A stretch of DNA of 42,346 nucleotides from Bordetella parapertussis (lineage in GTDB: Bacteria; Pseudomonadota; Gammaproteobacteria; Burkholderiales; Burkholderiaceae_E), in assembly GCA_945872335.1 (NCBI GenBank), contig CAMBZS010000006.1:1-42346 (forward strand), read 5' to 3'. A program made the position numbers and the translations under genes. The notes beneath the pieces were generated by a model that ran no database searches, was not told the DNA's origin, and saw only the letters and a list, made by a program, of their open reading frames with translations. Below are positions 1-42,346 of this stretch, one piece after another; within the stretch, counting starts at the first letter, position 1, and every line of letters starts with the position of its first letter.

Positions 1-325
1 ATCGCGCCTGAACCGACAGCGCAATGTTGTCGCGAACCGTAAACGACTTGAACAACCGGGTGATCTGGAATGAACGCGCGAGACCGCATGCCACGCGCTC
101 GTGAACGCTGGTCTGGGTGACGTCGTTGCCATCAAATACGATGCGCCCGGCGTCGGGTTTCAGGTGTCCCGACACCTGCGCCACGAAGCTGGTTTTGCCC
201 GCGCCGTTCGGGCCGATGAGCGCATGAATTTCGCCAGGCGACAGATCAAAGCTCACATCATCGGTGGCGCGCAAGGCTCCAAAATTCTTGACCAGCGACT
301 CCACGCACAACAGGGGCTGAGCCAT
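1..325 (-). CDS. livG: Branched-chain-type ABC transporter ATP-binding protein (LivG-like), partial
   Basis: This is the cytoplasmic ATPase of a branched-chain amino acid/amide-type importer, cut by the left window edge so that only about 108 N-terminal residues are visible. The reading begins MAQPLLCVESLVKNFGALRA and contains the Walker A motif GPNGAGKT, followed by the Q-loop region (ARSFQITRLF) typical of LivG. Its ATG overlaps the stop codon of the livM-like gene (TAATG), which indicates translational coupling in one operon with livM, livH and livK. The signature motif, Walker B and C-terminus lie outside the window, and a livF partner would be expected further left. The transported substrate cannot be read from this subunit. 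Confidence 0.93.
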   Translation of the reverse strand, partial: MAQPLLCVESLVKNFGALRATDDVSFDLSPGEIHALIGPNGAGKTSFVAQVSGHLKPDAGRIVFDGNDVTQTSVHERVACGLARSFQITRLFKSFTVRDNIALSVQAR

Positions 326-1296
326 TACCGCCTCCGCCCTGGCCAACGCAGCCCCGCCAACCCGCGCGGTGCAAACAGCACCACCGCCAAAAGAACCCAT
401 CCCACGTAGAACTGCCAGTAAACGGTGAATTCGGCGATCAGGTCTTCGAGGATGAGAAGCAACAGCGCGCCCCATACGCCACCGGTGAGAGTGCCGACAC
501 CACCCAGAATCACCATGATCATCAACACGCCAGACTGCGTCCAGTGCAGCAGGTTGGGGCTGACATAGTTTTGCTGGTTCACCATGAGCGCGCCGGCCAG
601 CCCGCCCATGGCGCCGGCGATCACGAACAGGATGAGCTTGTAGCGGTACACCGGAAACCCGACCGACTCGGCTCTGAGGTCATCGTCGCGAATCGCCAGA
701 ATCACCCGGCCGAACCGGGCATGCATCAACCGGTGGATGAGCAGCAGGCAAATCACCAGAATGCCCAGCGCAAGCAGGTAGAACGCCACCTCATCCTTGA
801 AGTCGATGCCGAAGCCGAAATCGGAGCGGCGCTTGATGTTGAGGCCTTCGTCGCCCCCGTAAGCCTTCACCGAATTCACCAGGTAATAGATCATCTGCGC
901 AAAGGCGAGCGTGATCATGATGAAGTAGACGCCCCGGGTGCGTAGCGAAATGGCGCCGATCACCAGCGCAAAGAGCCCCGACACCACAATGGCGGCGCCG
1001 AAACCCACCCAACCGTTCGGCATGCCCTCGTGGATCATGATGCCCACGGTGTACGCGCCTACGCCGACAAAGGCTGCATGGCCGAACGACACCAATCCGC
1101 CATAGCCCAGAATGAGGTTCAGGCTCACTGCCGCAAGACCGTAGATGAGCATTCGGCTGGCCATGCTGGTGTAGAAATCCAGCCCCTGCGAACGCAGCAC
1201 AAACGGCAATGCAATTGCCGCCGCCAGCACCACCAGCCAGAGCACGATTTGCCCGGACTGCCTCGAGGCTGAATGCAGCGAAGAACGATTCACCAT
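325..1296 (-). CDS. livM: Branched-chain-type ABC transporter permease (LivM-like)
   Basis: This 323-residue inner-membrane permease pairs with the LivH-like protein to form the translocation channel. It starts MVNRSSLHSASRQSGQIVLW and shows about eight to ten hydrophobic segments plus the conserved LivM stretches LNLILGYGGLVSFGHAAFVG and AIRDDDLRAESVGF, the latter being the cytoplasmic loop that meets the ATPase. An in-frame extension to 1743 exists, but it lies inside livH and looks like out-of-frame coding sequence. I chose the ATG at 1296 because it overlaps the livH stop codon (ATGA). The length fits the family. Confidence 0.93.
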   Translation of the reverse strand: MVNRSSLHSASRQSGQIVLWLVVLAAAIALPFVLRSQGLDFYTSMASRMLIYGLAAVSLNLILGYGGLVSFGHAAFVGVGAYTVGIMIHEGMPNGWVGFGAAIVVSGLFALVIGAISLRTRGVYFIMITLAFAQMIYYLVNSVKAYGGDEGLNIKRRSDFGFGIDFKDEVAFYLLALGILVICLLLIHRLMHARFGRVILAIRDDDLRAESVGFPVYRYKLILFVIAGAMGGLAGALMVNQQNYVSPNLLHWTQSGVLMIMVILGGVGTLTGGVWGALLLLILEDLIAEFTVYWQFYVGWVLLAVVLFAPRGLAGLRWPGRRR

Positions 1297-2213
1297 CAGC
1301 CCCGCGCCGCAAACAGGCCCTGCGGGCGAACGAACAGCACGATCGCCATCAGCACATAAATCAGGATGGATGCCACCGCTGGCCCGGCCGCCGAAGCCCA
1401 TTGCGGCGGCAGCAGTTCGCGAAACAGATGCGGCAGCAGGGTGCGGCCGAAGGTATCGACCAATCCGACCAGCACCGAGCCCACAAACGCCCCGCGAATG
1501 GACCCGATGCCGCCAATGACGATGACCACGAAGGCAAGAATCAGGATGCTGTCGCCCATGCCGACCTGAATGGCCAGCAAAGGCCCAAGCATTGCGCCCG
1601 CCACCGCGCACAAGGCAGCCCCCACACCAAACACGGCGGTGAACAGCGCACGGATGTTGACGCCCATGGCCATGGCCATTTCGCGGTTGGAGGCGCCTGC
1701 GCGCACCAGCGCGCCCACCCGGGTTCGCGTGACCAGGAACCACAGCAGCACGGCAATCACCAGACCCACACCGATAATCATCAGTCGGTAGCTCGGGTAG
1801 TAGAGACCGGGCAGCAGTTCCACCGGGCCCGACAGCGCCTGCGGCGTGGGCAGCGACATATCCGAGCCCCAGATCATCCGCACCGCTTCATTGAGGATCA
1901 GGATGAGCGCAAAGGTGGCGAGCACTTGCGCAAGATGATCACGCTGGTAGAGCGTTCGCAGAAGCGTTGCCTCCAGCAGCATGCCCACGATGGCAGTAAG
2001 CGGCACCGCCAGCACGATCGCGAGCCAGAAGGAATTGACGATGGGCGCAAGCCACGCGGCAAAGAACGCGCCCACCATGTAGAGCGCGCCATGGGCGAGA
2101 TTGATCATGTCCATGATGCCGAAGACCAGCGTGAGCCCGGAGGCCAGCAGGAACAGCATCAGACCGAACTGCAGGCCGTTCAGGGCCTGCTCGACAAGAA
2201 GGATCAGACTCAT
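1296..2213 (-). CDS. livH: Branched-chain-type ABC transporter permease (LivH-like)
   Basis: This 305-residue inner-membrane permease is the second channel subunit of the liv-type importer. It begins MSLILLVEQALNGLQFGLML and carries the family hallmarks: the N-terminal stretch ASGLTLVFGIMDMINLAHGA and the C-terminal IVIGGIGSIRGAFVGSVLVG. It is predicted to have about eight membrane segments. Its stop overlaps the livM start. It is separated from the upstream binding-protein gene by 57 bases that contain a strong GC hairpin, which may reduce expression of the channel relative to the receptor. Confidence 0.93.
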   Translation of the reverse strand: MSLILLVEQALNGLQFGLMLFLLASGLTLVFGIMDMINLAHGALYMVGAFFAAWLAPIVNSFWLAIVLAVPLTAIVGMLLEATLLRTLYQRDHLAQVLATFALILILNEAVRMIWGSDMSLPTPQALSGPVELLPGLYYPSYRLMIIGVGLVIAVLLWFLVTRTRVGALVRAGASNREMAMAMGVNIRALFTAVFGVGAALCAVAGAMLGPLLAIQVGMGDSILILAFVVIVIGGIGSIRGAFVGSVLVGLVDTFGRTLLPHLFRELLPPQWASAAGPAVASILIYVLMAIVLFVRPQGLFAARG

Positions 2214-2222
2214 GTGACGGTG

Positions 2223-2245
2223 GGCCGCCCCAGGGCGGGGCGGCC
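2223..2245 (-). terminator. Intercistronic hairpin between receptor and permease genes
   Basis: Two perfect 9-base arms (2223-2231 and 2237-2245, GGCCGCCCC/GGGGCGGCC) flank a 5-base loop. The element lies between the receptor stop codon and the livH start and has no T-tract in the minus-strand direction. It is therefore more likely a partial attenuator or an RNA-stabilising hairpin that keeps receptor mRNA in excess than a full intrinsic terminator. That role is inferred from position only. Confidence 0.5.
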
Positions 2246-2270
2246 TGCGATCAGCCAGCGGCGCCGGCGA

Positions 2271-3452
2271 TCACTTCATGGGGCAGTCTTGCACGTAGGC
2301 ATCACCGCGGTTGACCATCACCGGGGTGTTGCTCACCACGTTGTTGACCAACCGGCCCTGCGAGTCTTTCTGCACCTCGCGCAGGTAGTAGTTCTGGATC
2401 GGGTACTGGTTGGTGTTGAACTTGAACTCGCCCCGCACCGATTCGAACTTCGCCGCCTTGACGGCCTTCAGTACAGCGTCCTTGTCCTCGATCTTGCCGC
2501 TGACCGTCTTGATGGCTGCATCGATCAGGAGCGCGGTGTCGTACGCCTGGGCTGCGTAACCGGTAGGCAGTCGCTTGTACTCCTTTTCGAACTCGGCCAC
2601 GAAGCGCTTGTTGGCAGCGTTGTCGAGGTTCATCGCCCAGTGGGCGGTGTCCTGAAGGCCCAGCATCGCATCACCCACCCCACGGATGATGTCCTGATCG
2701 GCGCCAAAGCCCGGGAGCAAGAGGCGGGTCTGCTTGTTCAAGCCAGCCGCCACAAACTGCTTGATGAAGTTGGTGCCCATGCCGCCAGGAAGGAATGCGT
2801 AGAGCACGTCGGGTTTGGCCGCGCGAATCTCGGCGAGTTCGGCCGAGTAGTCGAGCTGGCCGAGCTTGGTGTAGACCTCGTTGACCACCTTGCCCTTGTA
2901 GAAGCGCTTGAAACCGGCGAGCGAGTCTTTGCCCGCCTGGTAGTTGGGCGCAACCAAGTAGGCGTTCTTGAAATTCTGGTTGGTGGCGTGCTGGCCAGCG
3001 GCCTCGTGATAGGCGTCATTTGGCCAGGACACTGCAAAGAAATAAGGGCTGCAGTCCTTGCCTGCGATAGGTGAAGGCGCGGCGTTGGGGCTCAGGTAAA
3101 CGGTTTTGCCCTCGATGGCTTCGGGCAGCCCCGCGAGCATGATGTTGGAAAACACGACGCCAGTGAGGAAATCAACCTTGTCGCGCTTGACCATGCGCTC
3201 GAACAGCTGCTTGCCGACATCGGGCTTGAACTGATCATCAGCAATGAGCACTTCGGCCGGAAGACCGCCCAGCTTGCCGCCATTGAGCTTCACGACCAGC
3301 ATGAAGGCATCGCGAATATCGTTGCCAATGGCAGCGTTGGGGCCGGAGAGCGTGCTCACCAGACCCACTTTCACCTTGTCGGCAGCGCCCGCAGCGCCAC
3401 TTGCACCCAGGGTTGCAGCGGCGAGTGCCGCGGCCAGCATCTTCAAGCGCAT
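2271..3452 (-). CDS. livK: ABC transporter periplasmic substrate-binding protein (LivK-like)
   Basis: This 393-residue exported receptor belongs to the type I periplasmic binding proteins (Peripla_BP_6 family) and captures the ligand for the adjacent importer. It starts MRLKMLAAALAAATLGASGA, a signal peptide probably cleaved after an AGA or GAA site near residue 24. The mature protein opens with DKVKVGLVSTLSGPNAAIGN, the usual first strand and ligand loop. I chose the ATG at 3452 because AAGGAGA lies just upstream; a longer form to 3494 would bury the signal peptide. The gene is 38 bases after the photolyase-like gene on the same strand, so its promoter lies inside that gene or it is read through. 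The ligand is unknown; members bind amino acids, amides or aromatic acids. Confidence 0.92.
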   Translation of the reverse strand: MRLKMLAAALAAATLGASGAAGAADKVKVGLVSTLSGPNAAIGNDIRDAFMLVVKLNGGKLGGLPAEVLIADDQFKPDVGKQLFERMVKRDKVDFLTGVVFSNIMLAGLPEAIEGKTVYLSPNAAPSPIAGKDCSPYFFAVSWPNDAYHEAAGQHATNQNFKNAYLVAPNYQAGKDSLAGFKRFYKGKVVNEVYTKLGQLDYSAELAEIRAAKPDVLYAFLPGGMGTNFIKQFVAAGLNKQTRLLLPGFGADQDIIRGVGDAMLGLQDTAHWAMNLDNAANKRFVAEFEKEYKRLPTGYAAQAYDTALLIDAAIKTVSGKIEDKDAVLKAVKAAKFESVRGEFKFNTNQYPIQNYYLREVQKDSQGRLVNNVVSNTPVMVNRGDAYVQDCPMK

Positions 3453-3490
3453 GAGAGGTCTCCTTTCTGATAACGAGTGGCCAGAATCTA

Positions 3491-4645
3491 TCATGAGGGG
3501 GACGGATCACGGGCAGGTTTGCCTGGCGCCACCCGCTTCCAAAACGCCGAAAACGAGCGACAGCGCTGCGCTGGATCGGGATAGAGGCGCGGCAAGGCCT
3601 GTCCGACCCCCTCGGGCAACCAGTCGCCCAGATGAAGATTGGCCAGGGTTCGGGCCGATCGAGGCGGCGGCGCCTCGCACCAGATCACCGCATCGGTCAG
3701 CTGCCGCATGGCGGCGAGTACGAACTGCCAACGCCGTTCGCTCCAGGGCCAGCGGCGATGAAACGGGGCCACCAGCACGCCCACAGCCCGACGGCCAGGC
3801 GGCGCCGGCGCAAGCGCCCAAGGATGAACCAGCCAGGCGCCGTCCAGATCATGCGTATCGCCTCTGGCAACATCGAACGGCGGTTCGGAATACAACGCCG
3901 GTTGGCTTGACGGCGGGGCTGTGCGCACCCGCGCGTCGGCCGCGCGAGGCGGCGTTCGCGCAAGGGCATCCAGCGCCTCATAGCTCGTATCGAGTACCGA
4001 CCCCGGACTGTGCCAGGCACGCGGCGCAAAGCGCGCCACATTCTCGGCATTGAACAGATAGGGCTTGCTGCTTCCCGTGCCTGCCACCCATTGCCAGGAC
4101 AGATGGTTGCTCGCGAGATCCCCATCGAGCAGATGGCCAACCATCCAGTCGGCGCCCGCCCGCCAGTGGATCTTCCGGACGTGCACCAGATAGGACGCAA
4201 GCCACAGCCGGGCATGGTTGTGCAGCCAACCGGTCTGCACAAGTTCGCGCACCGCATGATCGATCACCGGTATCCCGGTACGCGCCGAGAGCACATCATC
4301 AGGCAACCCATCGCAGTAGGCGGCATCGGGTAGCGGCCCGGGGTGAAGCGATTGAAAGATCGCCTCGCCGTCGTGCCGCCAGGCGTGATGGAAATATTCC
4401 CGCCAGCCCAGTTCGATGGCAAAGCGGTGCGTGGCGTCAATTCGATGCCGATTGCTCACCGCCGCCCAGACCTCCGGCACGCTCACGAGGCCATGCGTGA
4501 TGTAGGGCGAGAGCCGGCTGACCGTGCCGTCCAGATGGTTGCGCGTGCGGGCGTAGGCCTGCGGGTCGAACGCCGAAAGCCTCGCCAGCGCGGCCTCGCG
4601 GGTGGGCGCAAAGTTACCCCATGACGGGTCTGCAGGCGGACTCAT
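3491..4645 (-). CDS. Photolyase/cryptochrome-like FAD-binding protein lacking the N-terminal antenna domain
   Basis: This is a 384-residue protein whose first 220 residues match the helical FAD-binding domain of DNA photolyases: GTVSRLSPYITHGLVS (40-55), WREYFHHA (81-88), a TGIPVIDHAVREL helix (123-135), DGDLASNHLSWQW (174-186) and GTGSSKPYLFN (189-199). W161 and W184 could serve in electron transfer. The roughly 200-residue N-terminal alpha/beta antenna domain of normal photolyases is absent; the protein begins directly at the FAD domain. After a Pro/Ala-rich linker (about 228-262), residues 266-372 read like an alpha/beta unit (AVGVLVAPFHRRWPW, then DAVIWCEAP). The ATG at 4645 is chosen over a GTG at 4663 because GAGGA precedes it. 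It is the last gene of the photolyase cluster. FAD binding is likely; repair activity is unproven. Confidence 0.85.
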   Translation of the reverse strand: MSPPADPSWGNFAPTREAALARLSAFDPQAYARTRNHLDGTVSRLSPYITHGLVSVPEVWAAVSNRHRIDATHRFAIELGWREYFHHAWRHDGEAIFQSLHPGPLPDAAYCDGLPDDVLSARTGIPVIDHAVRELVQTGWLHNHARLWLASYLVHVRKIHWRAGADWMVGHLLDGDLASNHLSWQWVAGTGSSKPYLFNAENVARFAPRAWHSPGSVLDTSYEALDALARTPPRAADARVRTAPPSSQPALYSEPPFDVARGDTHDLDGAWLVHPWALAPAPPGRRAVGVLVAPFHRRWPWSERRWQFVLAAMRQLTDAVIWCEAPPPRSARTLANLHLGDWLPEGVGQALPRLYPDPAQRCRSFSAFWKRVAPGKPARDPSPS

Positions 4646-4690
4646 CGATTGACTGATCCTCACGGCATCGGCCCGGCGCCCGCACGGCTG

Positions 4691-5308
4691 TCAGACACCT
4701 GCCGATCCTCTCGCGAGGCGGGTCCGAACCTTGTCAAGCACCGCACGCAGAAATCGCATCAGCATCCAGATGACCAGAACGGCGAGTGTCACCAGCAGGA
4801 CAAGCAGCACCGCGAACACTGCGGGCTTGCTGACCGCCAGCCACAACATGCCCAGCGACAGGCCGTCTTCGGTGAAGCTCGCGAGCAGGTTGGACACCGG
4901 CTCGGGCAGGGTGTTGATCGCCGCGCGCACGCTGGTCTTGGCGAGCTGCGAGCTTGCCGCGAGCGAGCCCCCCAGCAGCGCGCCCGCTACCCCCATCACC
5001 GCGCTATCCGCACCCAGCACGGCTGCCGCCAGCGCAGCGCCAGCAGGCACCCGGATCACGCTGTTCACCAGATCCCAGAATGAATCGAGGCCGGGGATCT
5101 TGTCGACCAGGAACTCGGTGAGGAGCAGGAGCCCGCTCAGCCCGAGCAACACCGGGTGTTCGAGCAACTCGAGTGATGCGGGAAGATCGACCCACCCGAG
5201 GCGACTGGCCATGCCAGCGGCAAAGAGCGTGGCGTAAAGCCGCAGGCCGCTCGCCCAGCCCAGCGCGGCAGCAAGCGCGAGCAATCCGGCCTGATCGGAA
5301 TCAGGCAT
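4691..5308 (-). CDS. DUF4126 membrane protein
   Basis: This 205-residue integral membrane protein matches the DUF4126 family in pattern. It has an N-terminal GWASGLRLYATLFAAGMASR segment, a central AAVLGADSAVMGVAGALLGG segment and two C-terminal hydrophobic helices (about 165-190), ending in a basic cytoplasmic tail (MRFLRAVLDKVRTRLARG). The function of the family is unknown. It sits between the FeS photolyase (35 bases upstream) and the photolyase-like FAD protein (45 bases downstream) on the same strand, so co-transcription is likely. Whether it has any role in light response or is only a passenger cannot be decided from sequence. Confidence 0.82.
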   Translation of the reverse strand: MPDSDQAGLLALAAALGWASGLRLYATLFAAGMASRLGWVDLPASLELLEHPVLLGLSGLLLLTEFLVDKIPGLDSFWDLVNSVIRVPAGAALAAAVLGADSAVMGVAGALLGGSLAASSQLAKTSVRAAINTLPEPVSNLLASFTEDGLSLGMLWLAVSKPAVFAVLLVLLVTLAVLVIWMLMRFLRAVLDKVRTRLARGSAGV

Positions 5309-5343
5309 GGGCGAGCCCGCTGCGCAGGCGGTGTTCGGAGGTC

Positions 5344-6957
5344 TCAGACACGCCCTGTCTCCAACAGCCCGCCCTCGCGGATGAACTGCGCGCGCTCGCG
5401 AATGCTGCGCAATTCATCGGCCGGGATCCGGGCCAGATTCTTGACCTGCAAGGCCATCCGGGGGTTGGCGGCAAGCCGCGCCTGATGACGCGCCAGAAAA
5501 TCCCAATAGAGCGTGGTGAAGGGACAGGCCCGATCGCCGGTGCGTTCGCCCGGGCGGAACCTGCAGCCGCCGCAATGGTTGGACATGCGCTCGATGTATT
5601 TGCCCGTGGCCGCATAGGGTTTGCTCGCCATCAGACCGCCATCGGCGAACTGGCTCATGCCCAGCGTGTTGGGAAGCTCCACCCATTCGACCGCATCCAC
5701 ATACACCGACAGATACCAGGCATGGACCTGCCTCGGCTCCACGCCCAGAAGCAGCGCATACAGCCCGGTCACCATGAGGCGTTGAATGTGATGCGCATAG
5801 CCAAGACGGAGCGTCTGACCGATGGCATCCGACAGACAGGCCATCGGCGTCTTGCCGGTCCAGTAGAACTCGGGCAAAGGCTCACGCGCATCAAGCGCGT
5901 TCATTTCAAGGTAGGCCGGCATCCGCAGCCAGTAGAGGCCCCGAACGTATTCGCGCCAGCCCAGGATCTGCCGGATGAAACCTTCCACCGAGGCCAGGTC
6001 GGCGCGGCCTGCACGCCAGGCCGCTTGCGCCGCTTCAATCACTTCAAGTGGCGACAGGAGCTTCAGATTCAGCGCGGCGGAAAGCAGCGAGTGATAGAGC
6101 CAGGCTTCGCCCGCCCAGATCGCATCCTGCCAGCGGCCAAAGCCGCACAGCCGGTAGGCGATGAAGTCATTCAAGGCGGCCAGGGCGTCTTCGCGCGTGA
6201 CCGGCCAGCCAAATTCCGCGAGATCGCCGGGGTGCGACGCAAACCGTGCGTTGACCAGTCCGATCACGTCGGTGGTGATGTCGTCGGGGGCGAACCGGCG
6301 GGGCCCGGGCAACATGCCGGGGCCCTCGGCGCCAAAGGCCTCACGATTGTCGGCATCGAAGTTCCACTGTCCGCCCGCCGGGCCCCGACCGTCGGCCGCA
6401 CTGGCGTCGTCAACCATCAGCACATCGTGGCGTCGCCGCATCTCGCGATAGAAATATTCCAGGCGCAACTGCTTGCGTCCCGCGGCGTGACGCGCAAATT
6501 GCTCGCTGCTGCACAGGAAGTGGCGATCGCCGCGCACCTCGAGCGACACACCCATGCGCGCGCACAGGTTGCGAATCGCATCGAGCACCCGCCAGTCGCC
6601 CGGTTCGGTCATCACAACCGACTGCGGCATCGCCTGCGCGAGAGTCTGTTCGAGCGCGCTTGCGAGCGACGCGGCCGGCCCCTGCGCACCATCGAGCGCG
6701 TGGTAGTCAACCCGCCAGCCTCGCGCCTCGAGCGCCTGCGCAAAGTGACGCATGGCCGACAGAAACACCGCGATCCGCTGTTTGCTGCTCGGAACGTGGG
6801 TGGCTTCCTCGATCGCCTCGCACATCCAGAGTCGATCGAGCGCCGGGTCGAAGCCGTCGAAGGCGCTCGACTTCAGGTCGAGCTGGTCGCCCAGCACCAG
6901 AACCCAGTGGCGGGGCGGTCTTGGCGGCTGCGGCGGGCTGCTCGGGCGACGGGGCAT
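5344..6957 (-). CDS. FeS bacterial cryptochrome/photolyase (PhrB-type, (6-4) photolyase family)
   Basis: This 537-residue protein belongs to the FeS-BCP photolyase family, whose studied members repair (6-4) photoproducts using FAD, a ribolumazine antenna and a [4Fe-4S] cluster. The N-terminal alpha/beta antenna domain opens with HWVLVLGDQLDLKS (17-30); the C-terminal helical FAD domain follows from about residue 250. C374, C462, C465 and C478 show spacings of 88, 3 and 13, the same as the four cluster ligands known from Agrobacterium PhrB. H389 and H390 in GYAHHIQRLM match the catalytic His pair. The ATG at 6957 precedes a Pro-rich N-terminal tail of about 16 residues. It follows the DUF2256 gene by 31 bases and probably shares its transcript. 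Confidence 0.93.
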   Translation of the reverse strand: MPRRPSSPPQPPRPPRHWVLVLGDQLDLKSSAFDGFDPALDRLWMCEAIEEATHVPSSKQRIAVFLSAMRHFAQALEARGWRVDYHALDGAQGPAASLASALEQTLAQAMPQSVVMTEPGDWRVLDAIRNLCARMGVSLEVRGDRHFLCSSEQFARHAAGRKQLRLEYFYREMRRRHDVLMVDDASAADGRGPAGGQWNFDADNREAFGAEGPGMLPGPRRFAPDDITTDVIGLVNARFASHPGDLAEFGWPVTREDALAALNDFIAYRLCGFGRWQDAIWAGEAWLYHSLLSAALNLKLLSPLEVIEAAQAAWRAGRADLASVEGFIRQILGWREYVRGLYWLRMPAYLEMNALDAREPLPEFYWTGKTPMACLSDAIGQTLRLGYAHHIQRLMVTGLYALLLGVEPRQVHAWYLSVYVDAVEWVELPNTLGMSQFADGGLMASKPYAATGKYIERMSNHCGGCRFRPGERTGDRACPFTTLYWDFLARHQARLAANPRMALQVKNLARIPADELRSIRERAQFIREGGLLETGRV

Positions 6958-6988
6958 TGAGTGCTTTCGCTAAACGGTTGATTCGCAC

Positions 6989-7138
6989 TCAGCCTGGTGC
7001 AGGCCGGGTCCGGCGACAACGCTCGGAGCAATAGCGGACCGACTCCCAATTGCGCGCCCAGGCCTTGCGCCAGGTCATGGTGCGACCGCAGGCCGCGCAC
7101 GGCTTGCTGGGAAGGTATTGCTTGTTGCCCTTGAACAT
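6989..7138 (-). CDS. DUF2256 zinc-ribbon peptide
   Basis: This 49-residue protein belongs to the DUF2256 family. It shows the fixed pattern [19 protein letters not shown] followed by YCSERCRR, so four cysteines in two CxxC/CxxxC pairs probably bind one metal ion. A longer open frame extends to 7315, but its extra residues are unlike the family. The ATG at 7138 gives the normal length, although its ribosome binding site is weak. DUF2256 genes are often found beside or fused to FeS-type photolyases, and here the photolyase starts 31 bases downstream. A role as accessory or partner of the photolyase is an inference from this neighbourhood. Confidence 0.85.
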
Positions 7139-7331
7139 GGCCGCGACCTTAGCGATGGCAGCCTCCCTGCGCAACTGCAGGGGTTTGGGGAGCCCGGCGG
7201 GAACACACCGATTTCGGTCGGTCGCCCGCGAAGCGCACACGCGCGGGCGATACACTCGAGCCTTAAACGACACCAGGCGTGACCGCCTGCACGGTTTGCG
7301 CCACGCTCGCCCCACCGATCAGGATCTTCCG

Positions 7332-8210
7332 ATGAATGCTCCGCTTCGCGCCACGCCCTATCCCCCCACCCCACCCGCCCATCCGGATGAGGTTTCGAAT
7401 CTTCCCAGAGAAGAAGCCCTTCGCAGGCGCTATGGCCCCCAGGCGAGCTTTCCCCCCATGCCGGCAAGCACAATCGTCGACACCCTGCTCAGGCACCGGT
7501 CGGTGCGCGCCTTCAGCGACCGAGCGCTTCCCGATGGCACGCTGGAGATGCTGGTCGCAGCCGGTCAGTCTGCAGCGAGTTCATCCAACGTTCAGGCCTG
7601 GAGCGTGATTGCCGTGCGTGACCCTGCGCGAAAGGCCCGGCTATCCTTGCTGGCAGGCAATCAGGAACACATCCGGCGCTGCCCGTTGCTCCTTCTCTGG
7701 GTGGCTGATCTCGCCCGACTCGACCGCATCGCGGCCTCGCGCGACATCGAACCCCATGGCACCCGCTATCTTGAAATGCTGCTGGTGGGCGTGATTGACG
7801 CAGCACTCGCGGCGCAGAACGCCGTGCTCGCCGCCGAGTCCATCGGTCTGGGTACGGTCTATATCGGAGCCATGCGCAACGAGCCTGAACAGGTGGCGGC
7901 CGAAGTGGCCCTGCCCCCCGATGCCATGATCGTCTTCGGGCTGTGCGTGGGCTTTGAAGATCCTGCCGCCCAGGCCGCCGACATCAAGCCACGACTGCCA
8001 CAGCGCGCAGTGCTCCATCACGAGCAGTATTCGGCGCAGTCGGAGCCGGACGACGTCGGTGCCTATGACCAGACGATCGCCGGATTCCAGGCCTCACAGG
8101 GCATGCGTGCCGCCGACTGGAGCCTGCAGACGGCCAAGCGGGTGCATGAACTGCGCGGCCGCGAGCGGCTGTCCGAGGCGCTGCGGGCGCTTGGCTTCGG
8201 CATGCGCTGA
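7332..8210 (+). CDS. Nitroreductase-family NAD(P)H oxidoreductase (NfsA/FRP-like)
   Basis: This 292-residue cytoplasmic flavoprotein belongs to the nitroreductase superfamily, whose members use FMN and NAD(P)H to reduce nitro compounds, quinones or flavins. It shows the N-terminal FMN-phosphate motif RHRSVRAFSDRALP, the stretch GQSAASSSNVQAWSV, and ESIGLGTVYIGAMRN in the second half. A C-terminal extension (DWSLQTAKRVHEL) resembles the NfsA/FRP subgroup. The ATG at 7332 is chosen because AGGAT lies about 8 bases upstream and the preceding frame is unlike the family. It is transcribed divergently from the DUF2256-photolyase cluster and is followed after 11 bases by the YdcF-like gene. The physiological substrate is unknown. 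Confidence 0.88.
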   Translation: MNAPLRATPYPPTPPAHPDEVSNLPREEALRRRYGPQASFPPMPASTIVDTLLRHRSVRAFSDRALPDGTLEMLVAAGQSAASSSNVQAWSVIAVRDPARKARLSLLAGNQEHIRRCPLLLLWVADLARLDRIAASRDIEPHGTRYLEMLLVGVIDAALAAQNAVLAAESIGLGTVYIGAMRNEPEQVAAEVALPPDAMIVFGLCVGFEDPAAQAADIKPRLPQRAVLHHEQYSAQSEPDDVGAYDQTIAGFQASQGMRAADWSLQTAKRVHELRGRERLSEALRALGFGMR

Positions 8211-8221
8211 TCTGACCCGAC

Positions 8222-8980
8222 ATGCTGGTTTTTTCTGCCCTGCTGACCGCGCTGATTTCGCCGCTCGGGAGTGCCCTCGCGCTGGGTCTGATCGCGCTTC
8301 TTCTGGGGCTCATGCAGTGGCGGAAAACCGCGCTGGTACTCGGGCTGGCAGCGTTGGGCTGGCTGGCCGTCTGGTCGCTTCCGGTCACCGCCAACTGGAT
8401 ACAGGCCCATGTCAGCCGCGACCAGGCTCCGGTGGTGAGCGATGAACAGATTGCGGCCATTCCCAAAGCTGGCGCCATCGTTCTGCTGGGGGGCGGTGTG
8501 TCGCCGCCCACCGAGGCGCGCCCGTGGCCCGATCTGGCCGAGGCGTCCGACCGGGTCTGGCAGGCGGCCAGGCTCTGGCACGCCGGGCGGGCGCCGCTGA
8601 TTCTGGCCAGCGGCGGTCATGATCCGGCCACCCACACGCAATCGGAGGCCGAGGCCATGCGCACGGTCCTGCGCGCCTTCGGCGTGCCCGATGCGGCCAT
8701 CGTGCTCGAGGCCCGCAGCCGCAACACCCGTCAAAACGCCACCGACAGCGCAGCGATCCTGGCCGAGCGCAATATCCGCCGGGTGCTGCTGGTGACCTCG
8801 GCCTCGCACATGGCGCGCTCGGTGTCCCATTTCCGGGCCGCAGGCCTCGAGGTGGTGCCGGTAGCCACCGATTTCGAGCACATCGACTATGCCGATCTGC
8901 GGCGGTTCATTCCAACCGCCAGCGCGCTTGATCTGAGCGCGCGCGCGCTCAAGGAATGGGTCGGCCAGATCGTCTGGTAG
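8222..8980 (+). CDS. YdcF/ElyC-family (DUF218) membrane protein
   Basis: This 252-residue protein begins with two hydrophobic helices (about 5-28 and 33-53), then carries a DUF218 domain in the cytoplasm or periplasm. The domain shows the nucleotide-like strand GAIVLLGGGV (about 84-93), ILASGGHDP, the EARSRNTRQNA motif typical of YdcF/ElyC/SanA proteins, and VLLVTSASHMARS. ElyC and SanA proteins affect cell-envelope integrity; the enzymatic activity of the family is not established. It lies 11 bases after the nitroreductase and is probably co-transcribed. It converges on the SelD-fusion gene with only 9 bases between the stop codons. Confidence 0.87.
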   Translation: MLVFSALLTALISPLGSALALGLIALLLGLMQWRKTALVLGLAALGWLAVWSLPVTANWIQAHVSRDQAPVVSDEQIAAIPKAGAIVLLGGGVSPPTEARPWPDLAEASDRVWQAARLWHAGRAPLILASGGHDPATHTQSEAEAMRTVLRAFGVPDAAIVLEARSRNTRQNATDSAAILAERNIRRVLLVTSASHMARSVSHFRAAGLEVVPVATDFEHIDYADLRRFIPTASALDLSARALKEWVGQIVW

Positions 8981-8995
8981 CGAGCTCGCTCAGAC
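8972..8995. terminator. Palindromic hairpin between convergent stop codons
   Basis: The 12-base perfect palindrome AGCGAGCTCGCT (8979-8990) is extended by GTCTG (8972-8976) and CAGAC (8991-8995), leaving a 2-base bulge. The structure spans both stop codons of the convergent ydcF-like and selD-fusion genes and can fold from either transcript. No T-run follows on either strand, so intrinsic termination would be weak; a bidirectional 3'-end stabiliser is equally possible. Confidence 0.45.
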
Positions 8996-11251
8996 CAGCG
9001 CGAGCAGCGGCTCGCCCTCGCCAGGTGCCACCACTTCCCCCACCACCGTAGCCGCCACGCAGCCCAGCGCGTGAAGGGCTGCCACACACTCACGGGCACG
9101 GTCGGCGGGCACGCCTGCGATCAGGCCGCCCGAGGTTTGCGGGTCAAAGAGGAGTTGCACGCGGGGATCCTCAGCCAGGCGCTCGAAGCCACCCACCAGC
9201 GGCGCGATGCGGAGGTTGCCCGCATGGAGCGAACTGCGGTGCCCGCTTGCGAGCGTGGACAGGGCGCCAGCCAGCGCAGGAATGGCACCCAGTGACAGTC
9301 TGGCAGCCACGCCGCTTGCACGTACCATCTCGGACAGATGGCCCAGCAGACCGAAGCCCGTCACGTCGGTGCAGGCACGGACACCATGCGCGCGCAGGCA
9401 CTGCGCCGCCGCCTGATTGGACTGAAGCATGCTCGCCAATGCTTCATCGATCCAGCCGCCGCGCGCAGCAAGCATTTCACGCGCGACCAGCAGGGTGCCA
9501 GTACCCAGCGGTTTGGTGAGTACCAGCGCGTCACCCGGCATGAGCCCGGATTTCCGCATGAGCGCTGTGAGCGATGCCGGTGTCGTGCCATTCACCGCAA
9601 ACCCCATCGCGAGCTCCTGCCCCTCGGCGGTATGCCCACCGACCAGCGCACAACCCGCCTCGCGGAGCACCTGGAGCGCGCCGCTCATCAACTGCACCAG
9701 CAGTTCCTCGACTTTGGCATCGAGCGCCGGCGGTACGGTCACGAGCGCGACCGCACTCTGCGGCGACGCGCCCATGGCGAACAGATCGCTCAGCGCATGA
9801 GTGGCTGCGATCCGGCCAAACAGCCAGGGGTCTTCAATGAACGAGCGAAAGAAATCGACGCTCTGGACCAGCGCCTGCCCGGCAGGCAGCGCAATCACGG
9901 CGGCATCATCGGGCGCATCGAGCCCGATCAGCACATCCGGGTGATGAGCCGGATCAAGGCGGGCCAGCACGCGTGACAGGATGTCGGCACCCACCTTCGC
10001 GCCGCACCCGCCGCATCGCATGGCGAGAACCGACAGCGCCTGCGTGGCTTCGGCGGGATCGAGAGCGAGCCGATGCCCCTCAGTGGCCAGGGACCGCGAC
10101 ATGGCCTCGCGCGGCATGGCCAATGCCGAGAACCGGCGCATGAAGCGCCGGTCGATCCAGTCTTTCCAGTGCCAGACCCAGTGCCCCGCGAAACCAAACG
10201 GCCCGCGCGAGGCGATGGCGTGGCGCCCGCCCGTGGCAAGCAACGCGAGCCAGTGGCGCTGCGGTCGATAGGGCCTGAGTGACTCACCGCGCAAGGCCCG
10301 GCGCAGGTTGTCGGCGAGCGGCCGCCCCATCCGGACTGCAAACACGCCGGCTTTCTCGAGTGCACGCCCGGGATAGGACACGATATCGCCAGCGGCAAAC
10401 ACCGCCGTATCGGTACGCGAGCGCAGACTGCTCTCGACCTCAATGAACCCCCCGCGGTCGAGCGCGAGCCCCGTGTCGCGCAACCATGGCGCGCCCCTCG
10501 CCTGGGTCACCCAGATGATCTCATCGTGATCGAAGCGCTCGCCACGCCAGACCAGCGCACCCGCATCCACCCGCGTCACCGGGTCGCCGAGCCGGAGCTC
10601 GATGCCTCGCGTTGCAAGGAGAGGACGCACCCGGCGACGGACCGCATCGGCGTGAGTGGGCAGCAGCCGCGGGTCTGCACCGTATAGCGCGATGAGCGGG
10701 GCATCCCCGGGCCGCCCCAGTTCGCGCAGACGGGCCCCCAGCCGCTCATGGAGCGCGAAGGCGAGCTCCACCCCGGCTGCGCCTGCGCCCACCACGGCGA
10801 TACTCGCCCGGCGCGGCAGGTCCGAGAGCCTCTGGTAGAGCGAGAGCCAGCGATTGTTGAAGCCGTCGATGGGCTTGACCCCTACCGCATGCTCGACCGC
10901 CCCAGGCACGGCATCGTTTTTTGGCGTGGATCCCAGATTGAGGGACAGCAGATCGTAGGCGATGGGCGGCCGCCCGGCGAGCAGCACGCGCCGCGCGGCA
11001 CGATCGATGCCAACCACCTCAGCTCGAATCAATGTCGCATGCGCAAACCGGCACAGCCGGTCGAGGTCGATGTGCACCTCATCCCACGCATAGTGCCCGG
11101 CGATGTAGCCGGGCAGCATGCCGGAGTACGGGCTCGCGGATGCGCGACTGATCAGCGTGAGCCGCACGCCCGGCTCCGGTTGCATCGCAAAGCGTCGCAG
11201 CACCCCGACGTGGGCGTGGCCACCGCCCACCAGCACCAGGTCCCGCAGCAC
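8990..11251 (-). CDS. selD: FAD/NAD oxidoreductase fused to selenide, water dikinase (SelD)
   Basis: This is a 753-residue fusion. Residues 1-380 form a pyridine nucleotide-disulfide oxidoreductase module of the type known to be fused to SelD (TIGR03169-like), with FAD motif LVGGGHAHVGVLRRF, NAD motif VVGAGAAGVELAF (153-165) and FAAGDIVSYPGRA. Residues 408-753 are SelD, which makes selenophosphate from selenide and ATP: RCGGCGAKVG (412-421) places C416 and K419 at the catalytic Cys17 and Lys20 of E. coli SelD, with Ala in place of its Cys19. The glycine-rich LVGGHTAEGQE loop is also present. Translation probably starts at GTG 11251, four bases after the upstream stop, suggesting coupling. No selA, selB or selenouridine synthase gene lies in the window. 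Confidence 0.93.
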   Translation of the reverse strand: MLRDLVLVGGGHAHVGVLRRFAMQPEPGVRLTLISRASASPYSGMLPGYIAGHYAWDEVHIDLDRLCRFAHATLIRAEVVGIDRAARRVLLAGRPPIAYDLLSLNLGSTPKNDAVPGAVEHAVGVKPIDGFNNRWLSLYQRLSDLPRRASIAVVGAGAAGVELAFALHERLGARLRELGRPGDAPLIALYGADPRLLPTHADAVRRRVRPLLATRGIELRLGDPVTRVDAGALVWRGERFDHDEIIWVTQARGAPWLRDTGLALDRGGFIEVESSLRSRTDTAVFAAGDIVSYPGRALEKAGVFAVRMGRPLADNLRRALRGESLRPYRPQRHWLALLATGGRHAIASRGPFGFAGHWVWHWKDWIDRRFMRRFSALAMPREAMSRSLATEGHRLALDPAEATQALSVLAMRCGGCGAKVGADILSRVLARLDPAHHPDVLIGLDAPDDAAVIALPAGQALVQSVDFFRSFIEDPWLFGRIAATHALSDLFAMGASPQSAVALVTVPPALDAKVEELLVQLMSGALQVLREAGCALVGGHTAEGQELAMGFAVNGTTPASLTALMRKSGLMPGDALVLTKPLGTGTLLVAREMLAARGGWIDEALASMLQSNQAAAQCLRAHGVRACTDVTGFGLLGHLSEMVRASGVAARLSLGAIPALAGALSTLASGHRSSLHAGNLRIAPLVGGFERLAEDPRVQLLFDPQTSGGLIAGVPADRARECVAALHALGCVAATVVGEVVAPGEGEPLLALV

Positions 11252-11255
11252 GGAG

Positions 11256-11882
11256 TCAGCCAGCGCGAAGATAGTCGCGCAGCGCCCGCTGCGTGGCGGC
11301 TTCGGTCATGACATCGGCGCTGCGAACCGATTCGTCTTTCAGGCGGCTGCGGAGATCCTCGGCGGCCGTCGCCACCGCGGGCTCGGCCTCATCACGCCGC
11401 GCGACGCGCTCGGCTCGTCGCGAATCGACCCGCAGCGAAGCGACGCGATCATCATCGGAGCGCTGCACGCGCACGCGACCCTCCGACAAGCGCTCGGCGG
11501 CACGCATCTCGCCCAGGGATGCCCGCTGCCCAGGTGCCGCCTGCGAAGCGGTCTGCGAGGCGCGGAGGTCTCGCGACTGCAGCGCCGAAGCGGAGAGTTG
11601 ATCACGCTGCGAGTCGAGCCGGTTCGTGGCCAATCTGGTTGAGGGCGAAAGCCCACCCTCGGGTGCCGCTGCTGTTTTGACCCTGCCCGCCGCCTCCGGC
11701 GCAGCCCGCACCGGGTCGCGCGCGGCCGCGGCATCAGGCCCGGCGGCTCGTCTTGCCTGCTCGGCAAACGCCATCTGCTCGAGCCGCTGGCGCATGGTGT
11801 CGCCCAGGCGACCACGATCAAAGATGCTGTCGCTCGCCGAGGGCGCCCGGGGTCCGGCACCCACTCCACCCACAGGCACCAT
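11256..11882 (-). CDS. Unrecognised Ala/Arg-rich charged protein
   Basis: I do not recognise this 208-residue protein. It contains no Cys and no Trp, few aromatic residues, and is rich in Ala, Arg, Ser, Asp and Glu; the second half (about 130-205) reads as heptad-like charged helix, probably coiled coil, while the first 30 residues are Gly/Pro-rich. There is no signal peptide or membrane segment. The ATG at 11882 follows GGGAGA closely, 7 bases after the hydrolase stop, and the stop lies 4 bases before the GTG of the SelD fusion. The position inside a tight operon argues that it is a real gene despite low-complexity composition. Function unknown. Confidence 0.6.
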   Translation of the reverse strand: MVPVGGVGAGPRAPSASDSIFDRGRLGDTMRQRLEQMAFAEQARRAAGPDAAAARDPVRAAPEAAGRVKTAAAPEGGLSPSTRLATNRLDSQRDQLSASALQSRDLRASQTASQAAPGQRASLGEMRAAERLSEGRVRVQRSDDDRVASLRVDSRRAERVARRDEAEPAVATAAEDLRSRLKDESVRSADVMTEAATQRALRDYLRAG

Positions 11883-11889
11883 CGTCTCC

Positions 11890-12774
11890 CTACTTGGCCA
11901 TGCCGAGAATGGACTTGCCCATGGCACGCGGATCACGCTGCGGCCAGCTGCCTGAATCTACCCAGGACAGGAAATCGCCCAGCTCGCGATTGAACGCGTC
12001 CGGTACCTCGATGTTGATGGTGTGCCCGGCATTGGGGATCACCGCCATGGCAGCCGATGAAATGACTTCCTTCATCATGAGGGCAGGCAGCAGGCAAGGC
12101 CAGTCTTCATCGCCGTTCAGAATGAGCGTGGGCACCTTGATGCGAGCCATGTCGTCTCGCAGATCGAAAAGCGACGGCCGCTCGCGTTGCACACCCAGCT
12201 GCGTATTGGCCGATCCGAGGGCCGAGTGCCGACGAAAGTCGGCCTTGAACTCTTCGAATCCGCGCGGGTCTTTGTTCTGAAACTGCACCCGGGTGGGGCC
12301 CAGCGCGTAGCGATCGACAAACGCATCCATGCCCTGCTCGAGCAGCATGGCGGCCGATGCCTCGGACTCACGACGGAACTGGTCGCGTTTGTCCGGCTCG
12401 GCACCATATCCGCAGCCCGCCACACAGAGGGACAGCGCGCGATCGGGGTGATGGATACCGAGATGCAACGTGGCAAAGCCACCCATCGACAGGCCAACGA
12501 TGTGGGCACGCGCCACGCCGAAATGGTCGAGCACGGCGATGGCGTCCTGCACCGCCCGCTGCTGCGAGTAGGAGGCCGAGGTGGGCGGCACATCAGACGG
12601 CGGATAGCCGCGCGCGTTGTAGGTGATGCAGCGGTAGCGGCGGCCGAAGTGGCGCACCTGCGGTTCCCAGCTTCCGGAATCGCCGGCGAACTCGTGAATA
12701 AAAAGAACAGGAATGCCGCTTCCGGTAGATTCGCAGAAGAGCTTCACTCCGTCATCCGTGACCGCATAGGCCAT
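11890..12774 (-). CDS. Alpha/beta hydrolase
   Basis: This 294-residue cytoplasmic alpha/beta-hydrolase has a nucleophile elbow GLSMGG (S96), an acid in GDEDW (D222 or D224) and a catalytic histidine in NAGHTINIE (H251). The oxyanion motif is VLFIHEFAGDSGSW (23-36), with HE instead of the common HG. It is closest in pattern to the enol-lactone hydrolase/haloperoxidase-like group, but the substrate cannot be named. The ATG at 12774 has a good AAGGAG upstream; a longer open frame to 13050 is antisense to the neighbouring dehydrogenase. It is the first gene of the operon with the unknown 208-residue protein and the SelD fusion, and is divergent from the dehydrogenase gene at 12901. Confidence 0.88.
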   Translation of the reverse strand: MAYAVTDDGVKLFCESTGSGIPVLFIHEFAGDSGSWEPQVRHFGRRYRCITYNARGYPPSDVPPTSASYSQQRAVQDAIAVLDHFGVARAHIVGLSMGGFATLHLGIHHPDRALSLCVAGCGYGAEPDKRDQFRRESEASAAMLLEQGMDAFVDRYALGPTRVQFQNKDPRGFEEFKADFRRHSALGSANTQLGVQRERPSLFDLRDDMARIKVPTLILNGDEDWPCLLPALMMKEVISSAAMAVIPNAGHTINIEVPDAFNRELGDFLSWVDSGSWPQRDPRAMGKSILGMAK

Positions 12775-12900
12775 CGTTCGATCTCCTTGAAAACCGACGA
12801 ACCTTACTGCAAAACGGACCCCCTTGCCATCGCGGGCCGCGTTCGCGCAATCGGCCGGGGGTAGAGTTACGACTCCACTTCCCTCCTGGCTGGAGACACT

Positions 12901-13773
12901 ATGGCTACTGTCGTTGGACTGATCGGCGTCGGCATGATGGGCATTGGCATCGCCGCCAATCTGGTCAAGCACGGCTGCGTCCTGCATGTGCTCAATCATC
13001 CTGGCAACCAGCCGATCGATTCGCTGGTGGCCGCCGGGGCGAAAGTCCATGACAGCCCGCGCGCCCTCGCAGCCCAGGTTGATGTGCTGCTCATCTGCGT
13101 CACTGGCAGCCCGCAGGTCGAGGCGGCGCTTACCGGCCCAGACGGCGCGCTCGCCGGGCTGCGCGCAGGGACCACGGTGATCGACCTCTCCACGTCCATC
13201 CCCTCATCGACCGAGCGGGTGGCAGCCCTCGTCGCCGCGGCTGGCGGCAACTTCCTCGATGCCGCCATGACCCGCACGCCCAAGGAGGCGGCCGAGGGCA
13301 GGCTCAATCTGCTGGTGGGGGGTGACGCCGGCCTTCTTGAACGCTGCCGACCGGTGCTCGCCTGCTTTTCCGAAACCCTCTTTCATGCAGGGCCGATCGG
13401 TGCCGGACATCGCATGAAACTGCTGCACAACTTTGTTTCGCTGGGTTTGGTCACCCTGATCGCTGAGGCGGCCGCCTGCGCGCAACGCTCTGGCGTGCCG
13501 GCCGACGTGTTCGTTGGTGTGCTCGACCGCGGCGGCGGTGGCGGCATTGCGCTCGAGCGCCTCAAGCCCTTCCTGCTGACGGGCGACGTGGGGGCGCTGC
13601 GCTTCAGCATCGCGAACGCCTGCAAGGATCTCGGCTACTACGGAACCATGGCGACCGACACCGGCGCAGACCGCACGGTTGCCCAGGCGGTGCTCGCCTC
13701 GCTCCAGAGCGCAGCCGACACCGAGCCGCAGGCCATGCTGCCCGAGCTGGTGCGGCTGATCACGGATCGTTAG
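12901..13773 (+). CDS. NAD(P)-dependent beta-hydroxyacid dehydrogenase (3-hydroxyisobutyrate dehydrogenase family)
   Basis: This 290-residue enzyme belongs to the HIBADH/6-phosphogluconate dehydrogenase superfamily. The Rossmann motif GLIGVGMMGIGIAANLVKHG (6-25), the substrate-binding region FLDAAMTRTPKEAAEG, the catalytic-lysine helix GHRMKLLHNF and the C-terminal helix KDLGYY are all in place. Members oxidise 3-hydroxyisobutyrate, tartronate semialdehyde, glycerate or similar small acids; the motif does not decide which. The start at 12901 is preceded by GGAG. It stands alone between a divergent hydrolase and the convergent manC-type gene, with a terminator-like hairpin after its stop. Confidence 0.9.
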   Translation: MATVVGLIGVGMMGIGIAANLVKHGCVLHVLNHPGNQPIDSLVAAGAKVHDSPRALAAQVDVLLICVTGSPQVEAALTGPDGALAGLRAGTTVIDLSTSIPSSTERVAALVAAAGGNFLDAAMTRTPKEAAEGRLNLLVGGDAGLLERCRPVLACFSETLFHAGPIGAGHRMKLLHNFVSLGLVTLIAEAAACAQRSGVPADVFVGVLDRGGGGGIALERLKPFLLTGDVGALRFSIANACKDLGYYGTMATDTGADRTVAQAVLASLQSAADTEPQAMLPELVRLITDR

Positions 13774-13784
13774 CCCCAAAAGAC

Positions 13785-13807
13785 CGGCGGCGACTGCCTC
13801 GCCGCCG
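13785..13807 (-). terminator. Intrinsic terminator-like hairpin after the manC-type gene
   Basis: Perfect 9-base arms CGGCGGCGA (13785-13793) and TCGCCGCCG (13799-13807) enclose a 5-base loop between two convergent stop codons. Read on the minus strand, the hairpin follows the manC-type stop and is followed by GTCTTTTGGGG, a short T-run. It could also act as a weaker terminator for the plus-strand dehydrogenase. Confidence 0.55.
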
Positions 13808-13812
13808 CCCGT

Positions 13813-15264
13813 TCAGCGCGCCGCCCGGCCGTACGTGTCCTCCAGCCGCACGATATCGTCTTCGCCCAGATAGCCACCCGACTGGACCTCGATCATCTCG
13901 AGCTCGATCTTGCCGGGGTTACGAAGCCGGTGCACTTCCCCCACCGGAATGTAGGTGGACTGGTTTTCGCTCAGCAGAAACGTGTCGCTGCCACGCGTGA
14001 CCTCGGCCGTGCCCTTCACCACAATCCAATGCTCGGCGCGGTGGTGGTGCTTCTGGAGGCTCAGGCTCGCGCCGGGCTTGACCCCGATCCGCTTCACCTG
14101 AAACCGTTCTCCCTGATCGACGCTGTCGTACCAACCCCAGGGACGCGACACCTTGCGGTGACTCACCGCCTGGGCGCAGCGCTGTCCCTCCAGCCGGGCG
14201 ACCACGTCCTTCACCTGTTCGGCATGATCGCGGTGCGCGACCAGGACCGCATCGGGTGTGTCGATGATGAGCAGATCGCGGGTACCCAGGGCCACCACCG
14301 GCCGGTGCGGCGCGTGAACAAAGGTGTTGTGTGCCTCGTGCACCATGCCCTGACCCTGCAGCCGGTTTGACTGGGTATCGGGCGTCACCAGATCGGCCAC
14401 CGCGTTCCAGCTGCCCACGTCGCTCCACTGCCCAGCAAAAGGCACGACAGCCACCTGGTCGTGTTTTTCCATGACCGCATAGTCGATGCTCTGGGACCGC
14501 GTGGCCGAGAACAGCTCGACCGCAGGGCGCACCAGGGGCACCTGCCCGGCCGGCCCCCGGGCAGGCAGCGTTTCCCGATGCGCGCTCTCGAGCGAGCGCG
14601 CGACCTGCGTGACGATGTCCGGGGCATGACGCTCGAGCGCTTCGATCAGGGTGACCGCCCGCGTAAGAAAGATGCCCGCGTTCCAGAGCACGTTGCCCGC
14701 CAGCAGCAGTTCACCCGCCCGTGCGGCATTGGGCTTTTCGATGAATCGTTCGACCTGCCGGCTGCCGTCCGCCCGCGAAGCGCCTTGCCGGATGTAGCCA
14801 TAGGCGGTACTGGGAAAACTGGGCATGACCCCGAATGTGACGATGGCACCCGATTGCGCCGCGGCAACGCCTTCGGTCACCGTGGCCGCGAACGCCGCAG
14901 CATCAGGGATGTGATGATCGGACGGACAAAACAGCATGAGCGCATCCGGCTGGCCACCCGCGCGAAGAAAGAGCGCGGCGAGCGCCATCGCCGCTGCGGT
15001 GTTGCGGGCAGCTGGCTCAAGCAGCATGGCCCCGGACACGCCTGTCGCTTCCAGCGCCTCCAGCACCATGAACCGGTGCTCATCGGCCGCCACCATCAGC
15101 ACCTGCTCCCCCAGCGAAGCCACCCGCCGCAGCGTGAGCTCGAGCAGGCTCTGGTCACCGACCAGCGGTACAAACTGCTTGGGGAAACTCTTGCGCGAGA
15201 GCGGCCAGAGGCGAGTTCCCGATCCGCCACAGAGGATGACCGGGGTGATGGCAACAGGGGACAT
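13813..15264 (-). CDS. manC: Mannose-1-phosphate guanylyltransferase / mannose-6-phosphate isomerase, bifunctional
   Basis: This 483-residue cytoplasmic enzyme is of the ManC/CpsB/AlgA type. The N-terminal nucleotidyltransferase domain carries GGSGTRLWPLSRKSFPKQF (13-31) and a later FIEKPNAARA motif; it makes GDP-mannose from mannose-1-phosphate and GTP. The C-terminal cupin isomerase domain (about 365-475) has RPWGWYDSVDQGERFQVKRI and QKHHHRAEHWIVVKGTAEVT, with the metal-binding histidines. GDP-mannose feeds exopolysaccharide, LPS or glycoprotein synthesis. The ATG at 15264 has GGAG upstream. It is divergent from galU across about 120 bases, so a shared control region for sugar-nucleotide supply is plausible. 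No glycosyltransferase genes are adjacent. Confidence 0.93.
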   Translation of the reverse strand: MSPVAITPVILCGGSGTRLWPLSRKSFPKQFVPLVGDQSLLELTLRRVASLGEQVLMVAADEHRFMVLEALEATGVSGAMLLEPAARNTAAAMALAALFLRAGGQPDALMLFCPSDHHIPDAAAFAATVTEGVAAAQSGAIVTFGVMPSFPSTAYGYIRQGASRADGSRQVERFIEKPNAARAGELLLAGNVLWNAGIFLTRAVTLIEALERHAPDIVTQVARSLESAHRETLPARGPAGQVPLVRPAVELFSATRSQSIDYAVMEKHDQVAVVPFAGQWSDVGSWNAVADLVTPDTQSNRLQGQGMVHEAHNTFVHAPHRPVVALGTRDLLIIDTPDAVLVAHRDHAEQVKDVVARLEGQRCAQAVSHRKVSRPWGWYDSVDQGERFQVKRIGVKPGASLSLQKHHHRAEHWIVVKGTAEVTRGSDTFLLSENQSTYIPVGEVHRLRNPGKIELEMIEVQSGGYLGEDDIVRLEDTYGRAAR

Positions 15265-15387
15265 GGGAGGCGTCTCCGCGACGGTGGCAATAGTGCCCGA
15301 ACCCTCAATGATAAGCGGGGTCGCGCGGCCGACGGGACGGTAAACTTGAGAGACTTCACCTCAACGCTCCTCCTGGTTCCTCCCAAC

Positions 15388-16281
15388 ATGACTGCACAAC
15401 TTATTCGCAAGGCAGTGTTCCCGATTGCCGGTCTCGGCACGCGGTTCCTTCCCGCCACCAAGGCCTCGGCCAAGGAAATGCTGCCGGTGGTCGACAAGCC
15501 CCTCATCCAGTACGCCGTGGAGGAGGCCTATTCGGCGGGTATCCGCCAGATGATCTTCGTCACCGGCCGCACCAAGCGCAGCGTCGAGGACCACTTCGAC
15601 ACTGCGTACGAGCTGGAAAACGAGCTCGAGGTGGCAGGGAAGCTGAGCCTGCTGTCCATCGCACGGTCCATCGCACCCGACGACATGCTGTGCACCTACG
15701 TGCGCCAGCCGCGCGCGCTGGGGCTGGGCCATGCGGTGCTGTGCGCCCGCGAACTGGTGGGCAGCGAACCCTTCGCCGTGCTGCTCGCCGATGACCTCAT
15801 GGTGGGCAAACCACCTGTCATGGCGCAGATGGTGGCCCAGTACACCGAATGGCGGGCCAGCATCCTCGCGGTGCAGGACGTGCCGCGCGAGCACACGCGG
15901 CGCTACGGCATCGTTTCGGGCCGCGAGGTGGCCGACGGCATCGTCGATGTATCGGGCATCGTCGAGAAACCCGAACCGGCGGTCGCCCCCACCACGCTCG
16001 CCGTCGCCGGCCGCTACATCCTGAGCCCGGGCGTCTTCAAGGAACTCGAGGCGCTGCCACGGGGTGTGGGCGGTGAAATCCAGCTGACCGACGGCATTGC
16101 ACAGTTGCTGAGGCGCGAGAAGGTTTTCGCGTATCGCTATCAAGGCACGCGTTACGACTGCGGCTCCAAACTGGGCTTCCTGCAGGCCACCGTCGACCTT
16201 GGCGAGGAACATGCCGAGGTCGGTCCCGAATTCCGTCAATGGCTCACCGAACGCACGGGTAGCACCACCCGCAAAGCGTAA
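15388..16281 (+). CDS. galU: UTP-glucose-1-phosphate uridylyltransferase
   Basis: This 297-residue cytoplasmic enzyme makes UDP-glucose from UTP and glucose-1-phosphate. It has the GalU signature AVFPIAGLGTRFLPATKASA followed by KEMLPVVDKPLIQYAVEEA, the central QPRALGLGHAVLCAREL, and GGEIQLTDGIAQLL near the end. The ATG at 15388 is chosen because it begins immediately before this signature; the same frame stays open far upstream, but there it is antisense to manC. The start lacks a clear Shine-Dalgarno sequence. A coxG-like gene follows after about 70 bases on the same strand. Confidence 0.95.
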   Translation: MTAQLIRKAVFPIAGLGTRFLPATKASAKEMLPVVDKPLIQYAVEEAYSAGIRQMIFVTGRTKRSVEDHFDTAYELENELEVAGKLSLLSIARSIAPDDMLCTYVRQPRALGLGHAVLCARELVGSEPFAVLLADDLMVGKPPVMAQMVAQYTEWRASILAVQDVPREHTRRYGIVSGREVADGIVDVSGIVEKPEPAVAPTTLAVAGRYILSPGVFKELEALPRGVGGEIQLTDGIAQLLRREKVFAYRYQGTRYDCGSKLGFLQATVDLGEEHAEVGPEFRQWLTERTGSTTRKA

Positions 16282-16350
16282 ACTCGCAGGCGCTTTATCC
16301 TCCGTTTCTCCGGGTCCCTCACAAGACCCCCACTCAGTTGGAACCCCATC

Positions 16351-16986
16351 ATGGACATGCAAGGCAGCCGTCAGCTCGCCGTCACCCGCGAACAGGCCTG
16401 GGATGCCCTCAACGATCCCGAGATCCTCAAACGCTGCATCACCGGTTGCGAAAAATTCGAGCTCACCGCCGACAACACCTACGCCATCGCGGTGGCGATC
16501 CGCATCGGCCCCGTGTCCGCGCGCTTCAACGGCAAAGTCACATTGGCCGATATCGTCGTGCCCGAGTCCTACGCGCTCCGTTTCGACGCGCAGGGGGGCG
16601 CAGCCGGCTTCGGCAAGGGCGAGTCGCAGGTACTCCTGGTACCCAATGAGCAGGGCGTCGAACTTCGCTACACGGTGAAGTCCACCGTGGGCGGCAAGCT
16701 CGCCCAGATCGGTCAACGGCTGATTGATGGGGTGGCAAAGTCGCTCGCCGAAGAGTTTTTCAGCCGCTTCGAGGCCGAACTCGTGAAGCGCTTTGCGCCG
16801 CCGGTCGCCGCCCCAGCGCCCGCATCCGAGCCTCCGGCTGAAACCGACGCTCCCAGTGCCGCAGCCGCGCCGGCCACTGCACCGGCCACCACGCAGTCAT
16901 CGGCGCCGTCAGCCGGCACGGCGAGCTGGATCTGGTGGGTGGCGATTGCGGCCGCGTTTGCTGCGGGCTGGCTGCTAGGTCGCTAA
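16351..16986 (+). CDS. CoxG-like SRPBCC-fold protein with C-terminal membrane anchor
   Basis: This 211-residue protein matches the CoxG (carbon monoxide dehydrogenase subunit G) family: MDMQGSRQLAVTREQAWDAL at the N-terminus, the ITGCEKFELT strand, and the helix KLAQIGQRLIDGVAKSLAEE in a START/SRPBCC fold (1-150). A long Ala/Pro/Thr linker (about 150-188) leads to a single C-terminal membrane helix WIWWVAIAAAFAAGWLLG. CoxG proteins are linked to membrane attachment or maturation of molybdenum hydroxylases. No coxL, coxM or coxS lies in the window, so its partner is not evident. In-frame ATGs at 16351 and 16357 are both possible starts. Confidence 0.87.
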   Translation: MDMQGSRQLAVTREQAWDALNDPEILKRCITGCEKFELTADNTYAIAVAIRIGPVSARFNGKVTLADIVVPESYALRFDAQGGAAGFGKGESQVLLVPNEQGVELRYTVKSTVGGKLAQIGQRLIDGVAKSLAEEFFSRFEAELVKRFAPPVAAPAPASEPPAETDAPSAAAAPATAPATTQSSAPSAGTASWIWWVAIAAAFAAGWLLGR

Positions 16987-17040
16987 CCCGGTGTCGGAGC
17001 CCCCTGGCCGGCTTGCTTGCTGTCAAACATCAGAGAACTC

Positions 17041-17104
17041 GAGAACAGAGATATTTGATTAAAAACAAATATCTATAGTTGATTTCAAAAACGTTTGTTA
17101 CACT
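17041..17104 (+). promoter_or_regulatory. AT-rich island with inverted repeat upstream of the response regulator
   Basis: About 60 bases are strikingly AT-rich against the surrounding high GC. They contain a perfect 9-base inverted repeat, AGATATTTG (17049-17057) and CAAATATCT (17066-17074), with an 8-base spacer, then TTGATT (17079-17084) and a possible minus-10 box TACACT (17099-17104). The layout suits a promoter with an upstream operator for a dimeric regulator, perhaps the adjacent regulator itself. Promoter elements are assigned by eye. Confidence 0.5.
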
Positions 17105-17158
17105 CTCGGGCTTGTTGACACAGTGGGTACCTGCTCCCTAGCGGGCAGGTTGTTGAAA

Positions 17159-17863
17159 ATGCTCAAGCCAGTAGTCTTGGCCGTCGATGATGATCCCGTC
17201 ACCCTCGGCCTCACCCGACACCTAGTCGAGGGCGTCGGGTATGCTTTTCAAGGCGCCCGATCGGCAGCGGACGCGCTCCGAATCGCAGCACGGACCCCGC
17301 CCGACGTGGCGATCGTCGATCTGGTACTGGGAGAAGACAACGGCCTCGACCTGGTGCGGCGCTGGCGGGTCGAACAACGCTTTCCTGTCCTGATCGTGAG
17401 CGCACGCGGTGAACCCATCGACCGGGTGATCGGACTCGAAGTCGGCGCCGACGACTACCTGGTGAAGCCGGTCGAACCGCGTGAACTGCAGCTGCGCTTG
17501 CGAATCGCGTTGGGACGGAGCAGACCATCGCAGCGTTCGCTGGAAAATCCGGGTAGCTGGGCGATCGGCTCCTGCCTGTTCGACGCAGCCCGACGGGCCA
17601 TCCGAATCGATGGCGCAGACGTTGCACTCACCACGGCCGAGCACCGCCTGATCGAGCTCCTGGTGCGAAACGCCAATCAGGTGCTCACGCGGGACCGCAT
17701 CATGGACGCGGTCCAGCAGCGGGAACGGTTCAGCGCAAGCGATCGGTCGGTTGACATGCTGGTCAACCGACTGCGCCGGAAGGTCCTGGCCGACGACTTC
17801 AGCATCCAGTCGATCCGCGGCGCGGGCTACATGCTGTGCGGGGCGATCACGCGGGTGGCCTGA
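17159..17863 (+). CDS. OmpR-family response regulator
   Basis: This 234-residue two-component regulator has a receiver domain (1-120) with acidic pocket VDDDP (D10-D12), phospho-acceptor D54 in AIVDLVLGEDNG, S81 and K103 in YLVKPVEPREL. A winged-helix DNA-binding domain follows (about 135-230) with LTTAEHRLIELLVRNANQVL and the recognition helix RSVDMLVNRLRRKV. The ATG at 17159 is preferred to the GTG at 17123 because it starts right before the first strand. No histidine kinase gene is adjacent, so it is an orphan in this window. An AT-rich inverted repeat upstream may be its control site. A Bug receptor gene follows after about 95 bases and may be a target, but this is inference. Confidence 0.9.
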   Translation: MLKPVVLAVDDDPVTLGLTRHLVEGVGYAFQGARSAADALRIAARTPPDVAIVDLVLGEDNGLDLVRRWRVEQRFPVLIVSARGEPIDRVIGLEVGADDYLVKPVEPRELQLRLRIALGRSRPSQRSLENPGSWAIGSCLFDAARRAIRIDGADVALTTAEHRLIELLVRNANQVLTRDRIMDAVQQRERFSASDRSVDMLVNRLRRKVLADDFSIQSIRGAGYMLCGAITRVA

Positions 17864-17896
17864 CCATCGCGTCGCCGCGCGCCGAAAGGCTCGCTC

Positions 17897-17902
17897 TACA
17901 AT
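17897..17902 (+). promoter_or_regulatory. Possible minus-10 box upstream of the first Bug receptor
   Basis: TACAAT matches the sigma-70 minus-10 consensus at five of six positions and lies 55 bases before the receptor ATG at 17958, after the regulator stop codon. I see no convincing minus-35 element at the expected distance, so this is tentative. Confidence 0.35.
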
Positions 17903-17957
17903 CCGGTCTCAGGCCACCCTCATCCAGACTGGCCCGCTTGCCAAGGAGACCACCCAC

Positions 17958-18935
17958 ATGAGCCGCTCAATCCGATCCACCGCGCTCTCTGCTGCCCTGC
18001 TGCTTGCCGGGGTAGCCCTCATGCCCGCAGACGCCAGTGCCCAAGCGTGGCCCAGCCGCCCCATCCGTCTGGTGGTGACCTTTCCCACCGGCGGCGCGCC
18101 CGACATCCTGGCGCGACTGTTCAGCGAAAAGGCGCAACTCGGTCAGCCGGTGGTCATCGACAACAAACCGGGCGCAGGCGGCAATATTGGCGCCGAGTTT
18201 GTAGCCAAGGCGGCGCCCGACGGCTATACCCTGGTGATGGGCACGGTGGGCACACACGCCATCAACGGCGCCCTCTACGCGAAGATGCCCTATGACATGG
18301 TTCGAGACTTCACGCCCGTGTCGCTGGTGGCGTCTGCCCCGAATCTGCTGGTGGTCAACAACAATCTTCCGGTCAAGACGGTTGGCGACCTGATCAGCTA
18401 CATGAAAGCCAACCCCGACAAGCTGTCGTTCGGCTCGCCGGGCGTGGGTACCTCTGTCCATGTGTCGGGAGAGCTGTTCAAGTCGATGACCGGCACCACC
18501 ATGACGCATGTGCCCTACAAGGGCCGGCAATTCGCCATTCCCGATCTGGTGGGCGGCAGCATCCAGCTGATGTTCGACAACATGCCCTCGGCACTGCCGA
18601 TGGCACGCGAGGGGAAGATCCGCGCGGTCGCCGTGACCACCCTCAAGCGCTCACCTTCCGCACCCGAGATCCCCACGGTTGCCGAGACCATTCCCGGGTT
18701 TGAGGCGGTCACCTGGTTTGCAATGTTCGCGCCCGCTGGTACACCGCGCCCAGCAATCGATCGCCTTCATCAGGAGGTGCTGCGCGTCTACCGGCTGTCC
18801 GAGGTCCAGGAGCGCCTGCGCACGCTGGGACTGGACGCCCAGCTCAGCACCCCAGAGCAGCTCGCCACGTATCAGGCCGCAGAGATCAGCAAATGGAGTG
18901 ATGTGGTGCGCAAGTCGGGCGCACGAGCCGAGTAG
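17958..18935 (+). CDS. TTT-family solute receptor (Bug protein)
   Basis: This 325-residue exported receptor belongs to the Bug/TctC family, which binds carboxylates or similar small molecules in the periplasm. A signal peptide (about 1-29, ending SAQA) is followed by WPSRPIRLVVTFPTGGAPDI, the family's first ligand loop. VIDNKPGAGGNIGAEFVAKA and MTHVPYKG are also diagnostic. The ATG at 17958 has AAGGAGA upstream. No TctA or TctB membrane partner is nearby, as is usual for Burkholderiales, where Bug receptors greatly outnumber transporters. The ligand is unknown. It follows the orphan regulator and ends before a convergent gene with a strong hairpin between. Confidence 0.92.
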   Translation: MSRSIRSTALSAALLLAGVALMPADASAQAWPSRPIRLVVTFPTGGAPDILARLFSEKAQLGQPVVIDNKPGAGGNIGAEFVAKAAPDGYTLVMGTVGTHAINGALYAKMPYDMVRDFTPVSLVASAPNLLVVNNNLPVKTVGDLISYMKANPDKLSFGSPGVGTSVHVSGELFKSMTGTTMTHVPYKGRQFAIPDLVGGSIQLMFDNMPSALPMAREGKIRAVAVTTLKRSPSAPEIPTVAETIPGFEAVTWFAMFAPAGTPRPAIDRLHQEVLRVYRLSEVQERLRTLGLDAQLSTPEQLATYQAAEISKWSDVVRKSGARAE

Positions 18936-18998
18936 TTCGCGCGACTGGCTGACACCGCCCCCGGGTGCCGGCCTCCCGCATGGCATTTGCAGTGGAGC

Positions 18999-19022
18999 GC
19001 GGCCCGCATTACGGCGGGCCGC
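18999..19022. terminator. Bidirectional terminator-like hairpin
   Basis: Perfect 9-base GC arms GCGGCCCGC (18999-19007) and GCGGGCCGC (19014-19022) enclose a 6-base loop, in the 93-base gap between the convergent receptor and lipoprotein genes. No T-run follows on either strand, so termination may depend on Rho or be partial. Confidence 0.5.
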
Positions 19023-19028
19023 TACAAC

Positions 19029-20030
19029 TCAGGGACGGGCGTGCGAGCGCGCTCGCTCGTAGATGCTCAGGTCCAGATATTTGTCAGGCGCGGGCGGCTT
19101 ACCGCCCCATTGCCCCTCGATCTCCGCGCGCAGCGCCAGCACGTTGTTGAACCCCTTCATGTCGAACTCGCAGTCGGGGGCCAATCCGCTCCCCTTGGTC
19201 ATGAGCTCGGTGTAAGTCAGTTCCGCAATCCTGGGCGAGAGCTTCAACTCACGCTGCAGCACACGCAGCACGAGTTCGCGCTGCGACGGATCCTGCGCCA
19301 GACGACAGCCCTCGATGTAGGCTGCGATGTAGCGCTCGAGGGCGGGGCCGTTTTGTCCCGCCCAGGCACGCATCACGAAAATGCCGCTTGCCTGATAGGG
19401 CCCGTAGAGATCAATGGTGCGCCCCAGGCTTTTCGCGCCTTTTTCACGGGCGAGAAAGTTCCACGGCGGATTGAGGAGCGTCGCCGCCCGCTCAGGCACA
19501 TTCAGGCCATTGGTGCGCGCCTCTGACCCACCCAACGGATCGAGCTTGTAGTCAACGCCTTCGCGAAGACCCGCCTCGCGAAAGATCTTGCGACCGATGA
19601 GCGCGTAGGCGGTGTTGGGCGCGTCCACCACATAGGATTTGCCGCGGAGGTCGGCGGGCCGGTTGATTTCCGGACGAACCAGCAGTTCGTTCATGCCGCC
19701 GTCACCACCCGCCACGATGATGACATCGGCCTTGGCAACCTCGACCATGGCGATCGCGTTGTCGATGGCAGCATGCGCGATATCGAACCGGCCCGCTGCC
19801 AGCCCCTGACGCTGCGCGTTGGAGTTCGGGGTGAACTGCATTTCCACCGTGATGCCGCGCCGAGCGAAATAGCCTTTCTCCTGCGCGAGGTAGATCGGCA
19901 GGTTGCTCGAGCCGCGAAACACGTTGACCTTAAGCGTGACCGGATCGTTGGGGGGCGGGGGGTGGTGGGCAGTTGCTGCGCAACCGGCGAGCAGAGCGGC
20001 AGACATCAGGGCTAGCGAAATACGAATCAT
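19029..20030 (-). CDS. ABC-type substrate-binding lipoprotein (NrtA/SsuA/TauA-like)
   Basis: This 333-residue protein has a lipoprotein signal, MIRISLALMSAALLAGC, with the lipidated Cys at 17. The mature part has the periplasmic binding fold II used by sulfonate, nitrate or pyrimidine-precursor importers: NVFRGSSNLPIYLAQEKGYF, then FDIAHAAIDNAIAMVEVAKA and LRGKSYVVDAPNTAYALIGR. The ATG at 20030 has GGGAGAG six bases upstream and begins the signal peptide. No ABC permease or ATPase gene is adjacent, so either the importer is encoded elsewhere or the protein acts alone. It is divergent from the CoA-transferase gene across about 285 bases. The ligand is unknown. Confidence 0.87.
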   Translation of the reverse strand: MIRISLALMSAALLAGCAATAHHPPPPNDPVTLKVNVFRGSSNLPIYLAQEKGYFARRGITVEMQFTPNSNAQRQGLAAGRFDIAHAAIDNAIAMVEVAKADVIIVAGGDGGMNELLVRPEINRPADLRGKSYVVDAPNTAYALIGRKIFREAGLREGVDYKLDPLGGSEARTNGLNVPERAATLLNPPWNFLAREKGAKSLGRTIDLYGPYQASGIFVMRAWAGQNGPALERYIAAYIEGCRLAQDPSQRELVLRVLQRELKLSPRIAELTYTELMTKGSGLAPDCEFDMKGFNNVLALRAEIEGQWGGKPPAPDKYLDLSIYERARSHARP

Positions 20031-20254
20031 CGGACTCTCCCGTGAAATTGGCGCACCGCCGTATTGGCGGCAGCGTCGGCACATGCGCTGCCAAGGCCTG
20101 GCGACGCAGGGCGAGGGCCGAGGCTAAACCGGCGCTGGCGAGTGCGTCAATGATGCCGCGCCCGAAGCGAACCGGGGCGGCTGCACTGGTTGGGCGGAAC
20201 CGGTGCCCGAGCCGGAATTCAGGCCGGGTCCCCGCAGGCGCCGGGAGCGCTCCC

Positions 20255-20260
20255 TATAAT
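20255..20260 (+). promoter_or_regulatory. Consensus minus-10 box upstream of the CoA-transferase gene
   Basis: TATAAT is a perfect sigma-70 minus-10 hexamer, unusual in such GC-rich DNA, 55 bases before the ATG at 20316. The expected minus-35 region (about 20232-20237) is GC-rich and does not match. The rest of the 285-base divergent gap (20031-20315) shows no other clear element. Confidence 0.45.
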
Positions 20261-20315
20261 GCGCTCGCAGCAACCGGCTCCCACCCGACGGTTCACCTCT
20301 CATCACGCGCCCAAC

Positions 20316-22421
20316 ATGACCCTGCACGATGCCCTGCCCGCCAGCGCCCCCCTCAAAGGCATCGTCGTCCTGGAAGCAGGCACGCGCATCAGCGCAGCCG
20401 TTGCCGGGTCGCTGCTCGCGCAGCTCGGCGCGACGGTGATCTGCGCAGAATCGACTGAAGAAGGGTCGTTTGCGCAGCCAAAATGGCGGCATCGGCTGCC
20501 GCTTGCGGCTGGCAAGCTCTGCATCGCCATCAACGCCCGCGAGGCGGCTGACCGCCTGCTCCTGCAGCAGCTCACCGCGGCCAGCGACGTTGCCCTGACC
20601 TGCAGTGACGCCGATCCGCTTGCGTATCGGTCCGATTCAGCGCCTGCCGGCTCGCCCCGCTCAGTGCACTGTGACATCACCGCTTTCGGCGCCACCGGCC
20701 CCTATGCAGGATGGGCTGCCACGGACATCCAGATCCAGGCATTGAGCGGCATGATGGACGCCACCGGCACCCCCGATGCGCCGCCCATGCCCGTCATGCT
20801 GCCTCTTCTGGAGCACCTCGCAGGCATTCACGCTGCGGGTGCGGTCATCGCCTCACTGCGCCTGTCTGGTGCCGGGCTCCAGCGCACGAGCGTCGCACTC
20901 TACGATGCCGCGTTCAGCGCCATGACCACCTTCCTGCCGGCGGCACTGGGCGGTGTCCGAAAAGCCGCCAATCGTGTGGGTAATCGTCACCCGCTGTCGG
21001 CCCCCTGGAACGTCTATCGCGCAAGCGACGGATGGGTACTGGTATGCGCGGGCAACGACGACCAGTGGCAACGGATTTGTGGCCTGATGGGCGAGACCGG
21101 CCAGCAGCTCGCCGCGCGCTTCCCCACCATTGCCGAGCGCATGGCGCACATCGACGAGATGGATGCGCTCATCCAGTCCTGGATCGGCGAGCACACGATT
21201 GCCGCCTGTGTTCGGGGGTTTGCCGCGGCTGGCATTCCCTGCGGCCCGATCGCGCCCGTCGAGGGCTATCCACGCGAGGCCAATCTCGACCACCGCGCAA
21301 TGATCCGTCAGGCCACGGACGCAGCGGGGCGCACCGTCCATGTGGCGGGTTCGCCGTTTCGCATGAGCCGGCTGTCCGGCCTCGCACCCGCCGCACTGAG
21401 TGCTGCAGACGCCGATCGGGCGCTGATCATCGAACTTCTCCACGCCCGGGGTATGACCGACGCGCCGCCCGAGCCTGCGGCCGGTTCATCCGATCGACCG
21501 TTATCGGGCATCCGGGTGCTCGAGATCGGCCACTACACCACCGCACCGGCCGCCTCTCGCCAGTTGGCTGCGCTTGGCGCTGAGGTCATCAAACTCGAGC
21601 CGCCCGATGGCGAGGCGGTACGGCACTGGCCCCCGCTGAAAGGCGGTCGGGCGGTGTTCTTTTCATTTCAGAACGCCGACAAGCGTTCGCTGGTGCTGGA
21701 CATCGCGGACCCCGGCGATCTCGAGCGGCTGAAAACCCTGATCGCGGGCTGCGATGTGCTCATCGAGAACCTCCGGCCCGGGGCGCTGGCCCGCAAGGGC
21801 CTCACCCCTGAGGCGCTCCATCGACTCAATCCCAGACTGGTCGCCTGCTCGATCTCGGGGTTCGGTGTCGATTCGATCTATCAGGGCCGCCCGGCGTTTG
21901 ATACGGTCGTTCAGGCGATGTCGGGTCTCATGGATCTGAATCGCGCCGGTCACGTGCCGATGAAGACTGGCCCCTCAATCGCCGACGTGATGGGCGCGGC
22001 GTTCGCGGCCACTGCAATACTCGCTGCACTCGAGGACCGGCGACGCTCGGGCCTGGGCCAATTCATCGATCTGTCCATGCAGGACATCTGCGCCTGGGCT
22101 ACGCAGATTGCCTGGAATGGTCAGGAGTTGGCGGCACCGCCCGCAGTGCTCCCCGACAACGCGGCCTACCATCTTCAGCCCGGTGGGGTTGATTCTGATG
22201 ACACACCGACTGTTCCGGTGCTGGGCATGCTCGATGTGGTGCATGCTCCCCAGACGCTGGCTCGCCCCCTCTGGATGCAGGCACGTGCCGAGGACAACTC
22301 CGAGCAGGCAGTGATCCGCTGCCCGGCGCAGTTCGCCTCATGCCCCGAGCCGGTCCCGGTCCCGGCCCGGGCGCTGGGCCTGGACAGCGCTGACATTCTT
22401 CGCGAGCTGGGTACCGGCTAA
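20316..22421 (+). CDS. Double-domain class III CoA-transferase (CaiB/BaiF family)
   Basis: This 701-residue cytoplasmic protein contains two class III CoA-transferase domains in tandem; single-domain members are about 400 residues. The first (about 12-385) is divergent but keeps an Asp at the catalytic position (D137 in AATDIQIQALSG) and the RASDGWVLVCAGNDDQW segment. The second (about 395-650) is more canonical, with GIRVLEIGHYTTAPAASRQL, KRSLVLDIADPGDLERL and D529 in RPAFDTVVQAMSG, but appears to lack the later small-domain segment before a unique C-terminus. The family moves CoA between carboxylic acids through an aspartyl thioester. The DMSP-cleaving DddD is another two-domain member, but it is longer, so I do not assign that role. 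The ATG at 20316 follows a consensus minus-10 box. Confidence 0.88.
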   Translation: MTLHDALPASAPLKGIVVLEAGTRISAAVAGSLLAQLGATVICAESTEEGSFAQPKWRHRLPLAAGKLCIAINAREAADRLLLQQLTAASDVALTCSDADPLAYRSDSAPAGSPRSVHCDITAFGATGPYAGWAATDIQIQALSGMMDATGTPDAPPMPVMLPLLEHLAGIHAAGAVIASLRLSGAGLQRTSVALYDAAFSAMTTFLPAALGGVRKAANRVGNRHPLSAPWNVYRASDGWVLVCAGNDDQWQRICGLMGETGQQLAARFPTIAERMAHIDEMDALIQSWIGEHTIAACVRGFAAAGIPCGPIAPVEGYPREANLDHRAMIRQATDAAGRTVHVAGSPFRMSRLSGLAPAALSAADADRALIIELLHARGMTDAPPEPAAGSSDRPLSGIRVLEIGHYTTAPAASRQLAALGAEVIKLEPPDGEAVRHWPPLKGGRAVFFSFQNADKRSLVLDIADPGDLERLKTLIAGCDVLIENLRPGALARKGLTPEALHRLNPRLVACSISGFGVDSIYQGRPAFDTVVQAMSGLMDLNRAGHVPMKTGPSIADVMGAAFAATAILAALEDRRRSGLGQFIDLSMQDICAWATQIAWNGQELAAPPAVLPDNAAYHLQPGGVDSDDTPTVPVLGMLDVVHAPQTLARPLWMQARAEDNSEQAVIRCPAQFASCPEPVPVPARALGLDSADILRELGTG

Positions 22422-22476
22422 ACCCTTGGCTGAGCCCCTGGCCGGGCCGCACACGGTCGGTTCGCCAAAACGCCAG

Positions 22477-22512
22477 GTCGCGCGGGCGCGACACGTTACC
22501 GCTGTCGCGTTT
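22477..22512 (+). terminator. Overlapping hairpins after the CoA-transferase gene
   Basis: GTCGCGC (22477-22483) can pair with GCGCGAC (22486-22492). Alternatively CGCGACA (22487-22493) can pair with TGTCGCG (22503-22509), which is followed by TTT. The two foldings exclude each other. The second resembles a short intrinsic terminator for the CoA-transferase transcript, lying about 65 bases before the next gene. Confidence 0.45.
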
Positions 22513-22574
22513 GCGCGAGTCACGGGCGCGATCTACATTCGGGGGCTGTCCGCTTTCCTGACCGGATTTCTCCC

Positions 22575-24290
22575 ATGCCCCGCAGCCCCGCCCCCACACG
22601 CGCTCGACGAAAGGCCCCTGACAAGGTGCCCGCCGCTCGGGCCGCTGCGCCTGGCCGGAAGGCCTCGACGAGCCGGGCAGTTACGGTAGCCCCGCCGGTC
22701 GCGGAGGTCTCGGAAGGCGCGCCACCGGCTGCAAGCGCACGCCGGGCCAAGGCGCCTGCGCCGGTGGCGGGCAAACGCCAGGCTCCCGCTCGTGCCGCGA
22801 AGGCTACGGGCAAGACCGCTCCGAAACCGGCTCCCCGCAAGAAGCCCGTCGCATCCGTTGCGAAGCCACCGGTCAAGTCGGTCGCCCCTCGGGGCGACGC
22901 GCAGGCCGTCACCGCAGCGGCGCCCGCGCCGCGACGCGCGCGGCGCCGTGAAAGTACCGCCGAGGTGCTCGATGCGCTCGACCAGGGCTTCGTCCCCAAG
23001 GCACCGCCGCCGACGGCTCCTGCAAATGCCAGGTCGACGGAACCGGCGGCGCACGAACCACCGGGCACGAATGCAGAGACGAGCCACGCCGGTCTACGGC
23101 TGGGCGCCAGTGCCGAGGTGACCCACAGCGGTATACGGCTGGGCACCAGTGTGCATACGCGTCTGCCGGCGCTGGAGCCGGTTCCCCAGCCCCGCCCTGA
23201 TGCGCCTGCTGCCACCGCCGCAGCGCCTAACCAGCCGCTTGCTGCGGCCACCGCGCGACTGCGTTGCCCGGGCTGCGACTATCCGCTCGCCCGACAGGCG
23301 CGTTTCTGTCGACGCTGCGGCGTCGCGCAGCGCCAAAGCGGCATGCTGCCGTTGTTGGGTGAGCAACGGACTCCTGCTTCTGCCGTGGCCACCCTATTGC
23401 CCCCAGGTGTTCCTGAACCGGCAGCGGAATCCAGACCGACATACATTGACAGCGAATCCCGTCATGCCGAGGTCGATCCTCAGAATTTTGACGATGGATC
23501 GAAGAAGTTGGATGCTGAATCACCGAAGATCGACGACGATTCACCCGGTGTGGAGATTGAATCGCTGCAGCGCGTCATTGCGTCGCCCGCTCCTGAAGCA
23601 GAAGGCCTGCTCCTGCCATGCGTGGCATGCGCGATGCCGCTTCCCGGGATCGCCCGGTTCTGCATGTTCTGCGCCGCGCCGCAGGCGGTCGAGCGCGCAC
23701 AGGCGCCCCATCCATCGTTGCCAGACGACTGCCATGTGCCGGTCGAGGCCACCGTCGACCGGGAGGGCCATCCCGGCGATTCGCCCGTGCCCGCCGATCC
23801 TGTGACCCAGAGCGCTTCCCCGCCGGTGGATGCTGCGTCGTCCGAGACGGCGCTGCCCCTGGATGCTGCGTCCCCCGAGACCGCGCTGTCCATGGATGCC
23901 GCGCCATCCGAGACCGCCCCGCCCTCCGACGCTGTGGTCAGCGAGGCGACACCGGATGCCGATTCAGCGCGCGAAACGATGGCGACCGACGCTCCGCCTT
24001 CCGACGCTCCGCCTTCCGACGCTCCGCCTTCCGACATCCCGCAGGTCGACCTGTCCTCGACGGAACCGGCACTGCAGCAGCCCGCCGAAGCGTTTGAGCC
24101 GCCCGCCATCGCCGAACCGGCGCCGACGGCGACCGTCACACTGCTCGAGCCCGACGTCGTTGAACGTCTCGTCAGAGCACGTCACGACATCGACGAAATC
24201 GGCCGCTCCATCGACGGCCTCACCCGCACACTGACGGCTGGCAGCGCAACGGGCAGGCGACCGTCGGCCCTTCCGCCGCGGCGCCGCTGA
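22575..24290 (+). CDS. Double zinc-ribbon protein with histone-H1-like basic N-terminus
   Basis: I do not recognise this 571-residue protein as a known family. Residues 1-128 are Ala/Pro/Lys/Arg-rich like the tails of histone H1 or AlgP, and could bind nucleic acid or polyanions. A 13-residue repeat pair at 170-195 follows (AGLRLGAS, SGIRLGTS). Two zinc ribbons are clear: C231, C234, C245, C248 and C349, C352, C363, C366, each CxxC-x10-CxxC. Residues 295-330 are acidic. Residues 419-451 are three 11-residue repeats (DAASSETALPL type), and a DAPPS triplet comes near 472-486. The C-terminus has a short helix (VVERLVRARHDIDEIGRSID). There is no signal peptide or membrane segment. A second zinc-ribbon gene starts 10 bases downstream. 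Confidence 0.72.
   Translation: MPRSPAPTRARRKAPDKVPAARAAAPGRKASTSRAVTVAPPVAEVSEGAPPAASARRAKAPAPVAGKRQAPARAAKATGKTAPKPAPRKKPVASVAKPPVKSVAPRGDAQAVTAAAPAPRRARRRESTAEVLDALDQGFVPKAPPPTAPANARSTEPAAHEPPGTNAETSHAGLRLGASAEVTHSGIRLGTSVHTRLPALEPVPQPRPDAPAATAAAPNQPLAAATARLRCPGCDYPLARQARFCRRCGVAQRQSGMLPLLGEQRTPASAVATLLPPGVPEPAAESRPTYIDSESRHAEVDPQNFDDGSKKLDAESPKIDDDSPGVEIESLQRVIASPAPEAEGLLLPCVACAMPLPGIARFCMFCAAPQAVERAQAPHPSLPDDCHVPVEATVDREGHPGDSPVPADPVTQSASPPVDAASSETALPLDAASPETALSMDAAPSETAPPSDAVVSEATPDADSARETMATDAPPSDAPPSDAPPSDIPQVDLSSTEPALQQPAEAFEPPAIAEPAPTATVTLLEPDVVERLVRARHDIDEIGRSIDGLTRTLTAGSATGRRPSALPPRRR
23082..23159 (+). repeat. 39-base tandem pair in the zinc-ribbon gene
   Basis: Two imperfect 39-base units (23082-23120 and 23121-23159) encode SHAGLRLGASAEV and THSGIRLGTSVHT. 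The repeat stays in frame and probably reflects an internal duplication between the basic tail and the first zinc ribbon. Confidence 0.6.
23829..23927 (+). repeat. Three 33-base tandem repeats in the zinc-ribbon gene
   Basis: Units at 23829-23861, 23862-23894 and 23895-23927 encode DAASSETALPL, DAASPETALSM and DAAPSETAPPS. Divergence is mostly by single bases, and the frame is kept. They add an acidic, flexible linker after the second zinc ribbon. Confidence 0.75.
23988..24032 (+). repeat. Three perfect 15-base tandem repeats
   Basis: GACGCTCCGCCTTCC occurs three times without a mismatch (23988-24002, 24003-24017, 24018-24032) and encodes DAPPS each time. Identity at synonymous positions points to recent slippage, so copy number may vary between strains. 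Confidence 0.85.
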
Positions 24291-24300
24291 GAGCGTCGCG

Positions 24301-24726
24301 ATGTACTGCATCGATTGCGGCGCCCCGATCGAAGCCTCTGCACGAATCTGCGGCGCGTGCCGCTTCCCGCAACCGCTGGAAGAATTCGCTGACGTCGAAC
24401 CCCTGCAGGCGACCGCTGGCGGTGCCGCGGCGCAAAAGCCTGTATTCCCGGTGAAGCTCGAGGAACCCCCCAGGCAGCGCAGAAACAGCCCTCGACTGGC
24501 GGCAGCGATCGCGGTTTTCATTGCGCTCTGCATCTCCACCGGCCTGTCGATGTATCTGCTCACCCGCCCCCACGCAGCCCCCGATACGCCATCATCGCAA
24601 GTCACGACAACATCACCACCGACGCAGCCTTCACCCGCCACGCGAGCGGAGACCCCTGCCCGCGATCCTTCAGGGGACCACCCCCTTCCCGCCCAGGACA
24701 GGCCAGCCGATGAACCCAAACACTGA
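24301..24726 (+). CDS. Small zinc-ribbon membrane protein
   Basis: This 141-residue protein opens with a zinc ribbon, MYCIDCGAPIEASARICGAC (C3, C6, C17, C20), of the same CxxC-x10-CxxC type as the two in the preceding gene. After a linker there is one membrane helix (about 62-84, LAAAIAVFIALCISTGLSMY) and a Pro/Thr/Ser-rich tail that would lie outside the cytoplasm. The start is 10 bases after the upstream stop. Its last 17 bases overlap the next gene. The shared ribbon type and tight spacing suggest the two proteins work together, perhaps with this one as a membrane anchor; that is inference. No named function is known to me. Confidence 0.75.
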   Translation: MYCIDCGAPIEASARICGACRFPQPLEEFADVEPLQATAGGAAAQKPVFPVKLEEPPRQRRNSPRLAAAIAVFIALCISTGLSMYLLTRPHAAPDTPSSQVTTTSPPTQPSPATRAETPARDPSGDHPLPAQDRPADEPKH

Positions 24727-25717
24727 CACGCCATACACCCGCCACCGTCGTCAACTGCTTGCAGCAACCCTTGCCCTGCCGTTTGCGATCCCCGTCCGCG
24801 CACAGACAGGCGCCGCGCAGGACCGTCCGATCCGGATCATCGTGCCATTTGCGGCGGGCGCCGGGACCGACGCAGTCGCGCGGCTGATCGCTCCAGCCCT
24901 TGCGCAATCGCTTGCCCGACCTGTGGTGGTTGAAAACCGGGCTGGCGCATCGGGCGCAATCGGGGCGCGGCTCGTTGCGCAGAGCCCGCCCGACGGCACC
25001 ACGCTGCTGCTGGTCGCGTCGCCCTTCACCACCGTCGCCGCCGTCAATCCGAAAGCGGGCTACGATCCGCTCGCCGACTTCTCGACCGTGGGCCTGATTG
25101 CCTCGGGGCCGCTGCTCTGGGCAGGAAGCGCGCAGACCGATGCCCGCACCCTGCCTGACTGGATCCGGCGCGCGCGCGAGCGTCCAGGTTCAGTGCTTTA
25201 TGGTTCGGCCGGCGCAGGCGGCATCAACCACCTGATGCTCGAACTGCTCAACGCACAAACCGGCGCACCCATCGTTCATGTTCCCTATCGCGGCACCGCG
25301 CCGGCAGTGGTCGATCTGGTGGGTGGCCAGATTCACCTGCTGACCGGCACCATCCCGGCCCTGCTGCCACACATCAGAGAGGGGCGAATCCGGGCGCTCG
25401 CGGTCTCCACCCGCGACCGCACCCGCGTGCTGCCGGATGTGCCCGGCATGGGTGAACTGGGGCTGGCGGGCCTGGAGGTACGAAATGTGTTCGGCTTCGC
25501 GGCTGCAGCGCGGACGCCACCTGCGTTGATCGATAAGCTCGCTGGCGCGCTGGCCGACGCACTCCGCATGCCCGCCATTCAAGAGCGGCTGGCTGCCGAC
25601 GCACTCGACCTCGTTCAGCCCGATCCACAGGGCATGGCCCGGTTCATTGCCGACGATACCCGCCGTTGGCAGGACCTCGCGCGCAGCCACGGCATCCGTG
25701 TCGACGAAGGCGGCTGA
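24710..25717 (+). CDS. TTT-family solute receptor (Bug protein)
   Basis: This 335-residue exported receptor of the Bug/TctC family has a signal peptide rich in Arg and Leu (RHRRQLLAATLALPFAIPVR, cleaved near AQT), possibly of the twin-arginine-like type though the motif is not strict. The mature protein shows RPIRIIVPFAAGAGTDAVAR, VVENRAGASGAIGARLVAQ and IVHVPYRG. Its ATG lies 17 bases inside the zinc-ribbon gene, so the two are transcribed together at least in part. It is followed after 88 bases by an intradiol dioxygenase, so an aromatic or organic acid ligand is plausible. No TctA or TctB partner lies nearby. Confidence 0.92.
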   Translation: MNPNTDTPYTRHRRQLLAATLALPFAIPVRAQTGAAQDRPIRIIVPFAAGAGTDAVARLIAPALAQSLARPVVVENRAGASGAIGARLVAQSPPDGTTLLLVASPFTTVAAVNPKAGYDPLADFSTVGLIASGPLLWAGSAQTDARTLPDWIRRARERPGSVLYGSAGAGGINHLMLELLNAQTGAPIVHVPYRGTAPAVVDLVGGQIHLLTGTIPALLPHIREGRIRALAVSTRDRTRVLPDVPGMGELGLAGLEVRNVFGFAAAARTPPALIDKLAGALADALRMPAIQERLAADALDLVQPDPQGMARFIADDTRRWQDLARSHGIRVDEGG

Positions 25718-25805
25718 AACGCCCTCGCGATCCGCCGTGGCTGCCTTGCCTGATCGGTTCCAGATCGGTAGTCTTCCCCCGGCCTGCCGACCTGGAGACC
25801 GCCTC

Positions 25806-26663
25806 ATGAACTTCGACGAAACCACCCTGACCGACGCTGCCGTCGCCCGACTGAACCAATGCACTGATCCGCGCCTGAAGGAGATCATGAGTTCGCTGAT
25901 CCGGCACCTTCATGCATTTGTGCGCGACATCGAGCCCACCGAAGCGGAGTGGTTCCAGGCCATCCAGTTTCTGACCGAAACCGGACAACGCTGCGACGAC
26001 AAGCGCCAGGAGTTCATTCTCCTCTCCGATACGCTGGGGGTATCCATGCTGGTGGATGCGATCAACCACCGCAATCCAGCGGGTACCACCGACACCACCG
26101 TCTTCGGGCCGTTCTTCGTGGCCGGCGCCCCCGAGATCCCTCAATGGGGGAACATTGCAGAGGGCCTGCCCGGCATGCCGTGCTTCGTGTCGGGAACCGT
26201 ACGGGATACCGACGGCAAGCCGGTGGAAGGCGTGGTGATCGATCTCTGGCAAACCGATGGTGTGGATGGGCTTTACGACGTGCAGACGGCCGAAGGCAAG
26301 ATGTTCGGACGCGGCCGCGTCAAAACCGACCGTGAGGGGCGCTACGCCTTTCGTACGGTCAAACCGATCAGCTACACCATTCCGTCGGATGGCCCAGTCG
26401 GCGGCATGCTGCGCAAGATGGGGCGCCACCCCTGGCGGCCTGCGCATGTCCACACCATGCTGCAGCGTGAAGGCTACCGGAGCATCACCACGCACCTGTT
26501 CGTCAAGGGCGACCAGTGGCTTCAGTCCGATGCGGTCTTCGGGGTGAAAGATTCGCTGATCGTTGACTTCATTGACCATCCAGCGGGCACCACGCCGGAC
26601 GGCGGCCGTTGCGATAGCCCCTTCAGCGTCGCGCACTACGACTTCACGATGGCGCGTGCATGA
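25806..26663 (+). CDS. Intradiol ring-cleavage dioxygenase (hydroxyquinol/catechol 1,2-dioxygenase type)
   Basis: This 285-residue cytoplasmic non-heme Fe(III) enzyme cleaves an aromatic diol between its hydroxyl groups. An N-terminal helical dimerisation domain (about 1-95, catechol dioxygenase N-domain type) precedes the catalytic beta-sandwich. The four iron ligands are visible: Y157 (DGLYDVQ), Y190 (PISYTIPSDGPVG), H214 and H216 (RPAHVHTML). Layout and length resemble hydroxyquinol 1,2-dioxygenases more than protocatechuate dioxygenases, but catechol or chlorocatechol activity is not excluded. The ATG at 25806 has GGAG upstream. Its stop overlaps the ATG of the next gene (ATGA). No maleylacetate reductase or muconate cycloisomerase gene is adjacent. 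Confidence 0.92.
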   Translation: MNFDETTLTDAAVARLNQCTDPRLKEIMSSLIRHLHAFVRDIEPTEAEWFQAIQFLTETGQRCDDKRQEFILLSDTLGVSMLVDAINHRNPAGTTDTTVFGPFFVAGAPEIPQWGNIAEGLPGMPCFVSGTVRDTDGKPVEGVVIDLWQTDGVDGLYDVQTAEGKMFGRGRVKTDREGRYAFRTVKPISYTIPSDGPVGGMLRKMGRHPWRPAHVHTMLQREGYRSITTHLFVKGDQWLQSDAVFGVKDSLIVDFIDHPAGTTPDGGRCDSPFSVAHYDFTMARA

Positions 26664-27574
26664 AGTCGGTTCGGGTCGGCTGGATCGGCTGCGGCAAGCT
26701 CGGCCGCCCGATGGCGGCGCATCTGCTGAAGGCCGGCCATACGGTGCTGGCTTTCGACATCGATCAGGCGTCGCTCGCAGCACTCGTTGCGCAGGGCGCC
26801 AGGCCGTCAACCTCCATCGCGCAGGTCTGTAGCGCCGCCGACATCGTGTTCAGTTCACTGCCCGACGATCGGGTGTTGCTTGCCGTGGGTCGATCGCCTG
26901 ATGGCGTGCTCGCGCACCTGCAAGAGAACGCGATCTTCGTCGATACCAGCACGGTATCGCCGTCTGCGTCGGCCGATGTCGCGGCGCGCGCGCGCGAGCT
27001 CGGTCGGCGCTACTTGCGCGTGGCGGTCTCGGGTAACCCGGTGCTCGCTGAAGCCGCTCAGCTCACCGCATTTGCTTCCGGCGCATCGGCTGATTTCGCT
27101 GTGGTCGAGCCGCTCCTCGCGCATTTCTCCAAGCGAATTTTTCTGGTGGGGCCCGATGAGCAGGCGCGAACGCTCAAGCTTGTGATCAATCTGATGATCG
27201 CCGTGTCGGCTGGCATGCTGGGCGAAGCGCTTGCACTCGGCGAAAAGGGCGGACTCGACTGGCAGCAGATGTTGGACGTCATCAGTGAAAGCGCAGTGGG
27301 CTCTCCGATGGTGCGCTATAAGACGCCCCCGCTTTCCAACCGCGACTATCGCTCCACGTTTTCGTGTGAGCAGATGGCGAAGGATCTTGATCTGATTCTC
27401 GACGCGTCGGCGCAATACCGCGCGCCGGTGCCGCTTGCCGCCCAGATGCGGCAGATGTATGAGGCGCTGATCGCTGGCGGCCGGGGAGCCGATGACTACA
27501 TCGCCACCGTCGCTCACGCCGAGCAACTCGCGGGCCTCAATGCTGGTGCGCAACGGCCGCCAGCCGGCGCCTGA
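26660..27574 (+). CDS. NAD(P)-dependent beta-hydroxyacid dehydrogenase (3-hydroxyisobutyrate dehydrogenase family)
   Basis: This 304-residue dehydrogenase has a Rossmann motif GWIGCGKLGRPMAAHLLKAG (8-27), the TSTVSPSAS segment, and the catalytic-lysine helix TLKLVINLMIAVSAG. The substrate-loop region reads RVAVSGNPVLAEAAQL, a departure from the common DAPVSGG pattern. It is the second HIBADH-like gene of the window and is not close to the one at 12901. The ATGA overlap with the dioxygenase suggests a linked role in ring-cleavage catabolism, perhaps on a downstream hydroxyacid. Its 3' end overlaps the convergent MgtA-type gene by 38 bases. Confidence 0.9.
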   Translation: MKSVRVGWIGCGKLGRPMAAHLLKAGHTVLAFDIDQASLAALVAQGARPSTSIAQVCSAADIVFSSLPDDRVLLAVGRSPDGVLAHLQENAIFVDTSTVSPSASADVAARARELGRRYLRVAVSGNPVLAEAAQLTAFASGASADFAVVEPLLAHFSKRIFLVGPDEQARTLKLVINLMIAVSAGMLGEALALGEKGGLDWQQMLDVISESAVGSPMVRYKTPPLSNRDYRSTFSCEQMAKDLDLILDASAQYRAPVPLAAQMRQMYEALIAGGRGADDYIATVAHAEQLAGLNAGAQRPPAGA

Positions 27575-30257
27575 CTGGCATCATCACCACCAGATACCCG
27601 ACCAGCAGCAGCGCCATCCAGGCAAACCAGGCGGGGGGCGGGGGCGCCAGGCCGAAGACCGCTGCGAGCGGTCCAAACGGCAGCCACAGCCCGGCGAGCA
27701 GCACGGCGAGCGATGCAAGCGTCACAGGCCAGGCTGCCCGCTGCCGACGAAGCGGCAGTTCCGGCGCCCGCATCAGCTGAACCACCAGCACCTGCGTGGC
27801 CAGCCCGAGCATCAACCAGGCCGACTGGAACAAGGCCTGATGCTCCACAGTGGCCACCTGCAGCACCCCAGCCAAGACGCCGAACGCGAACAGATCGAAC
27901 AGCGAGCTCACCGGCCCCGACATCAGCATGAAACGCTTGAACTCGCCGGGATCCCAGCGGCGAGGCGCGGCGACCAGTTCGGGCTCGACCCGATCAAACG
28001 GCAGCGCTGCCTGAGACAGGTCATACAGAAGGTTCTGCACCAGCAGCTGGATGGGCAGCATCGGCAGAAACGGAAGAAAGGCGCTCGCCACCAGCACCGA
28101 AAGCACGTTGCCGAAATTGGAGCTCGCCGCCATCCGTAGATAGCGGTTCATGTTGCAGAGCGCGGCGCGGCCCAGCATCACCCCGGCATCAATCACCAGA
28201 AGACTCTTCTGGAGCAGCACCACGTCAGCCGCCTCGCGAGCGATGTCCACTGCGGTATCCACCGAGATGCCCACATCGGCCGCACGCAGCGCCGGTGCGT
28301 CGTTGATGCCATCGCCGAGAAACCCTACCGTATGCCCAACGTGGCGCAGCACAGCCACGATCCGCTCCTTCTGGTGCGGCGTGAGCCGGGCCGCCACCCG
28401 GGCCTGGTCGAAGGCGCGGGCCAGTTCCTCATCCTGCATCGCATCCACCTGCGCCCCGGTCAGAATCGACGGCGAATGCAGACCCACCCGCGCGCACACA
28501 CTTGCCGCAACGGTCTCACTATCACCGGTCAGCACGATGATTCGTATGCCATGGGCTGCGAGCGCGTCGAGCGCGGGGGCTGCGCTTTCACGCGGCGGAT
28601 CAAGAAAGGCGATGAACCCGGCCAGTGTCAGATTCGCTTCGTCATCGCGCCCGAAGCGAATCTGTGATTGATCGATCGGGCGCTCGGCGATTGCGACCAC
28701 GCGCAAGCCATCCCGCTCGAGTGCGGCTACACGGGCGCGCGCGGCAGCCCGCTCGGCCTCGTCAAGCAGGCGATCCGACCCGGGGAGGCGAACCCTGGTA
28801 CAGCAGCCCAGCACCTCTTCCACTGCGCCCTTGCAGATCAGCCGCCGCCCGGCACCGTCGCCCTCCAGCACCACGGAGAGCCGGCGACGTTCAAAGTCAA
28901 AGGGAATTTCATCCAGTGGCCGCCAGCGCGTGTCACTCAATGCCGATGACCGCGCATCCGCATGACCCAGCACCGCGCGATCGAGCGCACTGCGCAACCC
29001 CGTCTGATACCTGCTGTTCAGCCAGGCGAGCTGATAGACGTCGTCGGACTCGTTACCCGCCGCATCGAGATGACGATCCAGCACGATCCTGTCCTCGGTG
29101 AGCGTGCCCGTTTTGTCGATGCACAGGACATCCATGGCCCCGAGCGCCTGAATCGCATCAAGACGCCTTACCACCACTTGCCGCCGGGAGAGATCGACCG
29201 CGCCCTTCGCGAGCGCCGCCGTGACCACCATGGGCAGCATCTCAGGCGTAAGACCGACTGCGACCGACAGCGCGAACAGAAACGCCCCACCCCAGTCGTC
29301 CCGCAGCAATCCATTGACCAGAAACACCAGCGGCACCATGACCGACGCAATGCCGAGCAAGAGAATTCCGATCCGGTTCATCTCCTGTTGCAAGGGCTCG
29401 CTCGCGGAATGCTGGGAGACCGCCGACAGCGCGAGCGATCCAAACAGCGTCGAGGAACCCGTGGCGAGGACCAGGGCGCTGGCTGCACCGGACACCACCG
29501 TAGTTCCCTGAAACACCAGTGCCGGCTCGGTCAGCAGGCCCGCAGCGGGCGGGTCGCCATGCTGCGCGTCCTTCTCAACCGGCAGCGACTCGCCGGTGAG
29601 GCTCGCCTGCGCCACAAACAGCTGCCGCGAATCGATCAGCCTGCAGTCAGCAGGCACGATGTCGCCCGCCGCCAGCAGCACAATGTCCCCGGGGACCAGC
29701 GCCTCGATCGCGAGTTCGATCGACCTTGGCTGAGCCTCGGCTCCATGCGTGGCAGGCCGGCGCAGCACGGTCGACGTGCTGTGAACCATTTTCGCGAGGC
29801 GCGCGAGCGCAGTCTGCGCCCGCTGCTCCTGAAAGAGCCGAAGAACGCCCGAGAGCAACACCATCACCCCGATCACTCCCGCCGCCCGCGCATCATCGGC
29901 AAGCCAGGCAAGCGCGGCAAGGAGCGCAAGCAGCAGATTGAACGGGCTCGCGACGCTTCTCAGTGGCTGCAGCCATCGATACCACGCAGGCTCGCGCGGC
30001 AGGGCGTTGGGGCCGTATCGGCGCGCACGCGCCGTCGCTTCGCGCTCGGTCAGCCCCAGCGGATGCGCGTGCAGTTCGGCAAACAGCCGCTCAATCGGCC
30101 ACCGCGCGCCGCGGGCGAGGCGTGTGCCCTCATCCGGGGAGATCGCGTGCATCGACCCGCGCACGCCCATCCGCTGCTGCATGGGATGGCGCCCCGTCCC
30201 GCGCAGCTTCAGCCAGCGGTGCAGCACCCCCCGCAGCCAAACGCCGATTGAATTCAC
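27537..30257 (-). CDS. mgtA: Magnesium-importing P-type ATPase (MgtA/MgtB family)
   Basis: This is a P3B-type ATPase of the inner membrane, 906 residues from the GTG at 30257 (898 in E. coli MgtA). The motifs are an N-terminal PLGLTEREA segment, TGES (about 221-224), the phosphorylation site DKTGT (D381), the hinge GDGINDAPALRAAD, and membrane segments including SVAVGLTPEMLPM and SSNFGNVLSVLVASAFLPF. It drives Mg2+ uptake. The frame stays open to a TTG at 30383 that overlaps the MFS stop, and internal ATGs exist at about 30182 and 30149. None has a good ribosome site, so the true start is open. I chose 30257 because it aligns in length with E. coli MgtA. No mgtC lies nearby. Confidence 0.92.
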   Translation of the reverse strand: MNSIGVWLRGVLHRWLKLRGTGRHPMQQRMGVRGSMHAISPDEGTRLARGARWPIERLFAELHAHPLGLTEREATARARRYGPNALPREPAWYRWLQPLRSVASPFNLLLALLAALAWLADDARAAGVIGVMVLLSGVLRLFQEQRAQTALARLAKMVHSTSTVLRRPATHGAEAQPRSIELAIEALVPGDIVLLAAGDIVPADCRLIDSRQLFVAQASLTGESLPVEKDAQHGDPPAAGLLTEPALVFQGTTVVSGAASALVLATGSSTLFGSLALSAVSQHSASEPLQQEMNRIGILLLGIASVMVPLVFLVNGLLRDDWGGAFLFALSVAVGLTPEMLPMVVTAALAKGAVDLSRRQVVVRRLDAIQALGAMDVLCIDKTGTLTEDRIVLDRHLDAAGNESDDVYQLAWLNSRYQTGLRSALDRAVLGHADARSSALSDTRWRPLDEIPFDFERRRLSVVLEGDGAGRRLICKGAVEEVLGCCTRVRLPGSDRLLDEAERAAARARVAALERDGLRVVAIAERPIDQSQIRFGRDDEANLTLAGFIAFLDPPRESAAPALDALAAHGIRIIVLTGDSETVAASVCARVGLHSPSILTGAQVDAMQDEELARAFDQARVAARLTPHQKERIVAVLRHVGHTVGFLGDGINDAPALRAADVGISVDTAVDIAREAADVVLLQKSLLVIDAGVMLGRAALCNMNRYLRMAASSNFGNVLSVLVASAFLPFLPMLPIQLLVQNLLYDLSQAALPFDRVEPELVAAPRRWDPGEFKRFMLMSGPVSSLFDLFAFGVLAGVLQVATVEHQALFQSAWLMLGLATQVLVVQLMRAPELPLRRQRAAWPVTLASLAVLLAGLWLPFGPLAAVFGLAPPPPAWFAWMALLLVGYLVVMMPVRRRLAAVAHQH

Positions 30258-30376
30258 GAGCGCGCAGCCAAGCTTGAGAGGCGAGTGATGCTGCACCACC
30301 GCGGCGGTCCGTGCGCGGGCCACCCTGGTTACCAATTGATCCGGGGCAAGCGGCAGGCAGGCCGCGCGAGTACCCG

Positions 30377-31600
30377 TCAGCAATCTCGAGGAGTGGGTTG
30401 GGTGATGACGTCACGCATCCGCCACGTCACGATCATCCAGGCCACCAGCCCTTCAATGACCATCAGTTGCAGCGCTGTGGCAGCACCCAGACGCTCGGCT
30501 GTCCAACCCAGTAGCAGAAATCCGATCGGACCACTGCCGATCGAAATCGTGAGAAGACCCATCAGGCGACTGCGAGCAGACTCTGGCGCACCAATCAGCA
30601 CCAGCGTGGCCTGCATCGACGCAAAGCCCGCCACGCCAAACCCTGAAACCAGCAGCGCGAGCCACGCCAGACCTGCGTTGGGGGCCATCGAAAACACCGC
30701 CATCATCAAGATGAACGTGATGCAGCCGATCGCAAAAAATCGGCCGTGATAACGGATCCGGTGTCCATAGCGGACAACCAACACCGATCCCAGCGTGGCA
30801 CCGATACCCTCGGCCGCTGTGAGAAAGCCGACCATGGCGGCGGACAGGTGCAACTGCTGATCACCCACCACCGGAATCATGCTCATTCCGGGAAAGCCGA
30901 ACAGATTGAAGACCAGCGACATGCTGATCGCAAGCAGCGCCACGCGATTGCTGCGCGCGAGGGCGATCCCCTCTCGGAGATTGCGCAGGAAGCCGCTGCG
31001 TCGTCGCGCTGCGCCCTGACTGTCATCGAGCTGCATCATGAAGCGCAGCGTCACCACGTGCATGAGCGAGGAAAACACAAACGCGCCGGTGAGCCCCACC
31101 CATTCAAGCACCAGGCCCCCGGTGAGCGGGCCCAGCATCTTTGTGATGTTGTTCGACATGGTGTCGATTGCCATCGCCGGAACGATCTGGCTGGGGGCCA
31201 CCACCGAACCCAGCATCGAACGCCTGAGCGGTAACTCGGCCGCCCAATACACGCCGGAGGCAAGCGCGCCGATCGCAAGATGCCAGACTTCTAGCCAACC
31301 GAGCGCAGCGAGCGCGGCCTGCAGAGCAGTCAATCCGAGCATGACGCGAACCAGCACGAGATAGGTGCGGCGCACACCGAAGCGGTCGGCTGCCATGGCG
31401 AGAATCGGGCCCGCCGGCGCGAACGGCAGGATGCGCAGCATTGCAATCACCGAGGCAAGCAGTGCCGACCCGGTGATCTCGAACACATAGATGCCGACCA
31501 CCACGATCTCCAGCCATCGAACCATCCCGCCGCAGACGCCCGCAAGCCACACCCGGCGAAACGCGGGCAGCGATAAAGGGCTGTCAGGATCGAAACTCAC
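30377..31600 (-). CDS. MFS transporter (EntS/MFS_3-like exporter)
   Basis: This is a 407-residue inner-membrane transporter with about 12 hydrophobic segments, starting MSFDPDSPLSLPAFRRVWLA. The pattern AFRRVWLAGVCGGMVRWLEI and the loop AMAADRFGVRRTY match MFS exporters of the EntS/MFS_3 type, whose members export siderophores or drugs. An open frame continues to 31861, but the extra 87 residues have no membrane or family character; the GTG at 31600 gives the usual length and has GAGGG upstream. The substrate is unknown. It ends at the possible start of the MgtA-type gene and may be co-transcribed with it. It is divergent from the GDSL lipoprotein gene. Confidence 0.87.
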   Translation of the reverse strand: MSFDPDSPLSLPAFRRVWLAGVCGGMVRWLEIVVVGIYVFEITGSALLASVIAMLRILPFAPAGPILAMAADRFGVRRTYLVLVRVMLGLTALQAALAALGWLEVWHLAIGALASGVYWAAELPLRRSMLGSVVAPSQIVPAMAIDTMSNNITKMLGPLTGGLVLEWVGLTGAFVFSSLMHVVTLRFMMQLDDSQGAARRRSGFLRNLREGIALARSNRVALLAISMSLVFNLFGFPGMSMIPVVGDQQLHLSAAMVGFLTAAEGIGATLGSVLVVRYGHRIRYHGRFFAIGCITFILMMAVFSMAPNAGLAWLALLVSGFGVAGFASMQATLVLIGAPESARSRLMGLLTISIGSGPIGFLLLGWTAERLGAATALQLMVIEGLVAWMIVTWRMRDVITQPTPRDC

Positions 31601-31781
31601 GGGCTGAAATACCCTCGCCAGGTAGCGGACGGCTGTGGAGACGACAGAAACGGTCAGGCTTGGCTGCTGGCCCGCCGGCACCAACGGCGGTACAGTAGCA
31701 GACGCACTCACCGCAGCCTTGCGGCCCCAGCCCCCTACGATGCATGTTTCCAACCCCACTGACCACACAGGTTGGCTTTCG

Positions 31782-32876
31782 ATGAAACAACTGTTCGTCC
31801 TTGTTACTGCGGTTCTGATCGGCACGCTCTCCGGTTGCGGCGGCTCGTCTGTCGGCTTCAACGTCTACACCGCAGGCGACAGCCTGACCGATTCGGGCAC
31901 CTTTGGGTTCCGCTTCACCCTTGCAGGCACCTCTGCCGCACCCAACCGGGTCTGGCCCGAACTGGTCGCAGCGTCGCTGGTCATGACCGAACCCTGCGCG
32001 CGGTACAAGGGCGACCCGGCCACAGGCATCGTGGAAACCAATCCGGCAGCACTCAGCTGTACTGGCTACGCGGTGGGTGGCGCGCGCATCAACCCCAGTG
32101 GTCAGACCAATGACTCCACCCCTTACTCGGTGCTCAAGCAGATCCGCGATCTGGTGGGCGAACGTCGCACCCTGGGCGACCGTGATCTGGTGCTGTTCTC
32201 GGGCGGTGCCAACGACGCAGCCGACCTGTTCGCGCTGTGGCTGAAGGCGCAGGACAACACCCCCGCCTCCGCGGCCAATTACCTGGCGCTCCTCAAGGAG
32301 CTGTTGACCGACGCAGAACTGGCTGGAGAAACCGACCCCAACAAGCGGGCCATTCTCTACATGGTCAAGCTCGCCAATACCTTGGCCGACACGGTGCGCG
32401 ATCAGCTGCTGGCCAGCGGCGCGCGTCGCGTTCTCTTTGCCAACCTCCCCGATCTCACCCGTACGCCCAAACTGCAGGCCGTGCTCACGCCGCTGCAGCA
32501 GCCTGCCCTCTTCACGTTCGCAAGGGAGCTGTCGGTGCAGTTCAACGACCAGTTCGCCAGACGTTTCGCAAGCGACAGCCGGGTAGCCATTTACAGTTTG
32601 CTTGATGCGCTCGATGCGTGGGTCACCGATCCGCCGCCCGAATTCACGCAGGTCACAACGCCCGCCTGCCCAGCCGCGCCCAATGCGCCCACACCCACCT
32701 ACGACCTCAGCAAATGCACGGCCACACTCCTGTCATCGGCTGACGTCGCGCAGGGTCGGCCTGCCAACTGGTGGGATCGCTATCTGTTCGCCGACGACTT
32801 CCACCCCACGCCGCGCGGTCATGCCGAGGCGGCAGCCCAGGTGGTGCAGATCCTCCGCTCACGCGGCTGGAACTGA
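31782..32876 (+). CDS. GDSL/SGNH-family esterase lipoprotein
   Basis: This 364-residue exported lipoprotein has signal MKQLFVLVTAVLIGTLSGC with lipid-modified C19. The SGNH catalytic blocks are visible: GDSLTDSG with nucleophile S34, the SGGAND block near 142, and DDFHPTPRGH near the C-terminus supplying D338/D339 and H341. The family hydrolyses lipids, esters or acylated polysaccharides outside the cytoplasm. The ATG at 31782 is chosen because it begins the signal peptide; an in-frame ATG at 31740 would add 14 residues. Its neighbours are a divergent MFS exporter and a convergent epimerase 27 bases downstream. Substrate unknown. Confidence 0.9.
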   Translation: MKQLFVLVTAVLIGTLSGCGGSSVGFNVYTAGDSLTDSGTFGFRFTLAGTSAAPNRVWPELVAASLVMTEPCARYKGDPATGIVETNPAALSCTGYAVGGARINPSGQTNDSTPYSVLKQIRDLVGERRTLGDRDLVLFSGGANDAADLFALWLKAQDNTPASAANYLALLKELLTDAELAGETDPNKRAILYMVKLANTLADTVRDQLLASGARRVLFANLPDLTRTPKLQAVLTPLQQPALFTFARELSVQFNDQFARRFASDSRVAIYSLLDALDAWVTDPPPEFTQVTTPACPAAPNAPTPTYDLSKCTATLLSSADVAQGRPANWWDRYLFADDFHPTPRGHAEAAAQVVQILRSRGWN

Positions 32877-32903
32877 TTCCCCGCCACCCTCCGCGAGCGG
32901 GTG

Positions 32904-33920
32904 TCAGAGTCCGGGCCAGCCGGCCCGGCGCGCCGCCTCACGCCAGGCGATAGAGTCGTTCAATGCGGGGTCGGCCAGGAACTGCGGGGCATATCCGGTG
33001 TCGCGCACCAGCCGTTCAATCCGCATCGGCGAGCGACGCGCCACCTTGCCCCGTCCCGCAGTCGCCCGCGCGGCGTCGTCCACCATCTCGGCATGGAAGC
33101 CAGGAAACCGCGCGGATAGCCGCTGGCACCAGTCCGCCACCGACCACCGCCGCCCCGCCGACAGGTGATACACCGGCTCGGGCGGGCTGTCGGCGCGGGC
33201 AAGCAGCCCCGCCAGACCGCGCGCCACATCGCGCGAATACACCCAGTCATCGGCGCAATCCGCATGCACTGTCACGCTCGCCGACTGCTCGGCGAGCCGG
33301 GTCAGTTGCAGCGGCAGGCTGAGGGTATCGCGCACGCCGGTGTCGTACTCCCAGCGACCGAACACCATCCCCAGGCGCACAACGGTCACGTCGAGCGCAC
33401 GGGTGGCGCGGTAGCGGACCGCGATCCGTTCGGCCGCGAACTTGGTGATGCCGTAGAGGGTCTCGGGCCAGACGGGACTCGCCTGTTCGTCCAGTTCTGG
33501 CGACAGCAGCCCACCCGCGCCGAAGATCGATCCGGTTCCCAACTGAAGTACGCGGGGCACCCGGTGCCGGAGGGCCGCCTCGAGCACCTCGATGGTACCG
33601 AGCACATTCACTTCAGCGACGCTGCGCGCCGCACGCACCTCGCGGGCCGCGTCCGCAGTGACCGCGGCGGCGTGCACCAGGCGATCCACCGGAAACGCGC
33701 GGAGCACCGCATCCAGGTCGGTTGCCGACAATACATCGCCCGTCACCACAGAGAGCCGCTCGGCCGACTCGCCCAGCAAGGCACGCGTTCCCTCGGGGAG
33801 CAAACCTGGGCCAAATAGCACCACCCGGTGCCCGCGCCCGAGCAGTTCCTCGGCCAGATTGAGGCCGACAAACCCCGTGCCGCCAGTGATCAGCGTGGCA
33901 GACTCCAGGGTGTTGCTCAT
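32904..33920 (-). CDS. NAD-dependent epimerase/dehydratase family protein (extended SDR)
   Basis: This 338-residue cytoplasmic oxidoreductase has the N-terminal NAD motif LITGGTGFVGLNLAEEL (10-26) and the SDR catalytic YxxxK at Y156 and K160 (LYGITKFAAER), with a Ser in GTGSIFG. It resembles UDP-sugar epimerases or hydroxysteroid-type dehydrogenases, but the substrate cannot be decided. The ATG at 33920 overlaps the stop of the upstream Bug receptor gene (ATGA). It closes a minus-strand operon with two receptors and a permease, so the operon may import and then oxidise or epimerise one compound; that is inference. Confidence 0.88.
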   Translation of the reverse strand: MSNTLESATLITGGTGFVGLNLAEELLGRGHRVVLFGPGLLPEGTRALLGESAERLSVVTGDVLSATDLDAVLRAFPVDRLVHAAAVTADAAREVRAARSVAEVNVLGTIEVLEAALRHRVPRVLQLGTGSIFGAGGLLSPELDEQASPVWPETLYGITKFAAERIAVRYRATRALDVTVVRLGMVFGRWEYDTGVRDTLSLPLQLTRLAEQSASVTVHADCADDWVYSRDVARGLAGLLARADSPPEPVYHLSAGRRWSVADWCQRLSARFPGFHAEMVDDAARATAGRGKVARRSPMRIERLVRDTGYAPQFLADPALNDSIAWREAARRAGWPGL

Positions 33921-34924
33921 TGCGATTCGATCTTCGCCGCGGACACCACAGCGCGCCACTTGCCGGCCTCGTCGGCGATGAAAGATGCACTTCGTGCAGG
34001 ATCCATCACCAGCGGCTGGCAGGCCATGGCAGCGAGCCGCGCGGTGTAATCGGGATCCGTCACCACGCGCTCGTGGAATGCGCGCAGCGCACCGCGAACC
34101 TCGGGCGGGGTTTTGGAGGGCACGGAAATCGCCCACCAGGTGCTCGACAACATCGCCTGAACGCCCGCCTCGGCGAAGGTGGGCACCTCGGGCAATTGCG
34201 GCAGTCGTGAATCATGGGCCACGGCGAGCGCTCGCAGCTTGCCACTCTCGATATGGACGCGCAGCGTGGTGAGATCGTTGACCGTCATATCGGCCTCGCC
34301 AGACAGCACTGCCAGTGTGGCGGGTCCACCCCCTTTGTACGGCACATGGAGCAGATCGATTCCCGCACGCAGCTTCAGCAGCTCACCGCCCATCTGCACG
34401 ATGCTGCCCGGGCCCGCCGACGAAAAACTCAGCCGCCCCGGCTCGCGCTTGGCTGCCGCGACCAGTTCCTCCACTGTCCGCGCGGCCAGGCCTGCTCGCA
34501 CCGCCAGCAGATGCGGTGCAATCGCCACCAGACCGATCAGGCTGAGATCGCGCGCGGCGTCATACGGGAGTTTGCGGATCAGCAGTTCATTGATCACCTG
34601 CGTGCTGGTTGATCCGAAGAGAATCGTATGACCGCTGGGTGCTGCGGCCACCACCGCCTGGGTACCGATCACGCCCGCCGCGCCAACACGGTTTTCGACC
34701 ACCACATTCTGGCCAGCGACCCGGGCCAGGTGCTGCGCATAGAGACGGCCGACGATGTCGGCGGGGCCGCCTGCAGGGAACGGGACCACCAGGGTGAGCG
34801 GCCGGTCGGGGAAACCGGGTGACGCTCCGCTCTGTGCCAGGACCTGGCTGCCTGCGGCTGCAATCGGCAACGACAAGGTGAGGCGGCGCAATGTATCCGG
34901 CCGCGTGTCGGAGATGAATTTCAT
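33917..34924 (-). CDS. TTT-family solute receptor (Bug protein)
   Basis: This 335-residue exported receptor is the third Bug/TctC protein in the window. A signal peptide (about 1-31, RRLTLSLPIAAAGSQVLAQS) precedes PDRPLTLVVPFPAGGPADIV, then VVENRVGAAGVIGTQAVVAA and LLHVPYKGGGP, the family hallmarks. The ATG at 34924 is well placed behind GAGGGGC; an upstream in-frame extension is out-of-frame coding of the neighbour. It begins 55 bases after the preceding gene and overlaps the epimerase by 4 bases. The ligand is unknown and no TctA/TctB genes accompany it. Confidence 0.92.
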   Translation of the reverse strand: MKFISDTRPDTLRRLTLSLPIAAAGSQVLAQSGASPGFPDRPLTLVVPFPAGGPADIVGRLYAQHLARVAGQNVVVENRVGAAGVIGTQAVVAAAPSGHTILFGSTSTQVINELLIRKLPYDAARDLSLIGLVAIAPHLLAVRAGLAARTVEELVAAAKREPGRLSFSSAGPGSIVQMGGELLKLRAGIDLLHVPYKGGGPATLAVLSGEADMTVNDLTTLRVHIESGKLRALAVAHDSRLPQLPEVPTFAEAGVQAMLSSTWWAISVPSKTPPEVRGALRAFHERVVTDPDYTARLAAMACQPLVMDPARSASFIADEAGKWRAVVSAAKIESQ

Positions 34925-34979
34925 GAAGGCCCCTCGTTGAATCAAAGCATCAGACCGCCAGGAGGCGCGTCCGCGCCCC

Positions 34980-35894
34980 TCAAAGTGAGACGACGATACT
35001 GTCGAACGCCGCGGCCTGCTGCACAAACCCGCCCGCGAGCAGGCTCTCTCTCAGGCGGTCGACACCCTGGCGCGACACCTGGGGCGATGTCGACCAGACC
35101 CCAGAGGACACATAGCGCGACGCCGCGGCCCGGAGAACATCCAGGCTCACGCCCGGAAAACGGGGCGCAATGCACTGCGCAAGCGCGTCCGGTCCCTCGG
35201 TGGCAATCCATTGCTGTGCTCGGCCGAGTGCGCGCTGGAGCGCTGCGACAGGCTGCCGATGCCGCGCGAGGGTGCGCCGCGCGGTGATGAAGGTGGTATA
35301 GCAACAGGCGCCGCGGGTGCTCGCTGCATACACCACCGAAGCGAACCCGTCGCGCTCGAGCTGGCTGACATGGGGCTCGAACAGCTGAATGACATCGACC
35401 GCACCACCGTGAAGCGCATCGATCTGGTCGGTCATGGACAGGCCTCTTGCCACCCGTCCGCCAGCCACCATGTCGGCCGGATCAATCCCGGCATCCCGAA
35501 GATCCTGCTGCAGACACAACCAGGGCGTGGGCACTTCGGAGACCACCGACAGGCGAAGCGCGGCCAGACCCGGCATCGATATCTGCGTGCCGCGACGGGC
35601 GGCATTCTCGGCGCGCATCATGAGGAGAAAGGGGTCGCGCCTCACCACCTCGCCCACGCAAACCAGGCAAGCATCGTCGTCGGGCAGCCTGTCGCGGTCG
35701 CGAAGCACCCGCATCGGGCCACCCCAGGTGAGATCAACCTCGCCCGCGCGGACTGCGTCGATCGCGCCCCCGGGGCTCCCTGGGGGCAGCCAATCGATGG
35801 TCAGGTTTTCCTGCTGGGCAAACCCCCCGGCCTGCAGCGCATAGATTGGCGCATAGAACAGCGCCTCGAAATTTTCGGCGATTCGCAGCCGCAT
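34980..35894 (-). CDS. NMT1/THI5-like binding-fold protein without signal peptide
   Basis: This 304-residue protein has the substrate-binding fold II of NMT1/THI5-like and SsuA-like receptors: ENFEALFYAPIYALQAGGFA at the start, then GEVDLTWGGPMRVL and QIDALHGGAVDVIQLFEPHV. It starts directly on the mature domain, MRLRIAENFE, with no signal peptide, and no in-frame signal lies upstream, because its ATG overlaps the permease stop (TGATG). It is therefore predicted to be cytoplasmic. It could be a ligand sensor or a Thi5-like enzyme; the Cys pair in GACCYTTF recalls, but does not match, the CCC-type motif of Thi5. It sits between an APC permease and a Bug receptor. Confidence 0.8.
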   Translation of the reverse strand: MRLRIAENFEALFYAPIYALQAGGFAQQENLTIDWLPPGSPGGAIDAVRAGEVDLTWGGPMRVLRDRDRLPDDDACLVCVGEVVRRDPFLLMMRAENAARRGTQISMPGLAALRLSVVSEVPTPWLCLQQDLRDAGIDPADMVAGGRVARGLSMTDQIDALHGGAVDVIQLFEPHVSQLERDGFASVVYAASTRGACCYTTFITARRTLARHRQPVAALQRALGRAQQWIATEGPDALAQCIAPRFPGVSLDVLRAAASRYVSSGVWSTSPQVSRQGVDRLRESLLAGGFVQQAAAFDSIVVSL

Positions 35895-37243
35895 CAGCGG
35901 CGACGCTCGGCAATCGAAAGCGCGATCAGTACCACCAGCCCTACTGCCATCACGCCCAGCGAAACATGCACGGCATTGCGGCTCGCCGCATACGTGATGC
36001 TCGAGTAAGCCAGCCACGCGCACGAGGCGCAGAAGACCAGGGGCGTGAACGGATACCAGGGCACACGAAATTCATCGCCCCCCACGGGCTCACGACGCAG
36101 GATGAACACCGCAATGCCCACCATGAGAAGAAAACTCCAGAACACCGGCGCCGTGAATTCCACCATGGACTCAAACCCGTCGTGCTGCCACAGGCCAAAG
36201 ACCACCAGGGCAACGCTGATGGCCCCCTGCACCAGCAACGCAGGCATCGGCATGCCGGCCGACTCGTTCCAACGTCCCATGAAACGCAGCGCTTTCCAGT
36301 CGAGCCCCAGTGCAAAGTTGCTGCGCGCGCCCACGATCATCGTGGCATTGATGCTGGTCAGGGCGGCGAGCGCCACGAACAGTCCGAGCGCCTTCTGACC
36401 CAGCGGTCCGAACGCTGCGCCCATGACATCGGCCGCGGCCGCTTTCGATTGCGCGAGACCCTTCAGACCCAGGCCGTGGATGAGCGCAAGATTCACCAGC
36501 AGATAAATGCCGGTGATCACGAGCAGACTCACAATGATGATGCTCACGATTCGTCTCGGCCCGCCCGCCACCTCGGCCGAGATGTAGGCCGCCTCGTTCC
36601 AGCCACCGAATGTGAGCAACACAAACACCAGGGCCAGACCCGCCATGCCCAGCGCCGGCGTTGAACTGAACATGGGAGGCGTGGTGTCGGCAGGCGCGCT
36701 CACGGAAAAACCGGCGACCACCACCGCGAAAAGCCCCGCTACCTCAAACACCGCCAGCACGGTCTGCACTCGGCCCGATGCCTGAAGTCCGATCAGATTG
36801 ACCAGGGTGAGCGTCACCACAATGCCAATCGCCCAGATGGCCGACGAGTGCGCCCCCAGGCTGATCACCTTGCTCATGTAGTCGCCAAACACGAACGCGA
36901 GCAGTGCGATCGAGCCGGTGTTGATCACTGCTGCCTTCGCCCAGGCGTAGAGGAACGCCAGATGCCGGCCGTAGGCGAGTTCCAGAAAGTGATAGTCGCC
37001 CCCGGCATGCGCATGCCGCGTGGAGAGCTCGGCATAGCAGAGCGCCCCAGCGATGGAGATGAGGGCACCGGCCACCCAGATGGAGAGTGCCCAGCCGACA
37101 TCGCCGCTCACACCGGCCACCATGGAAGGTGTCTTGAAGATGCCGGCACCAATGACGATGCCCACAATGATCGCGACCGCTGCGTACGGGCGCAGGAGCC
37201 TAGCGGGCTGGCCAGCGCCAGCCCCGGTAACACTCGAATTCAT
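35894..37243 (-). CDS. APC-family amino acid permease
   Basis: This 449-residue inner-membrane transporter has about 12 helices. The first helix motif IIVGIVIGAGIFKTPSMVAG carries the broken-helix GAGIF substrate site of the APC superfamily, and FGGWNEAAYISAEVAG is the conserved helix 6 region. It most resembles the amino acid/polyamine permeases of the LAT type. The ATG at 37243 is plausible, 21 bases downstream of the methyltransferase-like gene. Its stop overlaps the ATG of the binding-fold gene, so the two are translationally coupled. Substrate unknown. Confidence 0.9.
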   Translation of the reverse strand: MNSSVTGAGAGQPARLLRPYAAVAIIVGIVIGAGIFKTPSMVAGVSGDVGWALSIWVAGALISIAGALCYAELSTRHAHAGGDYHFLELAYGRHLAFLYAWAKAAVINTGSIALLAFVFGDYMSKVISLGAHSSAIWAIGIVVTLTLVNLIGLQASGRVQTVLAVFEVAGLFAVVVAGFSVSAPADTTPPMFSSTPALGMAGLALVFVLLTFGGWNEAAYISAEVAGGPRRIVSIIIVSLLVITGIYLLVNLALIHGLGLKGLAQSKAAAADVMGAAFGPLGQKALGLFVALAALTSINATMIVGARSNFALGLDWKALRFMGRWNESAGMPMPALLVQGAISVALVVFGLWQHDGFESMVEFTAPVFWSFLLMVGIAVFILRREPVGGDEFRVPWYPFTPLVFCASCAWLAYSSITYAASRNAVHVSLGVMAVGLVVLIALSIAERRR

Positions 37244-37264
37244 GACGGGTTCGGTAAGAAGGCG

Positions 37265-38143
37265 TTACTTGGGAACGCGGCGCCCTTCGAAGCCGTTGCT
37301 CGAGTAGAGGCCCACCTGACCTTTGAGCGTGCCCGCGTCGGTGTAGCTCGCCTTCACGACCTGCAGCTGGCCGGTGGACGGTGCGAGATAGCGAAACTGC
37401 AGCTCTGCCCCTTCAAGCCGTGGGTCAAGCAACGGCTGCGTTTTGTCGCCCAGGGTGAGGGTTCCGCCCACGCGCTGGTATTTCTGCGTGAGATTCAGCC
37501 TGACGTTCACATTGCCGTCCATGCCATCGAGGTTCCATTGCCCCTCCACCTGAGCCGGCACGATCCAGAAGTAGCCAGAGCTGCCGCCGAACCCGCTGGC
37601 ACTGGCGCTGAACACCTGATCGGGTTCCCAATCGCCCATCGTGAAGGAATTCGTGACCAGGCGCGTGCCGGGACGCATTTTGAGCAGCGTGGGACGCAGC
37701 CGGAGATTCAGCTCGGGCAGCAGATACATCGAAATGACCGTCGCCTTCGTGAAGTCTTCCTTGAAGATGTCACCGTTGATGATGGTAACGCGGTCCGACA
37801 CGCCCGCGCGCTCGGCGTTGCGCTTGGCAAGTGCCGCCATGTCGGGGTTGAATTCGATGCCGATGGCGCGCGCGCCATGAACACGCGCAGCCGTAATCGC
37901 GATCTTGCCGTCGCCCGCACCCAGATCGAAGAGAAGGTCGTCCTTGGTGACCTTGGCGATTTCCAGCATCCGCCGGACCAGGTCGTCGTTGGTGGGCACC
38001 CAGACCACATCCTTGCCGGACTGTCCGACCTGGGGCTGATATTTGTCATCGCCCGACTGGGCGTTGGCCTGCAGGCCAATGGCTGCAAACAGGAGCGCTG
38101 CAAGACCTGAGCGGAGCAGGCGGGTGGCGGCAGATGCATTCAT
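37265..38143 (-). CDS. Predicted exported class I methyltransferase-fold protein
   Basis: This 292-residue protein combines a signal peptide (about 1-28, LLFAAIGLQANAQS) with a class I SAM-dependent methyltransferase domain: VWVPTNDDLVRRMLEIAKV, motif I LLFDLGAGDGKIAITAARV (70-88), the acidic IGIEFNPDM and the ING/DIF segment. After about 185, the C-terminal part is beta-rich (EGQWNLDGMDGNVNVRLNLT), like a small lipocalin-type barrel. SAM is not known to be available in the periplasm, so either the leader is not cleaved, the protein is anchored, or the ligand differs. The ATG at 38143 has AGGAAG upstream. It is the first gene of the minus-strand operon that runs into the permease. Substrate unknown. 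Confidence 0.83.
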   Translation of the reverse strand: MNASAATRLLRSGLAALLFAAIGLQANAQSGDDKYQPQVGQSGKDVVWVPTNDDLVRRMLEIAKVTKDDLLFDLGAGDGKIAITAARVHGARAIGIEFNPDMAALAKRNAERAGVSDRVTIINGDIFKEDFTKATVISMYLLPELNLRLRPTLLKMRPGTRLVTNSFTMGDWEPDQVFSASASGFGGSSGYFWIVPAQVEGQWNLDGMDGNVNVRLNLTQKYQRVGGTLTLGDKTQPLLDPRLEGAELQFRYLAPSTGQLQVVKASYTDAGTLKGQVGLYSSNGFEGRRVPK

Positions 38144-38386
38144 GTCCGATTTCTTCCTGGAGTCGTGGGACAGGTGACAGGTGAGTTTGGCTGGCGTGCT
38201 GGCAGAGCGGGCACCGCGGCTTGAGGCCTCCCGTCCGCCAGGGGCGTCATCTTGAACCCTGTCGCTGCCGGCGGCAAGTATGCCGGAGATCGGGGTAGGG
38301 ACAGGCTGGCCACACACCTGGCGAGACGCGAGCCACCAGGCTGGCGGTGCGCTGTTATGCTTCAACCCCTTTCGTCAAGCGCTCCC

Positions 38387-39547
38387 ATGACACAACTTGC
38401 CGGATTTGAACCCGCCGCCATTCCGGCGGAAGACGAGGCGCTGCGCCCTGAAGTGCGCGCCTTCCTCGCTCACCACCTGTCGGGCCTGTCGGCCGAAGCG
38501 CGGGCCCGCTCATGGTCGGGATACGACCCCGCCTTCAGCCGGGCCCTGGGCGCTCGCGGCTGGCTGGGTATCACCTTGCCTCGCGAATACGGTGGTGGCG
38601 GGCGGAGCCCCTACGCGCGCTACGTGCTGGTCGAAGAGTTTCTGTGTGCGGGAGCCCCTGTGGGATCGCACTGGATCGCAGACCGGCAAAGCGGCCCGCT
38701 GATCCTCAAATACGGCACCGAAGACCAGAAGCGCTTTCACCTGCCGCGGATCTGCCAGGGCGAATCGTTCTTCTGTATCGGCATGAGCGAGCCCGGATCG
38801 GGCTCAGACCTCGCCAGCATTCGAACGCGCGCCCGCCGCAACGACGAAGGCTGGGTGCTGAACGGTCGAAAAATCTGGACCACCAACGCGCATCACAGCC
38901 ACTTCATGATCGCCCTGGTCCGCACATCGGGCGAACCAACCGATCGCCATGTCGGACTCTCGCAGCTGATTGTCGACCTGTCCCGACCTGGCGTTACCGT
39001 GCGCCCCATCACCGATCTGACCGGCGACCGGCATTTCTGCGAAGTGTTTTTTGATGATGTCCAACTGGGTCCCGAAGCGTTGATCGGCGCGGAAGGCCAG
39101 GGCTGGGCGCAGGTCACCGCTGAACTGGCCTACGAACGAAGCGGCCCCGAACGCATCTACTCCTCCATGGTGCTGTTCGACGAGTGGCTGGCCTGGATCC
39201 GCACGCCGGCAGGTCAAAGCCCAGGCGCCACGCGTCTCGCCGGCCGGATCGCCAGCCATCTGGCTCCCCTTCGCGCGATGTCGATTGCGGTGACCGCACG
39301 GCTGGCTGCGGGCGAAAGCCCGGTGGTCGAGGCCGCCCTGGTCAAGGATCTGGGCACCACCCTTGAACAACAGATCCCGGCCCTCATCGCCGACGATCTG
39401 GCAAGCCGCGACGACCCGTCACAGGTGCCTGCCGAGTTGCTGGCAACGCTTGCCTATGTCACCCGCATTTCTCCCTCGTTTTCGCTGCGGGGCGGCACGC
39501 GTGAAATTCTTCGCGGCATGATTGCCCGCGGCCTGGGGCTGCGCTGA
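38387..39547 (+). CDS. Acyl-CoA dehydrogenase, large-subunit type
   Basis: This 386-residue FAD enzyme oxidises an acyl-CoA to the enoyl-CoA. It has GWLGITLPREYGGGG (64-78), the flavin motif GMSEPGSGSDLASIRTRA, GRKIWTTNAHHSHF, and the C-terminal SLRGGTREILRGMIARGLGL. The ATG at 38387 is chosen, though an in-frame ATG at 38357 would add 10 residues. It is followed 46 bases downstream by a second, divergent acyl-CoA dehydrogenase and then by a crotonase. Such pairs form heteromeric dehydrogenases for steroid side chains, pimeloyl-CoA or terpenoids. The actual substrate is unknown. It is divergent from the methyltransferase-like gene. Confidence 0.9.
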   Translation: MTQLAGFEPAAIPAEDEALRPEVRAFLAHHLSGLSAEARARSWSGYDPAFSRALGARGWLGITLPREYGGGGRSPYARYVLVEEFLCAGAPVGSHWIADRQSGPLILKYGTEDQKRFHLPRICQGESFFCIGMSEPGSGSDLASIRTRARRNDEGWVLNGRKIWTTNAHHSHFMIALVRTSGEPTDRHVGLSQLIVDLSRPGVTVRPITDLTGDRHFCEVFFDDVQLGPEALIGAEGQGWAQVTAELAYERSGPERIYSSMVLFDEWLAWIRTPAGQSPGATRLAGRIASHLAPLRAMSIAVTARLAAGESPVVEAALVKDLGTTLEQQIPALIADDLASRDDPSQVPAELLATLAYVTRISPSFSLRGGTREILRGMIARGLGLR

Positions 39548-39593
39548 TGGCCGCCGCCCTGACCTCTGCCCCGACAGCCCAAGGAGCGCACGT

Positions 39594-40643
39594 ATGGATT
39601 CGATGATCAGCGACGCGCTCGCGACCCTTCTCGCAGATCGCTGCGGCGCGGATGTAGTGCGTGCCATCGAATCGGGGGGTTCCTCCACTGAACTCTGGCG
39701 GGCAATTTCCGAGGCCGGTTTTGCCGACGCCATGGTGAGCGAAGCACAGGGTGGCGCAGGACTCTCCGCCGAGGCCGTGTCGGGCTGCTGGATGCTCGCG
39801 GGGCGGCACGCGGTTCCCCTGCCCTTGTCCGAAACCATGATCGCCCGGGCGATGCTCTCCGAGCAGTCGATCACCGTGCCCGACACTCCGATCGCGTTCG
39901 GCATCGGGCATCGCACACCCGCCGGCACGCTGCGCGCGGTGGGTATCAGCGGTGGCCGCACGGCGGGCGCTGTGCTCGTCACTGCCGCAGGCGACACCCG
40001 GTTGCTCAACACCGACAACGGCCGCAGCGAGCGCTGCGCCTTCGAACTGGATCTCACCCTGGAGTGGCCGGAATCCGCCTGGACTGCGGCGCCCCGTCTC
40101 GCAGTGAGCCTGGACACCCGGCTCGCCCAGGCCCTGGTCCTGTCGCTCCAGATCGCCGGTGCACTGGATGCCGTGTTCCGGCGGTCGCTCGCCTGGGCGA
40201 ATGAGCGCGAGCAGTTCGGTAAACCCATTGGCAAGTTTCAGGCAATCCAGCACCAGCTCGCGCTGATGGCAGAAGAGTCGTTTGCGGCCACCATGGCGGC
40301 GCGTATCGCCTGCCTCCCCGCGCCAGACGGCGCCTCCTCTGCAACCGCCTCGCCCGGGCTGGTCGGCGTGCTGGCCGGTATCGCACCGCTGCGTGTGGCC
40401 ACAGCCAAAGCGCGCACGAGCGAGGCTGCGTTACAGGTCGCACAGATGGCCCATGCCGTCCATGGCGCCATCGGCTTCACGCATGAGTTCGACCTGCAGA
40501 TCCTCACCCGCCGGCTTCATGCCTGGCGGCAGACCGCAGGCAGTGAATCCGCCTGGCACGACCAGATCGGCCGCGCGCTGCTGTCGCCAGAGACCACCTC
40601 GCTCGATGTGCTGCGGATCACCACCGACGTCGTCGCGGGTTGA
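39594..40643 (+). CDS. Acyl-CoA dehydrogenase, small-subunit type
   Basis: This 349-residue acyl-CoA dehydrogenase homologue has a divergent N-terminal half (DAMVSEAQGGAGLSAEAV) that lacks the usual flavin GSD motif. The conserved C-terminal helical domain has REQFGKPIGKFQAIQHQLAL and QMAHAVHGAIGFTHEFDL, where E298 is in the position used as catalytic base by known heteromeric FadE-type enzymes. In such pairs the two subunits share the FAD sites. The ATG at 39594 has AAGGAG upstream. It lies between the large-subunit type dehydrogenase and the crotonase in one operon. Confidence 0.88.
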   Translation: MDSMISDALATLLADRCGADVVRAIESGGSSTELWRAISEAGFADAMVSEAQGGAGLSAEAVSGCWMLAGRHAVPLPLSETMIARAMLSEQSITVPDTPIAFGIGHRTPAGTLRAVGISGGRTAGAVLVTAAGDTRLLNTDNGRSERCAFELDLTLEWPESAWTAAPRLAVSLDTRLAQALVLSLQIAGALDAVFRRSLAWANEREQFGKPIGKFQAIQHQLALMAEESFAATMAARIACLPAPDGASSATASPGLVGVLAGIAPLRVATAKARTSEAALQVAQMAHAVHGAIGFTHEFDLQILTRRLHAWRQTAGSESAWHDQIGRALLSPETTSLDVLRITTDVVAG

Positions 40644-40691
40644 TCGGTTCGCATCCCGTCCGTTCCCAACGCCCAGTTCAGGAGACCTCCC

Positions 40692-41483
40692 TTGACCGAC
40701 TTCCTTCAGATCAGCCGCGACGGCGCGATCGTCACCTGGACCATGAACCACCCGGCCACGCGCAATGCGCTTACCGGCAACACGGCCGTCGCCGAAATCG
40801 TTGCGGCCGCTGCAGCCGCCGCCGCTGACCGCAGCGTTCGCGCCATCATCCTGACCGGCGCCGGACCGGTGTTCTCCTCCGGCGGCAATGTAAAAGACAT
40901 GGCCCGGTTCGCCGAGCCAGGCCTTGACGCCGACGCTGTGCGCAATGAATACCGCCACGGCATCCAGCGCATTCCCCGGGCCATGTGGGCGCTGGATGTG
41001 CCGGTCATTGCTGCAGTAAACGGGCCGGCGATCGGCGCGGGCCTCGATCTGGCCTGCATGTGCGACATGCGTATTGCGAGCGAATCGGCCACCTTTGCCG
41101 AGAGCTTTGTTCGCGTGGGTATCGTGCCGGGAGATGGCGGCGCATGGCTGCTGCCGCGCGCGGTGGGCGCGGCCAAGGCCGCTGAAATGGCATTCACCGG
41201 AGACCCGATCAGCGCCGCCGAGGCCCTCGCCTGTGGACTGATTTCCAGGGTTGTGCCGGCCGACTCACTGCTTGAGGAAGCCCGGGCGCTTGCCGGTCGC
41301 ATTGCTCGCAATCCGTCGGGCGTTCTGCGCATGACCAAGCGACTCTTGCGCGAAGCGGTGCACAACACGCTCGACTCGGTGCTTGAAACCTCGGCGGCTT
41401 ACCAATCGCTCGCACACATGAGCGCCGACCACCACGAGGCCGTGCGGGCCTTCATCGAGAAACGACCCCCGAAATTTTCCTGA
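40692..41483 (+). CDS. Crotonase (enoyl-CoA hydratase) family protein
   Basis: This 263-residue cytoplasmic crotonase has the oxyanion-hole motifs FSSGGNVKDM (61-70) and NGPAIGAGLDLACMCDMRIA (110-129). The positions of the two catalytic glutamates of rat mitochondrial hydratase (E144, E164) hold D119 and F139, with E137 two residues away. Normal water addition is therefore doubtful; isomerase, thioesterase or carbon-carbon bond activity is possible. The start is TTG at 40692, supported by a strong AGGAGA (40680-40685) six bases upstream; the first in-frame ATG would remove 17 residues of fold. It follows the two dehydrogenase genes and converges on the UxaA-type gene. Confidence 0.9.
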   Translation: MTDFLQISRDGAIVTWTMNHPATRNALTGNTAVAEIVAAAAAAAADRSVRAIILTGAGPVFSSGGNVKDMARFAEPGLDADAVRNEYRHGIQRIPRAMWALDVPVIAAVNGPAIGAGLDLACMCDMRIASESATFAESFVRVGIVPGDGGAWLLPRAVGAAKAAEMAFTGDPISAAEALACGLISRVVPADSLLEEARALAGRIARNPSGVLRMTKRLLREAVHNTLDSVLETSAAYQSLAHMSADHHEAVRAFIEKRPPKFS

Positions 41484-41496
41484 GCCCCGCTCAGGA
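41478..41496. terminator. Hairpin containing both convergent stop codons
   Basis: TCCTGAGC (41478-41485) and GCTCAGGA (41489-41496) are perfect 8-base arms around CCC. The left arm contains the crotonase TGA and the right arm contains the stop of the minus-strand UxaA-type gene. AAATTTT lies just to the left, giving the minus-strand transcript a short AAATTT-type tail; it may act as a compact bidirectional terminator. Confidence 0.5.
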
Positions 41497-42346
41497 CAGC
41501 ACGCCAATCTGCCAGGGCACGAACTCGTTGTCGCCCACCCCGAGCGACTCGCTCTTGGAACGCTCGCCCGAGGCAATGCTCAGCATGAGCCGAAAGATCT
41601 GTTCGCCCATTTGCTCGAGTGTGGCGGCCCCATCGATCACCTCGCCGCAGTTGATGTCCATGTCGCCGGTCATGCGGCGATACATGGGCGTGTTGGTGGC
41701 GAGCTTGATGGTGGGCGAGGGGTAAGAGCCGAAACACGAGCCACGGCCCGTGGTAAAGGCGATGAGATTCGCACCGCCCGCAATCTGCCCGGTGGCCGAG
41801 ACCGGGTCGTAACCGGGCGTGTCCATGAACACAAAGCCATGCTCACTAACCGGCTCGGCGTAGCGATACACCTCCATCATGGCGCTCGAGCCCGCTTTCT
41901 TCGCGCCGCCCAGGCTTTTTTCGATGATGTTGGCAAGGCCGCCCGCGTGATTGCCAGGCGACACACGGCCGTTGATCTGCGTGTCTCGACCTTCGTTGTA
42001 CTTCAGCCACCAGTCGATGCGCTCGACCAGCTTGCGACCGATTTCGGGCGTGCGCGCACGCGCGGTGAGCGTATGCTCAACGCCGAAAATTTCCGGTGTC
42101 TCGGACAGGATGGCGGTGCCGCCATGCCGCACCAGAATATCCACGGCTTTCCCCAGCGCAGGGTTGGCCGATAGCCCTGAAAAGCCATCCGAGCCGCCGC
42201 ATTGCAGGCCCACCATCAGATGCTCGGCACTGCAGGATTGACGCTCGACGCTATTGGCAAGATCGAGCATCTCCCGGACATGAGCGATGCCCAGATCGAC
42301 CGCCGACTGCGTACCGCCCACGTCTTGCATGGTGAGCGTGCGCAGG
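41491..42346 (-). CDS. UxaA-family dehydratase (altronate/galactarate type), partial
   Basis: The right window edge cuts the N-terminus; about 284 residues remain and the stop is at 41491. The C-terminal region of the UxaA family is clear: LMVGLQCGGSDGFSGLSANP, EIFGVEHTL, GNHAGGLANIIEKSLGGAKK and TTGRGSCFGSYPSPTIKLAT. The family dehydrates sugar acids such as altronate, galactarate or sulfolactate-like compounds with a metal cofactor. Which substrate applies cannot be read here. In many Burkholderiales genomes such genes sit with TTT or TRAP transporters; here the neighbours are fatty-acyl type enzymes on the other strand. Confidence 0.9.
   Translation of the reverse strand, partial: LRTLTMQDVGGTQSAVDLGIAHVREMLDLANSVERQSCSAEHLMVGLQCGGSDGFSGLSANPALGKAVDILVRHGGTAILSETPEIFGVEHTLTARARTPEIGRKLVERIDWWLKYNEGRDTQINGRVSPGNHAGGLANIIEKSLGGAKKAGSSAMMEVYRYAEPVSEHGFVFMDTPGYDPVSATGQIAGGANLIAFTTGRGSCFGSYPSPTIKLATNTPMYRRMTGDMDINCGEVIDGAATLEQMGEQIFRLMLSIASGERSKSESLGVGDNEFVPWQIGVLS

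Follow-up and report, generated by a model that had tools for sequence, protein, structure and literature searches.

A short photolyase of a Burkholderiales lineage with inverted domain order and a strongly reduced C-terminal domain of probable antenna origin

Inverted photolyases, in which the catalytic FAD domain precedes rather than follows the second domain, are already present in the literature (PMC9426592, PMC13274461). The layout is published for the NewPHL, for the short photolyase-like (SPL) proteins, and for the cyanobacterial Phr4-7. The NewPHL of Dinoroseobacter shibae and Methylobacterium mesophilicum are single-strand-specific photolyases, and a NewPHL with a Trp dyad repairs cyclobutane pyrimidine dimers (CPDs) in single-stranded DNA (PMC9426592, PMC13274461). 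The Dinoroseobacter protein bears such a dyad (PMC8948257), which in NewPHL is found together with an Asn near flavin N5 (PMC8948257, PMC12083526). SPL proteins—originally from Xu et al. 2021, and described in PMC9649867 and PMC9178010—have been proposed as possible ancestors of the photolyase family (PMC9649867, PMC9498864). The cyanobacterial Phr4/Phr5 and Phr6 (PMC9426592) share the reverse order with the protein described here, an FAD domain followed by a photolyase domain, encoded in one or two genes. The apparent lack of an antenna domain has also led to the proposal that short photolyases model the ancestral light-driven repair enzyme. Relatives that bear an antenna-type domain at the opposite end, in various states of reduction, make this proposal testable.

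The protein analyzed here is an inverted short photolyase from a Burkholderiales lineage without Fe-S, whose C-terminal domain is strongly reduced, and it represents a solid, mildly unusual member of the known inverted class. Its gene lies in the window—the whole stretch of 42,346 nucleotides of Bordetella parapertussis DNA that was analyzed—at the end of a same-strand run of DUF2256, FeS-BCP, DUF4126, and short photolyase genes:

3491..4645, minus strand: short photolyase gene (P0001) with inverted domain order, 384 aa, 80 relatives
3527..3868, minus strand: C-terminal strand/helix region, residues ~260-373, a probable reduced antenna-type domain (AlphaFold2, motifs, profiles)
3956..4609, minus strand: FAD-binding catalytic domain, residues ~13-230 (Pfam, PDB sequence matches, Foldseek)
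4691..5308, minus strand: DUF4126 gene, directly upstream of the short photolyase (PF13548, E 9e-51)
5344..6957, minus strand: FeS-BCP / prokaryotic 6-4 photolyase gene (PF04244 DPRP, E 1e-73)
6989..7138, minus strand: small zinc-finger-like DUF2256 gene, first of the run (PF10013, E 2e-20)

Read from an ATG at 4645 on the minus strand, the open reading frame codes for 384 residues. FAD_binding_7 (PF03441; residues 78-205, E 9e-27) is the sole Pfam match of this product, and sequence matches to photolyases in the PDB are confined to residues 13-203. The full AlphaFold2 model matches photolyases over ~200-250 columns in Foldseek, as the FAD part would predict. A DNA_photolyase (PF00875) antenna domain was not found by Pfam anywhere in the 384 residues. 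Likewise, the search for a hidden N-terminal domain upstream of 4645 found none: the upstream extension of the frame stops at a GTG at 4663 and the DUF4126 gene adjoins, hence no such domain is hidden there. No orphan antenna gene was found elsewhere in the genome (assembly ~91% complete), whose only two PF00875 domains lie within two further photolyases of full length, the one on contig C16 being of class I type and the one on contig C62 DASH-like. The preliminary description had read the protein as beginning directly at the FAD-binding domain, with its N-terminal antenna missing. Both readings hold, and a truncated N-terminal domain encoded elsewhere, which would have spoken against them, turned up neither upstream nor as a separate gene. 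Against the DASH model TIGR02765, the short photolyase reaches 102.6 bits, under the cut-off of 317. The DASH-like photolyase on contig C62 itself scores well under the curated DASH cut-off.

With the class I CPD photolyase of the same genome, the short photolyase shares the FAD-domain fold and the active-site residues, whereas the class I enzyme bears an N-terminal antenna, the complete C-terminal FAD_binding_7 helices, and a full Trp triad. The FAD/CPD residue equivalents Y31, S43, L45, S46, E78, W81, R82, N143, R146, D174, D176, N180, W184, and W186 are kept; we take them to match Y222, S235, L237, S238, E274, W277, R278, N341, R344, D372, D374, N378, W382, and W384 of Escherichia coli photolyase, with N180 retaining the Asn378 equivalent. 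A Trp dyad of W184 and W161 (the W359 equivalent) is kept as well, and the distal W306 position is occupied by D107. Nearly all sampled short photolyases have Val or Ile at the Thr234 position; at the CPD-contact Met345 position, 66 of 73 relatives have Met, and the window lineage has Leu. The four Fe-S cysteines are absent from the window family, which shows Val, gaps, and Thr/Ser at the Deinococcus cysteine positions. This differs from some SPLs, which according to Xu et al. 2021 reportedly carry Fe-S cysteines, and from the cyanobacterial Phr4 and Phr6, which retain all four together with a recognizable photolyase domain. In the window protein, the cysteines are lost and the domain is strongly reduced. 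The neighboring FeS-BCP / prokaryotic 6-4 photolyase belongs to the same superfamily, but is set apart by its DPRP-type N-terminal domain, its Fe-S cysteines, and different active-site residues.

Overall, the architecture is that of the NewPHL/SPL kind, that is, an N-terminal FAD domain without an alpha/beta domain ahead of it and a C-terminal domain after it. The small size of the C-terminal domain, the Trp dyad, the Asn at the N378 position, and the lack of the four-cysteine Fe-S set are likewise common to NewPHL. On the other hand, the alphaproteobacterial NewPHL-like proteins (Ruegeria, Novosphingobium, Niveispirillum, Peteryoungia) group on a branch of their own, and their C-terminal domain shows no detectable alignment to that of the window family (E 0.47). 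Both domains may nevertheless be diverged antenna derivatives.

The AlphaFold2 model of the full protein, built with 73 sequences, has a mean pLDDT of 92.2 and a pTM of 0.90, with ~94-98 over residues 250-370. Its C-terminal elements are E271-274, E287-292, H293-298, H303-316, E320-323, E332-334, H337-342, and H365-372 (E, strand; H, helix), and the same elements are retained when the C-terminal region is modeled in isolation (pLDDT 91). Residues 265-375 carry a signature conserved among the 80 relatives, WLVHPWxL...FHxxWPWSxxRWxFVxxRM...CxSFSxWW (in shorter form WLVHPW...FHxxWPWSxxRWxFV...CxSFSxxW). Here, dN/dS amounts to ~0.09-0.16 (dN/dS pairs of 0.044/0.469 and 0.055/0.354 for two close relatives), and the region is therefore under purifying selection. 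The strand/helix character first noticed for the last ~110 residues is thus confirmed by a confident model, in which the region is compact and not disordered. The accompanying suggestion of a likeness to the photolyase antenna domain fared differently in a fold comparison: when Foldseek compared the isolated region with PDB structures, there was no antenna match and no match of any kind at E<=0.001, the best being dihydrofolate reductase at E 0.19.

Because the window's own C-terminal region shows no antenna fold match, its antenna identity rests on a chain through homologues from Deinococcus. These plasmid-borne proteins have the same order, an FAD domain and then a C-terminal domain, which is here a fuller, antenna-type one. 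Deinococcus sp. QL22 divides the two between genes in inverted order: one, of 257 residues, has the FAD domain only, and its end overlaps by 4 bases with a second gene, of 173 residues, for the antenna-type domain (L114:1390-2681). The Deinococcus relatives mirror the reverse order of the cyanobacterial Phr4/Phr5 and Phr6, split pair included. Of the four Deinococcus C-terminal domains, three match PF00875, the only relevant Pfam family to score, below its curated cut-off (E 2e-4 to 1e-3). Compared with a profile of 31 antenna domains, the Deinococcus C-terminal profile aligns collinearly over 131 columns (E 6e-10, probability 96.6%). Queried as a single sequence against the PDB, the antenna-type protein of QL22 retrieved no more than a weak match to a class II photolyase (E 1.3). 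The window-family profile, widened with diverse Burkholderiales members beforehand, in turn aligns collinearly with the Deinococcus domain (E 5e-5) and with the Persicobacter domain (E 8e-5), where all profile E-values come from hhalign and each holds for a single comparison. Directly against class I antennae, the match is marginal (E 0.009-0.014), as it was for the profile trimmed to its core before the diverse relatives joined (E 0.04-0.05). As decoys served 17 families built from neighboring genes: with the window family as query, none of the 17 scores as well as the profiles of Deinococcus, Persicobacter, or the antennae; with query and target swapped, one decoy exceeded the antenna-to-window match in raw score. 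For 57 of 65 positions, the direct residue mapping and the one via Deinococcus fall within 3 columns of each other. On these profile comparisons, the C-terminal domain is probably homologous to the photolyase antenna domain. Hence, the suggested antenna likeness finds its support in the profile chain and not in the fold of the window's own region. The rearranged order, for which a circular permutation had been considered, is supported by the relatives and by the published inverted photolyases (PMC9426592, PMC13274461) in the form of an inversion in the order of whole domains.

With rather high confidence, we thus assign the protein to the short photolyases of the NewPHL/SPL kind, with an inverted order in which the catalytic FAD domain is followed by a small domain probably decayed from an antenna. 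The Foldseek null result, the marginal direct antenna match, the E of 0.47 against the NewPHL-like domain, and the Leu in place of Met345 are counted against this explanation. A genuine short-photolyase FAD domain might instead have been joined by an unrelated strand/helix domain, its antenna likeness being due to chance or convergence. The first two of these points would fit such an origin, as would the lack of any Pfam match for residues 206-384 at E<=1. It is nevertheless unlikely: the Deinococcus and Persicobacter matches are collinear, involve domains placed likewise behind the FAD domain, and lie beyond all decoys; PF00875 is the one relevant Pfam family with which the Deinococcus domain scores; and the residue mappings are largely transitive.

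A further doubt concerns function, as the class I and DASH-like photolyases of the same genome could leave the short photolyase redundant or functionally different. If repair fell to these enzymes, the protein might be a cryptochrome-like photoreceptor or a redox-only flavoprotein, which would be compatible with the loss of the distal tryptophan and with the Leu at the Met345 equivalent in the window lineage. This is quite improbable, given that the equivalents of the CPD contacts E274, W277, N341, and W384 and of the photolyase Asn378 vary little or not at all and that the linkage to a 6-4 photolyase gene is conserved; moreover, the related Trp-dyad NewPHL repairs CPDs in single-stranded DNA (PMC9426592, PMC13274461). 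The absence of the N-terminal antenna domain might also suggest a truncated, decaying pseudogene that has lost its N-terminal half. This can be dismissed with near certainty: the short form is intact in ~78 of the 80 relatives, both of its halves are under purifying selection, and the frame in the window is intact—the conservation of the short form refutes decay of this sort.

The inverted short photolyase is most likely a CPD photolyase, its repair activity, substrate, and chromophore content being predictions. Blue light would be absorbed directly by the fully reduced flavin, from which an electron would pass to a CPD flipped into the pocket formed by E78, W81, N143, and W186, splitting the dimer, while photoactivation of the flavin could proceed via the two-tryptophan chain W184 and W161. 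By analogy with NewPHL, single-stranded DNA is probably the likeliest substrate. Rather than harvest light, the C-terminal domain most likely packs against the FAD domain and closes it off, since too little of it is left for a likeness to a complete antenna. For NewPHL, Emmerich et al. 2020 reportedly ascribed sealing of the FAD site to the C-terminal domain.

The 80 relatives found in the genome collection are mostly from Burkholderiales. A search with the C-terminal profile across this order finds the domain in 30 of 250 genomes; the phylum-wide search of 398 genomes returned the window's own genome only. In a tree of FAD domains, obtained by a quick method and including long branches, class I and DASH photolyases are joined in a 99% clade that excludes the short photolyases. 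The latter comprise the window family, the alphaproteobacterial NewPHL-like group, Deinococcus, and Persicobacter, with no firm branching order among these groups. It is conceivable, and we propose it tentatively at somewhat less than even chance, that the C-terminal domains of short photolyases represent a decay series of a relocated antenna—recognizable in Deinococcus, reduced in Bacteroidota, and minimal in Burkholderiales. If true, the simple architecture would be derived, which would undercut the view, put forward in the literature, that short photolyases without an antenna are similar to the ancestor of the photolyase/cryptochrome family. One genome of the window's genus (G003:C190) yielded no window-type short photolyase and bears an alphaproteobacterial-type one instead, a pattern that suggests replacement through gene exchange. 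In Persicobacter sp. JZB09 (L152:1691-2281), the short photolyase is directly followed by another photolyase-type frame, one whose antenna is N-terminal. In Acidovorax temperans (L062:5001-6812), the short-photolyase frame reaches 604 codons, possibly through a C-terminal fusion of ~200 residues.

Among the 73 informative relatives, that is, those with enough upstream sequence, an FeS-BCP gene lies directly upstream on the same strand in 30, with gaps of mostly -19 to +66 bases, and a same-strand DUF2256 homologue is present at the locus in 30 of 73. These figures are counts and not independent events, since the loci were chosen by their similarity to the window protein. DUF4126, by comparison, occurs at the locus only in the closest relatives. 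The short photolyase is probably co-produced with the upstream FeS-BCP 6-4 photolyase, so that one operon would cover both main UV lesions. The recurrence of this pairing suggests such a compact operon for both lesions in Burkholderiales. Long frames are also found on the plus strand, at 5173-6960 (595 aa) antisense to the FeS-BCP gene and at 1209-3074 (621 aa) antisense to transporter genes; they are probably a by-product of high G+C.
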